From assembly GCF_004359215.1 (NCBI RefSeq), contig NC_090621.1, positions 308,257 to 372,256 on the forward strand: 64,000 bases of DNA. The letters run 5' to 3'. The notes below the pieces were generated by a model. The model had not been told where the DNA came from. It saw only the letters and a list, made by a program, of their open reading frames with translations, and made no database searches. This document shows positions 1 to 64,000 of the stretch, piece by piece. The DNA is from Bremia lactucae (Eukaryota > Oomycota > Peronosporomycetes > Peronosporales > Peronosporaceae). Positions within the stretch are counted from its first letter, which is position 1; every line of letters begins with the position of its first letter. The position numbers and the translations under genes were made by a program.

Positions 1-700
1 AACTAAAGGATCCCTCTAATTGGGTGGGTTTGCGTTGTAGACGCATGCACCGAATTATTGATGGCAAACTCGACCATAGGTAAGAACTCGCTCCGATTCA
101 GATACGATTGGACGTAACCTCGAAGTATATCTTCGAGGACGCAATTACGCGTTCCATCTGACCATCTGTCTCTGAATGATCAGAAGCTGACATAGTCGGC
201 CGTGATCAGATCTCTCGGAGCACGGATTGCCAAAACCCCGCCGTGAACCGTGGATCTCTATCCGAGATTAGTTCACGGGGTAAACCGTGGAGTTTAAATA
301 CCGTGTCGATGAAGACACGGGCACAGCCCGGAGCCGTAATCGACTCTAATACTGCAACAAGATTAACCGTCTTGCTGAATATGTCTACAAAAACAAGGAT
401 TCCTTATATTTTTTATCGTCTGTGGGAAATCCGAAGACAAAGTCCATAGATACGGACTGCAAACATTCTGCCAAAAGTGATAGAGGTTGGACAGGTGCAC
501 GGGATGAAGGGCGAGGCGTCACCCGTTGACATACCTCGCAAGCGCGAATGTACTTGCGCACGAACTGATGCTGGCGAGGCCAGTAAAAGTCGTGACTCTC
601 TGTGAGCCTAGTATTCCCACGTCCACGATGCCCACTTGTTGGTGCATCGTGACATCATACATGATGCGCAAACGCAAGTCATTGTGAGTTCGGACGACGA
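1..700 (-). pseudogene. Gypsy integrase remnant of G1
   Basis: Minus-strand translation of about 1 to 240 gives the C-terminal integrase-core context of gypsy elements: a run reading roughly LEDILRGYVQSYLNRSEF followed by a VEFAINNSVH-type motif that normally lies after the catalytic Glu. Stops and frame changes occur throughout, so no functional integrase is encoded. The stretch from 700 to 1130 holds further untranslatable gypsy sequence. Confidence 0.7.
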
Positions 701-1129
701 CACGTGGAATGTCGCTGGCAACGGCTGTTTAGTGCAGTAAGCCGTTGTGTGTTCTGTATCGATCGGATGACGATCGATTTGAAGCCGTTAAATCTTTAAG
801 ATATTTATTTGATGGATTCATCAGATAATCCATTAAAAGCAGACGGTATTTTTTTCTGTGAAGGCTTTCTTTATGTCATCAAACAAAGTTGATGACGGAA
901 CACTCGTAGTGAGAGCTGCAACAGTGGAATGAATTTCACTGTTGGCGTGCGCAGCCGACTCGAAATCGGGGGTTTACTAGATATATACATGCAAATGGTG
1001 TTTTTTTATAGTCGGCGTGATAACGCATCAGCGACGACATTAAGTCGTTCTGGTTTGTATTCCACAAAAGATTATATTTTGCGAAGAAGGATAGCCACCT
1101 CGCCATTCTTTGCGAGAGGTGTGGGCTGT

Positions 1130-2200
1130 TTACGGCCTGCGTAATGACGCGTGGTTCGTATATAAGATGAACGGTCTATTTCCGAAAAGATAGACCCTAA
1201 ACTTAGCCAGTGCATATTTCATGTCAAGGAATTCTTTGTCATGCACTGGGTAATTGCGTTCAGCTGGTTGCAGCTGACGCGATATGTAACAGACGACGCG
1301 CTCCGCGCTGTCTGTATCGAATTGCACTAACGCATAGCCGATTGCAAAATCGCTGGCGTCACAGACCACACGGAATGGTCTGTCTTGATCTGCAGCTGCC
1401 AAGATGGGCGATTGCTTCAAGCTTGGCTTGATATCTTCAAATGAACGCTGACAATCAGCGTTCCATAACGATTTCTCGTCTTTTTTCAAGAGACAAGAGA
1501 GATGAACTGTTATTTCGGCATAATTGCGTGAGTATTTGTGCAAGTACACCGCTAGCTCAAGTGACTTTCTAGTCCCTTGACATTGGCTGGAATTGGCCAG
1601 TCGGTAATTGCCTCGATATTTTCGGTCTGAGGGCGCACGCCGTGTTTACTAATGATGCACTCAAGAAGTGGTATTTCGGTTGCAGCGAATATAAACTTCT
1701 TGAGATTTGCGTACAACTTATGCTTTCGCATAAGTGGAAGAACTAGACGAACGTGAGCTTTATGGACTTCCACGTCCGTCTTTCTGTCCAGAGCCCGGCT
1801 ATGGACGGTACATCATCAAAGTAACTCGGTGCGAATTTTCGCACCGGACTCAACAGATTCGTTACGCATCTGTTGAATGTTGTATGGGCGTTACTAAGCC
1901 CCTGTGGAATTACTAGCCAATCCCAGAGCATTCCACTGGAAGTGTTCACTGCTGTGTACTGAACGTCCCGGTCACGCATAAGGATCTGATATAATTCATC
2001 CATATCATCAATAGACGAAAAAGATAGTACTCTTAGATATACCATCGATTACGTCTTTTTTAGGTATCGGCATTTGAGCCGGTACCGTTGCAGCATTCAA
2101 TTTATTGATTGGGTGCACTATCTGCAACCCTCCCGTGGCCTTTCGCACACAGAAGATTGGAGAGCTATGTGTGAAGGTTGGCTCCCTTTCATGGGCCCGC
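1130..2200 (-). pseudogene. Gypsy reverse transcriptase and RNase H remnant of G1
   Basis: In minus-strand order: an N-terminal RT piece (about 2200 to 2050) with VHPINKLNAATVPAQ; the palm (2045 to 1743) with SGMLWDWLVIPQGLSNA and the YFDDV form of the YxDD catalytic box; a thumb piece (1773 to 1552) with KHGVRPQTENIEAI; and RNase H (1549 to 1130) with VVCDASDFAIGYAL and a PVHDKEFLDMKYAL motif. Frames change between segments, so at least three indels are needed to join them. The catalytic motifs are readable, which suggests fairly recent inactivation. Confidence 0.85.
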
Positions 2201-2712
2201 GTTTAATCGATCGATAAAGAATTTATCGATCGCAAGTACTTGTTCTTGAGGCAGTGGCCACTACTTCATGACCTAGTACTTCGAGCCCGGTTTGACCTCG
2301 ATCTCATGTCGAGTGCCTATATCTTTAGGCAACTCGCATGGAACTGCTTCAGAAAATACTTTTATGAAGTCCATCAAATCCTTGTATAAAGGATTTGTCT
2401 TAAGTGACTCTCAGGATTGCGTAGTATATCTCAATCCGAGTCTTCACATCGAGGGCAATTTCTTTCATCGATAAGCTGCTGCGAACATGTTCGTTCTCTC
2501 CAAAAATAATCGCTTATCGAATATCGGTTACGTATTTGTCTTCTGTGACGAGTGCACAAATCTGCTTGATTCTAGCGCTATGGAGATCTCTCAAGATCCG
2601 TTTAGGTTCTAGTGTTGGAAGTACGTGGGGACTTATTCCCTCAACGTCCTCCGGCTGTGATTGCGCTATCACAGTCGAGTCCTCTACGGTCGACTCTCTA
2701 CTCGACCCAGCA

Positions 2713-4420
2713 TCATCGTGTTGTCCCTTTTAAGCAACTGGTATATTCCTTTGAATGTCGCCTGCTAGGCGTACACTCATGTCTCAATCCACTCGACTTA
2801 TTCGAGTGGTGGACCTTCGGCGCTGCCTGTGCACTCGCAGCTGACTCCACAGTGTGATTAGCAATCACACTGGGATCTTGTGCGGTTGTACTAACGACCG
2901 TAACACAAGTGAGGCCATCGCACGCACTCGTAGTACATCTACACAGTTGTGGACGCTCCAAGACGTTCATCATATGGCCATCTGATGAACAAGTAGAAGG
3001 CGTCTTTACGGATCGATGCTGCCAGCTAATATTTGGATTATATTTTCTGAGCCAAGGTAAATCTAGGATGACATCAAATTTGTTATCCAAGTCCAGTACA
3101 ATGAAATTATCATCGTACTGTAAATCTTTTAATGTATTTGAAATTTCACTACGCGTTTGTTCACTATTATCGATGCGCCTGTCGCTAGACGCACCGTCAT
3201 CCTCGTTAGAGGGATGTCGCGCTCAACATATTTGAGCCAACGACCCTCAAGCGTCTGGCGACGAATGAAGTTATACGACGCCCCACAGTATACTAAAGCT
3301 CCAAGTGACAAATTATCTGCCACTTTTAACTTCAAGGTGATAAGGGAAACCTCATCGCCAGGTGCAGAGACTCATAATGATTGTGTGTCTGGAGCAACTT
3401 TAGTCAAGAGATTTGCAAACTCTTCTAAGGTTGCTGGATCAGTAGGGCGTTGCACCCCTACTGACCCCGCTCATTTTTTGGCGGTCCGCCTCGCTGTTGC
3501 GATTTCAAAACAACGTCGGACCCGCGACCGTTGCCCTTTCTTGCCTTCGGTCCATAATTACGTTCTGGGTGTGGGGCACTGAACTCATTAGCGTAGTGTC
3601 CTAACTTTTGACAGCGATTGCATTTCTGCAATCGCTTATTGTTTAAAAAGCGAGGTCTCTCGCTTTCGACGTAAGAGAGGTCCATGGGTTCTAGACCTCC
3701 TAGCTCGTGTCGTCTTGGAGGACGATACGATGGCGAACTAGCTTTAGCCTGTCTATGTTCAAGCTTATGCCCAGCACATACGACTTTTAGCGAGTTGTAT
3801 CACAAACAACCCAGTTCATGAACACACGTTGATTGCGGTGTTCATGCAGGAGGACTTTAGCTTGCACGCTTGCCTTGCTTGAGTTTCAGAAGCTCAGATC
3901 GAGCTCTGAACTCAGCCCTAGGTGGTTCAAATGTCTGTTTGAGCCGGGCTTTAAAGCCTTTAGTGACCCAAAGACATATGGGTTGCGCAACTTAAGGTAT
4001 AGTGCTCAAGTTTTGGCACGACCTGCCAAATTTGATTGAGCAAATGCGACTTGCATTTGCTCGTCGACGATATGACGAGTCCTTATGGCATCGTCCACTC
4101 GACAAACCATCTTAAAAGGGAGTTTCTTTTGGCTCCCCTATATCTATCTCTAAGGTTTCGGGATGACGCGTGTGCGTCATCGCACGTACGGTCTGTACCT
4201 ATTGTAACCTCAACAGTTCTGCCTGTTGAGAGTTTTGCTGATTAAGCAAGGCTACCTTCTCCTTCGCCTCGTCAAGTTCATGTTGTAAAAACTTGGCGAT
4301 GGCTGAATGGAGGGCATATCTGTCCAAACTGGACAGCATGGCCAAGATGGCATCATTCTTTGCGGTCGAACTCATTCGTTCGACCGCACTCCTTTCTATG
4401 TCACTTAGAAAGGAGTAGCT
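2713..4420 (-). pseudogene. Gypsy gag and protease remnant of G1
   Basis: At 3685 to 3458 a CCHC-like knuckle reads CNRCQKLGHYANEF, with the fourth ligand changed from Cys to Phe. At 3335 to 3129 an aspartic protease start has YCGASYNFI where gypsy proteases have D-C-G-A-S, so the catalytic Asp is lost. At 3090 to 2713 the flap end reads FDVILDLPWLRKYNP. From 4420 to 3690, downstream of the LTR, no long frame remains but hairpins are dense. The order fits gag then protease. All parts are non-functional. Confidence 0.75.
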
Positions 4421-4517
4421 ATCACGCGGACGTGGTGCACATTTCCATTATCATCGAACATGTCCAGGTTTGATGATAGAAGTGTGGTCTTTGGACGGAC
4501 TACAAAGTGCGACCAGG

Positions 4518-7509
4518 TGTAACCGGGCACTACCGACTTGTGCTGCTTGAGTAGAAGTCCACTTCGCACAGCTTCAGTGCAAGTGGTGCCTCACATACAC
4601 TAGTACATGCAGAGGAAGACTCTTTTTTAAACACTTGCTTTAAAGAGGGTTAAAAGTAAACTGTATTAAATATAATCAATTCTTTTTTTTTCAATCTTTT
4701 TTATACTAACTTAATTATATAATAATACAAAACATGTAATAAAGTCTTATCTGTCTCTCTCTTTGCGCGCGTCCGGCGCTGACTGGACCGCGGAGCTAGT
4801 AAAAATATAATGGCCTTTATCTACCATGGATAAGCCTTTTGAATATTACTACGTAAAGCAATATCCTCCAAATATTTTCTACGTTTTAGAAAATATTTTA
4901 AAAAATATATAATTCCCACCGGAGTTTTTATTATCCCCACCGGAGTTTAGGGGGTTTCTAATTTCTAGAGATTAATGGGCTACATATGTATATAATGTTA
5001 CGGATTTTGTGCTGCTGGCCGAATAGGGCATCTGTGACTGGCCCTGGTATGACCAACTTGAAGGCAACGCCGGCAAGTAGGTTGGGCACGCGTTCTCTCA
5101 CTGGCAGTGACACTGGCAGGCGTATCAGGTTCAACTCTTGCTGCCTCTAAGACCATGGCATGCTCATGAAACCAAAGGTCACGACGCAGCCATGTGGCAC
5201 CAAGCAACCCTGCAGGCCTACCACGACCACGTCGAAGCACAGTTACAAGAACAGTAGCCGCATTACCACTCGTTTCGATTCTGGAGAAGGTCTCATCCAT
5301 TAACCTTTGCAATCGAGGGGGTGCCTGTTGATACTCTGCTGTTATTCGTTCAACTGACTGGTGGAAGGATACTGCATGGCTTGCGGAGGCAACTGACAAG
5401 GTGAGATTTAGTCGGATGGCAGTTTTTGCTGCTGGTTGATCAAGCCACCAGTGCTTGTTGAAGTTTTCCACAGAGAGCGGGGAGGAAGGTGAAATCGATG
5501 CACACAGGGCCATCCCATACTAATATCATCAGTTGCCAACAGCAATCACCATCACAGGTACCAAGTTCAGCTTCATATCGGCGTAATGACTGCTGGTATG
5601 CTGCTTTCAATGCATGACTGGAGATCCAAAGATGCCATAGTTAGAAAAGGACATAGTGAGATCTGGAATACAATGAGAGCATTTCTTTCAACATATTTTT
5701 GGCTCACGTTACCTCATCACATGCTGCCATAATGTCCCGTAGCCTAAAGGGCAAGGCGGCAAGTTTTGTCATTTGCAATTTGCTTCTTTTTCTCATTGAG
5801 CTAAAATATGCAGGCTTTGTCGATTAACTTATGAATGACAAGTAGGTCACCTGTTGAAGACTGCATCTATCTCTTAAGACCGTAGCGTGCACTCTCCACT
5901 CGTTGTGTCGAAGTGTGCCTAAATGATTAATGTATTTAACTATACCCTGACAATTTTTTCATTGTAAGCCAAGCATTGCTGTCGAATGTAATTAAAGGCC
6001 TCTGCAGGGCAAAACCGCGAGAGGGCTTCCACTGCCTCTTGGTACTTTTCTTCCATTGCTGCATTGACGATTTAGTTCGTGCTAGCAGGAGGCTGGAATG
6101 GTACGAGAAAACGAATCTCGCCATTCGACACTGACATTTTGTGTCAAAAAGCAAATGACAACAGCCTTCGAATGCTCCTTCATCGATGAATCAAATGCCA
6201 TCTGTCCTTCACTTCCAGCAGGAAAATGCTTGCGAACATTTACGAGAATATTTTTTCGATATGCCAAATGCATACGATATTTTGCAAGAGGGGAACAGGA
6301 TCCCAAGTCCATACATGAGGGCAAGCTCATGTTCCGTAACAAAGACGAATTATTGCAAGATTGTTTTTTACTACCCAAACTCTAATATTTAAGGAACTGT
6401 ATCAGTAAGAAAGAATATAAAACAATGCAATGAATAAGACCAGGAAAATAGTGCTTACCTCTTGAAACTGTGTCAAGGCACATTCATAGAAAAGAACACA
6501 GTGTATGTTTGGTTGGTTGGGGTTGAGGAGACGCAGTGAAAGAGAGGCATTTTGTGCTTGTTTGTCTTGTATGTTGAATCTATAACAAAGACCTGATATC
6601 CACACCACTGTGCAACTGTTGTGGCTGTGGTGGGCTCTATGCACAAGTGCGTTAAATTATGAGTATCGTCTCCCTTCATTACCCATTTGACCTCGGAGTT
6701 TGCCAAATGGTCAAGCAGTGTTTCCAGGGTTGAGCGGCCTCTAAGTTCCTGTCGCCGCAACAATTGTTTCGCATTGCATAAATCTTGAGCAGTTGCGCAG
6801 CTGCTTTGGTCAGCAAGTTGCAAAGTGCGCACTATGTTGCGAGGTGCAACACCTGCAAGGGTTTGTTGCATAATGAGCTGCATGATCTGGTGGATTGCCT
6901 TGTTCCTCACTCGAGGATATGCTGCTAGATCAGCAGGTTCAAGGTTGTGTCCTGGTTCAATAACTCTCACAGTCCAAGTATTCTTCAACTCATTGACTTA
7001 ACGAATCCCAGCACAGTCCCGTACTAGTTTCACTCTTAAAGGGCAACCTGTTTTTCTAGATTTCTGTGCAGGGCTTGCACCATGTCCCTCCCTACCCCAT
7101 GATGTTTGCAACTAAAAAGAATGCTCTTCATTGGCTGTTCCACACCCTTTCCATACCTCTCTGAGCAAATAGTGCAAATATCGTATTGTTCAGCTTCAGA
7201 GTGAGCTTGAAGAGCTTCTTTTGCTATCACAATTGATCGGTATGTTTATTCAGCTGGAGGAGCAAGATGCATGGTGAAAGCAATTATGATTTGAGGTGAA
7301 GTGACAAACAAGCCACTTCAGGGGCGTGTGAGCCAGCAGCAGCAGCCAATCATGGATTTGAGAAAGTCAGGGAGGTTGCCATATGCATCTACTAAATCTA
7401 CATAAAAATTAGAAAAACCCCAAAACTACGGTGGCTGTGCGAATAACATCTCCCTAAATTAATTAACAACCTTTAAGTGTTAATTTGTAACGACCCCCCC
7501 CCCGTTACA
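4518..7509 (-). repeat. 5' LTR of G1, interrupted by a MULE
   Basis: Read on the minus strand the LTR starts TGTAACGG at 7509, contains an internal TCGTTACA, and resumes beyond the MULE from about 4904 down to a terminal GTTACA at 4518. Without the insert it is about 440 bp. Closely similar LTR sequence is found at 45275-45730 (same orientation) and 57986-60721 (opposite orientation). The C-rich run at about 7494-7503 lies in the LTR's first 20 bp. Confidence 0.75.
4905..7454 (-). mobile_element. Degenerate MULE DNA transposon, left copy
   Basis: Transposase remnants run on the minus strand: a FAR1/WRKY-GCM1-like DNA-binding piece at 7230-7036 (CSERYGKG, CKHHG), a middle piece at 6988-6473 with HNLEPADLAAYP and the MULE motif FVIDSTYKTNKHKMPL (first acidic residue), and a C-terminal piece at 5513-4998 ending in a CCHC knuckle, CRRCLQVGHTRASHRC. 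Stops and frameshifts separate the pieces. Imperfect terminal inverted repeats are visible: the right end at 7454 reads inward GGGAGATGTTATT, then CCACCG and GGGGTTTTTCTAATTT; the left end shows CCCACCGGAG and GGGGGTTTCTAATTTC, but its outermost bases are lost. The element sits inside a gypsy LTR, as does its sister at 58041-60418. Confidence 0.8.
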
Positions 7510-7653
7510 CCAATAACGAACCAATAATCATTTGCTACGCTGTGCCCGCTTTCCGGATTTTGCCAAAAAAATTGGGGAATAATAACTTCTCTTATCGGAA
7601 ATAACATCTTTATTACGGAACTCTGACGTTACATTTTGCAACATAAATTTTGC

Positions 7654-8633
7654 ATGGCGGAGGGTCTGTTTAACCTCGGCAGTTCGCTGACATGGACGCC
7701 AACATCTGCATCTCGAGGGCAGCTGGTGGTACTTGCGGACTGCGTGGAGGCCAGCGGGGCTTTCTTGGTGCATCATTTTACCTCGTTATATCTAAAAGCC
7801 GGCCATCGCGTGTGTTTTGTGTCAAGCGTCAATGCCCCTGATCATTACGCCGCAGTTGGTCGAAAACTGGTACTGGATAAACGAGCACGCTTCAATATGC
7901 TGGTTTCTTAACTTATTTCTGTAAAATGCTGAGTGACAGGGTGTCAATTTTGCATCGTATCAGACCAAAAAGCAGCTTCAAGTGCTCGATTGGACAAATC
8001 TAGAGATTGGTTCATCAAGGACAGATTGGATGCCATTATTTGAGAAGTTACAACACTTTAGCAATGAAAGTGAAGAGAATGCAGTCTCCATAGTGCTCGA
8101 CGACGTAAGTACAATTAAGTGGTGGTTTGGTGAGGCTGCACTGCTCGACTTTGTGCGGTGTTGCAAGACGCTGACACACGAGAAAAACGTACGTAGCAGT
8201 GATAAATTATTGTCGTTCGTACTACTAATAAGGTTTGAAGAAGGGTGGTGCAAATGTCGTGTTATTGACGCATGCCGATACGAATCTGGCCATACAAAGA
8301 CCTCTGGTAATCTCGGAATGAATGGCCAAAATGATACTTTGAAAATTAAACGAGCGTTTGTTTGTCACTGTAGAACCCAGCACTTGCAGATATGGCTACA
8401 GTCGTTCTGACGACACAAGCGTTAACAACTGGTTACTCGAAGGATATTCACGGCACGGTATGTCACTTTTTGATATGTTTTTTTATCATTTACAACTCCA
8501 ATCTCACGCTTCTACCTTTTGACAGCTTCTAGTGTCTCGGCAAAGTCAAAGTATCGGTAATCACGCCCTCGACGAAGAACCGATCGTGATACCGTATAAA
8601 ATATTAGAAAATACTATAAAATGCTTTCGCTAA
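7654..8633 (+). CDS. ELP6: Elongator complex protein 6 (five exons)
   Basis: ELP6 is a RecA-fold subunit of the Elp4-6 ring of Elongator, which modifies wobble uridines of tRNA. Exons by splice signals and phase: 7654-7869, 7940-8188, 8241-8306, 8374-8457, 8526-8633, giving 240 residues; all joins are phase 0 and introns are 52 to 70 nt. The N-terminal part has GQLVVLADCVEASGAFLVHH followed by FTSLYLKAGHRVCFVSS, typical of ELP6; later parts read SIVLDDVSTIKWWFG, GGANVVLLTHAD, and TTGYSKDIHGTLLVSR near the C-terminus. There is no Walker A motif, as expected for ELP6. The ATG at 7654 was chosen because the family begins just there; an upstream TTG is in frame but not needed. The gene starts about 145 bp from the G1 LTR, so its promoter may include repeat sequence. 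Confidence 0.87.
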
Positions 8634-9965
8634 CGATGCGAGTAGAACAACAAGTCATGGCCACAATAAACCCCTTTGATGCGAATTGCAGCAACGATTG
8701 ACTCAGTAACAATACAATGACTTTGCAAGAATTCCCACAACGTGCATTTGACGTTGAAGCAACTCGTGCACATTAATTGCGGCACATTTGATGATGCAAG
8801 CTTCCCTTTTCGCTATGCAAGCGTGTAATGGATACGTTCTTGCATGGGCTCAAAATGATTATCCATCGCGAAAAATATTTTTACAAAGCGTAATTTGCTA
8901 CAGCATTTTCTGCCACATACCACGTCATTCTAAGTTTTTTTTTTAATGCAAAATGAAAACAATTATCAATCCATAATTGTTTTGATGCTCAAATTTACCG
9001 TGGAGGAAATCTCGCTAATTGCATGCGTCTTCCATCAACCGAAAAGAAACATTTTCTTCGATCTCGTTAGCGCCTACTTGTAATTTTCATGATGAATATA
9101 TTACAACATGCTCGATTTTAATCGAGTCGTTGGCGGTTTTGACACGTCGGAGAACTAATAAAGCTCCAAAAAAATATTGTAATGGGATGGACTAACGACG
9201 CTTTCGTAACTGACTGAATTTTCGAATATTTTTGAGATATGATAATCAATTTAAAGAACAGTCGCTTTGCTGCACAAGAGCGAGTAAAAGTTGTTAACAA
9301 ATGTCTCCACCCTCCAGCGCCTCGCAAGAAAAGCCAGGAAAATTGATTTGCCGGAAGATGTTTGAATTTGCCAAAAAGCAGTTTGAGAAAGTATTAAGAT
9401 CGATTTACTGTTGAGTCAGTCTTTATTATTTCAAAATATCTTAGTTTCTATTTAATGGAATGCAAAGATTCGTGAAACCTGAGGACAAGTCTATCCAGCT
9501 GCAATCCATGCGATGGCAATAAATCAGTCTCTAATTTCGAAAAAAGAAGTGCTTCGATGTGCTTTGCTTCTAATTGCTTCAGATTTAATCACATATATGT
9601 GTGCTGTTTAATGATCTGCATGGTTCTTCGTATGCTGCGTGATAAATAACCGATAAAGGAGAGCCACAAATTGGGGCCAATATCAACTTTTTTACCTTTA
9701 TCTGACTCCAAATTTCGACGGTGGCAATTAGAATAATAGCCAGACTTCATCACACAAATATAGTGAGACGACAGCTAGCGCTTTCCACTTCCTAAGGACA
9801 ATTGGTAAACTATTCAGAAGGCAAGAACGACAAGCGCCGACTTCCTTCTTTAAACAACTTCTATTTTAGTTAAGTGCACCTGCGTTCAGACAGCAATGAC
9901 CGCCACACCGTGACAGTATAAATTCCATTAGCATTACAGAACTCAATTTCCATTCATTATCCCTA
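8634..9965. other. Intergenic, AT-rich, no gene seen
   Basis: Between ELP6 and the ZIP gene no frame resembles a known protein and no RNA gene is recognised. Frames here are short and interrupted. Homopolymer T and A runs are common. Confidence 0.6.
9941..9960 (+). promoter_or_regulatory. Possible oomycete initiator-like core promoter of the ZIP gene
   Basis: The bases just upstream of the ATG read CTCAATTTCCATTCATT, a pyrimidine-rich TCA/CATT context like the initiator and flanking element described for oomycete core promoters. This is a match by eye only; it would place transcription start only some 10 to 25 bases before the ATG. Confidence 0.3.
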
Positions 9966-10946
9966 ATGGTGATCGAAGACGCGAGGTCCCTGGACCTGTA
10001 CACAACTTTCGGAATCAATGCATTAGCAGCTTTAACGACAATCCTAGGCGGCTGCATTGTCTTCAGCAACAAATTGCTACAACTCGCGAGCCCAAAGTGC
10101 ATGGCTGTGCTCCTAAGTGTCTCTGGTGGCATCACGCTCTTCCAGACTCTTTTAATGCTCCTCGCGCACTCGTTTAAACAATTCTACACTGCGTTCAGCT
10201 GCATCGAAAACGATTGCAAATTCGGATTCAAGGACGACAATCAAGGAACGGCGTGGTTAGCGACCACAGGGTGTTTCATCGGTGGCATTGGCATCAGCTA
10301 CGTCGTGGACATTATCATTCGAAAGCTCACGCCAGGCGAAAATATGAACGGAACGGCTCGAACTCAGCCTGAGCCCCTTTCGTTTGAAGAAGGGACGTAT
10401 GAACTAAAGCCACCGGTGGAACTCGCTCAAAGCCACGGTCACGACGTGTTTATTAAAATGGACGAAGCCGCAAAAGAAAAACTCAAGCGGATGGGTATTT
10501 TAAGTGCCATTGCCGTTGGTATTCACAATATTCCAGAGGGCATGGCCACTTTTGTGGCGTCCTCTGAACATGGATGGAACGGTCTGTCGCTTGCGATTGG
10601 CGTCGCTTTACACAATATTGCCGAAGGTGTGGCGGTCGCAACACCAATTTACTTTGCGACGGGAAGCACATGCCGTGGCCTGCTGTGGTGCTTCTTATCA
10701 GCCTTTGCCCAGCAACTTGGTGGCCTCATCTCGTTTGCATTTCTCGGCATGAACGCCGCCGAAGGAACGCGAGGGATACTCTATGGTCTATGCGCTGGTA
10801 TGATGTCCGGCATCAGCATTAAAGAGATCATTCCAACTGCCTTTATGTATGCAAACGGCCAATTGCATCTCGTGTCCTCCGGCATACTCGGTGGAATGAT
10901 TCTCATGTCGATCTGTCTTATTTTTTTCAAATACATTGGGGTGTAA
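9966..10946 (+). CDS. ZIP-family metal transporter (ZupT/SLC39-like)
   Basis: Single-exon gene, 326 residues, from the ATG at 9966. It encodes a multi-pass membrane protein expected to bring zinc or other divalent metals into the cytosol. Hydrophobic segments begin near residues 16, 44, 101, 176, 202, 231, 262 and 300, which fits the eight TM helices of ZIPs. The binding-site helices are clear: AVGIHNIPEGMATF (HNxPEG, TM4) at about 182-195 and GVALHNIAEGVAVATP (HNxxEG, TM5) at about 212-227. A variable loop around 130-165 has one HGHD motif rather than a long His-rich tract. The ZupT/GufA-SLC39A11 branch is the nearest by motif. Its stop lies about 110 bp from the stop of the convergent EF-hand/SAM gene. 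Confidence 0.88.
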   Translation: MVIEDARSLDLYTTFGINALAALTTILGGCIVFSNKLLQLASPKCMAVLLSVSGGITLFQTLLMLLAHSFKQFYTAFSCIENDCKFGFKDDNQGTAWLATTGCFIGGIGISYVVDIIIRKLTPGENMNGTARTQPEPLSFEEGTYELKPPVELAQSHGHDVFIKMDEAAKEKLKRMGILSAIAVGIHNIPEGMATFVASSEHGWNGLSLAIGVALHNIAEGVAVATPIYFATGSTCRGLLWCFLSAFAQQLGGLISFAFLGMNAAEGTRGILYGLCAGMMSGISIKEIIPTAFMYANGQLHLVSSGILGGMILMSICLIFFKYIGV

Positions 10947-11056
10947 GATAACCGTAAAAATGAATTGTGCTTATATTTTATGAAATTTAATATAATATTT
11001 ACAATAATGTGTTTCTTTGTTTTTGACACAATAAGATGGTGTATGGGGAATGGGGC

Positions 11057-13011
11057 TCAGTATGTGATAGTGCGCTGCAGGCGATTTTCTTTACACGTGA
11101 TGCAGACGCAGCGACCGTCGACAATGGGACAGCTCAATGCAATTGTATGGTTCACCTCTGCTTTATGATAATGACAAAATTCCCGATCACAGACGCAGCA
11201 ATAGTGCAAGATTCGTCGATCCAACGTGGCTGTGAAAGGCACTTTTTTCTTGTAGCGTGGATCGTGGCATACATGGCACTGACTGCGCAACGCACGTGCT
11301 TCTGCTGGACGATGTCGAGGTCGAAGTTTTCCTTTTAATTCTGGAACCGGCACCATGTACGTGGATCGACTGGAACACGTCACGAACCCAAACTGATTCG
11401 TCGCTTGGACAACAAATTTGTAAGTCTCTCCATGATGCAATTTGTCGACAATCACGGTCGTTGGGAGTGGCAGTGTCAATAATTTTAGCCACTTGACTTC
11501 TTCAATCTTGGTGCGAGTCCAACGCACTGTGTAGCACACGATTGGAACTTGATTATCCACAGGTTTCTCCCACGAGACTCGCGCCGCAGCACTTTTGACA
11601 GTTGTTTTGCTCGGCTCTGCCTCAACGGTCACGCGTGTAGGCATGTTCGGTGGTAAGCGACGTAGTAGTCGAAGCAACGAGTCTGCGTCACCGTAAATAA
11701 TTCCTCGAATCGGCAACATGACCACCACAAGAAGAACAATCGCGTCGTCAAGCCACCAGAAATAAATCTTTAACAAACCCCAAATAGTCAGCATATCCCT
11801 CTCGTTGGAGCTTTCATCGTGTTCAGAATTGGCTTCCAGTAGCTCAATTGTAGACTGTTGACGTGAATTTCGTGAGCCAAGCAGCTGTGGTGATGACTCC
11901 GCGGACGATCCAAAGGAGGCTGAAGCACTTGCAAAAGCGTCTTCACAGCGTACAAAAGAACGAGGGCTACGTCCGTATGAATTCCACGTCGTCAGGCGGT
12001 AAATGACATGCTCTGGAGGCTCCACGACGTCTAGAAATTCCGTATCCGCTCCGGTAAATACCGTCACCCACGTCGATTGGCCAGGACTTCGACGTTGGAG
12101 TTGATACCGCTGTGGTGTCGCAACGGTCGAGGTCCACGCGATTTGGAGCAGCTTTTGATCCTGTGCCGTCGTGCCTTCAGCAGTACAAACGCTCGATCCT
12201 ACGGCTTCGGGTTTCCGTCCCATGCCAAGATACTTCATTTGTAAGAACATGGCCAATTGGTACCGATGGAGTTCACTGGAAACACCAATTTCCTGTAACC
12301 TCATGCCATCGTTTGCCATTAATAGTGGAAACGTATACCCCGAAATAAAATGGGCGCGAAAGATGTCACTATACTGAGGTAATTGAACGGCATAGGCCAC
12401 CCAATCGGCCACTTCGGCGACCGTCATTTCGGCACCAACACTCTCCCATCGTTCGTCCAGCTCTTTCCAGGAAATGACGGCGTCATTGTCACGATCTAAT
12501 TTCCCAAGTGCAGCATCCACGTCTTGATCGGTCTGTGCGCGGATCTTGAGCTCCGAGACATCCAACCCGCCACTGTCGTCCGTGTCCAATAGACGATGCA
12601 ATTTGTCTTTAATTTGCTCAATCTCCTGACGTCCGACGTGTCCATCACGGTCAAAATCCGCCAGTAAACTTTCTTCAAAAGCATTTATCATATCGTTTGT
12701 CATAATGTTAAAAATAAAAAAAACAAGCTATATGGTAGTTTTACATACCAACGTCAGGCTCATGTATTTTAGTAGTCTTCAAGGGCTTGTGATGCGGCGT
12801 ATCGACTTCATTGCCAGTTTCATCGATTCCCACCACCACGTTCATCAGTTCGTGAGCATCTGGCATCATAAAGAGCAAATGCTTTTGTCAGTTAAATCGT
12901 TTGGCAAAAAAGTCGTTCAGCTTTACCTTGTGTACGAGGTGGAAGACTGTTACCATCCACGCATTGCGACAACCCGAGAATGATTGTCATCACAAAAATT
13001 CGCAGCATCAT
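11057..13011 (-). CDS. EF-hand / SAM / fibronectin-III single-pass membrane protein (STIM-like layout)
   Basis: Model: exons 13011-12927, 12859-12749 and 12672-11057 on the minus strand, 603 residues, phases consistent and introns 67 and 76 nt. The first exon gives a signal peptide (MMLRIFVMTIILGLSQCVDG). Three EF-hand loops follow: DFDRDGHVGRQE (about 71), DTDDSGGLDVSE (about 95) and DRDNDAVISWKE (about 125). A SAM domain at about 148-215 has ELPQY-type helix features (VQLPQYSDIF, GYTFPLLM). Next come a fibronectin-III domain, one strong TM helix near 370-390 (AIVLLVVVMLPIRG), a second FN3 (WTRTKIEEVKWLKL, YKFVVQATNQFG), and a C-terminal Cys/His cluster with CHVC, CCVC, CHYH and CITC pairs that probably binds zinc. 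Signal peptide, EF-hands, SAM and one TM in that order recall STIM calcium sensors, but the STIM coiled-coil activation region is not seen. The acceptor of intron 2 is the least certain part; an ATG at 12703 would give a shorter 548-residue form without a signal peptide. Confidence 0.75.
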
Positions 13012-13373
13012 CCATCGGGTAGGAAACGAAATTTTAGTGCAAACAGCGACGCCTTTAGCCCATTCAAAAGCACGTGCGCCAAGAAGCGATCGCATCTTGG
13101 AGCGACAAATCGTACGTTCACAAAACATGTGGGAAATTTGAGACCGGTTGGTCTCAAATATTCGACTCACTGTGAGAAAATCTCGAGAAGTCACCGATTC
13201 AAAAAACTGTCTCAGTATAAAAAGTAACCTTACGAAGTACCTTTGAAAATGTTCAGAAAGAGGTTGCACGAAGGGAACGATGCGGTCAGTGGCGTTGAAA
13301 GCTTGAAAGCAATAAACCTTCGAGGAAGAAAAACCTTCTTCTCGGGCCGTGACACTTCAACTTGCCTTTTCGA

Positions 13374-15650
13374 ATGACCTCGCCATCCTCGCAAGGCAAT
13401 CTGTTGCCTCTTGGATCCGAGGGGCTGGCCATGCCGCCCGTGGGGAAGAAAAAGAAACCTGGGCGGACCCCAAGTCTCATCTGGCAACTCTTGACCGACG
13501 AGCCCGACCCGCAACGCCGCAATTCGGCCACTTGCAAGCACTGCAAAAAGTCGGTGGCGTATTACAAAAAGTCCGAGCAAGCCATTCGGCATTTAAAAAA
13601 ATGTGCCCGCTTTCAAGAGATGCAGCACCAATTTGCCTTTATGAATCAATTTTCTGATCATTTGCCGCTGTACAATCAAAAGGTATTGGATAAAACCCCG
13701 GTAGCAAAGCGACTAAAAGCCGACCACAGTCCAAGCGACCGCGCGGCCACGCAAGCACAGATGGACGTCCACTTACAAGCCACCGCAGCCCTTGGGAGTG
13801 TCTTGGACCAAGCGGTTGTTCATCACGCACAGGTAATGAATCAAATTGCCATGCAACAAAGCCTGTCCGAGAGTCTCATTGAATCAATGCCACTCAAAGA
13901 GGATTTCAAAGAAAACGACTCCAACAACAAACTTCAGAAATTACGACCTTTCTCCAAGACCCAAAGTGAACGATTTGACGAAGAAATGGCCATGCATGTA
14001 TTTGTCACTGGCATGGCGTTTGATGCTATTGAAGAGTCGCACTTGGCAAGAGCCATGGCATTAGTACGCCCAACTATTAAACTTCCGACCAAGAAAAGTC
14101 TTGAAACAACTCTTATGATGCGATGCTATGAGAAAATGCACAAACAAGTCTGGGGCAAGTTGTCGTCGAGTTTTGCTCGTGTCTGTTTAAAACGAGAGGC
14201 GTGGTCCAATTGGAATTTGTATCAAACCCCAAATGCCGAGAATACGTACGTGACATATTTGGCACTTTATAAGGACAAACGTTTTTTTCTCGAGGTCGAA
14301 AAAACAATAAGAAACGAGTCGCCATTAAATTCAATTCTCATTGCGCAAGATATTAAACGCATGATGCAACCCATTGTGAGTAATATTAGTGGCGTCGTCA
14401 CGGGAAGTACCGAATATCATTCACGGGCGTGGAATATGTTGAAAGCGGAGTATCCGACCAAGTTTTTCTACGGCTGTATTTGCCACGCATTACACCTTGC
14501 AATTATGGATATTTTTGGCCCTCAACAACCGCTGGAAAGTGATCCGTCTCGACAAGTATCCTCTACGCAAGGGCCCATGGAGTTTCCATTTCAAGATCTG
14601 GTCGAGCTTACTATCAATTGCAACGAATTGTTGTCATTTTTTAGTAGCACTCACTATGCGCCAAAATATAAAATGTTTGGCTCACAGTTAGTGCATACGA
14701 TGAAAGGTCTTGCAAATGCGACGTCCACGATGTCTTGGGGCACGCTTGCCGCACGCTTTCGTGTTTTAATGCAGGCTGAAGATATCTTGCAATCAATTGT
14801 AAGTGCTCCTGACTTTCTAAGTCCAGAATTATCGGCATCTGAAAGCGCGATACGAACCAATTTAAAAGCGTTCGTACTCAATGTAAACTGGAAATTGACA
14901 TTGGAGAAGGCAGTGACGATTTTAACACCCATTGAATTGATTTTATACAAGTTCCAGGATGATCACGCTTCCATTTCAGAAGTGTATTTTGAATCCAAAC
15001 ATTTACTCACGGATTTTGATGCGGTCTTTGGTCTAACGACCGTCGAACTTGAGTATCTTAAAAAGGTAATTACGGAGCATTGGCAGTACGTGCTGAGTGA
15101 GGCCCATGGATTGGCTTTCTTGTTAGATCCTCGATATATTGGCAAGTCGATGACAAGAGATTATCGGGAACAAATTGAAGAGCTCATTTTTACTTTTCCT
15201 GAAACGGACCAGGATACCGAAGTTCATCAAGAACGGCGACAAGCAATGACTGAAGAATATACTGACTACGTCATGTACGCCAAGAATCAGCGCAATAATC
15301 GCACGTACAAGTGGGAGATGTTGGAAAAAGGAACTCGAACCCCGTTGCAATTCTGGCAGACCGATGCCGATGATTGGCCACACCTGAAGTCGTTGGCACT
15401 TACGCTCTTTTCGTTGGCTCCCAGTAGTGTTGCTTCGGAAAAGACCCTTTGTAAGAGCACCTTAACACAAGCTCGCCGTCGCAACAAACTCAGCTTTGAC
15501 GAAATGCGACGTTTGGCTTTTATTTGTATCAATGACTCGCAATTAACAGGCAATCGCGTGACGGGCGAAGTCCAAAGCAGCACGTTGCCTGACTTTGCGA
15601 TGGAGAGCACAGCACTTTCGCCGGATGGGATGATGATGTGGATGATATAA
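13374..15650 (+). CDS. hAT-transposase-derived protein with BED zinc finger, probably domesticated
   Basis: Uninterrupted 758-residue frame from the ATG at 13374. An N-terminal BED-type finger shows CKHCKKSV and RHLKKC (residues about 50-75). The RNase-H-like body has hAT landmarks: EAWSNWNLYQ where active enzymes have a D-x-W start of the fold, GVVTGSTEYHSRAW where they have VVTDN-A-N, GCICHALHLAIMDIF, AFLLDPRYIG, and a C-terminal dimerisation region PLQFWQ followed by FSLAPSSVASEKTLCKS. Two expected catalytic Asp positions are therefore Glu or Arg and Gly. No terminal inverted repeats or duplicated target site were recognised beside it. It lies in a gene island divergent from the EF-hand/SAM gene. 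An intact frame without catalytic residues suggests a host gene, perhaps a DNA-binding regulator, but a recently dead non-autonomous transposon is possible. Confidence 0.75.
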   Translation: MTSPSSQGNLLPLGSEGLAMPPVGKKKKPGRTPSLIWQLLTDEPDPQRRNSATCKHCKKSVAYYKKSEQAIRHLKKCARFQEMQHQFAFMNQFSDHLPLYNQKVLDKTPVAKRLKADHSPSDRAATQAQMDVHLQATAALGSVLDQAVVHHAQVMNQIAMQQSLSESLIESMPLKEDFKENDSNNKLQKLRPFSKTQSERFDEEMAMHVFVTGMAFDAIEESHLARAMALVRPTIKLPTKKSLETTLMMRCYEKMHKQVWGKLSSSFARVCLKREAWSNWNLYQTPNAENTYVTYLALYKDKRFFLEVEKTIRNESPLNSILIAQDIKRMMQPIVSNISGVVTGSTEYHSRAWNMLKAEYPTKFFYGCICHALHLAIMDIFGPQQPLESDPSRQVSSTQGPMEFPFQDLVELTINCNELLSFFSSTHYAPKYKMFGSQLVHTMKGLANATSTMSWGTLAARFRVLMQAEDILQSIVSAPDFLSPELSASESAIRTNLKAFVLNVNWKLTLEKAVTILTPIELILYKFQDDHASISEVYFESKHLLTDFDAVFGLTTVELEYLKKVITEHWQYVLSEAHGLAFLLDPRYIGKSMTRDYREQIEELIFTFPETDQDTEVHQERRQAMTEEYTDYVMYAKNQRNNRTYKWEMLEKGTRTPLQFWQTDADDWPHLKSLALTLFSLAPSSVASEKTLCKSTLTQARRRNKLSFDEMRRLAFICINDSQLTGNRVTGEVQSSTLPDFAMESTALSPDGMMMWMI

Positions 15651-16292
15651 AGCGAAGTATATGCTTGTTGGCGTGAAGAAAGAGGAGGAAGTGATTGTTT
15701 CGTTGTATGTCGATTTCAGATAAATGGAAAGTATTTATAGGCGGGCGCTGGCACAGGAGAAACGGGAATGTGTGAGTGCTGCTGATTCTCTAGTGAGAGT
15801 ATTTTATTTAAAGAAGATAATGTACTGGGAACTTTTTTTGAATAATTGATTGATAATCTGCATCATGCGTTTGACAGGAAAATTGTAATGCGAAGCTGGA
15901 AAAGCGTTTATAAAGAGTAGTTGGGTTTTGTCGTAATCGTCACCAGTTTGTGTTATACGGTATTTAATTTGAAAGACACGAGTTACATCGGTAAACATTT
16001 ATTTTGTAAAAATTAACGTTATAGTTTGAAATCGATTTATTTCGTGATCCTTAAGTAATAGCAATGAACTTTTTAATGTCAAATACATGCATTCGTTCCT
16101 TTTGCCTCAAGTCTCCGAGAAATACAATCCAAAATTTGATGTGCATAGGTTTTGGGATACGATCGTATGGTATAAGATTCTACAGGTTGAGGAATATCAA
16201 TGTTTGTGCTTTGTCGCTTCCTTTGAAAACGAATAGCCTATCATATAACATCGAAGACGCGCAGTAAAGCATTCAGCTCCAAAGTCTTGAAC
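15651..16292. other. Intergenic, AT-rich, no gene seen
   Basis: No coding or RNA gene recognised. It contains the 3' end of the hAT-derived gene and the promoter of the GTPBP1-like gene. Confidence 0.6.
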
Positions 16293-18120
16293 ATGACAAC
16301 GCTCACAGACGTGGGATTAGCAGCATTGTGCTGCCAAGTACATGCCGAGTACGTGCATGGAACTTCCCTTCCTCCTTCCGATCGCTTACCGTATGAAGTA
16401 GAGGAGGGCAACGTTGAATACAAGCTACAATTGCTAACCCAGGATCCCGACCGCCTGCGTCAATTAACCACGCAGATGCACTGGCGTCTAAATGAAGGTA
16501 GAAACAATGCGTTTTACGAGATTGGCGTCAAGGACAATGGAGAGGTCCTGGGTCTTTTAGAAGATGCCATGGTACACTCATTAGGAACCCTTGCGCGGTG
16601 AGAATGGCTACATTGCATTGTGAACACTGAGCCATGGTTTAATACATGCCTGTTTTAAACACAGTCTGTGCCGTGTCGTCCATGCCAAGATGTCTCTATC
16701 TCGATTCCGTTACGGACGCGATCGACGGCATAGGGCCATACGAGTTAAAGTCGCAAGAATCGTAGAGCCTAGCAGTACCAAGAGGCTTCGCGTCTCCGTG
16801 ATTGGAGACTTTGAAAGCGGCAAATCGACCTTAGTAGGGGTCGTCACCCGAGGTTGTCTCGATGATGGAGCTGGATTAGCGAGAATGCACGTCTGTCGTC
16901 ATCGTCATGAGCTCGAAAATGGCTGTACCTCCAGTGTGAGCGAGCATACCATTGCTGTGGCTCGAGACGGTCATTTTCGATGCATTGAGGAGTTTCAAAC
17001 CTGTGATTTTGGTGAGCACGACCAGGACGTGACAGCGCAACAGGAACGAATTATTACGCTCAATGACTTGGCCGGCCATCAAAAGTACTTGAAAAGTACC
17101 GCATCGGGACTTGCAGGACAGTTTCCAGACTATGCAATGCTGGTTATTGATGCAGTTCGTGGCGTTCGAGACATGACCCGAGAACATCTTCAAATTGCAA
17201 CCGCGCTGAATGTAGCCATCTTTGTAGTGATTAGCAAAATTGATCTTGCGACCAATGCACGATTGCAACAATCGGTTACTGAAGTGACAGACTTAATGAC
17301 CACATTTTGCCCTCAGCAACAAATTGTTTGGCCGAAAAGTCTCCCGACGGTAGGGGAGGATCACGAACTTATTAGGCCACTAACCTGTGGGTTTACGATA
17401 CCGGTATTTCAAATTTCGAGTGTCAATGGGACGGGGTTAGACATTCTTCAGAAGTTCTTGGCTAATCTCGAGCCAAAACGAGTATGGGCCACAACAGCCC
17501 AGACGCCCGTCGAATTTCAAATTACTCAAGCGTACGATATTGATCAAGCAGGAATTATTGTGACGGGACTTGTACAAGCTGGCACCTTGGGTCTTCGAGA
17601 GCCAATGTTGCTTGGACCTGATATGGATGGTCACTTTTGCGAGGTTGTCGTTAAAAGCATCGAAGTGCAGCACAAAGCCGCGCAGACGTTATGCGCTGGA
17701 GAGACCGGGGCTGTACGCATTCGTTTCGTGTCGACTGCTCAGCCCGCTTCTCGTATCCGCAAAGGCACGATGTTGGTCCACCCGAGCGTTTGTCCCATCG
17801 CGACACGTCAATTTGATGCCGAGTTGCATTTTTTGCCGGACGCGCGCGCTTTTCGCAACAATTTTCAAGCGGTTATCCACACGGGTCAAGTTCGGCAAAT
17901 GGCCAAGATTATCCGATTAGAAGACCCCATGAGTGCAAGTGTGACCAAGCCACTATCGACGTATTTCCCAGCGACGACAATGTGCCGGTTGGAGTTTATG
18001 TACTGGCCTGAATACATTCGTCCGGATCTGCCATTAGTTTTGCGGGAAGGAAGAACGCAAGCAGTTGGTCGCATCGTGCGAACGGTGCCATATTTACACC
18101 AAACAACTGGCGTTTCATAA
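16293..18120 (+). CDS. GTPBP1/GTPBP2-type translational GTPase (two exons)
   Basis: Exons 16293-16597 and 16665-18120, with a 67-nt GT-AG intron; 586 residues. The join restores RLCRVVHAKMSLSRFRYG in phase. The ATG at 16293 was chosen; the in-frame TTG two codons before is not a likely start. The N-terminal domain (about 1-110) has NVEYKLQLL and NEGRNNAFYEIGVKDNGEVLG, typical of GTPBP1. The G domain shows G1 GDFESGKST (about 148), G3 DLAGH (about 237) and G4 SKID (about 291), then EF-Tu-like beta-barrel domains II and III to the C-terminus. GTPBP1/2 act with elongating ribosomes and mRNA quality control in animals; the role here is inferred. Its stop is about 210 bp from the stop of the convergent CPSF1. 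Confidence 0.87.
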
Positions 18121-18330
18121 TGTTAAACTCGCCCTGTAGATACAAGATATACCGGTTTTAATAAAAAAAAATAAGACAACGAGTACTCTAAATTAAGCAA
18201 CAATAACAAGTACTCTAAATTTAGCAACAAATGCGTTTTGAAGTACGAAAATTCGGAAAAAATACTTTTTTGTCAACTTAAAGCAACACTGTCTACTTAA
18301 AAATGCATCGCGCAACGTTGCAATTCGAAA

Positions 18331-21300
18331 CTATAGAAATGCCGACGTGGCATGTTGTACCTCTAACAAATTATGAATCACCACCTCGGAGGTCGTACCA
18401 ATACAACGTGCCAATTCTTTTTGCGCAACATAATCCAATGTCAAAAATTGAAATAACACCATGGCATCTAAAAAGCTTTTTTTCCACTTTTTCTTACTCC
18501 ACGCATCCCCTCGTCCACATCGTTGTTGTCCATTTGTCTTGAGCATCCGAAACTCCCGTGGATTTAATGCACAATTCTGTTGCAACGTATTAATCATGAC
18601 ATTCTGGAGTGTATACAACCGTCGAAACACGCGTTCGGACACGGGTACAAGTGCCATAATTCCTCCTTCCGACGTCCCCAATACATTTACATAACACGAC
18701 AATACCGCCGCTTTGCGCGTATACGCTCCCGCGCCAGCCATTTCAACACGTTTTCGAAACATACTGGCCACTTGAACCCCTAAATGAAAGTCACTCACGC
18801 GAAGTAATCGTTGTCCCCCACGGGATTCAATATCCTGTGGCAAATATTGCAATACATGCAAATTTTCATCCATATCAACCGCCAATAATGCAACTTTCGT
18901 TTCAAACACACTAAATTCCGTCGCCGAGACAGTCAAAGGTTCATAATCTTTTGCCAAGAGCAACAATTGACGCTGCAATTCACGCCATTGTAAGAAATGC
19001 ACACTCTTGTAGACATCCCCATAGAGAATAAAATCTTTCACGACATTCAGTGTGACAATAAACATTTGAGCATCGTAGAACGCACATCCAATTAATTGTT
19101 CCGACTTGAATTCATACACAATAAGTTTCGACCCAACTGCTGCCAAAACGTACGGACCAAGTTGCGCCACGGCAGAAATTGCTCCTTGACGGTGTTCTTT
19201 CATAAACACAAGTCGTAATTTCGGAAGCTTGCCACTCGTGGCGCCTCCTTCTTCATTCACGTACTGGGCATAATCCAATTCATAGAGTAATAACCTTCCA
19301 CGACCACTTTCATCTTCTCCATGTGGTCCAACCCATCCTGTTCCAAGAACCAAGTACGGACGTTTCTTCCGATGCCATTCCACCGACGTCGAAGCCACTT
19401 CGTCGTGTAATAACGACGAATCAAAGAGATACATGAGTCGTATACACAAGACGACTTCAAATCGTTCAAAATGAACACGAAAGACGCCACGAAAATCCCA
19501 TTCACGAAACTCATTCGTTTGGACAAGACGCAATTCATACACGTCTTCTTCCGTATGGGGGAATGCCGAAAGCTCTAGATCGGAAAACATCTCGGTCGTT
19601 GGTGCCATGACATTACTGCCAAGAAGAACATTTCCATTCGCATCCAGTGTCTCGGTTTCTAACTCGTCGTCGACCGTCTCAACTTCCGTCGCATTTTCCG
19701 CGTCCGCAGGTTTCATACGAAGGCTACAAACCACTGCATACGTTGGTGCGACTAACGCTTCAGCAACACCTCCAGGACCGTGGTTCCCAAGATACAACAT
19801 ATGATGCAACGTCGCACCAAATTCCGCTTTCTGAAGCACAAATCCACCACTGGATGGTAAGATTGTCGATGTTTTACTCGATGGCAACTCACATACACGC
19901 AAGGATCCACGGGAGTGGAAATAAATAAACCCATTTGGACAATTCCAATGATGAAAAGGCGTGAAACTTAAAACCGGCACGCTCACGCGTGGTGGTGTCG
20001 TCGTTTGATTGGCAACAAGCGGTGACTTGATTGCGGCATTTGGGACACACATACGCACGAAACAAGGGTGGCCACGATTCCCAAGGATCCACATTGGATG
20101 CGCTCCACGAAAGAAACAGCCACTCATGGTATTGACATTATAAAACTTGGTGAGCATGGGATACCGAAATCCGGCACGAAGTTTGGCGACGACGGCCGAC
20201 GTGCTTGTTTCCAAAGAAGTTTCGTTTAAATGCGTCGAAGGACGAACTTTTGGAGGGACGAATGGTCGTGTGATTAATTCCGTATTGATACGAATAAATT
20301 GAAAGATCGGTGAAGAAGAACGCGACTGGAGACGGTCGTGTGTTGGTGTTGCTGCGTAGAGAAGCAAGTCGCCATTTGCTAAGAATACGAGCAAGACCAT
20401 TCGTGCAAGATACGATGCATTCATTTGTCCTTCACTTGGTCCAACACGATGAATGACAATATCCGCAACAGGAGAATTCATGGCATGCGCTTTTTGAATA
20501 CGCGTGTCGTTTGCAAGTGACGTGGAAGCATGGAGTCCAAGCACAGGAGCCGTCGATTCCATGGATTCGTGAGCGAGAGTACCAGTCCATGTATTCACTA
20601 AAGACTGCGGTGCAAATGTCAAGTACGGAAACACTCCACGCTTTTGAAAATCCGGAAGGGAATACACATGAAGGGAACCGTCTTCGAAACACAAACCACA
20701 CATCATCAAAGCTTCGTTTTGAAGGAGTAATGGGATTGAAATCGATTCATCCGTGTGTGTTCGAGTTGAATGCGATCGAGGGGACGAAGGAAATTCGTTA
20801 CGAAACGTTGGATGCGTTGCTGGACGTGTTTGATACAATGCATCAAGCTCATCGTCGTCTCTTTCGGCAGTAGTTAATGGCTTGACTCTCGTCGGTTCCA
20901 CTTGTTGTTTGCATTCGTGTTCCCCTGTTTTTTCTTGAAACATTCCTGTCCAGTCGTAAAAGAGACACGCGGCACTACTTTTATGCATTGAAACATCCCC
21001 ATTTCCATTCGAATGTATACAAGTAGTGGTAAAATCAATCACGGGATCGATGACCGTGAGTTCTAAATCGGCTTCATCGCCCATTAACAACCGTATTGAT
21101 CCATCCGTTAACAATAGCAGAATATACGGATCCACCACGTCCACGGATACGATGCCCACTTTACTTGTATCAACGTTCATGCCGCCCGATTCCACGTCGC
21201 CTTCAAGCGTAATCTCTTGCGTACACACGAGTTTCACACGTACATTGTCGTCGAGTGCCGTCTTGTCACCATTATTCAATACGTCGTCGTCCAAGACTTC

Positions 21301-23535
21301 CATCATCACACGTGCTCCTTGTTTAAAGATCTGAACAATTCGTTGATGCTGAAAAAGATTTGCCGCCGCAAGCGTTGGACCGGATGTATAAAATCCACTA
21401 TTGTCTTCTAAAGGTTCCATGCCTTCTCCCGTTCGTAACACCATTGTACGATGCGCCACGCTCAGTATCAAGTACGCATTATAACGCCTTCCATCGGTAC
21501 TCGTTGGTTCCAATGCAAGGGATGACGATACGGTCCACATGGCGCGACACCCACTAAGCTCCGCTTCTGTGCCGACTAATGGACGTAAACCATTATGAAG
21601 AATCGAGATTGCACCACTAACGTCATAGCCGCCACTAATTACCAATTCTTCCCGCTTGTCACTGGAATCGGCATTGTTTTCCATCCCCAAATCAATGGAC
21701 GTGATCGGTCCAATACCAGGAAGAAGATCAATTGGTCGAAGATCGTACGTATATCCAACCCCCAACGAGATGGCATCCTTTCTCTCTTCTTGCTTCCTAC
21801 CAACATCATGAATCGTATCACGTGCATTCGTACAATCCTCCTCTTCCTTTACACGTGTTGTACCATACAAAAATAAATCCTCTTCATCCTCTTCGTCTTC
21901 AATATTACCCTCAATCTTCCCATCCATCCTTGCTTCCAATTCCAAACCTTTCTCCACATTCAATTCCTTCTCATTTGTACACTCGGAATCCCCATAATCC
22001 TTTACTTGTTTCTTCTCCATGGCAAACAAAATCGAATCTCCGGATCGTGAGCCAAGAAAAAGGGTCTGTGTCTCACTATGAACACTCACACACTGCGCCA
22101 GAACTCGCGCGTGAAGCAATCGTAATGAAAGCACACCTGGACGACTTCCGCCCACTCCTCCCGCGCCGTAAAACCCCCTTCTTGACACGTCTTCCGACGG
22201 CAATGATAGCATATACACCGCACCACTAGGTACCGTCAACACCAGCTCCTTTTCCCCCACATATTCATACTGACAATCATACAAAACCACATCCAACGGC
22301 TGAATGTCATGCTCCAGCGTCTCGTACACGGCCTCACTTAATGGAAACACCGATAGATTCACGGTCTTTAATGCAAACGCATTCGTTGCGAGACCATAGA
22401 ATTGGGTCTGATTAAAGTATAAAATCGCATTGGCTGCCAAGACAACAACACCTCCTAAGGGTGCACGACATGGAATAATTCGAAACGAATCCGATGGCAA
22501 ATTCTTGACAGTCCAGATCTTGGGATGCAAATGCGTATGGAGATTTATGGACAGGACAGTTAAACAAAACGTATCGTACCCTGCAGCCATGCGGCCACTT
22601 GTGGCATTCTTTTCATTTTCTTCATGCAAAACCATCAAGGTTGGTTCCAAGTACCCATGTAAGAAGGCAAAATCCACAATTTTACTCGTTAACTCCAATT
22701 CACGCAATCGTAGAAGAAACTCGCGACCCGTTAAGGTATTGGCAAGCAACCCACTTCGATGATGTCGTTTTCGTTTGACTCCCATTTTCACACTTTGATC
22801 CAACAAGACATGGACATTGGCATTCATTTCAGGCACCAAGGAGGTGCTTTTATGGTGGCTTTCATGCACCAATTCTTCGAGTTGTTTCTCGTCTTCATCG
22901 TCTTCGGAATCACTGGTCGTACACGCATCATCGTCGAGTTCTTTGTCGTCTTCAAAGAATGCAAGTTCACGAGATTCGCTCTTAAATGGCACAATCACGA
23001 GTTGATCACCGTATACGAGCATTGCGCCACAACGCGTTTGGGGATCCACGCGTGCCGCGGCTTGGGTGGCAAGTCCTAAGAGCTGTTCTCGTCCATTGGG
23101 TTCGCCTTTTAATGTCGCACCTGGGCCCATGGCATGTTCTTCAAAGGTATACATTGCTAACGTTACGAGCGTGAAAGTACGACGGTCGTAGCCCACGAGA
23201 ACCCATTTAAACCGTGGAAACGACAGCAAAAGCACGTCGGGGCCCGTGACAAAACGATGTTTTGGATGATAGAGGATACGATTATAATGAAGGACGTGGA
23301 GACTATGGGCAACGCCCGCGAGAGGGAACGACGCGAGAAGATGGAGGACGTGGTTTTTGGACGATTCCAAGGTCGTGAATTGACGGAGACATGGCTCAAT
23401 GCGGTAGATGCGAAGCCATTGAGGACCTACAAGCACAAGATCGGCTTGAAGATCACTAGAGAGTCGGGCATTGACTGCGTGGTGGACGGCTGTGGCTGCG
23501 ACGAGATCGCGATGGAACAAGAAGTGCTGCCCCAT
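18331..23535 (-). CDS. CPSF1: Cleavage and polyadenylation specificity factor subunit 1 (CPSF160/Cft1)
   Basis: Single-exon, 1734-residue protein from the ATG at 23535. It starts MGQHFLFHRDLVAATAVHHA, with LVGPQWLRIYRI soon after, as in CPSF160. The body is a three-beta-propeller, WD40-like fold of the DDB1/CPSF160 type; the CPSF_A region near the C-terminus has AISAVAQLGPYVLAAVGSKL, IVTLNVVKDFILYGDVYKSV and LLAVDMDENLHVLQYLP. It scaffolds the nuclear complex that recognises the AAUAAA signal. It is longer than the human protein (about 1440) because of acidic and low-complexity inserts, such as EDDEDEKQLEE near 215 and EDEEDEEDLF near 560. It diverges from EFL1 across 141 bp. Confidence 0.92.
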   Translation of the reverse strand: MGQHFLFHRDLVAATAVHHAVNARLSSDLQADLVLVGPQWLRIYRIEPCLRQFTTLESSKNHVLHLLASFPLAGVAHSLHVLHYNRILYHPKHRFVTGPDVLLLSFPRFKWVLVGYDRRTFTLVTLAMYTFEEHAMGPGATLKGEPNGREQLLGLATQAAARVDPQTRCGAMLVYGDQLVIVPFKSESRELAFFEDDKELDDDACTTSDSEDDEDEKQLEELVHESHHKSTSLVPEMNANVHVLLDQSVKMGVKRKRHHRSGLLANTLTGREFLLRLRELELTSKIVDFAFLHGYLEPTLMVLHEENEKNATSGRMAAGYDTFCLTVLSINLHTHLHPKIWTVKNLPSDSFRIIPCRAPLGGVVVLAANAILYFNQTQFYGLATNAFALKTVNLSVFPLSEAVYETLEHDIQPLDVVLYDCQYEYVGEKELVLTVPSGAVYMLSLPSEDVSRRGFYGAGGVGGSRPGVLSLRLLHARVLAQCVSVHSETQTLFLGSRSGDSILFAMEKKQVKDYGDSECTNEKELNVEKGLELEARMDGKIEGNIEDEEDEEDLFLYGTTRVKEEEDCTNARDTIHDVGRKQEERKDAISLGVGYTYDLRPIDLLPGIGPITSIDLGMENNADSSDKREELVISGGYDVSGAISILHNGLRPLVGTEAELSGCRAMWTVSSSLALEPTSTDGRRYNAYLILSVAHRTMVLRTGEGMEPLEDNSGFYTSGPTLAAANLFQHQRIVQIFKQGARVMMEVLDDDVLNNGDKTALDDNVRVKLVCTQEITLEGDVESGGMNVDTSKVGIVSVDVVDPYILLLLTDGSIRLLMGDEADLELTVIDPVIDFTTTCIHSNGNGDVSMHKSSAACLFYDWTGMFQEKTGEHECKQQVEPTRVKPLTTAERDDDELDALYQTRPATHPTFRNEFPSSPRSHSTRTHTDESISIPLLLQNEALMMCGLCFEDGSLHVYSLPDFQKRGVFPYLTFAPQSLVNTWTGTLAHESMESTAPVLGLHASTSLANDTRIQKAHAMNSPVADIVIHRVGPSEGQMNASYLARMVLLVFLANGDLLLYAATPTHDRLQSRSSSPIFQFIRINTELITRPFVPPKVRPSTHLNETSLETSTSAVVAKLRAGFRYPMLTKFYNVNTMSGCFFRGAHPMWILGNRGHPCFVRMCVPNAAIKSPLVANQTTTPPRVSVPVLSFTPFHHWNCPNGFIYFHSRGSLRVCELPSSKTSTILPSSGGFVLQKAEFGATLHHMLYLGNHGPGGVAEALVAPTYAVVCSLRMKPADAENATEVETVDDELETETLDANGNVLLGSNVMAPTTEMFSDLELSAFPHTEEDVYELRLVQTNEFREWDFRGVFRVHFERFEVVLCIRLMYLFDSSLLHDEVASTSVEWHRKKRPYLVLGTGWVGPHGEDESGRGRLLLYELDYAQYVNEEGGATSGKLPKLRLVFMKEHRQGAISAVAQLGPYVLAAVGSKLIVYEFKSEQLIGCAFYDAQMFIVTLNVVKDFILYGDVYKSVHFLQWRELQRQLLLLAKDYEPLTVSATEFSVFETKVALLAVDMDENLHVLQYLPQDIESRGGQRLLRVSDFHLGVQVASMFRKRVEMAGAGAYTRKAAVLSCYVNVLGTSEGGIMALVPVSERVFRRLYTLQNVMINTLQQNCALNPREFRMLKTNGQQRCGRGDAWSKKKWKKSFLDAMVLFQFLTLDYVAQKELARCIGTTSEVVIHNLLEVQHATSAFL

Positions 23536-23676
23536 GGTCGACCAACTTAATCGGAATCGTGTTTGTAAGGTATTATTACTACCGAGAGGGGACGGCTGGA
23601 TTGCAGAAACGAATAATTAGATTTGAAAGGGTTGGACAGGATTCCCGATTCAAAAAGACCATCCGACTGGTCGGAA
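23536..23676. promoter_or_regulatory. Shared divergent promoter of CPSF1 and EFL1
   Basis: Only 141 bp separate the two ATG codons on opposite strands, so both 5' UTRs and core promoters must lie here. No TATA box is evident. Confidence 0.7.
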
Positions 23677-26600
23677 ATGGCTACTCGTGTAACACCGGAG
23701 GTTCTTGCGGCGCTGCAACATACGCCTGAACGTATTCGTAACATTTGTATTGTAGCGCACGTAGACCATGGTAAAACCACACTAAGTGACAGTCTTGTAT
23801 CTTCAAATGGTCTTATCTCGGAACGGCTTGCTGGCAAGGTAATATATAGGAGCTTTACCCATCTGTGCTCGCCATTGTGTACCCATTTGATGTAATCTTC
23901 ATCATAGGTGCGGTATCTCGATAACACGGAAGAAGAGCAAATTCGAGGCATTACAATGAAATCCAGTGCCATTTCGCTAGTCTATCAACCCGATCCGGGA
24001 CCCGAGAATAACCTTGAGGCGCCGTACCTGATTAATCTCGTGGATTCTCCTGGCCACGTTGATTTTTCTTTTGACGTGTCCACTGCCGTACGACTTTGTG
24101 ACGGAGCTCTTGTTCTCATTGACGCTGTTGAAGGCGTGTGTGCTCAAACGCATGCTGTCATTCGCCAAGCGTGGAACGAAGGCATTCGTCCATGTCTTGT
24201 AATTAACAAGATGGATCGATTGATTCAAGAGCTCCAATTATCCCCTCAAGAAGCATATCAACGTCTTCATCGAATTCTCGAACAAGCAAATGCAGTATTA
24301 AGTGCCATGATCAAAATGGAAGTTTTGAAAAAATATGAAGACAAGGCATCACACCCTTTATTAGTATCAAACGATCCAATGGTTGAATCAATTAAAGAAT
24401 TCGACGTGATTTCCATTGAAACGGAACAGCTCGAGCATGACATGCTTTTTTCTCCTTCGACTGGAAACGTTATTTTTGCAAGTGCCACGGATGGATGGGC
24501 TTTTGGAATTGGTTCCTTTGCAATAAGGTATGCCAAGAAATGCAACGTACCCGTTCGTGTCATGCGAAAGGCGTTATGGGGTGACTATTACTACAATCAT
24601 ACGACAAAAAAGATTGTCACTAAACCCATTTCTTCGTCAAGTCAAACGATGTTTTGTTCCTTTATTCTAGACATTGTCTGGAAAACGTACGCAACGGTAT
24701 CCAAGCATATTGAAACGGACGCTGACATGAGTCATTTAACGAAATTAACGCGACAATTGCGCATTGCCAAGCTCGTAACCGCGCGAGAATTAAAGCAATC
24801 GGATCGAAAACATGCGCTTCAATTAATCATGCGAAAGTGGCTCCCATTATCTCCGACCGTGCTTAAAATGGTCGCACGAGTACTTCCAAGTCCCGTGACG
24901 GCTCAAAAAAAGCGCGTTCAAAAGCTCTGTCCACTCTCCTCGGAACAGCTTTCTCGATCTCCTCAACAAGCGCTCGTCGTACGTTCGCTAGAATTATGCC
25001 ACACTCATGAAACAGCGCCTTTAGTGGTTTTCATTTGCAAAGTCATTTCCGTCGAAGCAAATGTGTTGTCCAATTATCAGGAACTCGGACTTGATGCTTT
25101 TGAAGAAGTGTATGTGGGTATTGGACGTGTCTATTCGGGTGTTTTAAAACAAGGTCAAGCTCTTTACGTAATGGATCCCAAATTCCAAGGCGTTCATCAA
25201 GACGTGGACGAAAACACGATGGATTTCAAGACAATTCCACACGTCGAACGGATTGAAAAAGGCTTGATTCGACCGTATATGATGATGGGACGCGATTTTT
25301 TCCAATTAAACCACGTTCCTGCTGGCAATATTGTTGGAATTGTGGGTCTTCAAGAGCATGTGTTAAAAACCGCGACGCTGTCATCGACCTTAGCGTGTCC
25401 ATCATTAACACGAATGCCATGGCAAGCCAAGCCCATTGTCCGCGTGGCTGTCGAACCAAAGGATCCACGTCACTTTGGTGCATTGGAAGCAGGACTTCAG
25501 CGACTTTATCGATCGGATCCGACCGTAGAAGTGCATGTCCAAGAGACTGGCGAACACGTGATTGTCGCGCTAGGTGAACTTCATTTGGAACGATGTATTA
25601 AGGATCTGAAAGAACGGTTTGCAAAAGTTGCCGTGGAGGTGTCGGAACCGTTAGTGGGTTTTCGAGAAAGTATTGTCAATGGCACAATCTCGTCGTTTCA
25701 AGAAAAGATGGTGTTTCAAGAACTGTTTCCGAATGAATCGATGGACACGAAGGAGAAAGGAAAAGACGTTAAAGTGGCCGTTGGAACGACACCGGATGGC
25801 TTTGTGACTATAAAACTTCGAGCCGTGCCATTGCCATTCGAGACGGCAAAATTATTGGAAGACAATGCGGTCTTGTTAAAAGACCTTGTTACGAGCAACA
25901 AGGCTGCTTCCATTGATACCAATTGCGACAAAGTACTTGGAACACCCGAAATTACGGCAATGGATATTCAAGTGTTTAAGACCAAACTTCAAAAGTCTCT
26001 TGCAACGAGTGACTATAGTGTTTTCCAATCGATTTCATTGCATCAAATTTGGAGCTGTGGTCCTCGACGAATGGGGTCAAACTTACTCCTGAATAACATT
26101 CCACACTACATTTCATCCACGCGTTTGTTCCCCGATATCACAGCGCTCGAGCGTCCCAACATCACACAAGCCGAACAACTTCATAAAGTGGAAAATAGTA
26201 TTGTCACGGGGTTTCAAATGGCCACGTCTGCGGGTCCCTTGTGTGACGAACCAATCTGTGGCGTTGCTTTTATCGTAGAGACGGTCGATTTCCATGCCAC
26301 TTTGAGCGATGACGTGGAGACTGAAACGAGCAAATACGGACCTTTAAGTGGTCAAGTGATTTCAATGATGCGAACAACGTGTTTATTGGCATTTGTGAAG
26401 CAACCTGTGCGTTTAGTCGAAGCCGTGTACGAGTGTACCGTGCAGTGTCAAGCAGACCATCTTGGGAAGTTATACAGCGTGATTTCCAAACGACGTGGCG
26501 ACGTGATTGCCGAAGAATTGTCGGATGGAACGGCACTCTTTACTGTCAAGGCGTATTTACCCGTTGTCGAGAGTTTTGGATTTGCAACGAATCTCTTGAT

Positions 26601-26835
26601 TCAGACATCGGGAGCGGCCAGTAATCCACAACTTGTGTTTTCGCATTGGAATCTTATTGATATGGATCCATTCTTTCAGCCACAAACCGAGGAAGAACGC
26701 GAAGAATTTGGTGAACGGATTTATGAACACAATTACGTGCGGCGGTATATTGAAACCATTCGAAAACGAAAAGGTTTGTCGCGTGATGAAAAGATTGTCG
26801 CCCATGCCGAGAAACAACGGACATTAAAACGATAA
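23677..26835 (+). CDS. EFL1: Elongation factor-like GTPase 1 (Ria1/EFL1), ribosome maturation
   Basis: Exons 23677-23838 and 23908-26835, split by a 69-nt intron within the GTPase domain; 1029 residues. EFL1 works with SBDS to release eIF6 from 60S subunits in the cytoplasm. G1 [10 protein letters not shown], then [14 protein letters not shown] joined in phase to [20 protein letters not shown] (G2), G3 DSPGHVDF and G4 NKMDR are all present. [21 protein letters not shown] is the signature that separates EFL1 from EF2. Domains II to V follow: [34 protein letters not shown] and a C-terminal EYRKRKG-like basic tail ([15 protein letters not shown]). The first ATG (23677) is the only likely start; a TTG lies 54 nt upstream in frame. 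Confidence 0.93.
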
Positions 26836-26986
26836 CGAACGCAATTTTGAGGATTTTTAATTCGTACTTGGTTTTTAGGAATCATAAGAGGTATTTTTTT
26901 TTATTTCTTATCATTTTTATTTGCATTCTTTTTTTAATGCAATTTGTGATCAAAGGCTTGAAAAAAGGTTTTTTGCGATTTAATTA

Positions 26987-28139
26987 CTAGGAACTCGTCG
27001 ACTTTGTGCGAGATCTCGTTAAGATGTACAGGTACTGTTTGACGATTCGGTCATGATTGAAGATGTGTGGTAAGGCTACTGTGTCTATGTGAATAGCGTC
27101 GAACCCGTAGACGTTTTTCGCCGTCGTAAAGAACGACAAGTCGTGGTGTTCGTGGCCTGGGACATGATGCGCAAAGCTCACAAATACCTGCTTTACAGCA
27201 CATGCTATCAGACCTAATCCAATTCCTTTTACTGCTTAAATCCACGAGCAATGGACCCACCTTTCCGTCGGTTGATAAGCAAGCATTAATCGACTTGAGC
27301 AAGTCTTGATGCTTCCAAGCACACTATTAGTCGTGTTTTTATACCAAGTGTTCAATTTGCAATTGTACCATATCATGTAGCCACAAACACTCTGCGACAA
27401 TTGCCACGTCAAAACGTGCACTCCTCGTAGGTGTTGACACAATTTGACGCAATTCATTTGCTGAATCTGAATCCTCGAGGCACTTTAGTAATTCGATCGT
27501 ATCACTTCCCCAGAGGTGCCCTCGCACTTCATGTCGCCCAGTGCCAAGAAGATGCGCATTTCGCGTTATATTTGCTTTAATGTTTCGTAATAATATGTCG
27601 TTCGGGTAGTCTGTGTCATAGAAGACTGGAGTCATAAGCACTGGTATCCTTTCAAGCTCTAAAGCTTCTCGTACCGGTCATGACAGCCACTTTGGCCCCG
27701 GCATGGAGCGCCACTAGTGACGGTAAAGCACTGGAGAAGGAGAAAAATAGCTAGAAGGATTTCTAGTTGCATAAGATTTAAAATTTAATCGCTCACGTAC
27801 GAAGCAGCGCCAAATTCTACGACTTTTCGACCATTTAATACTTCGTGGTGCCTGGCAAAATAGGTTGCGATTAATCTCTGAGTGACAACGGAGTATTATG
27901 TTAGATAAAAGTGTTTAAAGTTGCCACAGCTAAAAAAAGAGCCACACCGCTCCATGCCAGACGGCGCAAGCAAATAGCGAGCCAGGAATGCCGCCGTCGT
28001 CATCGGCCACAGATATATGAAAATGCGGCGCGAAACTTCCTACGTCAATCTCCAAAACAAAGTCTTCTGGATCGTAACCATTGTCTTCGCCGTTTTGGAG
28101 GAAGAGCGTTCCCACGACATTATCCTCTGTTGCCTCCAT
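26987..28139 (-). CDS. EFM7/NNT1-type S-adenosylmethionine methyltransferase (six exons)
   Basis: Read as separate frames this locus looks like a pseudogene, but splice signals restore one frame. Exons on the minus strand: 28139-27948, 27877-27801, 27730-27675, 27625-27369, 27311-27246, 27187-26987; 282 residues. Introns are 70, 70, 49, 57 and 58 nt, and intron 4 has a CTAAT branch-point-like site. The joined protein shows a cofactor-binding VVEFGAASALPSLVALHAGA, then TDYPNDILLRNIKANI, GHLWGSD, AECLWLHDMHQDLLKSI across intron 4, and VFVSFAHHVPGHEHHDLSFF. This order matches the EFM7/NNT1 family that methylates the N-terminus and adjacent lysine of eEF1A in yeast; the substrate here is inferred. 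The stop is 151 bp from the convergent EFL1 stop. Confidence 0.78.
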
Positions 28140-28480
28140 TCCTTAGCTACATATAACCCTTCAGGAAGTAGTATTACTATTAGGGAGGTCGCTTTTTGCA
28201 ATGTTAAATCGAAGTCTGTTCGTTGCGTGTGATGAACATGTTTTCGCAAACATTTTGCCAGCCGTGCTGCCTTCAAATGAATTGGTTCACATAAATTGTC
28301 GAAGATAAACGCCGTTAAATAAATATTATCACTATAAGAGGAATAATAAACATTATTTCCAATATTAGGAAAATAATGACTAATTATAATAAGTGAAGCC
28401 GCTATTCATAACTCATTATTCGATAAAGACCACTCATCCACCATTTTTGAGAATTGTGATTGGCTGATTAAATATTAGGT
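28140..28480. other. Intergenic, no gene seen; edge of gene island
   Basis: AT-rich spacer between the methyltransferase start and the first gypsy sequence. It holds the methyltransferase promoter. Confidence 0.5.
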
Positions 28481-28549
28481 TTAAATATGCTTTCGCTCGC
28501 GTTCCATTGAACGCTCAAGACTCACAACATTCCGAACATTTAAATCAGC

Positions 28550-29420
28550 ATGGATCGTTACCAAAAAACTTATTAACACCACTTGTGCTTATCGGACCGG
28601 GATTCACGTTTTACGTGTGGTTTTTGGCGACATGTGCTTGAGCTGCTAAGTAGCAAGCTCCAGATGTCGACCGCAGATCATCCCCACACCGATGGCCAGA
28701 CAGAACGTGCCAATCGGGTCGTGGCGGATGTCTTGCGTACGATAGTACCTCCCAACGAATGGAGCAAACAATTGCCCTTTGTGAAGTTCTAATAAATAAA
28801 AATGTCCACACCAGTACGGGTGAGACACCATTTTATATTAGTGGACTGCGCCATCCAAGGACGACAGTCTCGTCTGTGCGCAGCTCAAGACTTAGTGGGG
28901 GAGGACCCCTCACTATGCTCGCGAAAGAGGGGCATAGTTCCGTCAATATGACGATGACCCGCGAGGATTTCATCTCAACGACAGAAACTTGCCGTAGTGA
29001 CCCTGCCAGTTTAGCAGAGATCAATAAAACTACGCCTAATGACCGACCTCTCGGCAGTGTCATAGGCGAGTTTGATGCTAAAAGTGTGAACGAGGCTCAA
29101 CGCTTGTGGATGAGCGATTAGCCATCACAAAAAATCCGTGATGCCATGGCAAGCGCACAGGACAAGCAAAAATAATACGCGGACCAAAATGGTCGCAAAA
29201 ATAGTGAACGCTTTAAAGCGGCTGAAAAAGTATAATTAAGTTACCTAAGAATGCAATTTATGCACTACCTGGAGGTATTACGAAGATGTTACGGCGTTTC
29301 ATTGGGCCCTTCACGGTGGTCGAAGAGGTTGGAGCTAGAAGAGCGCGCTCTATGTGCGACGCTCTTGGCCCGTTTAAACGAGGCCATTTAGATGGAGGGG
29401 GCATCAGTGATATGCCACCC
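28550..29420 (+). pseudogene. Ty3/gypsy integrase remnant (element G2)
   Basis: The plus strand reads SDRDSRFTCGFWRHVLELLS, then SSKLQMSTADHPHTDGQTER, the catalytic end of the integrase core, continuing to a C-terminal LPGGITKMLRRFIGPFTVVEEV (stops between) near 29265-29330. It is the 3' part of a plus-strand element whose PPT and LTR follow at 30112-30560. The 5' two thirds are missing. Confidence 0.8.
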
Positions 29421-30124
29421 GTCACATAGCCACGTTCTAAACGACTGGCTTGTGACACCGACTGAGCACGTTCACGTGTCGTCGGCGGAGCTTTAGGCTC
29501 CGAATCCTCGTTGTCAGACCTATTATGGATTATGGTATGAGGCGTTTTATTATACCCAACGGAGAAGCGGCTGCGCCTTTATAAGCAGCGCTCTCATTAC
29601 CTGTCGCTGCGCTATCCAGCGCAGACGACGAGATAGAATTTGTAAATGCTGCTGTCTCCATGTTGTGAGCCATAAGAGAAGTTGAATGGGCGTTAATACG
29701 CCATCATCCTTCCTCATGAGCTCGTTGTCCGCATCACTACGATGAGGTGACGGCAATGGTTGCGACTCATTGTAGTCGACAAAAAGCGACGGATCAGTAT
29801 CCTCACTGTTAAAGTGGGATGGATCTTTTAGTACCGTTTACGCGACAGCAGCAGTAGCAGTAGCTGTCGGAGTTTCGACTAAGGTATTAGACGCGGCCGG
29901 CGAGTTAACGCGGCCGTGCGCTTAGTGCGATGTTGAGTGGTCGTCTTCGCAGACGACTTACTAACGTGGCCCCTTTTAGGTGGCATCTTTGGCGCCGTGT
30001 ATGGAATCACAGGTCGCTAGAGTGATTGAGTGATTGAGTGAACTAGCGGCGCGTAAAGCTGCTCGCAGTTCCTCTCTCCTCTTTGACGAATTTAAGATGT
30101 AAATTCGTTCTAAAAGGGGGGATG
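29421..30124 (+). repeat. 3' internal region of G2 with hairpins and polypurine tract
   Basis: No long frame remains. Short inverted repeats recur, for example CTGCGCT/AGCGCAG near 29608, GTCGTCT/AGACGAC near 29941 and ACGAATTTA/TAAATTCGT near 30087. A polypurine tract, AAAAGGGGGGATGG, ends just before the LTR start TGTAACG at 30125. Confidence 0.6.
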
Positions 30125-30560
30125 GTGTAACGTGCTAAAAAGTTGCCCTTATGTTACACTGTCCCCGTTAAGTACACTTTGTGTACTTAAGGGGATGGTC
30201 AATATCTTAAACAAAGGAATTAGACCCAGCACTCGGGTGTGGTTCACATTTATGACCAACGCTTGTGTATGTGATGCACATAGAAGCATTCACATTAGGA
30301 GGGATGTCGCCTAGCGTCATCCGTTACGCGAGGTATTTAAAAAGATACGCTCGCAATACATATTAAGTGTTATCTATAGAGATGACAAAGTGATTTGTAA
30401 AAATTGGTATATATGTTCAATGCGATTAAATATAAATCAGTAAAAAACTACTTTCTACTTGGTAAGTGCGCACGAGGAGCCGGATTACCGCTCCCGTGAC
30501 GACTCTTAACTAAAGTATTTAGTGCGTTGGGTGAGGTCGCTAACGCGCCCACCACAACTA
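30125..30560 (+). repeat. LTR in plus orientation (G2 3' LTR)
   Basis: Starts TGTAACG directly after a polypurine tract. The same sequence occurs in reverse at about 35955-36405. It includes a hairpin TTAAGTACAC/GTGTACTTAA near 30167. The similarity to the inverted copy continues past the LTR end to about 30650, so leader sequence of a further, truncated plus-strand element seems to follow. Confidence 0.7.
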
Positions 30561-30659
30561 CCTCTCCAAACGCAAGAAGAGCTGGTTAGGCCGCTTCCCC
30601 ACTGTGAGCGTGGCCGCATTACGACGTGCCCGCCTACATCGTAAATGCCAGCTTTAACT

Positions 30660-31246
30660 GCCCAGAAACTTTCTTGTTCAACCCGTCCTATGGACTCGGG
30701 CATCCAGTGTAGTCGGTATACATTATCCAGAAACAACAGAGCGGCCTCCTTCCCTGTGATCGATGTTTTACACGGTGCTTGATGCAATATTTTGCTCGGT
30801 CTGTCTACAGAGGCGACGAGCCCCTTCCAACCCTTATGATCGGGCGGCATGCCAAACATGAAGTCCAGATTACTGACTTCAAAACAGTTGATTAGAAATG
30901 GTAGCGGCTTCAGTGGCGCACTGCTGGACGGCGCGGCTTAATGCGCTGACACTGTTCGCAAGAGAGAGCGAATATAGTTGGCCACCCATCTATATAGGTG
31001 TGGCCACCAAAATTCCTCTGACACTCGTAAGAATGCCTTTTCACGGCCCAGATGCCCACTAGATGGCGCATCATGGAGCTCGTGAAGGATCATTAGCTTG
31101 AGATCTGTGTCATAAGGCACATTGATTCTCAATGGATCACAAGGTGACAGCTGATGCCATAACAGGCCACCAATGTAGCTAAAGCGATTTCGATTAGCTT
31201 TCAGGTGCGACGGAAGGGAAACCTTTCGTCCACCAAAGCGATCCAT
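30660..31246 (-). pseudogene. Gypsy integrase of G3, truncated
   Basis: The first part (31246-30938) has the zinc-binding H-H-C-C region: LILHELHDAPSSGHLGREKA. The next part has GLVASVDRPSKILHQAPCKT, the core's first acidic strand. The frame then reads VYRLHWMPESIGR and passes at about 30650 into inverted leader sequence, so the second and third catalytic acids are lost. Confidence 0.75.
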
Positions 31247-31665
31247 CAGCAGGCGACAATGGCGTCCTGACTGTAGCTCTCTTTTATCTCAGAGGCCAAT
31301 GAGCTCGTCACGTGGTATGCCTTCATGGCTGCCAACGTCGACGGCTTAAATTGTGCTTTAGCACTAGACACACTTTCCTGGTGTCTCACATCGAAGTCTG
31401 ATCTGCGCGATAAAGCGTCAGCCAAGACATTCGACTTACCCGGCTTATATTCAACTTTGAAATTAAATTCAGAGAAGAATGTGAGCCATCTTGCCATTCT
31501 AGGCGAGAGGTGCGGTGAGTTTATTGCGGTCCGCAGTGATGCGTGATCCGTATAAACCACAAATGGTTCGGTGCCCAATAAGTGCACACGAAACTTGACA
31601 AGAGCATTCTTTATTGGGAGTAGCTCTTTGTCATGCACAGGAAATTCAGTTCTGCGGCTTTTCAA
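31246..31665 (-). pseudogene. Gypsy RNase H of G3
   Basis: Contains FPVHDKELLPIKNALVKFRV, YTDHASLRTAINSPHLSPRM and YKPGKSNVLADALSRRSDFD, typical of the RNase H end of gypsy pol. Sequence at 31670-31850 encodes the preceding RNase H start, out of frame. Confidence 0.85.
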
Positions 31666-31848
31666 AGCTGGGACTGATAAGAAATGACACGGTCAACGCC
31701 GTCGTCATCCTTCTTCATGAGTGCACTGCCGATTGCAAATTACTTGCATCGCAGACGATGCTAAAGGGCTTATCCGCGTCTGGCAATGCCAAGACCGGTG
31801 CCTCTGCAAGTGATTGCTTCACTGATGTGAACGCATCATCTTGTTCTT

Positions 31849-32541
31849 TTAACCAAACCCATTCAACGTCCTTTTAAAGGATATCAGATAATGGTCTAGT
31901 TTGCCAGGCATTATTGTTGCTATACTAAAGCAAGTAATTAGAAGCCCTTGGAATTGGCGCAAATCCTTCACATGCCGTAGGATTGGCCATTCCTTTACTG
32001 ATCTTACCGTGTCTGGATTTGCTCGTACACCATGTGTACCAACGATGCAGCCCAATACAGGTATCTCACGGACCCCTATGATGCACTATTGCAAAATCAC
32101 GTGCAATTGGGCGTTCTTCAAAGTCTGCAACACAGCATCTAAATGACGCTTGTGCGACTCTATTGCGCTCGGCCCGTCCTCGGCCCTTCTATGCACAAAT
32201 ACATCGTCAAAGTAATGAGGCGCGTAGGCACGGTGCTGACGCATCACGTGAGCCACCACTCGGTTGAATGTTGCTGGTGCGTTTTTCAACCCTTGGGGCA
32301 TCACAAGCCATTTCCAAAGCATACCGCTTAGGGTTTTTACTGCCGTTTTGGCTACATCGGACTCCCTCATAAGTGCCTGATAGTAGCCATCCTTCGAATC
32401 CAACGCGAAAAAGATATTCGACTTTATCATGGAGTTCCACAAGAGATCTTTCCGCGGGATTGGCGTTTGCGCCGGTATGGTCGCCGTGTTCAGCTTATTA
32501 TAAGCATGAACCACGCGCCATCCACCTGTGGCTTTACGCAC
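31849..32541 (-). pseudogene. Gypsy reverse transcriptase of G3
   Basis: Frame 32541-32086 reads RKATGGWRVVHAYNKLNTAT, ALDSKDGYYQALMRESDV, SGMLWKWLVMPQGLKNAPAT and HYFDDVFVHRR, a good RT palm with the YFDD box. A frameshift separates it from 32055-31849 (VGTHGVRANPDTVRSVKEWP). Broken, but the catalytic motif is kept. Confidence 0.88.
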
Positions 32542-32795
32542 ACAAAAGGTCGGGCTGCAGTGAGGCGAGTTGCTCTAACGCACACTACCCGCCTTTGCTT
32601 GCTTGTCGAAGAACTCATCGATACAATCGACTTGTTCTTTCGGCAGCGGCCATTGCCTGGTCACAAAATATTTGGTGCCAGGTTCGACGTATATCCCGTG
32701 CCCGATGCCCCTATCTGATGATAGGCGGCTCGGCACTTCTTCTGAGAATATATCACGATGTTTTCACAATACTTCAAAGAACGGACTGTCTCTCA

Positions 32796-34379
32796 AGGCA
32801 TCCCAGCCTTGAGCAGCGAACCGTTTCTTTTTGTCCGTTTCTAGGACGCTCTCGTCCATTGTGGACGACGAGCAACAGTCTACCAAGCTCTCTTCTGAGA
32901 CTGGTGTGACTTTTTTGTGGGTCTTTCCTTTCTCTAATTCATCAAGAAACAGATCCCACGACATCTCCTGGGGATTTACTATCTCCTCGGCAGATTTAAA
33001 AACTTGCCGGGGCACCTCAACTGAGGATGCCACCGCATTTTTGTCTTTCACAGCCTCGTACACCTCGTTCGAAGGCCCGTTATCTTAATCAGGGACTGAT
33101 CCAAAGGTCACTCGCTTAGACCGTGCCTTAGATCGTCCTAATCTGTCGGGTACTCGTCCTTCGAGTCGCCACGACCTTTGACTGGGAAGCGGGTGTCGTT
33201 GCACTCCTGGCTAACACACCCCTTCCAACCGCACCAGGCTCTAGGCACTGTGCTGGTTTATGTGACGCATGATTTTCCTGTCAGCTCACCGCCTACTGCC
33301 ACAGGCTCTCGGCTCTGTGCAGGACATTCGGACGCATGACTACTTGTCATCGTCCTATTCACTACCTCAGTCTCCACGAGCTGGGTAGGAATTGGTGACG
33401 TTTGACATCCCGCCAACGGACCCTCAACTGTGTTCGACACGACATCAGTTGCATAGGCCTCTCGCAGGAGCACATCCTTTCCGGTGTCCTGCGTAGAGTT
33501 CGCAACTGTGCGTGTACGCCAGTCTATCCATGGTTGGTACTTTGCCAACCATGGCATGCCTAGGATGAGGTCATACGGACTCTCCATNAGGCATCCCAGC
33601 CTTGAGCAGCGAACCGTTTCTTTTTGTCCGTTTCTAGGACGCTCTCGTCCATTGTGGACGACGAGCAACAGTCTACCAAGCTCTCTTCTGAGACTGGTGT
33701 GACTTTTTTGTGGGTCTTTCCTTCCTCTAATTCATCAAGAAACAGATCCCACGACATCTCCGGGGGATTTACTATCTCCTCGGCAGATTTAAAAACTTGC
33801 CGGGGCACCTCAACTGAGAATGCCACCGCATTTTTGTCTTTTACAGCCTCGTACACCTCGTTTGAAGGCCCGTCCTCTTAATCAGGGACTGATCCAAAGG
33901 TCACTCGCTTAGACCGTGCCTTTGATCGTCCTAATCTGTCGGATACTCGTCCTTCGAGTCGCCACGACCTTTGACTGGGAAGCGGGTGTCGTTGCACTCC
34001 TGGCTAACACACCCCTTCCAACCGCACCAGGCTCTAGGCACTGTGCTGGTTTATGTGACGCATGATTTTCCTGTCACCTCACCGCCTACTGCCACAGGCT
34101 CTCGGCTCTGTGCACGACATTCGGACGCATGACTACTTGTCATCGTCCTTTTAACTTCCCCAGTCTCCAAGAGCTGGGTAGAATTGGTGACGTTTGACAT
34201 CCCGTCAACGCACCCTGAACTGTGTTCGACACGACATCAGTTACATACGCCTCTCGCAGGAGCACATCCTTTCTGGTGTCCTGCTTAGAGTTCGCAACTG
34301 TACTTGTATGCCAGTCTATCCATGGTTGGAATTTTGTCAACTATGGCATGCCTAGGATGAGGTCATATGAACTCTCCAT
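32796..34379. repeat. About 790-bp direct duplication flanking an N
   Basis: 32796-33587 and 33589-34379 are near-identical, in the same order, and meet at the N. The left copy ends and the right copy begins exactly at the N, the pattern of two overlapping contig ends joined without merging. Scattered substitutions distinguish the copies, so they may be two alleles or two element copies. Confidence 0.85.
33588..33588. other. Assembly gap (single N)
   Basis: One N at the border of the duplicated segment. Gap size is unknown. Confidence 0.9.
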
Positions 34380-34748
34380 ACATAGCACTGTGAACTTCTC
34401 TTTACAAGAGAAGTCACTAAAGCTGAAGGAGAGTTCTACCTGAACTCCCTCAGACTTAACGAGCGCGCCGTTCGCTAAACGAACGGTTGCCTCTTCTCGC
34501 TTGCCATCCTGGCAAAGCGACTCAAATATCGCTGGTCTCTTTCTTGAACCGCAAGTTTTACAAATTTTGTGATGCACCCGAATCCACTTGGTGGGTCATC
34601 ACCTGAGCATAGCCTCGTACTTGGGCGCTATAGACCAGCAGTTTTGAGATCCGAAATTTTGAGACATCAGGGACTATGCTACCCATTTGTTCCACAACTC
34701 TGAACTTAGGGGTAGCTTTAGAGTCCGCGTCAGTAGAACATCCCGCCC

Positions 34749-35744
34749 CTACTGCGCTCCAGCATTTCCTGACCCATTAGTGGTCGATGCAGAACTCATG
34801 CGTCTCGCATGCTGGTTCTTGCCATCGCCCTTGAGGAAGGGAGTCCTCTTGCTGGGCGTCTTCGATCCAGCAGAGACCCTGGCATAGCAGCGAGCTATCA
34901 TATGGCCGCACTTGCCGAATCTATAGCAGACAACGTCTGCATTGCCCAACTCCATTGGAGTGGCATCTGTCCTCTCGGCCGACGGCTTATGCCAAGCAGT
35001 CGCCGAGGCACTGTTGTAGGATTGCTCCTCAACTAAGGCAATTTGGATTGCCTCTTCCATCGTCGACGGCACCTTTCTGAAAAGGCCCTGTCGCGATGGG
35101 CCATGCCGTAGTCCGTTCATAAACGTAGGCACCTTATTGTGCTCCGATACTGGACCTACGATAATGGACGCCGACAGCGAGCGCATCTCTTGCACATAAT
35201 CTTGCAGAGATCGCGTCGCCTGTCGCGCCCCAAAGAAGCGCGCCTGAAGCAACACTTCGTTGTTCGGCGGCTGGTACATGGCGCGAATCTTTTCCTTAAA
35301 GATCGCCCATGTAGGGAACGCCTTTCTGTCCGCCATAAGCGCCGAGTAAGACCACTCTGAGGCCTTACCGCGCAGATGCGACATGGCGTACGACACCATC
35401 CGGCTGTCGTCCCCGATGACCGCATTGCTCCACTGCTAAAGCCAGTGGACAATCGTGTGCGCTGCAGTTCCATCAAACTTGGGCGGGTCCATCCGAATGG
35501 GCCTCGGTTGATGCGGCCGGGCAGAGAGCATCTCAACAGTCCTGTTGAGAGCCTCGCTCCAAGCCTGCAGCTCATCCTGAGCGTGAGTGACGGACTCTGC
35601 CGCAGCATGGCCCCGTGCCTCGGACGCGGCCCTTCGCTGTCCGAGCACGAATGCCTCAAACTGCTCCAACTGAGCAACATGTTGCTCAGGAGGACTACCC
35701 AGGAGCCTGGCCAGGGCTTATTCACCACGTCCCTGCGCCATTAG
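34749..35744 (-). pseudogene. Gypsy gag of G3
   Basis: A 216-residue frame (35399-34749) has the retrotransposon gag core (SHLRGKASEWSYSALM, then FPTWAIFKEKIRAMYQPPNN, LQDYVQEMRSLSASI) and a knuckle CYRFGKCGHMIARC with one Cys changed to Phe or shifted. The preceding part (35669-35436) has PRPIRMDPPKFDGTAAHTIV, the usual start of the gag homology, and is cut from the rest by a stop. The plus-strand frames here are shadows. Confidence 0.82.
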
Positions 35745-35954
35745 CCCTGCCACCTCCCGATGATGTTCGGAGAGGTGGGGAAAATGAGCCCAATCAATGT
35801 TGAGGCTCATCCTCACGTACACACGCAGAGATGCGGTTCGTGGAGAGGATTTCAAGTGCTACGAAATGTAGGCGGGCACGTCGTAATGGGGCCACGCTCT
35901 ACCTAGACACACCCTAGCACATCGAGAAAGCGGTTAAACCAGCTTTTCTTGCGT

Positions 35955-36405
35955 GCAGTGAGGTAGTTGTGGTGGGCGTGTTAGCGACCTCACCCAACGC
36001 ACTAAGTACTTTAGTTAAGTGTCGTCACGGGAGCGGTAAATCGACCTCTCGTGCGCACTTAGCAAGTAGAAAGTAGTTTTCAGACTGATTTACATTTAAT
36101 CGCATTAGTTTTTATAATCAGAATGTCATCTCTATAGATAAACCTTAATATGTATTGCGAGCGTATCTTTTTAAATACCTCGCGTAACGGATGACGCTAG
36201 CTGTCATCACGGATGACGCTAGGCATCATCCCTCCTAATATAGATGCACCTGTGTGCAGCAAATACACAAGGGTTGGTCACAAATGTGAACCACATCCGA
36301 GTGCTAGGTTTAACCACTTTATTTAAGTAATTGACCATCCCCTAAAGTACACCAAGTGTACTTAACGGGGACTGTGTAACATCAGGCTTACTTTAGCCCG
36401 TTACA
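35955..36405 (-). repeat. 5' LTR of G3, minus orientation
   Basis: Reverse complement matches 30125-30560, including TGTAACG at the outer end (about 36405) and the hairpin near 36350. It carries a short local duplication, GGATGACGCTAG, near 36187-36220, that the other copy has once. Confidence 0.72.
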
Positions 36406-37141
36406 TACGATCACAATCACGAACCCTTTGCCGACTCAGCTGTTCATCCGCAAGGACGCGCGCTGACAGAAGAGCAGCGGAAAGATGTAATCCAAGCTGC
36501 GGTTGATCGACAGAAACCTGTCCGAATAGTGGCCGCAATGCGCCGTCGCAGGGATAAAACAACCCCCCCCCGGGAATGCTAACAACTTCAAGCAAGTGGA
36601 GCATCTGCACATCCTAGCTGGTCGTTCCCCGCTTGTTGCTCTTCTTGATCGCCTTGAATATCGCCCTAAAGTGCCCTTTTTTGCTACATTTTATGGTCAA
36701 CAAGAATTGACGCATCTATTAACCATTCCCCTTCCGCGTAAGAAAATTGCCGCCGATTTAGTACTGAAAGATTTGGTTGATCAACTCAACGTACAAGATC
36801 AACTGTTTTGGATCGACTTTGATGCACGTTGTGGAAGTACGATGTAGTCAAAAGGGACAACATTGAAGATCAATGTTCTTTACAGTAATTTATATTTAAA
36901 TGATAAATGTCAATCGATTTAAGTGGAAGTACCGTCCACGCATCGAATTTTTACCTTTGCCGACTTCATCATGGCTGGTCAACGTGAGAAGATTACCTTT
37001 AAGCGTTACGGCATATACAACAGGTGTTTTCTGCCTTTAGTACCTAAGACATTTGTCACTGATCGTGAACTGGCCTATGTGAATGCCCTTTCGACAGTAT
37101 TTGTTGACCATAACAACGTTAAATTCCTTTTGTTTCAGTAA
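36406..37141 (+). pseudogene. FAR1-like MULE transposase remnant (second MULE family)
   Basis: Plus-strand pieces read YDHNHEPFADSAVHPQGRAL and TEEQRKDVIQAA, then LAGRSPLVALLDRLE, and later KTFVTDRELAYVNALSTVF, the conserved TDREL acidic motif of MULE transposases. Frameshifts and a C-run near 36563 break it. It starts directly at the end of the G3 LTR, so one element inserted next to or into the other. It differs in sequence from the 5 kb and 58 kb MULE copies. Confidence 0.72.
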
Positions 37142-39799
37142 AACGTCAGTGAAATATTTTACGCAGCAGAAAGACCTTTGCAAGCTTTGCAGCCTCCAAA
37201 AGTCTTGAAGAGCATTGGAACAGCTTGATGCGATTGAAAAAATGCAATTTTATACAATCGACAATTGACTAGTATGAATGAGATTTTTCCTCGCCATGTC
37301 ATGATTTTTCTTGAGAAACTTGACTGCAGTTCCAGGACCTTTTTGAAGCAGTCTTTATATGAGATACGCTGCATTTTTTGGTCATACATCAGCTTCGCGC
37401 GTTGAAAGCGCGCGTGTAGCAGTCAAGGATTACTGTGTCTACGGGATATATTTTGACGGTGGAAAATATATGCCAGCTCGCTTGTGATAAATAGCTTGCG
37501 ACTACACACTTCAAAAAGGTCGGGAGCGGGCGTCAATGGGGTTTGGCTAAATATAAGTATTTTGTGCCGTTACCGGCAAGGTTCCTGCTGCAGCTTTAAA
37601 TATAGCAGCAACGCGGCACATACCTGAAGAAGAATGATATAACAATGTGGAATGTCGCAGTATGTTTACTTCGAACATTGACACACCATGCAGGCACAAG
37701 TCCGACAAGCTGCAGCCGAAGCAGCAGCAATACCTGCCAGAATGCCAAGGATGCTAAGCCTCGAAGATTTGATTCACACTGGTGGTTGTGCAGCCTTATT
37801 GGCAAGAAGAATGCATGTAGCACCCACATCAATTCGAGAAAGAATATAGCGCATCCAAGAAGAATTTGAATAGACCAAACGTAAATGAGCAGTATCCGAA
37901 GAGGTTTATTTTTATAGTTATGAGGGACACAAGGATAAATCTGACATAGTTATCTGCATAGCTTGGATTTTTGGGCACTCCAAAATCAGACTTTGCGGCA
38001 GAAAAGTGCTTGTAAAAGAAGTGGGTATAATCATCACTAAGTCCGAAAAGGGCCAACAACGCCAAAAACGAAAATTGCGTGTAGCCAGCTCTTCAAAAAT
38101 CATATTTCTCTTATATAGGGAAACCTGGTACTTTATGGATGCAGAAATTTGGGCATCCAAAATCACTATGGGAAATTTTTCGGCAGAAAAGCGATCGTAA
38201 GAGACGTGGCTGTAGTCACCACTACGTCCATATTAGGCCCAACACGGCCCGAAAAGCAGAAACTGTTGAGCCGTAGCTCCTCAAAATCGGCTTGACTAAG
38301 ATTGGAAATCGCGCTGGAGGTATGGAAAAGTTGTGTCTTCAAAAATGCTTGTTTAATATTTTTAATGGTAGGTGAGTGGTGGTTTGCGAAAAGGGAGTGG
38401 TGAATAGCGGCTCCCAAAAAGTAGCATCGTTTTATAATTTTGACTTTACTGTGACTATATTACCAACTTTAGTTTTATTTAGGCAACAAAAACAATTATT
38501 TGTTCATTGGTTGATTTATGTTTATACCAACCCCGCCAATCGTTATGGGACACGTTTGGGCGGTGCGCAAGAAGTGCTGTACATAATTGTTGCTTATGTA
38601 TTAAATTCAGTGGATAGAAGATCGTTATGAAAGAACTTAATATAGTAATACAATTTTATTAGTCTCTTTACTAAAGCCTTACTACTGACCTAGAGTAGCT
38701 AAGACTTCTTAGCTACTAATGACCCTCATTTCTTATTTCAGAAAAAGTCACCACCCTTCGCGTACCCTCAGAAGAGATGAGCGTCCTACAATGAGGATCT
38801 TTGAGAGAACATGCCTTTTTAGGGGTTCACCTGCGCCCTTATTTAAGGCAGTGGTCAAGACAATTAGGCCGCGTACGAAGAGCACAAGAAGAAGTGCTGC
38901 AACATGCAGCTGACGATATTACGTCTGACATGCCAAGGCTAGAAATGAAATTCCTTGTCATTGCGAAACGTGCTCTTGCAAAAGAAGACGTTGCGCTGTG
39001 TGAAACTCAGGTAGAGCGTGCCAGCGAGCAGCAGCATCATTATCACAAGCTCGCGCAGAAGCATAAGAAGGTGAACAAGACACGTGACCAGGTAAAGATT
39101 AGCATACCGCTCAGAAGGCAGTCTATACGATGACACATCAACACAACCAATGTTGAAAGCCTTTAGCAGACAGGCTCGAGCCTAGGCCTATGAAGTGGGG
39201 GGCGGAGAAGACTTGCGCACCACCGCGCAAATACTACTTCGTGAAAACGGAGCTCATTGGGTAAAAAAATGTCCAATAGCTAGTGAATTTTACAAGGAAG
39301 CAGCTTTGAGCAAATGAACGACGTGAAAATAAACAATTGCAAGTAAAAGCTGTCCAGTTTTAGGTACGTCTAAAGACCTACTTGTTATCCTCAAAACCGT
39401 TTTCAAAAAGACATCCTGGGCAGATACCCGCGCCGACTGCATCCTGCTTACTTACCGAATGGTATGTGAGCTAAATGAACTGAGTCCCTGTGCTTGTGTA
39501 GAGAAGGTGGCTACACCTGTTGAAGTACCCACGCAAGCAAAGGAAATCTTTCCGCGAATGCGCACTATCACACACTGTACTTTGAGTACACAGTATGTGC
39601 GGACATTATGATGCGTTAGCTGCGCCAGATATATAGCATGAAAGCGATGGGAAAATTTGACAATGATTTCGTAGCAACCCGTTTGCTGTGCAAACATGTA
39701 TAGGGTAGTTATTAGATCCATCTTTCCTGAATCGAACATTGTAAGCTACGTGCACGCACCGAGGTGTAGCATTTTCTTTTAGCTGAAGAGAGACAATTA
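37142..39799. other. Repeat-rich region without a recognisable gene
   Basis: Frames are short. A charged frame at 38801-39133 (AEEVLQHAADD-like, then ERASEQQHHYHKLAQKHKKV) and sequence to about 39310 look like remnants of an element's gag or capsid region, not identified. An imperfect tandem repeat lies at 37970-38295. Confidence 0.4.
37965..38295. repeat. Imperfect two-copy tandem repeat
   Basis: TTGGGCA(C)TCCAAAATCA...CGGCAGAAAAG, then a TAATCATCACTA or TAGTCACCACTA segment, then AGCTC(T/C)TC AAAATC, occurs at about 37971-38102 and again at about 38150-38292 with the same order and spacing. No function is evident. Confidence 0.6.
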
Positions 39800-40421
39800 G
39801 GAAATAGGAGGTACACGCTACCTTCTCGTCCTCAAAGACGAGTTAATTTTTATTGTGAGTTGGCGCCATGTGTTTCTTCAACAAGCTCCGTGACAACAAT
39901 GGCTGTGCTCGACTGGACAAAAAGATTCGTCCTGCCGTCCATGTGGGTCCTTTGACAACGGCAGCATTAAAACAAATCATTGATGAAGAATCTGCTTGAC
40001 CGCACGATCGTGCTACATAAGTTTGTGCACGTGGATACTTCTTGGATGAAAGGGACACTCAAGCACTTGAACTGCGATGCACTTCAGGTAATTCGAGTAC
40101 TGATCTTTGAGACGCAACCTGGAACAAAAGCTGACAGTTTCTTGGCTTCTACAGCAAGCCAACCTCGTTCAATCACCTGTCAAATTACTGGGTGAGAGAG
40201 CACCCATTGAGTTGCTCGCTGACTTGCATGTACCGACCCCGCTGGCTACGGCGCCGCTATCGCGAAATTTGCAGACGAACAACAAGGTGATGCACATTGA
40301 TGTAGCTGCAGTTCATAAGAGATTAGAAGCTCTGCGAGAGTGCTTGCAGTTAATGCATGAAGAAGTAGCCGAACGCAAAGAGAAATCACGGCTCTATTAT
40401 ACGAGAGCGAAGGCAGGATAA
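39800..40421 (+). pseudogene. Gypsy integrase remnant of a different family
   Basis: Plus strand: YLLVLKDE-like start near 39820, MAVLDWTKRFVLPSMWV near 39900, FDNGSIKTN near 39950, and a C-terminal part with LLGERAPIELLADLHVPTPL followed by LRECLQLMHEEVAERKEKSR at 40190-40400. This order matches integrase of oomycete chromovirus-like gypsy elements. It is frame-broken. Confidence 0.6.
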
Positions 40422-40464
40422 TAAATATTTAAACTGCCTAACAAAGATTGTTCCCCAGAACAAT

Positions 40465-42060
40465 ATGCCGGGATGTACGATGTACAGTGCACTTGACTTA
40501 GTCGATGGTTATTGCCAACTGCTCATGCGAGTTGGCGATATCCCGCTTACAGTGGTCAGCACCCTAAGCGGTATGCTACGGGAGTGGTTGTTTATGCCAC
40601 AACGGCTTTCGAACGCCGCGGCATCATTTAATAGTCTAGTGACGCAACTGTTCAGCCCTAACGAGGTTATACATAGACTTATTTTAATGACATATTTGCC
40701 CAGAATCGTGCGGAGCAGGGTCGGTCGGATGTGAAAACCCATTTAGACCATTTGTGAGCAGTGCCCGAGTGCATGCACACGAATAAATTGTATGCCAATG
40801 CATTTTTGGCGACAAAGAAAAAAAAAATATTCTTTTCCGGGTGCTTCATTGTGAAGCGAGGCATACGAGCGGATCCCGCTAAAGTAAATGCCGTAGTTGA
40901 TTAGCCGGTTCCTAAGAAACAAAAGTATTTGAATAAGTGGTTGGCTCTAACCGACCATTTACACAAATATAGCGAAAATACCGCTGTTATGGACTAGCAC
41001 AGAGCGTAATGCTTTTCAAATAGTTAAGGAAGTCTTATCCATGCCCGGCACTCTCAAATCCAAATTGGCCTTTAAGTGTCGCCTGTGACAAATCGGATTT
41101 TGATATTGGCAGTGCTCTGTTACAAACAGATGATGATGGGTGGAACGCGTAATTGTGTTCGAGTCAAGACAGATTAGAGCTGCGGAAAAGACCTACCCAG
41201 TTCAAGACAAAGCGTTACTTGCTATGAAATATGCTCTCGTCAAATTCCGAGTCATCTGCTAGGATCTGAACCGTTTGTTATCTATACAGACGATGCGTCA
41301 TTACGCAATTCGACTTAGTCGCCCCCATGTCTCACAGAGAATGGCCCGATGGCTAACCTTTTTCGCCAAATACAACTTCGAGTTGAAGAATAAGCCTGGC
41401 AAGCAGAATGCTTTTGCTGACGCGTTATCATGCAGGCCGAATTATGAGCTCTCGCTTTACACGGAATTAATCCGTCCGGCTTACGCCAAGGATGAACAGT
41501 GTAGCTTTGCCACGAGCTCTAAAAAGAACTGAATCGGATTTTAAATGTCGGCACGTTTGCGTGCTAGGTTATATCGTTTTTTTTTCTTCCGATAACGGCC
41601 TGTTGCTTTATTGCATGGATGCTGCGGATACTTCGCGCATGATGAGAATTTGAAGTATCAAATACTCTATGAGGCACACGATACTGTCCTTGGTGGTCAT
41701 CTCGGTTGCAAAAGGACCTACGGATCTGAAAGCCAAATTTATTGATGCCCAAGCTTTCAAAACGGATAAGCACATGCGTTCTTACATGCGAAACTTGCCA
41801 GCGGGTAAAACCATAAGCCCATGCTGCTGCACCACTGGCAAGTGTGCCGGTACCCACAGGGTGTTATGAGTCCATTATTTGGATTTTGGTTGTGGCCTAC
41901 CGAAAGATTCGGCCGGTAACGCCGGCATCGTGGTCTTTGTTGACCGATTGAGCAAAATGGCTCATATAGCCGGCTGTACCGGATATAATTGATGGTGAAG
42001 GTACCGCGAGGCTGTTCATTGATCGCGTGTTTCGACAACACGGCTTGCCTGTGGAATTGT
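40465..42060 (+). pseudogene. Gypsy RT, RNase H and integrase remnant
   Basis: RT at 40465-40734 reads YSALDLVDGYCQLLMRVGDI, then LSGMLREWLFMPQRLSNAAA; the FDD box is lost to a frameshift near 40680. RNase H at about 41050-41530 has YTDDASLR, SQRMARWLTFFAKYNFELKN and KPGKQNAFADALSCRPN. Integrase traces follow (YEAHDTVLGGHLG near 41665, VDRLSKMAH near 41940). Plus strand throughout, many indels. Hairpins like GCCAACT/AGTTGGC (40515) recur. Confidence 0.75.
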
Positions 42061-42359
42061 CTCTAATCCAACCCGATTCCACGAGTAAATTATGAAAATC
42101 TATTTTCCGAGTGCTTGGCACCAGATTGGACATGTCCATCGCGTACAATCCGTACAATCCGGTCCTGTCAAGATCCACCGGTTCCGGGTCGAACTTGATC
42201 CGCTTCACCAAGCGATCTCTGTAGCGGAACAGAAGGACTTAAGCCTAAACAGCTTTTGTTAACTCTCACGCTTATCATCCTGAGACGGGAAACGAACTGC
42301 GAAAGCCCATGAAATTCTCGTATATAGAGAGCGGGAAACCTCAATCTTCAAGTTACAAA

Positions 42360-44340
42360 ACGATGACAAAAATGTAATCGTTGTCAAAAGACGGGCCACT
42401 ATGCCTATGACTGTAGCCAGTGCCTAGAAACAGTGAGCAAAATGATCGACCTCCCGCTAGGAACATTGGAGCCGCGGACCCGACGCTGATGCGAATTCGC
42501 AACAGCGAGGGGGATCAAATAAAGGTCGGGGTCAATAGGGGCGGAGCGCCCAACTGATCTAGCAACGCTTACAAACTTACAGGCCTTTTGACGAAAGTTG
42601 CTCCTTACCCATAACAATTGTATATAATCACCCCAGGTGATGAGGTTGACCTCATCACCTTAAAAAATAGTTGCAAACTAATTGCCACTTAAATCCCTAG
42701 CCGATTGTGGGGCATCGAGCAACTTAATCTGACGCCAGTCGCTACAACATCGTCCACAGAAATTAATCTAGCGTGATCTACCTCTCACGAGGACGACAGT
42801 GCGCTCACAACACGCCAATCTGTAAAAGTAAAGAAACGTAGTTGGTGTCCAGTACACGTTAAAAGGGTAAACAGTACGATGATAACTTCATCGTACTGAA
42901 TTTGAGATAGCAAATTTGATATCATCCTTGGATTACCATGGCTTAAAAAGTACGAGCCATCCAAATTTTGGCACATTTAACCATAACAATGCCTGTCTCT
43001 CGCTCATCAGATAGCTTTCTGGTGAATGTCTTTTAGCGTCCACAAGGGTATAAATGTCCTACGACTAAATGTGATGGCTTCACATGTGGTATGGTCGTTA
43101 GCACGACTGCACAAGACCTTAGCGTGATAACCCATCACATAATGGAAATAGAATTTGGCGGCTGTTCACAAGCGGGGGCAGTGTCAAAGGTCGACCATTC
43201 GAATAGATCGGATGGATTAAAACAAATACACTTGATAAAAAGCAACCTCAAAAGAAGTTTAAAACGCCTATTGCAAGAGACAGTGCAAAAAACGTACATC
43301 GTCAAGAAAAACAATCGTAGAGGATCTCGCTGTAGTTGCACAATTACAACTTGAGTCAGTTGGAGGGATGCCCCTAAAAAATAAGGGAAGCAGTCTCATA
43401 TAACTGATAGGTATGAGTCTCATATGCCTTTGGAAATAAGTTTCAAGGAAAAAAGTGAGATATTGAATGACTTGTAACAAGGATCATAAGTAGGTGCTTC
43501 CACACTTGATCTGATAGCGTATATGCTTGATCTGATAGCGTATACACTTGATCTGATAGCGCCTCCGAAAAAAACTTCAGAGATAACTTTATTCCCATCG
43601 CTACAACCGAAACGGTTCTTGCGTGATCTGCATAGTGGCAAAATCAAGTAGATCCGGGTACTTGACACGTATTACAAGTACGTCGCTGATATTCGGTCAG
43701 CAATAGTATTTCCTGAGAACTAACGGGATCTAAGCAGCTTATTGATGGCCGAAAGTGTCCTCGATGAGAAGACTCGGATGGAACGTTAACGTCTCAATCC
43801 TGAAAATGGTTAAAAACAAATCGTTTGTATAAGTATTGAATGACTTTAAGAATTTGTTTCCTGATTCGGTAGCGTGCGAGTTGCCGATGAATAGAAGCAC
43901 TCGACACGAAACCGACATGATACCTGGTTCGAAATACTGTGTCATGAAACAGTGACCATTGCCTCGTGAACAAGTCAGCGATCGACAAATTCTTTACCGT
44001 TCGCTTAGCAGCGAATCACATGAGGGACTATGCCATAATATTTCTTGTTCGTTAAAGAAAATATAAAAATGCCCGGGAATGCTGATTTTCAGCAGTGCTT
44101 CAAAGGAGACAATATTGAAGCAATCGCCAATCTTGGCAGACCAAGACAGACCATTTCATGTGGTCTCTCTCCTAGCATTCTCGCAATCGGCTGTGCGTTG
44201 ATGCAGTTGATACAGACGGCGCAGAGCGCGTCTTCTACTAACATTCAAGTCAGCTTCAACAAACTAAATGTAAATATCCGTTGCATGCCAAGGACCGCTT
44301 TGCCATCAAATATGCCTGGCTAAGTTTAGGGTGTATCTCA
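42360..44340 (+). pseudogene. Gypsy gag knuckle, protease and RNase H remnant
   Basis: A knuckle, KCNRCQKTGHYAYDC, lies at about 42370-42415; ADCGASSNLI, the protease active-site start, near 42700; KFDIILGLPWLKKYEPS near 42910-42960; RNase H at 44070-44330 (DFQQCFKG, then SPSILAIGCALMQLIQTA). The RT in between is deleted or unreadable. Closely related in sequence to G1, but on the plus strand. Confidence 0.7.
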
Positions 44341-45049
44341 TAGGAGATAGATCTTTTATAGTTTTTGCCGACGTGGATGACGTAAGCCATTCACGAAGAA
44401 CCGTATGATGCATAGCTATCGGACCAATGCCTCCCACCACAAACAGGACTTGGAGCGCGAGGAACATCACGTTTTTAAATCAATTTGTACATATGATTAA
44501 GAACTATAAAAACCTGAACCTTACAAGGGTAAAGGTTTGTTATTACAAAACGAAAATATACTGCAAAAAGAAAGAAAGAAAGAAAAGAAAGGGGAGTCTT
44601 CTTCGACTCCCCTATACTTAGAGATGTCAACCTTAAAGATTGACATCTCTACCATCAGTGCTAAATGGATCTGTGGCAATTCAAGGGCACGTTCAAGCGC
44701 ATGCCGCGAAAATTTAGAAAGAGAAAGGCAGCGAAGGCAATCAATAGCGTAATCAGAGATCTTCTAGTAGGCTCGCGTGAGATCTTTTGCATGCGTCACA
44801 AAATTGTAATAACTTGATCCTTGTCCTGCCACTGACACCAGCCTTGGCAAATTCTGTTGTCATCGTCAACAATGGTGTTAAGAATGGCGAGATGGTTGTA
44901 TTTTATCGCGGCGTACGAGTTCTGTGTGAACATAAGCCGGGTGACTTTGTGCTGTCGCTGATGCAATTTTTGCCGGCCTGATTTTGGACCGGCTGAACTA
45001 AGCAGCAGTGAGGATCAGCCCCGGTCACAGCCGAAGGGTATGATCATTT
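44341..45049. other. Degenerate repeat sequence; short GAAA run
   Basis: No gene recognised. A purine run of GAAA units lies at about 44570-44592, and short inverted repeats such as GACATCT/AGATGTC lie beside it (44623-44650). Confidence 0.4.
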
Positions 45050-45274
45050 CTCTACTAACGATATTTCGACTCCATGGATTATCCGTGAACTGGTTTCGGG
45101 TCGAGATCTTGGTTCACAACGGAATTTTGCAATCTGTGTTCAAATCGCTTAAAACAGTTGGAAATGTCAACTTCTGACCATCTGGAAACAGATGGTCAAA
45201 CACGTACAAATCGTATCTTTAAAAGATATACTTCGCGGATACGTCTACTCGTTTACGAGTTGAGTTAGCTCTTT
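45050..45274 (+). pseudogene. Gypsy integrase fragment
   Basis: Reads KQLEMSTSDHLETDGQTRTN, the integrase core with the usual H-P-x-T-D-G-Q changed to HLETDGQ. The last part is repeated at 46132-46267 after the second N. It abuts the LTR at 45275. Confidence 0.7.
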
Positions 45275-45733
45275 CTGACGGGGCACTGCGACTTGTACTG
45301 TTTCAGTACAAGTCCACTTCACACTGCTTCAGTTGTGAGTGGTGCCTTCGTTAAGTAACGTACACTGTACGTATAGAGGAAGACTTCTCTTAGGCAAGTT
45401 AGCTTAAGAGGGTAAAATGAAAACTGTATTAATATAGTTAAGTGTCTTTGTTAATCTATCTTTGTAAATGTTGTCTTAACTATAAACTAATACTAAACAT
45501 GTAAATGAATTCTTATCTATCTTATCTCGTAACTCTCTTTGATTACTTCTACAGCTGATTAGTCTGCGGAATAAATAGACATAATGGTCTATACCTATTT
45601 ATGGATAAGAATTCAGGAAATTACTATTTAAAGTAATTTCCTCCAAATATTATCTACCTTTTGGATAATATTAATTAACAATCTTTTATTGTTAATTTCA
45701 TGTAACGATACACCCCGTTACATCACCCCTCCC
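45275..45733 (-). repeat. LTR of the G1 family, minus orientation
   Basis: On the minus strand it starts TGTAACGGGG at about 45723 and contains the internal TCGTTACA. A polypurine AAGGGAGGGG lies directly upstream (45724-45733), so this is a 3' LTR of a minus-strand element. It lacks the MULE found in the copies at 4518-7509 and 57986-60721, so it shows the empty site. Confidence 0.72.
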
Positions 45734-46130
45734 TTAAACGACAATCACTCTGAATGTCATTAGGTGGAGTGGTCGCTAAATGACCACTTAATTTTTAAAA
45801 TGATTTTGATTGGTCAGATCCATCATTTTAAATTCCATCGCATGAAGGAACAATTCATGCGGGGTGAGGATAGTGTTGAACCTTCGGCTGCGGTTCGTGC
45901 AGCCGCGGGTGACGCATTGTTATCTCTTGCGGTAGACGTTCCGTCTACCGTAGTGTCTTCCACTCGCACAACACTTGGTGTTGCGAGTGCACGTGGTGAT
46001 TCACCACGTGAGTACGACCCCTCTTTAGAGGTCGATTATGAGTGCGAGTCGGACGAAATGGCCGACTCGGGGAGGATGGAACAGTCGCCTGATACCCGTC
46101 AGGCGGCTGATTATGAGCCTTCGAATGAGA
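45734..46130 (-). repeat. Dense hairpin array next to a 3' LTR
   Basis: Ten short inverted repeats in about 340 bp: 45768-45788, 45796-45830, 45839-45861, 45885-45905, 45930-45950, 45961-45989, 45990-46010, 46015-46034, 46045-46069 and 46086-46105. Stems are mostly 7 to 9 bp with loops of about 3 to 9 nt. A plus-strand frame runs through them (45764 to the N, about 120 residues), with no recognised similarity. It lies upstream of the polypurine tract, so it is the 3' internal end of a minus-strand gypsy element cut off by the N. Confidence 0.7.
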
Positions 46131-46131
46131 N
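46131..46131. other. Assembly gap (single N)
   Basis: The 136 bp after the N (46132-46267) repeat 45145-45281 and then diverge. The join is therefore between two repeat copies and may be false. Confidence 0.85.
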
Positions 46132-46499
46132 ATCGCTTAAAACAGTTGGAAATGTCAACTTCTGACCATCTGGAAACAGATGGTCAAACACGTACAAATC
46201 GTATCTTTAAAAGATATACTTCGCGGATACGTCTACTCGTTTACGAGTTGAGTTAGCTCTTTCTGACGGCAGCATCCGCCATCAAGAATTCAATGCATGC
46301 ATAAATAGCATGCACCGTTTCTCGTGAGCGGCTGACTCCATATACATTAACCGACATTCTTTGAGAGAGACTCTTATTCAAAGGGTCGCTCGAGCAAAGA
46401 TTAATCGACCTCTTGCTCATCACACATTGCCTTCGACACTTAATGCGAAGGATGTAACGTAGCTTCATCAGCACGTTTTTTAACAGGCAGAATTGTCGA

Positions 46500-46960
46500 A
46501 CAAGGTGCTCAACAGCAGGAAATATTGAGACAGCAGAATTTCACAAGCAGTTGAAACGCCGACGCTTTCGCGTCAATCCGAAAACTTGAAAATTGATATC
46601 TCCAAGCTTGTGGCAGTCAAAGCCAACTTTTTGGTAAGATGGCTGCTCGAATTCAACAAGACCACTGAAGATCGCAGCATCGGCATCGATGCGACAAAAT
46701 ATAAGTACGGAAAACCAACTTGGCAAGATGTGTTAATCATGGGACCAATGTTCATTCCATCAACATTGAAGAAAACAAACTCAGAAATAGCGATAAGGAC
46801 ATTGTCAGCGTCGAAAACGACACTACAAGTGAGAAATAATGGTCTCACTACACTAAAAAGAATTATGTCAGCAGGAGAATTCCCCCTGGGTCGAAAGAAA
46901 TGGTTCGTATCGTATAAAATTTTATCGTTGATGCGGTGAACTGACAAAAACAGAATTCTG
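46500..46960 (+). pseudogene. Gypsy gag-like remnant
   Basis: A frame with LKIDISKLVAVKANFLVRWL, then LEFNKTTEDRSIGIDATKYK and YGKPTWQDVLI, resembles the N-terminal gag homology of gypsy elements (a L-x-V-S-K-Y-x-G then R-W-x-E-L pattern). The capsid core in the middle appears deleted. Modest support. Confidence 0.5.
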
Positions 46961-48929
46961 ACAGAAATGAAAGAGCAAACGTCAACATTTAACGAGCATT
47001 TGCTTTTCTGCTTTTGTTAAATTAATTAATCTATTCCTACTGTAAACGGTAAATCTACCTAAAAATGCAGAGACAAGTGTCAGTAATAATTGTATGCCCA
47101 AGTATATCGGCCAGTTCCGTGAACAATACCGGCAAGACAATACGTCCACGTCGAGCTGCCTGGAGGGATGCGTTGGCATCCTACTATTTGTGTCGGACAT
47201 CGTACTACCAGTAACAGGATTTTTTTCGGTCCCGATAAACACGGGTACGGTCTAGGCACCGCCAAAGACAGATAGATGGTAAAAGACTAAACTTTCCCGA
47301 ATCAGACGTTTTTTGCTTCATACTTCAAGGATGAACTATTTGGTTGAGATGCCGCCAGCTCATCGCGAAAGATCTGATGCGCCCATTCGTTTGACAAATT
47401 GGTTGACCACAATTTGCGTCTGTTTTCCCACTCGTACGCGACAAACCTGGTCGACCGTCAACATTACAACACGACGACGGAAATTTTTCATAGTTGAAGT
47501 CTTCCCGGAAATACCAGAGAATACGGCATGTATCAATTTGATAAGTCGGGTCCGACGAGGAAGTCAAATTCGATTTATCGTCCCCCTATGAACTTGAGTG
47601 GTGAGAAGCGCTCTCCAGCTGAACGCTTCTTCAACCAATCGCAAGGTAAATGGCGTCCGAACGAGTTATCTTGGTTGATGGCGGGGATATCCACCCTCGC
47701 ATAATGAGCTTAGAAACTCGTTCCCAACTAATGGTGATCATCCGGTGCAGTACGATAAGATCCAACCTTTTCTTCAAGAGGGTCCATTAGAGGATGAGCT
47801 ACTCCTGCGCTCGTAGTAGATTGTTCAGCTCTCAATCCCTTTGTGCATCTCTTCTGAGATGCGCGTCCTCCAATGAAGGTCTTCAAGGGGAGAGATAAGC
47901 CTTCCTAGATGTCTAAATTGCACCGTCTTCAAGCAGGATTATGAGTCATCCCACGAGAGTTAAGGAAACTTTGTCTCTCTGGACAAATATGCTGCCTAAA
48001 GCGTTCACCGACTACAGTCCGTCTTTCAAACCGGTCGCGAAAAGTTACTAGTTTGTCAAGCCAGGCCTCACGTCCTATGCTTTGCACATTCTCAACGAAT
48101 GCATTTCAAGCTTGAAAAAAAGGAGTTACATTCTTTGCAGCGCTTGTAGGTGTACCATTAATGCCGGAAAAATCATCAACAAAGAACCAGCTTTCGTCCT
48201 CGCCAGGCTTGAGAACCCCGGATGAGTTGAGTATCGGGTGTCTGTACCGTTCGTTTGTCATTCGCATTAGTGACGAGAATCTGCGTCGTGGTCATCTTGA
48301 TTTTTAGTTGCATAGTACATGGGGGGGGAAACTTGTTGGATTGACTACAGTACTATGAAACGTAACGCCCGTGGCTTTCGAATATGAACAATAATAAAAA
48401 TTGAACGAGTTCCTCGATTAAGTAAGTGATCTTGTGGTAAATTACTTGCTTAAAGTGTATAAACGAAAGTAATCTTAAATGATTAATGGGCAGCTGTCCG
48501 TGTTGTTAACTTCCGTAAACTTATATAAGGGATTTCCGGCATTGCGACACCTAAATCTACGAAGCGGGTTCTAGTTGATGGTGTTGCTACAATGTGCGAT
48601 GAAGACGCACATGTCGGTTGTTTCGCATCAATCATAAGTGCTTATGAAGCGCGAATTTGGATCTAGCAACTGCAAATGATCTAGGGGCTAAGACTCTAAA
48701 ATTACAACAGGCTATCATGAAAAAATCTAGCGGCGTGGTGCAAATGCAGAAACTGAGGTATAGTTTTTAATTTAAGCTGCGACAAGCAGAAACTGAGGTA
48801 TAGTTTACCGAAGCAATCAATGACTTTTAAGAAATGTACTAAATTTGCACAAATTCTGATATGGCCGAGTGATTTTTACGACATGTTCAAAGTATGGACC
48901 GACACCTTACGTCTGGAACGAGGCAATCT
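46961..48929. other. Repeat remnants and spacer, no gene recognised
   Basis: Short frames only. A 21-bp direct repeat, GCAGAAACTGAGGTATAGTTT, occurs at about 48748 and 48787. G-run at about 48321. This is the left border of the second gene island. Confidence 0.4.
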
Positions 48930-51900
48930 TCACGCGGCCACTTTTCGCTTTTTGCGAGCATTACACAAATTTGCTTCGGCCTCCTTTTGCGCCTCGTCTC
49001 GATGCATGCCGCCTTCTTCATCATCATTCTCATCCAGCAAGTCCATCTTTAATTCCTGCCGGTTGCCAAACGTGAGCGCTACGTAAACTTTAACGCGAAC
49101 ACGGTCAAAGACTTGCAATGTGCGGTTGCCTTGTTGCACTAAAGTCAACATGTGATGGGTGCCATCGAACTTAATAATTTCCTCGTTGTCCTGTTCCCCC
49201 TTCTTGCATAGAAAGATCATACCCTCAATACCGAAACGAGGTAACAGCACACCTACCCCATTATTTTTGACTTTTGTGATGACGGCATCCGTGCGGGTAG
49301 GGTATTGCTGGAAGTACACCACCGTATGGAGCGTCACAGAAGCGCGACCAGCAAGTTGAGCAGCGTGGTGACGACGATTAAGCTGTTCACTAATCTCATG
49401 CAGATGCGATTTGTTTTCAAGGTAGTGAGGAAGCGGAGCGACGCCAATTGCCGCTGCTAGTAGACGGTGCACCACCACATCAGCGTACCGACGAATAGGT
49501 GACGTAAAGTGCGTATAGATGGGTGCCGCCAACCCATAATGATGAAATTCGGATGGAGCTACTTCACCCGAGCTGAAGTAACTTGCAGGCATCATGCAGC
49601 GAGTGGTCATAATTCGCAGTAGCTTGTTGAAGTAAGGATTAGCCTTGACGCTGGGTTTCCGCAAATTAGTCACTTCATTGTCATTTGGTCCAATCATTTC
49701 GGCCCCGTCAAGCGAATCTTGCAATTGCCTCGATGTATCCACATGTAGCTCAAACCCCACAGCTTTAGCCTGACTACATAATAGATCAAACTGGCGCTTC
49801 GACGGTGCGGGGTGACGACGCAACATGGAAAACGTCGGAAAATGGCGCACAATTTTCTTGGCAACAGTAATATTTGCCAATAGCATAAATTCTTCCACGA
49901 GCGCATTTGTGTCCCGTAAAGTATACATTTGCACATCCAGCGGATTTTGCGTCTCCGTGTCGAGCACAAAGCGCACTTCCGGTGACGCAAGCGTCAAGGC
50001 GCCTGCCTCAATACGCTTCGCACGCAGTCGACAAGCAATTGCATTAAGAGTCTTAATGCCACTTCCAAGCACTTGGCGTCGCTCAAACACTTGCATTGTC
50101 TCGCCTGTCTTTGGTTTCATTTCAGTGACATCTTGCCCATAGACCCTACCCGCGTTTGGATCGTCCAAGATCTCTTGCGCTTCCTGATACGAAAGTGATG
50201 CCACCGAACGAATCAGACTTTTACAGAACTGTACATCTACAATTTGTACATCCTTGGTCCCGACAAGCTTGAGCTCCCACAAGACACTAAAGGCAAAATG
50301 ATCTTCCGTCGACGTGAGGGAACAGAGCTTGGTCGTCAAGAGACCAGGCAGCATATCAAGACGACGGTCCACGAGATACGTCGACGTGCCACGGTCCGCG
50401 GCCTCTTCGTCCAGTGCACTTCCTGGTACCACAAAGTGGGTTACGTCCGCAATGTGTACCCCTACTTGGACATTCCCGTTGGGCAACAGTTTTGCGTGCA
50501 ACGCATCGTCAATGTCTTTACAATTGGGAGGATCAATACTACACACGGGCAAGTCCCTCAAGTCCCGACGCCCTGCAGCGTTTTCTTGAGTGATCGTCCA
50601 GTCCTCGGGGGGTAAACACCGCATGACATCGTCACTAAACTGATCGCATGGAATATCATGCTCGATTAGAAGTACCGTCGTCTCGGTCTCCTTATCCCCA
50701 ATTACCCCTAAAGTTCGCACATAATGACCCAATGGAAACGCGCTGTCCACTGGCCACGAGTCAATCGCGACTAATATGCGTTTGTCCATCAGAGCCTCCT
50801 GTTGACGCGTTTGAATCTTGATTTTCGGCACCTTTCGATCCACTGGCACTACAAAGCAGCTCCCTGATCCAGAGCGCATGACTTTGTCACGAGGAGGCTC
50901 CAATGAACCACAAAATTTTCGCCAATTGCGTTCGAGAATGCCGACAACGCGTCCAGCAGGTTTTAAACTCAATATGTCGTCACTTTGCACCAGCTCCACC
51001 TGCGCAAGCGATACCGTGGGTTCGGCGACACCAATTTGTGCTGACTCCATGGCTTCATCCTCGGCCTCTTGAGCTGCTGATTCATTCACAGCAAAAGCAT
51101 CCGATGGCTGTGTCCACTCGTTTTTCGGTAGCAATTGAATCACCACGACATCTCCATCAATCGCGCGATTAATATGCTCTCGTCCCTGCACCAAGACAGG
51201 CACCTTGACCCCATTAGTTCCATGAATAAAGACGTGGCATTCTAGCCAATGATCTCGATTGCATCGAATTGTTCCTTTAAATAACCTCTGATTCTTTATA
51301 CCCGCCAGCAATTCTGTCGTACCCCAGTGCTCGGAATACAATGCTTTTTTTCCTCGCTTCTTCATGCCACTCACACCTTCAGTCATGAGCTCTTTCTCTT
51401 CCACTGCAGAAGCCGACAATAAATCCTGAAGCTCAGGATGTTGCTCTGCCATCGGTTTTACAAAGTCGGCAATCGTAATGCCCCCTTGTACCCCCAACAT
51501 TTCCGCTTGCTTCAAGTCTTCGCCATCATTGGCTAAAAACAGAATTCTCGTACCCTTTTGTTGAAGTTCTATCAAATGATTGGCGTACCACTTCCAAGCA
51601 GCAGCGACGGCTCGCTCATTACGCTCGGCTTCTGTCTCGAGTGGCGTGTCGCCTCGCTGAGTATCGGTGTACCCTCTCGGCAACAATGTCTTCTTCTGAA
51701 CATAGCATGCCCTGTGATGCTCATTGGCAAAGACCACAAAGCGTCGATCAGCGTTCATAATTAACGCGCGTAGACGATTGTAAACACCCAAATCCTGACG
51801 TTTGACGTATTCCCACACAGTCTCGAGCACGATGACGTCCCCGAAAACTTCAGGGCCGATAATGTCGACCTTTGTTCGCTTCTTATTTTTACTACTATAT

Positions 51901-52175
51901 TCCAATACGTCCATTTGCAGTAGGACTGTCTTCATGGATGGTAAAAGGTATAGTCCGTCGCGCGGAGTTTCGGCTAAGAGGGTCTTGGTCGTGCCTAGTA
52001 CGTGCGAGGCTGCTGATACGTCGCTTTCGGTGCTACAGAGGGCGCATTCGGGAAGTGAGCAGCTAAGATCATCACGCAAGTAGCGCTCACGCACACGACG
52101 CACCACACGGCCACGGCGCGTGGCTACGTTTTGCTCATCGATGCACCACAGCAGAGGCGTCTCAATATCCGTCAT
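48930..52175 (-). CDS. DIS3: DIS3/RRP44 exosome 3'-5' exoribonuclease
   Basis: Single frame of 1081 residues, the catalytic subunit of the RNA exosome. An N-terminal CR3-like cysteine region (LSCSLPECALC) and a PIN endonuclease domain with VLLQMDVLEY, LETVWEYVKR and LANDGEDLKQAEM come first. Cold-shock domains follow (LFKGTIRCNRDHWLECHVF). The RNB domain has SIDPPNCKDIDDALHAKL with the metal-binding Asp cluster, GVHIADVTHFV, and FTSPIRRYADVVVHRLL. A C-terminal S1 domain ends in a basic KKRK tail that could be a nuclear signal. It is somewhat longer than human DIS3 (about 958). The ATG at 52175 gives an unusual N-terminus before TRRGRVVRRVRERYLRDDL; a spliced or different first exon cannot be excluded. 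Divergent from eIF2B alpha. Confidence 0.93.
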   Translation of the reverse strand: MTDIETPLLWCIDEQNVATRRGRVVRRVRERYLRDDLSCSLPECALCSTESDVSAASHVLGTTKTLLAETPRDGLYLLPSMKTVLLQMDVLEYSSKNKKRTKVDIIGPEVFGDVIVLETVWEYVKRQDLGVYNRLRALIMNADRRFVVFANEHHRACYVQKKTLLPRGYTDTQRGDTPLETEAERNERAVAAAWKWYANHLIELQQKGTRILFLANDGEDLKQAEMLGVQGGITIADFVKPMAEQHPELQDLLSASAVEEKELMTEGVSGMKKRGKKALYSEHWGTTELLAGIKNQRLFKGTIRCNRDHWLECHVFIHGTNGVKVPVLVQGREHINRAIDGDVVVIQLLPKNEWTQPSDAFAVNESAAQEAEDEAMESAQIGVAEPTVSLAQVELVQSDDILSLKPAGRVVGILERNWRKFCGSLEPPRDKVMRSGSGSCFVVPVDRKVPKIKIQTRQQEALMDKRILVAIDSWPVDSAFPLGHYVRTLGVIGDKETETTVLLIEHDIPCDQFSDDVMRCLPPEDWTITQENAAGRRDLRDLPVCSIDPPNCKDIDDALHAKLLPNGNVQVGVHIADVTHFVVPGSALDEEAADRGTSTYLVDRRLDMLPGLLTTKLCSLTSTEDHFAFSVLWELKLVGTKDVQIVDVQFCKSLIRSVASLSYQEAQEILDDPNAGRVYGQDVTEMKPKTGETMQVFERRQVLGSGIKTLNAIACRLRAKRIEAGALTLASPEVRFVLDTETQNPLDVQMYTLRDTNALVEEFMLLANITVAKKIVRHFPTFSMLRRHPAPSKRQFDLLCSQAKAVGFELHVDTSRQLQDSLDGAEMIGPNDNEVTNLRKPSVKANPYFNKLLRIMTTRCMMPASYFSSGEVAPSEFHHYGLAAPIYTHFTSPIRRYADVVVHRLLAAAIGVAPLPHYLENKSHLHEISEQLNRRHHAAQLAGRASVTLHTVVYFQQYPTRTDAVITKVKNNGVGVLLPRFGIEGMIFLCKKGEQDNEEIIKFDGTHHMLTLVQQGNRTLQVFDRVRVKVYVALTFGNRQELKMDLLDENDDEEGGMHRDEAQKEAEANLCNARKKRKVAA

Positions 52176-52327
52176 AGGTGAATGGATGTCTGCGGATCGA
52201 AGCTATTGGACTGTTTGATTGGCTGAAAGAATTGGTCAGGAGACTGGCTAAAAAGAAAAGAACAAACGTTGTGGACCACAACGCATGTTTGATTCGCATC
52301 ATCTTTTGACCAAACCAAAGAACCATC
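52176..52327. promoter_or_regulatory. Shared divergent promoter of DIS3 and eIF2B alpha
   Basis: 152 bp separate the two start codons on opposite strands. Both core promoters must lie here, or in transcribed parts of the neighbour. Confidence 0.7.
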
Positions 52328-53476
52328 ATGCCAGAGCCACAAGTAGTGACGGATTTCCTGCGCTATCTCGAAGACCGGGACGTGGCCGTAGCCGTGGCTG
52401 TTATTAAGGCACTGACAGGCGTCATTATCCGCAGCGGAGCGAGTACTATGATGCAAATGGAGGTAGAGCTTCAGGAAGCCGCGCAGCAGCTGCGCACTTT
52501 TCAGGCCGCCGATGATATTGCCCAAGCCTCACGGCTTCACAATTCGATTGCTACGACCGCTGGCTGTCAGCTCTTTCTACGTTATGTGACGCGTTGCTTT
52601 CTTGAATTTGATGACTTTGATCTGTGTCGCTCTCAATTGATTGACCGTGGCAAAGTCTTTGCCGAGACTTCGCTATCTAGTCGCCAGCGCATCAGTGATG
52701 TGGGACACAACTTTATCCGCGATGGCATGGTACGCATTTGGTGTCATTACATAAATTTTAGTTAGGCTGGTGGGTCAACTTATGTCATTAAACTGTAGAA
52801 AGTGTTGACACACGGCACGTCACGTGTGGTAATAGCGCTGCTGTGTGAAGCTGCCAGAACGAGAAACTTCACTGTTTATGTGACTGAAGGGCGTAGTAAT
52901 TGTTTTGGGTTCGCAATTTATAGTTTATTTGTACTTATGTGTCAACCTAATTCTGCTTTGGTAGGATGAAAACTGCGGAGGAATTGGCAAAGGCAGGGAT
53001 CCCAACAACGGTGATTCTTGACTCGGCAGTAGCGTACTATATGGAGCAGCTAGACATTGTCATAGTTGGAGCTGAGGGCGTCGTGGAAAATGGAGGAATT
53101 GTAAATTCGGTACAGTTCGGACACTTTATGGAGATGAAAATCTTAGACTAACCTTTTCTTGCTACTGCAGATTGGCACCTATTCGATTGCAGTAATTGCA
53201 CAGGCATTAAAAAAGCAGTTTTATGTGGCTGCAGAAAGCTATAAGTTTGCGCGATTGTATCCGTTGACTCAACGAGACGTGCCACAGAAGCAAATGGCAG
53301 CGATTTCCGGTGACATTGCGGGTGGCGAGCCTACTGACGAAACGATTAAGAATGTGTCGTTTGCAAGCCCATTCTTTGATTATACTCCGCCTAGATACAT
53401 TGCGCTCATGTTTACAGATCTAGGTGTACTCACTCCATCCGCAGTCTCAGACGAGTTGATCAAATTATATCAATAA
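52328..53476 (+). CDS. EIF2B1: Translation initiation factor eIF2B subunit alpha (four exons)
   Basis: Exons 52328-52729, 52799-52908, 52965-53109 and 53171-53476; 320 residues; introns 69, 56 and 61 nt. eIF2B is the GDP-GTP exchange factor of eIF2; the alpha subunit joins the two halves of the decamer and senses phospho-eIF2. The joined protein reads [84 protein letters not shown], and ends [20 protein letters not shown]. The donor of intron 2 was placed at 52909 (GTTCGC), because donors nearer the CGT codon leave the wrong phase; the chosen one aligns residue for residue with the family. Confidence 0.9.
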
Positions 53477-53563
53477 ATAATAAACACGAAACTTCGAAAT
53501 TTTGGACAATATTATCTGTAAACTCGAACTTTGGGTTACGTTTACCCTATAAAACTTGGTTTT

Positions 53564-54187
53564 ATGTCAGAGCACCAAGAGTCGGCTTCACGTGCATATA
53601 GCTCGCCCTTAAAGCCGTCGCCACCTCCCGTAACTGGGATACGATCGCCTACGAGACTGTATGATTTACGTAAGTTTAAATTGCTTCGAGAGGTTCATGA
53701 GATACCTGAGACTAAGAGGTATAAGAAGAGGCGACTTGATGCTGAAGAAGGCGCCTTAAAAAGCACTAATAAATGCTTAAAGTCAAGTCAACTGCAGTCT
53801 ATAAATTCGCAAACCGTAAAAGCAGACACCAGTGATGCAATTGTCACGGAAGACGCCATTGAAGAGATGGAAAGGGAGGAGGACAAATTGATGAGCACAG
53901 AAGATGAGTTACACCGCCAGGTGGAAGTGGCGCGGTGTCTCGAGGAAGACTTATTGCGAGATAATGCTCGGATGAGACTGAAAATATTTAGTTTAAGGGA
54001 CGACGTGGACTTGTATTATGGTCTGCTCGCAAAAATGGAACTGATGGCATCAGAAACACGACAGGAGGATGCATGTGAGAGTACTAAAGAGCTAAATTCG
54101 AGCACTAGACTAGCTGAGCAGTTGCAACGTATTATCTGCGCATCAAAACCGGTGAACGAGGACGTGGCAGCAATTGCAATTCAATAG
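53564..54187 (+). CDS. Unknown coiled-coil protein
   Basis: Frame of 207 residues from the ATG at 53564 (an earlier TTG in frame is ignored). The N-terminal third is Ser/Pro rich (SSPLKPSPPPVTGIRSPTR) with basic clusters (KRYKKRR) that could be a nuclear signal. Residues about 95 to 170 are acidic and strongly helical, with heptad-like spacing (EEMEREEDKLMSTEDELHRQ, then LEEDLLRDNARMRLKIFSLR), so a coiled coil is likely. No signal peptide or TM. No family recognised. It sits 87 bp after the eIF2B alpha stop on the same strand, with its own promoter presumed. Confidence 0.6.
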   Translation: MSEHQESASRAYSSPLKPSPPPVTGIRSPTRLYDLRKFKLLREVHEIPETKRYKKRRLDAEEGALKSTNKCLKSSQLQSINSQTVKADTSDAIVTEDAIEEMEREEDKLMSTEDELHRQVEVARCLEEDLLRDNARMRLKIFSLRDDVDLYYGLLAKMELMASETRQEDACESTKELNSSTRLAEQLQRIICASKPVNEDVAAIAIQ

Positions 54188-54436
54188 CGCACAAAATTAT
54201 TGCTGACCCTACGTTAGTGGAACATCATTAAACCGAACATTAGCAAGCAATATTTAATTGAATTAGCAGTGGCTGAAATATTTAAAAGTTGCAAGTTAAA
54301 ATCAAACACACGCTTAAAATTGCTTGAAGTAAAACATGGCAAGTTGTTCAGATGACCGAAAATCAGGAATTTATTTGATCGCTATAAATAATCCCTCTGG
54401 TGGATCTTTCTCCGCGATAATCCTTAATCTCACGCC

Positions 54437-55480
54437 ATGACTCCCTCGTCCCCTCTTCGCTGGGGCATTCTCGGCTGCGGCCGCATTTCGACAGATTTCG
54501 TCAGTGCCATCAAGTCACTTGAAAGCGTCGAGCTGCGAGCATGCGCCGCACGGTCGATGGACAGCGCCCAAGCGTTCGCGAAGGAGCACAGCATCCACCA
54601 GGCCTACGACTCGTACGAGGCGCTCGTTTCGGATACCACCGTTGACGTCGTGTACGTTGGCACGCTCCATCCATGGCATTACGAGCACACAGTCCTCGCC
54701 TTGCGCCACGGAAAGCACGTGCTGGTGGAGAAGCCCATGGCCATGAATGCCAAGCAAGCGTCGGCTGCCATTGCTCTGGCTCGCGAAAAGCAGCTCTTCC
54801 TAATGGAAGGCATGTGGACGCGCTTTTTTCCTGCGATTCGCCATGTGCGGCAGCTATTGGCTGAAAAGGCGATCGGAGAGGTTCACCACGTCCATGCGGC
54901 CTTTGGGGTACCCTTTGGGGCAGACAACGCCCGAATGTGGAGTAATCATTTGGGAGGTGGAGGGTTACTTGACGTTGGAATTTATCCACTCGCGTTTGCC
55001 ACGATGGTGTTTGGCTCGACCCCCGAAAAGATTACGTCAGCCGGTAAACTTAATGAAGGTGGCGTGGACATTTACAATACCGTAACCCTTGAGTTTAGTG
55101 ACTCGCGTTTTGCCACCGTCGAGTACACGGTCCTGTCGTTAATGGACGAGACGGTTACGATCTCGGGCTCGAAAGGACGCATTTATTTGCCATCCCCGGC
55201 TCATACGGCAACGGAGGTGCGAGTGGTCAAGTACCTGGAAGATGGTTTGCACAAAGAGAGTCGGTCACTCTTTCCGTGGCCGACACCTCCAGCGGGTACA
55301 ACGTTTAATTACCTAGGCTCGGAGGGACTTCGCTATGAAGCCGAAGCCGTAACCCAAGCCGTCCAGAACAAGCAAATCGAATGCAAAGAGTACTCCCTGG
55401 ACGAATCGCTCCAGATCATGACCATCATGGACAAGATTCGGAAAGATGTGGGTGTCGTGTACCCCGCAGACTCGGAATAA
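54437..55480 (+). CDS. Gfo/Idh/MocA oxidoreductase, trans-1,2-dihydrodiol dehydrogenase-like
   Basis: Single-exon, 347 residues from the ATG at 54437. An N-terminal Rossmann fold starts LRWGILGCGRISTDFVSAI (GxGxxS/T nucleotide site). EKPMAMNAKQA at about 99-109 carries the conserved E-K-P of the family; MEGMWTRFFPA and GVPFGADNARMWSNHLGGGG with LLDVGIYPL are typical of dimeric dihydrodiol dehydrogenase/xylose dehydrogenase members. It likely uses NADP(H) on a small sugar-like or diol substrate in the cytosol; the exact substrate is not deducible. GC content is visibly higher than in its neighbours, which also opens long antisense frames; bacterial ancestry is possible but not shown. Confidence 0.87.
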   Translation: MTPSSPLRWGILGCGRISTDFVSAIKSLESVELRACAARSMDSAQAFAKEHSIHQAYDSYEALVSDTTVDVVYVGTLHPWHYEHTVLALRHGKHVLVEKPMAMNAKQASAAIALAREKQLFLMEGMWTRFFPAIRHVRQLLAEKAIGEVHHVHAAFGVPFGADNARMWSNHLGGGGLLDVGIYPLAFATMVFGSTPEKITSAGKLNEGGVDIYNTVTLEFSDSRFATVEYTVLSLMDETVTISGSKGRIYLPSPAHTATEVRVVKYLEDGLHKESRSLFPWPTPPAGTTFNYLGSEGLRYEAEAVTQAVQNKQIECKEYSLDESLQIMTIMDKIRKDVGVVYPADSE

Positions 55481-55656
55481 ACTTGGTAAAACAGTTTTTT
55501 AACGTCGTCATAATGAAATCAAACTCTTTTGAGGCGGAGCCAATAATTGTGTCTAATTAATCAAAAAGTAAACTTAAGGCATTATTTCAATCTGTACTTT
55601 GTGACTTTGTGGCATAAGTCAAAGTTTTGGGTGGCGGGAATTCCTCAATCGTCAGT

Positions 55657-56616
55657 ATGACCGACGCAAGCGTTGGAGGTGTCAAGCTTAATGCTTCGAC
55701 CATCGCCGATCCTTTTAGTAGCGCGGTGCGTCATTACATTGATGACGCCATGGGTGGAGTCGGTCCAAAGCTCGTTGGGTTACTTGCCCACGGCGACCCA
55801 GCTGCTAAAAAGTACGCCGAGTGGACAGGCAAAGCTTGTGCACGCGATGGTATTCAATACGAGCTACGCGAGGTGCCCAAGGACGATCTGCTTGAAGCTT
55901 TAACTACCGCCAACCATGACCCAAACGTTCACGGTATACTTGTCTACTACCCGTGTTTTGGAGCCTTTCCAAGCTTCTTTGGTGGCACAATGGACGACTT
56001 TCTCCGCGATAGCATCAGCATTAAGAAAGATGTCGAAGGACTGGGACAATTCTACCGTGGCAACTTGTACCGTAACATTCGTTACGTAGACGACGACGAA
56101 ACGCAAAAGTGCGTCCTACCGTGCACGCCTCTCGCGATTGTCAAGATTTTAGAACATATTGGCATCTACGACAAGTCCAAGCCCGAGGGGAATCACTTGG
56201 CAGGAGTGAATATTACGGTAATTAATCGCAGTGACATTGTTGGGCGCCCACTCGCGGCCATGCTCGCGAATGACGGCGCCGATGTCTACAGTGCCGACAT
56301 TGACTCGCTGTATCTCTTCCGGCGTGGCAAACTTATTCCAAGTGAGGAGACCCAAGAAACAGCTTGCAAGAAATCCCGTGTCATTATTACGGGGGTGCCT
56401 GTCAAAAGCTATAAATTGCCCCTTGAGTGGGTGAGTGAAAATACAGTCATTATTAATGTGGCGTCGTTTAAGAATGTGGATGAAACGGAGCTTTTAAAGA
56501 TCAAGGGCGTGCAGTACGTGCCGCTGGTAGGAAAAGTCACGGTCGCCATGCTCGAGCGCAATCTCTTGCGGCTGTATGAAAATTTTCACTATAAGCCTAA
56601 AAAAGTGTGGCAGTAA
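55657..56616 (+). CDS. NAD-dependent methylenetetrahydrofolate dehydrogenase (MTD1-like)
   Basis: Single-exon, 319 residues. The ATG at 55657 is used; a TTG 30 nt upstream is in frame but unlikely. The protein reads PKLVGLLAHGDPAAKKYAEW, HGILVYYPCFGAFPSFFGGT, KDVEGLGQFYRGNLY, PCTPLAIVKILEHIGIYD, then VNITVINRSDIVGRPLAAML (dinucleotide site), and ends PLVGKVTVAMLERNLLRLYE. This is the monofunctional, NAD-specific branch known from yeast Mtd1 rather than the bifunctional FolD branch: the FolD-type cyclohydrolase K-x-x-x-Y context is replaced. It oxidises 5,10-methylene-THF in cytosolic one-carbon metabolism. Confidence 0.9.
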   Translation: MTDASVGGVKLNASTIADPFSSAVRHYIDDAMGGVGPKLVGLLAHGDPAAKKYAEWTGKACARDGIQYELREVPKDDLLEALTTANHDPNVHGILVYYPCFGAFPSFFGGTMDDFLRDSISIKKDVEGLGQFYRGNLYRNIRYVDDDETQKCVLPCTPLAIVKILEHIGIYDKSKPEGNHLAGVNITVINRSDIVGRPLAAMLANDGADVYSADIDSLYLFRRGKLIPSEETQETACKKSRVIITGVPVKSYKLPLEWVSENTVIINVASFKNVDETELLKIKGVQYVPLVGKVTVAMLERNLLRLYENFHYKPKKVWQ

Positions 56617-57192
56617 TACTTGAGTTTGTCACTCGCGCATCTCATTCAGTGCATTTTTTAGCAATTCACTTTTTGTTTTTCTTGGTGCTTTATCAATTAC
56701 ATGGGTCGTTCGATGGTTCTCTAGAATTGCAGTGTTGACCAGACTTGACGCAACACCCTGATTCTTGTAAACGTTTCGTAATTTGCTTTCTTGTCGCCAA
56801 CACTTTGCTCAATGCACACGCCGTAATCCTCGCTTCATAGTGCTTCCAAATCCTATAAAGTAGCATAAATTATAAAGTAGCGAAAATATCATTACTAAAT
56901 TTGAATTTTGTAAATAACAATTGATTAGTGGAGAATCAGCAAGCTGGTAGGTGATCATAATTCTTATTAAGTTCATAATAATCGAAATATCGTAATTCTT
57001 ATTGTCTCAGGTCCGCCTCACATACACTCAAAACGTAAATTTGCTAAAAAAAAAAGCGGCAGACCAAAAGATGAGCAAGACCATGTTGGCTTCTTAACAT
57101 CCCTAATGGAAACACCCAGGCTGCAACCAGCAACATTTCCAAAAAGAGTGACTAGTTCAAGGCTATGAATCTGAAGGAGCTCAGCGCCGAAC
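56617..57192. other. Intergenic, AT-rich, no gene seen
   Basis: No frame or RNA gene recognised between the MTD1-like gene and the repeats. Confidence 0.55.
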
Positions 57193-57985
57193 TGTAACGG
57201 GTACCTTTCTGTAGCGGAGCTACCTCGCTCCTAAAGTCAGACGAAGACTTTCAGACTCAGAGAGTCACTTAGTTCTATTGAACTCATGGGTTTAACAACT
57301 CAGGGAGTCGTACAAGCGATTAAAGCTTAAGGAATATTAGTTCAAGGGATTCAGGGGTTCGTGGAACGAAGTGGCAACTAGTGCCCAAGAGGATATACCT
57401 TAGAAAGGCTTCTATCTCCTACAGATCAATGCACAAGTCTTAGGAAGGCACTTAACGCTATACGATGAAAAGGGGAAGTGAACTTTATTTAATTATTTAA
57501 ATCTAAAAAAACTTACCCTAACTAATTAAAAAAAAAATGATTTTGGCCGCCAGATTTATATCTGGCGGCGACCACATTTATTACCCATAATGAATGGGAT
57601 TTAGTAACTAACTATTTTAAAATTAGACAAAAGGTACTTTACCCATAGAGTAAATCTACCACAGCAACGGTTCTCCAACCGATGTGTGTCCCATTACACT
57701 TTCACTAGTACTGATAAGTACTAATTAACCTTATACGGGAAGTTTCGAGGTGCCTCGAAACTTCCCGTATACAAGACTATAGAGGCAGGTTTCTATAAAG
57801 CTAAGGGTATTTAGCTTAAAGGTCTAGACTTTTTAAAATTGAGAAAAAGTAAAACTGTATTTATGTATTTAGTTTCCTACGTAACGATCTTCTGTCAACT
57901 AGTGAACTTATTATATTAATATCTAATTAAGTATGGCTCCTCCTTGCGCACCGCACAGTCGTGTCTTGTAACGATTCGCGGGGCT
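57193..57985 (+). repeat. Solo LTR-like sequence with strong hairpins
   Basis: Begins TGTAACGGG, as the gypsy LTRs here do, has no coding capacity, and runs to the next TGTAACGGG at 57986. It contains a perfect hairpin with 19-bp arms and a 2-nt spacer (57732-57771) and another, CCGCCAGAT/ATCTGGCGG (about 57548-57569). The body does not resemble the G1 LTR, so it is probably a solo LTR of another family. The right boundary is uncertain. Confidence 0.5.
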
Positions 57986-60721
57986 TGTAACGGGACGTAT
58001 CGCTACATAAACCAACACTTAAAGGTTGTTCATTAATATTGGGAGATATTATTCGGACCGGAGTTTTTATTATCCCCACCGGAGCTTAGGGATTTTTCTA
58101 ATTTCTATTTAGATTTAGCAGATGCATAGGGCAAACCCCCGTGATTTTTTAAATCCTTGATTAGCTGGCTCTCACGCCCCTGAAGTAGCTTGTTTAACAC
58201 TTCACCCTATTGCGATAGCAAAAAAAGCTCTTCAAGTCACTCTGAAGCTGAACAATGCGTTATTTGCACTATTCGCTCAAAAAGGTATGGAAAGGGTGCG
58301 GAACAGCCAATGAAGAGCATTCTTTTTGGTTGCAAACATCGTGGGGTCTACAAGTATAAGGGACATGGTGCAAGGCCTGCACAGATATCAAGGAAAACCG
58401 GTCGCCCTTTTAGAGTGAAACTAGTACGGGACTGTGCTGGGATTCGTCAAGTCAATGAGTTGATAAATACTTGGACTGTGAGAGTTGTTGAGCCAAGACA
58501 CAACCATGAACCTGCTGATGCAGCATATCCTCGAGTGAGGATCAAGGCAATCTACCCAAACATGCCGCTCATTATGCAACAAACCCTTGCAGGTATTGCA
58601 CCTCGCAACATTTTGCGCACTGTGCAACTTGCTGACCAAAGCAGCTGTACAAATGCTCAAGATTTATACAATGCAAATCAATTGTTCCGGCGACAGTACT
58701 TGAAGGCCGCTCACCACTGGAAATACTGCTTGATTATTTGGCAAACTCCGAGGTCAAATGGTTAATAAAGCGAGACGATAATCAAATTTTAACGTGGTGT
58801 GGAAATCAGGTATTTGTAATGGATTCAACATACAAGACAAACAAGCACAAAATGCCTCTCTCTTACTGCGTCTCCTCAACTCCCACCAACCAAACATACA
58901 CTGTGTTCTTTTGCTTCCTTCCGGCGGAAACTAGAAAGCACTATGAATAGGCCTTGGTACAATTTCAAGAGGTAAGCAGCATTTTCCTTGTCTTATACCT
59001 TGCAGTGTTCTGTATCTTTCTAACTGATGCAGTTCCTTACATATTAGAGTTTGGGTAGTGAAAACATACTTTGCAGCAATCTCGTCTTTGTTACGGACCG
59101 TGAGCTTCCCCTCATGAATGGACTTGCAATCCTGCTCTCCTCTTGCAATGCTTTTGGTATATCGAAATAAATATTCTCGGAAATGTTCGCAAGCATTTTC
59201 CTGCTAGAAGTGAAGAATAGATGGCACTTGATTCATTGATGAAGGAGCATTGGAAGAATGTTGTCAATGCAGCAACAGAAGGAAGGTACCAAGAGGCAGT
59301 GCAATTCTGTCGCAGTTTTGCCCTGCAGAGGCCTTCAATTATATTCAACAGCAATGGTTGCCTTTCAAAGAAATTTCAGGGCATGGTTAAAAAACATTAG
59401 TCATTTTGGGCACACTTCGACACAACGAGTGGAGATTGCAAACTACGGTCTTAAGAGATGGATGCAGTCTTTATTAGGTGACCTACTTGTCAATCGTAAG
59501 AAAATCGATCAAGCCTGCCTATTTTAAGCTCAACGAGATAAAGAAGCAAATTGCAAATGACAAAACAGGCCGCCTTGCCCCTTTAGACGACGGGATATTA
59601 TGGCAGCATGTGATGAAGAAAAGTGAGCCAAAAATATGTCGAAAATATGCTCTCGTTGTATTGGAGATCTCACTATGTCCCTTTCTAACTATGACGTCTT
59701 TGGATCTCCAGTCATGCATTGAAAGCAGCACACCAGCAGTCATTACGCCGATATGAAGCTGAACTTGGTACATGTGATGGTGACAACTGATGATATGTAG
59801 TATGGAATGGCCTTGTGTGCATCGATTCCTCCTTCCTGCCCCGCTCTCTGTGGAAAACTTCAACAAGCACTGGTGGCTTGATCAACCAGCAGCAAAAACT
59901 GCCATCCGACTAAATCTCACCTTGTCAGTTGCCTCCACAAGCCATGCAGTATCCTTCCACCAGTCAGTTGAGCGAATAACAGCAGAGTATAAACAGACAC
60001 CCCTTCGATTGCAAAGGTTAATGGATGAGACCTTCTCCAGAATCGAGGCGAGTGGTAATGCGGCTTCTGTTCTTGAACCTGCGCTTCGACGTGGTCGTGG
60101 TAGGCCGGCAGAGTCGCTTGGTACCACAGGGCTGCGTCGTGACTTTTCGTTTCATGAGCATGCCATGTTTTTTAGAGGCAGCAAGAGTTGAACCTGGTAC
60201 CCCATCAGTATCACTGCCAGTGAGAGAACGCGTGCCCAACCTACTTGCCGGCATTCCCTTGAAGTTGGTCATTCCAGGGCCAGTCGCAGATGCCCCCTTC
60301 GGCCAGCAGCACAAAACCCGTTACATTTTTTACATATGTAGCCTATTAATCTCTAAAAATGAGAAAAAAAACTAAACCCCGGTGGGGACAATAAAACCTT
60401 CGGTGGGATAACATCTCCCTTAATATATTATCTAAAAGGTAAAGAATATTTGGAGAATATTACTTTACGTAGTAATATTCAAAAAGCTTATCCATTGGTA
60501 GATAGATATAGGTCATTATATCTACTTGCTCCGCGGTCCAGTCAGTGTTGGACGCGCGCAAAGAGATAGACAAATAAGACTTTATTACATGTTTTGTGTT
60601 AGTTTATAATTAATTTAGTACAAGAAAATTTAAGTACAATTTGCTTTTAACCCTCTTTAAAGCAAGTGTTTTAAAGAGAGTCTTCCTATGCACGTACTAG
60701 TGTACGTGAAGTGACGTGACT
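57986..60721 (+). repeat. G1-family LTR, plus orientation, interrupted by MULE and cut by copia
   Basis: Starts TGTAACGGGACG at 57986, followed by AACACTTAAAGGTTG as in G1; resumes after the MULE at 60419 and matches the reverse complement of 4600-4904 up to about 60715. It then stops at the start of the copia element (60722), so the end of the LTR is displaced. Confidence 0.75.
58041..60418 (+). mobile_element. Degenerate MULE DNA transposon, right copy
   Basis: Terminal inverted repeats: GGGAGATATTATTCGGACCG at 58041 and, reading inward from 60418, GGGAGATGTTATCCCACCG, then shared GTTTTTATT/GTTTTATT, CCCCACCGG and TTTCTAATTT-like blocks, about 75 bp in all. Flanks ATTAATATT (58032) and TTAATATA (60419) may be a decayed 8 to 9-bp target duplication, as usual for MULEs. 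Transposase pieces: 58190-58765 (YGKGAEQPMKSILFGCKHRG, HNHEPADAAYP), 58738-58950 (FVMDSTYKTNKHKMPL), VTDRELPLMNGLA near 59095, and 59790-60340 (C-terminal domain). Stops and shifts break it. Confidence 0.83.
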
Positions 60722-63700
60722 GTTGGAAGGCGATGCTGCAGCGGAGTTTCTGAGACTCGCAAGGAGTTTCGAAACGTCTTTTATTGTAATGGTCACGGAG
60801 CGGTGGTTACGGCGAAAGATGAAACGATCCAAGGTCGAGAGGTTTCAAGAAGTATGAGGTGCAAGTAACGCACGATGGACAGGTAATTCTGACAAGAAGA
60901 GAGTTAAGGCTTACATGCATAATATATTCACTTTGTCTTTTGCAAAATAGCACCCATGGAAATTCAATCTGACGTTCAACACCAAAAGGTTATGAGCCCA
61001 ACGCCAAAGGATCAAGAAGGTCATGTCCAAGCGCCAGCCATCACCCAAGTCGACGACGACAGAGCCAGTACGGCTTCTGGCGCGGACGAGGGCATGGCCA
61101 GGCTGCTGGAACTGATAACGGACTTGAAAGGAGACATGGGAGCTCGCCTTAATAGGCTTGAGGCCCGCCGAGTCGAGGATGATCAAGGTTCAGTCGTGTC
61201 AGCCGGTAGCAGCACCTTCCGTACGTATGCGGAAGCGCGCACCGGATTCGGCCGGAACATGACGATGGCCTCGCTCGAAGACGAAGTCATGCCTGGACCA
61301 GCGCGGCAACACGCAGCAGGACCAGGGCAACAAAGGCTGGCTGGAGAGAGAGCCGGTGTAGGTCCAGTTCCTCAGGTGCCACGGGAATCGGCTTTCAGAC
61401 CGGTTCCTACACCAGCGTATTTTGCTCCGCAAAGGCCCCTGCAGATCAGGGACCTAAAACTAGCGATCGAAAACTTCGATGGCAAGGAGGTTTATCCAGG
61501 ACTAGGGTCGGGATTCGCACCTTGGGGGAAGCGATTTCTACGCCAAGTTCGTATCGCCGAGGAACTTAGTGGGTGCATCTGGACCGAGGACATCAAAATG
61601 GATGTACTTGGTCGGTATTTGACAGGCAAGGCTGGTCAACATTTTCACAGTCAAGTGGATACATGGTACACCGAGAATCCACAGATATGGTACTCGATGG
61701 ACCGTATGAACCTCAAGTTTGGACCTAGGATCTCAAGGTCACAAGCTTTTAAACTGTTCACGTGTAAGAAAAAGGAGTCGATGTCGTGGAATGATCATAT
61801 GCTCTATCTAATGGCGGTCAGCGACGCAGTCGGAGGCGCACAAGACCAAGTGCTTGAAAATATAGCCAAGTACGCATGCTTCGCAACCGACTTTCAAGGT
61901 GTGCTTCTCGCAAGGTACAATCCTCATCGAGAGGATTACTTACGGCAAGCTGAAGAGTTGGTGAATTTTGCCCAGTTAAATGACCCGGGTATTCGCATTG
62001 GGTCCAAGTCAACTGTGGCCGTCGTCAAAGGCACTGAAGGAGGTCGGCGCAGAAACGATAAAGAGAGAAAAGTCAAGAAGACTGGAGCGTGTTTCAAGTG
62101 TGGAAAAGAAGGCCACTACAAACGTGAATGTACTAGTGAGCCTAATAACAACTTTACGTTAGCTGTCTCCGACGGCATTGACTCTACCAGCCAATGGATA
62201 CTGGACAGCGGGTCAAGTCGACATTTGGTGACAAAGGCGTCACAGCTAATCGACGCAGTAAAATGCGACGAAGAGTGTTTACTTCCTAATGGGGACAGCT
62301 TGCGTATGCAGCTCAAGGGTACGGCCGAGTTCGTGGTCAGTGTTGACGGCGAAATTCGCCGAGTCAAACTACTCGATGCGTACTACGCAGAAAAGCTACC
62401 GTTTAACATCATATCCTATGGCAAGATCGAGGAGCGAGGGTTTGAACTTCGTTACGATGGACATAAGCGATCAGTGGTTCGGCGGCGTGATGGTTGCAAG
62501 ATTTTTGATGTTGACAAAGACGACAGCAACGTGTTGCTAGTGAATGTTGTTGACACAATTGAGCACAAGGATTTTTTTACGGTTGCAGCAATTGCTGAGG
62601 CTGTCAACACGCCGATTTCGGACCTTCAGATGGGGAGTCTACTCGATTTTCACTTAAGATTTGGACACCTCGCCTATGATACAATCGAATTGATGGCGAG
62701 TGATCCATCGAGTGGAATAAGGCTAACAGACACCGAGCGACCCACTTGCTTAACGTGTGCGCAAGGTAAGCAGCGCCGCAACAAGCAGTCGAAGAAAGAC
62801 ACGGGTGAGAATGCTCCTATCGATAGGGTGGGTGGTGTGATATGCAGCGATATCAAAGGTCCAATAACGCCGGTCGACAGGTCGGGAAACCGATATTTAA
62901 TTAATTTTATCGACCACAAGAGTAACTACTGCCGGGTATTCCTCGCCAAGACGAAGGACAAGGCGACTAAGCATTTCGAAGACTTCATGGTCTACTTTGA
63001 AAAGCGATTCAACTGCAAGGTTCACTATCTCCGTACGGATGGAGGCGCCGAGTACAAAGTTGTTGACCCGTTTTGTAAGAATGTGGGTGTGCGTCGCCAG
63101 GTTTCAGAAGCTGACAACCAAGCATCCAACGGAAAAGCGGAAAGGATGCACCAGACATTGATGAACCTGGTGCGATCAATGATTTTCGGTTCAGGACTCC
63201 CGTTGAGCTTCTGGGGTGATGCTGCTGAGTACGCAGCCTACATACTCAACAGAAGCCCAACGCGGAGTAACGTGGGGCGTGCATCACCTATTGAGGTGCT
63301 TACAGGTATCAAACCCAGGCTAACTGATATTGTTATATTTGGATCGCCGTGTACCGCTATTCGGACACCAAAACACAAGGCGCTGGATAGACGTGGAGAA
63401 GCAGGATTGATACTCGGGAAGAACGACGAAGTTAAAGGTTTTCGCGTGTTATTTACTAAGGATCGTGTGGTACGCACAACACAGCATGTGCAGAATATCA
63501 AGACGCTGAGTGAAGACGCAAATGCACAACTTCATCGTCTGACAGATGGCCAATCAGAACATGAAAGCTCATCAGCTAATTCCTCGATTTCGCTGGATGA
63601 GAACAGATCCAGTCCTGCTGATTTGGCGACTACAAGTGCAAGTCTAAAGTCTATCGAGACTGACGAATTCTTTGATACCCAACAGACCGATGTAGATCAT

Positions 63701-64000
63701 CGGAAGGAGCCACGTGCCTGTACAAAGCCACAAAGGTCACGTGGTAAGCGCGGCGGGCAAGGGAGGCGGTCGAATACCAAGATAATCGCCGAGACACCAC
63801 GCATGACAACGCGATACGGTGGTAATAAGATACCTCCACGTGAATTTGTTGGAGCAACTTACCGCGTGGATCCAAGTAATTGGAACATGGCTATGAAGAG
63901 TGACAAGCGCGTGGAATGGGAGCGCGCTGCAAGCGCTGAAATTGACTCGCTGGAAGCAAATGATACGTGGGAGTTGGTTCCACGAACTCAGGAGATGCGA
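60722..64000 (+). mobile_element. Ty1/copia retrotransposon, 5' part, cut by window edge
   Basis: Begins TGTTGGAAGG at 60722, a common start of copia LTRs, inside a gypsy LTR. The LTR and leader occupy 60722 to about 60955; the LTR end and primer-binding site could not be placed. The GTGAC just before may be one half of a 5-bp target duplication. A single open frame follows to the window edge. An open pol frame over 3 kb suggests a recent insertion. Confidence 0.8.
60956..64000 (+). CDS. Copia Gag-Pol polyprotein, intact so far, partial at edge
   Basis: From the ATG at 60956 the frame is open for 1015 codons up to the last base, with no stop. Order: gag (N-terminal Glu/Arg-rich part, then KAGQHFHSQVDTWYTENP); CCHC knuckle CFKCGKEGHYKREC at about 380; protease WILDSGSSRHLV at about 413; GAG-pre-integrase with FGH and CLTCAQGKQ zinc ligands at about 570-605; integrase catalytic acids in CSDIKGPI (about 630), LRTDGGAEYK (about 693) and NGKAERMHQTL (about 727); then FGSPCTAIR and the start of RT, AEIDSLEANDTWELVPR, at about 990. 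Protease before integrase before RT is the Ty1/copia order. RT and RNase H lie beyond the edge. Confidence 0.92.
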   Translation, partial: MEIQSDVQHQKVMSPTPKDQEGHVQAPAITQVDDDRASTASGADEGMARLLELITDLKGDMGARLNRLEARRVEDDQGSVVSAGSSTFRTYAEARTGFGRNMTMASLEDEVMPGPARQHAAGPGQQRLAGERAGVGPVPQVPRESAFRPVPTPAYFAPQRPLQIRDLKLAIENFDGKEVYPGLGSGFAPWGKRFLRQVRIAEELSGCIWTEDIKMDVLGRYLTGKAGQHFHSQVDTWYTENPQIWYSMDRMNLKFGPRISRSQAFKLFTCKKKESMSWNDHMLYLMAVSDAVGGAQDQVLENIAKYACFATDFQGVLLARYNPHREDYLRQAEELVNFAQLNDPGIRIGSKSTVAVVKGTEGGRRRNDKERKVKKTGACFKCGKEGHYKRECTSEPNNNFTLAVSDGIDSTSQWILDSGSSRHLVTKASQLIDAVKCDEECLLPNGDSLRMQLKGTAEFVVSVDGEIRRVKLLDAYYAEKLPFNIISYGKIEERGFELRYDGHKRSVVRRRDGCKIFDVDKDDSNVLLVNVVDTIEHKDFFTVAAIAEAVNTPISDLQMGSLLDFHLRFGHLAYDTIELMASDPSSGIRLTDTERPTCLTCAQGKQRRNKQSKKDTGENAPIDRVGGVICSDIKGPITPVDRSGNRYLINFIDHKSNYCRVFLAKTKDKATKHFEDFMVYFEKRFNCKVHYLRTDGGAEYKVVDPFCKNVGVRRQVSEADNQASNGKAERMHQTLMNLVRSMIFGSGLPLSFWGDAAEYAAYILNRSPTRSNVGRASPIEVLTGIKPRLTDIVIFGSPCTAIRTPKHKALDRRGEAGLILGKNDEVKGFRVLFTKDRVVRTTQHVQNIKTLSEDANAQLHRLTDGQSEHESSSANSSISLDENRSSPADLATTSASLKSIETDEFFDTQQTDVDHRKEPRACTKPQRSRGKRGGQGRRSNTKIIAETPRMTTRYGGNKIPPREFVGATYRVDPSNWNMAMKSDKRVEWERAASAEIDSLEANDTWELVPRTQEMR

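What the first reader, a model, noticed from the sequence alone, without database searches (positions are those of the whole stretch)
620..4420. Perfect short hairpins repeated along a whole gypsy element, coding parts included
In G1 I count at least 22 perfect inverted repeats with stems of 8 bp or more and loops of 12 nt or less, e.g. 758-778, 875-896, 919-944, 1443-1463, 1716-1735, 1827-1846, 1851-1875, 2208-2232 (11 bp), 2375-2397, 2789-2809, 2850-2872 (10 bp), 3439-3464, 3613-3636 (10 bp), 3647-3666, 3817-3846, 4038-4062 (10 bp), 4162-4181, 4209-4230, 4362-4387 and 4388-4416 (11 bp). With equal base use, about 0.6 such events would be expected in 3.8 kb (10 loop sizes / 4^8 per position). 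Stems cross gag, protease, RT and LTR-proximal DNA, so this is not one structured RNA element. Possible causes: quasi-palindrome correction by template switching during reverse transcription; selection for genome-RNA folding; or a fold that feeds small-RNA pathways.
Basis: partly seen in the sequence, partly recalled or inferred. Interest (0 to 1): 0.88.

Follow-up and report, generated by a model that had tools for sequence, protein, structure and literature searches.

The report
Retrotransposon genes tiled with hairpins
A very common jumping gene of the lettuce downy mildew carries short perfect hairpins along much of its length, even inside its protein-coding parts, and one hairpin loop is found flipped in many copies, which suggests that copying slips between the two arms.

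Summary
620-4420 holds 23 perfect hairpins (stem >=8, loop <=12) against 0.66 +/- 0.81 in 300 dinucleotide shuffles. Codon-preserving shuffles do not explain them; nine other ORFs of the window are at chance. The host is Bremia lactucae. The hairpins recur at the same places in 30 copies, the window's included, so the active element had them; one occurs at 1,834 genomic places. Five open frames of this clade fold 29-59% more stably than codon-shuffled versions; seven control frames give -5.3 to 4.5%. Conserved stems do not overlap, persist in sister families with some paired changes, and show no consistent sense-strand G.U preference (lower than A.C in four tallies, higher in two). At one hairpin 38 genomic places carry the exact inverse of a loop seen in normal copies, scattered over a poorly supported tree: a known signature of template switching. 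Switching plus protein constraint is my leading explanation (0.47); selection for a folded RNA or cDNA is the main rival (0.35). Tests for fresh gains were negative. Seven literature listings showed no earlier report.

The parts
620..4420 (-). Degraded Ty3/gypsy copy, sense strand is minus; carries 23 perfect hairpins
1130..1549 (-). RNase H piece (PF17919, PF17917), open 139 codons
1743..2045 (-). Reverse transcriptase piece (PF00078, 27.2 bits, below the curated cut-off 29.6), open 100 codons
1385..1417 (-). Place of the family hairpin whose loop is inverted in many copies (positions 684-716 of the RT-RNase H piece); the window's own copy has lost the perfect stem
624..651 (.). hairpin, stem 8, loop 12
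758..778 (.). hairpin, stem 8, loop 5
875..896 (.). hairpin, stem 8, loop 6
919..944 (.). hairpin, stem 8, loop 10
1361..1383 (.). hairpin, stem 8, loop 7; RNase H; motif found at 1,834 genomic places with up to 3 mismatches
1443..1463 (.). hairpin, stem 9, loop 3; kept with a paired C-G to T-A change in sister copy L072
1716..1735 (.). hairpin, stem 8, loop 4
1827..1846 (.). hairpin, stem 9, loop 2
1850..1876 (.). hairpin, stem 9, loop 9
2208..2232 (.). hairpin, stem 11, loop 3; several sister copies keep it with one C-G for T-A exchange and an A.C mismatch
2375..2397 (.). hairpin, stem 9, loop 5
2789..2809 (.). hairpin, stem 8, loop 5
2850..2872 (.). hairpin, stem 10, loop 3
2965..2990 (.). 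hairpin, stem 8, loop 10
3439..3464 (.). hairpin, stem 9, loop 8
3613..3636 (.). hairpin, stem 10, loop 4
3647..3666 (.). hairpin, stem 8, loop 4
3817..3846 (.). hairpin, stem 9, loop 12, inside the inverted block
4038..4062 (.). hairpin, stem 10, loop 5
4162..4181 (.). hairpin, stem 8, loop 4
4209..4230 (.). hairpin, stem 8, loop 6
4361..4388 (.). hairpin, stem 11, loop 6
4388..4416 (.). hairpin, stem 11, loop 7
3755..3848 (.). 94-bp block matched in reverse by 8 of 9 fetched copies, which have about 100 bp more beside it; one of the eight (L080) also aligns collinearly with the window over this stretch
42473..44351 (+). Second, related degraded gypsy copy (about 71-78% identical in pieces), sister lineage
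45278..46130 (.). Piece of a young element (40 best genomic places, the window's own included, at 99-100% identity) with 9 hairpins of stem >=8 in about 850 bp, four of them abutting at 45615-45723; its first 245 bp resemble the window's gypsy LTR-proximal DNA

Best explanation
620-4420 is a decayed copy of a large Ty3/gypsy family of Bremia lactucae whose active ancestor was tiled, almost without overlap, with short perfect hairpins through gag, RT, RNase H and LTR-proximal DNA. Proposed mechanism: whenever the copied strand is single-stranded it snaps into a local hairpin and the growing end copies its own arm. Mismatched arms become matched, loops are sometimes flipped and arms sometimes lengthened; purifying selection on the proteins sorts the outcomes. 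SHOWN: the tiling, its age, its concentration in one clade, stems that are mostly strict Watson-Crick pairs, paired changes, loop inversions at one hairpin in many copies, a few lengthened arms. INFERRED: that the same process made the ancestral hairpins, and whether the switching polymerase is the element's reverse transcriptase or a host polymerase.
For: Same hairpin positions in 30 copies. G.T pairs do not consistently exceed A.C pairs on the sense strand, as sense-RNA selection would predict: stem edges 13 against 19, variants shared by >=3 copies 10 against 18, collapsed one-mismatch helices 20 against 46 over three sets, family differences 5 against 10 and 0 against 4. Antisense folds about as well as sense. 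At the RNase H hairpin (positions 684-716) 43 genomic places match the inverted-loop form with outer flanks within 2 mismatches; 38 have the exact inverse of a loop seen in normal copies. 25 inverted copies need 18 changes on the tree, near the 20.9 of shuffled labels. L109 has inverted loop plus 14-bp arms, L110 and L118 13 bp with a rearranged left flank, L025 a 36-bp perfect stem. In the remote clade L031/L066 perfect hairpins exceed chance (7 vs 0.77, 4 vs 0.51; the two are close relatives sharing 5 hairpins) although overall folding does not (MFED 0.1 and -2.2%), and none is at a position shared with L061 (0, chance expectation 0.4).
Against: G.T exceeds A.C in two tallies: gag copies 11 against 6 and the 1443-1463 hairpin in 100 places, 28 against 13 cells, 4 against 2 variants present in >=3 places. 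Private substitutions create hairpins no more often than spectrum-matched random ones (24 against 24.1 of 1,280). Of 1,124 clusters of >=3 changes 6 are explained by reverse-complement copying against 4 reversed controls; of 2,747 clusters of >=2 changes 41 against 7, a count inflated by the existing hairpins. Among loops of 4-40 bases only 1 of 708 cells was an inversion. Some paired changes pass through one-sided intermediates (L061 at the 2208-2232 hairpin). No arm preference (15 left, 12 right). Inverted copies are more diverged than the others (median 0.066 against 0.039), hinting at switching in resident DNA rather than in reverse transcription. Absence of overlap among conserved stems also suits selection for a joint fold. 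The young frame of sister family L070 (606 nt) had no hairpin.
Confidence: 0.47

Rival explanations
1. Selection for a densely folded genome: the element gains from short stable stems in its RNA or its single-stranded cDNA (shielding from RNA silencing or nucleases, packaging), and codon choice was shaped accordingly, as in genome-scale ordered RNA structure of RNA viruses.
For: MFED 29-59% in five open frames of the clade. Stems do not overlap in the four conserved sets (0; random 5.3 for 17 RT-RNase H stems). Stem columns vary less (0.051 against 0.063; 0.083 against 0.112 between families). Both-sided Watson-Crick changes exceed both-sided non-pairing ones, 29 to 13 cells. Of 30 non-Watson-Crick variants shared by >=3 copies in stems 28 are transitions. 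G.T exceeds A.C in two tallies.
Against: RNA selection should tolerate G.U on the sense strand; G.T is below A.C in four tallies. Sense and antisense fold about alike. Codon registers show no clear synonymous-site preference (19 of 65 in the 3-3 register against 34% expected). Does not explain loop inversions.
Confidence: 0.35
2. The hairpins are a general feature of this genome's DNA or of its composition.
For: The background outside the element is somewhat above shuffles (1.8 per 3.8 kb in 6-44 kb).
Against: Nine other ORFs of the window at chance; 1 hairpin in 17.0 kb without N of five copia loci; 0 and 1 in 2 kb of one other gypsy family.
Confidence: 0.03
3. Hairpins feed or mimic small-RNA pathways.
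For: None obtained here; small-RNA data are not available to these tools.
Against: Usual stems of 8-12 bp are shorter than known Dicer substrates (recalled); the stems differ in sequence from one another.
Confidence: 0.04
4. Loop inversions are library or assembly artefacts, so that only the old hairpins need explaining.
For: The assembly started from Moleculo reads and was gap-filled (passages of PMC6570648); amplification can switch template at hairpins (recalled). The window itself has a repeat-flanked N join at 46131.
Against: Inverted copies differ from one another in flanks and divergence; arms are lengthened in some.
Confidence: 0.1

Closest known systems
[quoted passage not shown]
   Same: Many consecutive stem-loops throughout coding sequence; large excess folding energy over shuffled controls; paired sites vary less.
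   Different: An LTR retrotransposon, not a virus; local perfect stems with short loops; positions partly kept between sister families, whereas that paper finds few shared pairings between related coronaviruses; antisense folds about equally; loop inversions.
Quasi-palindrome correction / template switching between inverted-repeat arms in yeast coding genes (PMC8604942, abstract and passages seen)
   Same: Arm homogenisation and inversion of the loop between intact arms, recurrent and in parallel, inside coding sequence, with short spacers.
   Different: There scattered single genes; here an element family with many stems per kb. The polymerase responsible is unknown here. Multi-base arm conversions were few between copies.
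Oomycete Ty3/gypsy elements (Bremia, Phytophthora, Peronospora relatives)
   Same: RNase H of the same clade; best named hit is Peronospora effusa (79% identity), followed by Phytophthora; the Bremia genome paper reports 53.3 Mb of gypsy elements, most annotated repeats being recently diverged LTR elements (passages).
   Different: The listings of seven searches showed no report of hairpin tiling; whether the Phytophthora and Peronospora relatives share it could not be tested.

Membership tests
Ty3/gypsy LTR retrotransposon | Gypsy-type RNase H and reverse transcriptase in one transcription direction | tested here: met
   PF17919 1.5e-31, PF17917 1.1e-24, PF00078 3.9e-06 (27.2 bits, below cut-off 29.6), all minus strand; copies across the genome
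Ty3/gypsy LTR retrotransposon | Two LTRs with target-site duplication around this copy | tested here: inconclusive
   A 5' boundary near 4901 is seen in many matches, but no LTR pair was found by self-comparison of the window
Genome-scale ordered RNA structure | Folding energy of coding sequence well beyond codon-preserving controls, spread along the genome | tested here: met
   MFED 29-59% in five rich-clade frames (gag and RT-RNase H parts only, 1-3 windows each); -5.3 to 4.5% in seven controls (one gypsy family, two copia, four host)
Genome-scale ordered RNA structure | Pairing belongs to the sense RNA (G.U tolerated, sense more stable than antisense) | tested here: inconclusive
   G.T below A.C but above it; sense and antisense similar
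Template switching between inverted-repeat arms | Inversion of the loop between intact arms | tested here: met
   38 of 43 matching places with the exact inverse of a normal loop at one hairpin; over all conserved stems with loops of 4-40 bases 1 of 708 cells, at that same hairpin
Template switching between inverted-repeat arms | One arm overwritten by the reverse complement of the other (multi-nucleotide change) | tested here: inconclusive
   Longer arms in L109, L110/L118 and a 36-bp stem in L025; but few such changes in the systematic scan and no excess of gains among private substitutions
Template switching between inverted-repeat arms | Event tied to reverse transcription | not testable with these tools
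   Needs an assay; inverted copies are more diverged than the sampled normal ones, but the normal sample is biased to close matches of the window copy

The most novel reading that the evidence does not exclude
A palindrome drive: one clade of LTR retrotransposons copies itself with such frequent arm-to-arm template switching that its coding sequence has converged on perfect hairpins, so that a copying habit, not selection, has rewritten gag-pol within the limits set by the proteins.
Probability: 0.28. Interest if true: 0.92.

Novelty: new variant of a known kind. Interest (0 to 1): 0.75.

Why it matters
Either answer is of use. If template switching made the hairpins, a copying bias can reshape whole protein-coding sequences, and this family, with a hairpin motif at 1,834 places in one assembly, is a natural record of many such trials. 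If selection made them, this is a cellular retroelement whose sampled coding parts fold as strongly as the most structured parts of the RNA viruses in the survey seen here, and it would point to a pressure, such as RNA silencing, acting on transposon RNA in oomycetes. The two readings make different predictions for pairs of related species, so the question is directly testable.

Tried and rejected
Chance and composition were rejected by dinucleotide and codon shuffles. A genome-wide property was rejected for host ORFs, copia and one other gypsy family; L062 and L067 are nearly the same family in the tree, so they count as one control. Insertion of a repeated hairpin unit was rejected because the stems differ in sequence and the RNase H stems looked at encode canonical residues without indels.

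Fresh gain in dead copies: null result. Multi-base reverse-complement clusters: weak. Arm direction: none. Codon register: L061 alone looked biased, but eight frames pooled did not, so it was dropped. An alignment of young RNase H-integrase copies was inconsistent (mean distance 0.158) and was not used. Searches were a design error: with palindromic arms the inverted-loop pattern is the reverse complement of the normal one, so both count the same 513 places; with outer flanks replaced them. Searches for relatives' DNA outside the genome found none: viral contigs, genome contigs; plasmids gave two remote protein matches. Four of the 28 inverted-loop copies fetched (L099, L103, L104, L117) were dropped from the tree because their aligned span was too short.
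Full report
OBSERVATION. The scan for perfect inverted repeats (stem >=8, loop <=12) finds 23 in 620-4420 and 64 in the whole window. Shuffles that keep dinucleotides give 0.66 +/- 0.81, never more than 4 in 300. The excess is in short loops: allowing loops up to 30 adds only 3. Codon-preserving shuffles leave it intact: 2 against 0.09 in the RNase H ORF, 2 against 0.10 in the RT ORF. Nine other ORFs of the window (19.6 kb, one of them transposase-like) hold 2 against about 3.5 expected.

WHAT IT IS. The stretch is a decayed Ty3/gypsy copy read from the minus strand: RNase H (PF17919, PF17917) at 1130-1549, RT (PF00078, just under its cut-off) at 1743-2045. A capsid-like gag frame with a zinc-knuckle-like end is seen in homologous copies (my reading of the letters). 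The protein search lists a Bremia lactucae protein on a contig of 16,032,334 bases, exactly the length of G000:C1, so the window is taken to be from the lettuce downy mildew; its genome paper reports 53.3 Mb of gypsy elements and 24 Mb of gaps (passages of PMC6570648).

THE HAIRPINS ARE OLD AND FAMILY-WIDE. Thirty copies of the RT-RNase H piece (the window's own and 29 others at 85.6-87.8% identity, taken as the best of 40 scored matches) carry hairpins at recurring places, 3 to 10 each in about 970 bases. In 975 alignment columns 21 stems of >=7 pairs are Watson-Crick in at least 55% of copies at every pair (17 of them with loops up to 16). Nine 5'-end copies of 1.05-1.37 kb hold 6 to 17 hairpins each. 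A 28-base RNase H hairpin occurs at 1,834 places with up to 3 mismatches, its reversed control at none. A young element also has them: the 40 best places of 45144-46269 (the window's own included) are 99-100% identical, nine weaker partial matches 80-99%, and its 850 bases in the window hold 9 hairpins. Its first 245 bases resemble the window copy's LTR-proximal DNA (75%); that it is a gypsy element is inferred from this.

THEY ARE MOST MARKED IN ONE CLADE. Eight sister copies 72-80% identical to the window copy have 2 to 8 hairpins in 1.6 kb. A more remote clade (L031 group, L066) has 2.0-3.6 per kb, and L057 1.2 per kb. One other gypsy family (L062, L067) has 0 and 1 in 2 kb, and five copia loci 1 in 17.0 kb without N. 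Family copies themselves vary from 1.2 to 7.5 per kb. In a tree of RNase H pieces, some of them partial, the nine rich rows sit on one side of a branch with 99/99 support, together with a Peronospora effusa protein and a Bremia protein.

FOLDING. Ten hairpin-rich stretches of 500 bases fold with z from -4.7 to -18.9 on one strand (sense where known) and -4.3 to -15.1 on the other; L031 and L066 pieces give -1.5 and -1.3 sense, -5.0 and -3.0 antisense; three host pieces -0.9 to 1.3 over both strands; two L062 pieces -3.7 to -1.4. Against codon shuffles the excess energy (MFED) is 29-59% sense and 30-54% antisense in five rich-clade frames (one to three 350-base windows each), 0.1 and -2.2% sense (6.8 and 5.4% antisense) in the remote clade, 2.8% in L062, 1.0 and 4.5% in copia (4.7 and 8.1% antisense), and -5.3 to 4.3% in four host genes. 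A survey of viruses gives 15% for SARS-CoV-2.4% the highest recorded as genome means, but single regions there reach 35.8% and more than 50% (PMC7642675, passages). My values come from a few windows and another shuffling, so they match the most structured viral regions rather than prove more.

HOW THE PAIRS EVOLVE. In 6,765 stem cells 613 are changed on one side, 29 on both sides with a Watson-Crick result and 13 on both sides without. Examples between lineages: C-G to T-A inside the 1443-1463 hairpin in L072 and the 2208-2232 hairpin, which several sister copies keep with other letters. Variants shared by at least three copies are 18 A.C, 10 G.T, 2 other and 3 both-sided Watson-Crick; private ones are 84, 77, 166 and 11. 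A fold selected in the sense RNA should favour G.T. It does not in stem edges (13 to 19), collapsed one-mismatch helices (20 to 46 over three sets; 2 to 1 in the remote clade) or family differences (5 to 10, and 0 to 4 from the sister side). It does in the gag set (11 to 6) and in 100 places of the 1443-1463 hairpin (28 to 13 cells; 4 to 2 variants present in at least three places). The lean to A.C may partly be mutation bias, since shared variants outside stems lean the same way (76 to 50). So the tallies disagree and are small; the evidence is only that no strong sense-strand G.U preference exists. Stems hardly overlap: none in the four conserved sets (against 5.3, 0.5, 2.4 and 2.5 expected), none in the window copy, 3 in all in six single copies.

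TRACES OF TEMPLATE SWITCHING. In the hairpin at positions 684-716 of the RT-RNase H piece (window 1385-1417), copy L021 has its six-base loop exactly inverted between intact arms. A pattern with the outer flanks finds 43 such places with up to 2 mismatches; by my reading of the list 38 have the exact inverse of a loop seen in normal copies (35 of CATCTT, 2 of CATATT, 1 of CATTTT), 3 have AACATG, whose counterpart I did not see, and 2 are unclear. The intact hairpin core, in either orientation, occurs at 513 places, of which by my count of the list 27 are inverted, about 5%. On a tree of 72 copies built without the site, the 25 inverted ones need 18 changes (bootstrap 17-20), close to the 20.9 of shuffled labels, with 35 of 500 shuffles as low; well-supported branches force only one change, and recombination between copies could also scatter the state. 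Inversion turns P-I-L into P-R-W; the P and the L are invariant in a 12-protein alignment, so inverted copies are probably dead ends and many flips independent (inference). L109 has in addition 14-bp arms, L110 and L118 13 bp with a rearranged left flank, and L025 a 36-bp perfect stem. Yeast genes show both signatures, arm homogenisation and spacer inversion, attributed to template switching (PMC8604942, passages).

AGAINST THIS READING. Private substitutions make new stems no more often than random ones (24 against 24.1); of 1,124 clusters of >=3 changes only 6 are explained by reverse-complement copying, against 4 by plain reversal; among loops of 4-40 bases the only inversion in 708 cells is the L021 one; no arm is changed more than the other (15, 12); inverted copies are more diverged (0.066 against 0.039), which suits resident DNA better than reverse transcription, though my normal sample leans to close relatives of the window copy; a young sister frame (L070, 606 nt) had no hairpin; and two tallies lean to G.T.

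JUDGEMENT. Tiling, concentration in one clade and age are shown. Template switching at these hairpins has traces at one site and in a few long stems. That switching made the whole set is inferred: it fits near-perfect complementarity on both strands, short loops, coding and LTR-proximal DNA alike, and a remote clade with perfect stems but ordinary folding energy. Selection for a folded RNA or cDNA fits the absence of overlaps and the lower variation of stems. I give 0.47 and 0.35.

Noticed in passing
45144-46269: 138 bp repeated exactly at 45144-45281 and 46132-46269 around an N at 46131; looks like an assembly join at a young element rather than a biological repeat.
   Followed up: partly
4591-7434 and 58014-60709: Two inverted MULE-like units about 80-93% identical in pieces; the ORF at 6473-6988 has a weak MULE transposase match just below cut-off.
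   Followed up: no
4400-5600: Five other places (one of them 59.7-60.7 kb of this window) carry the MULE-like part joined to the gypsy 5' part across the boundary near 4901, as if the composite had moved as one.
   Followed up: no
3755-3848: 94-bp block matched in reverse by 8 of 9 fetched copies, with about 100 bp missing in the window copy; L080 also aligns collinearly there.
   Followed up: partly
L025: A perfect 36-bp stem with a 5-base loop.
   Followed up: partly
57732-57771: 19-bp perfect palindrome with a 2-base loop outside the gypsy elements.
   Followed up: no
32796-34379: Two adjacent copies of about 790 bp, 96% identical.
   Followed up: no
family 1 copies, columns outside stems: Variants shared by several copies lean to G>A and T>C over C>T and A>G on the sense strand (76 to 50), private ones do not (251 to 273); possibly damage to single-stranded minus-strand cDNA.
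   Followed up: no
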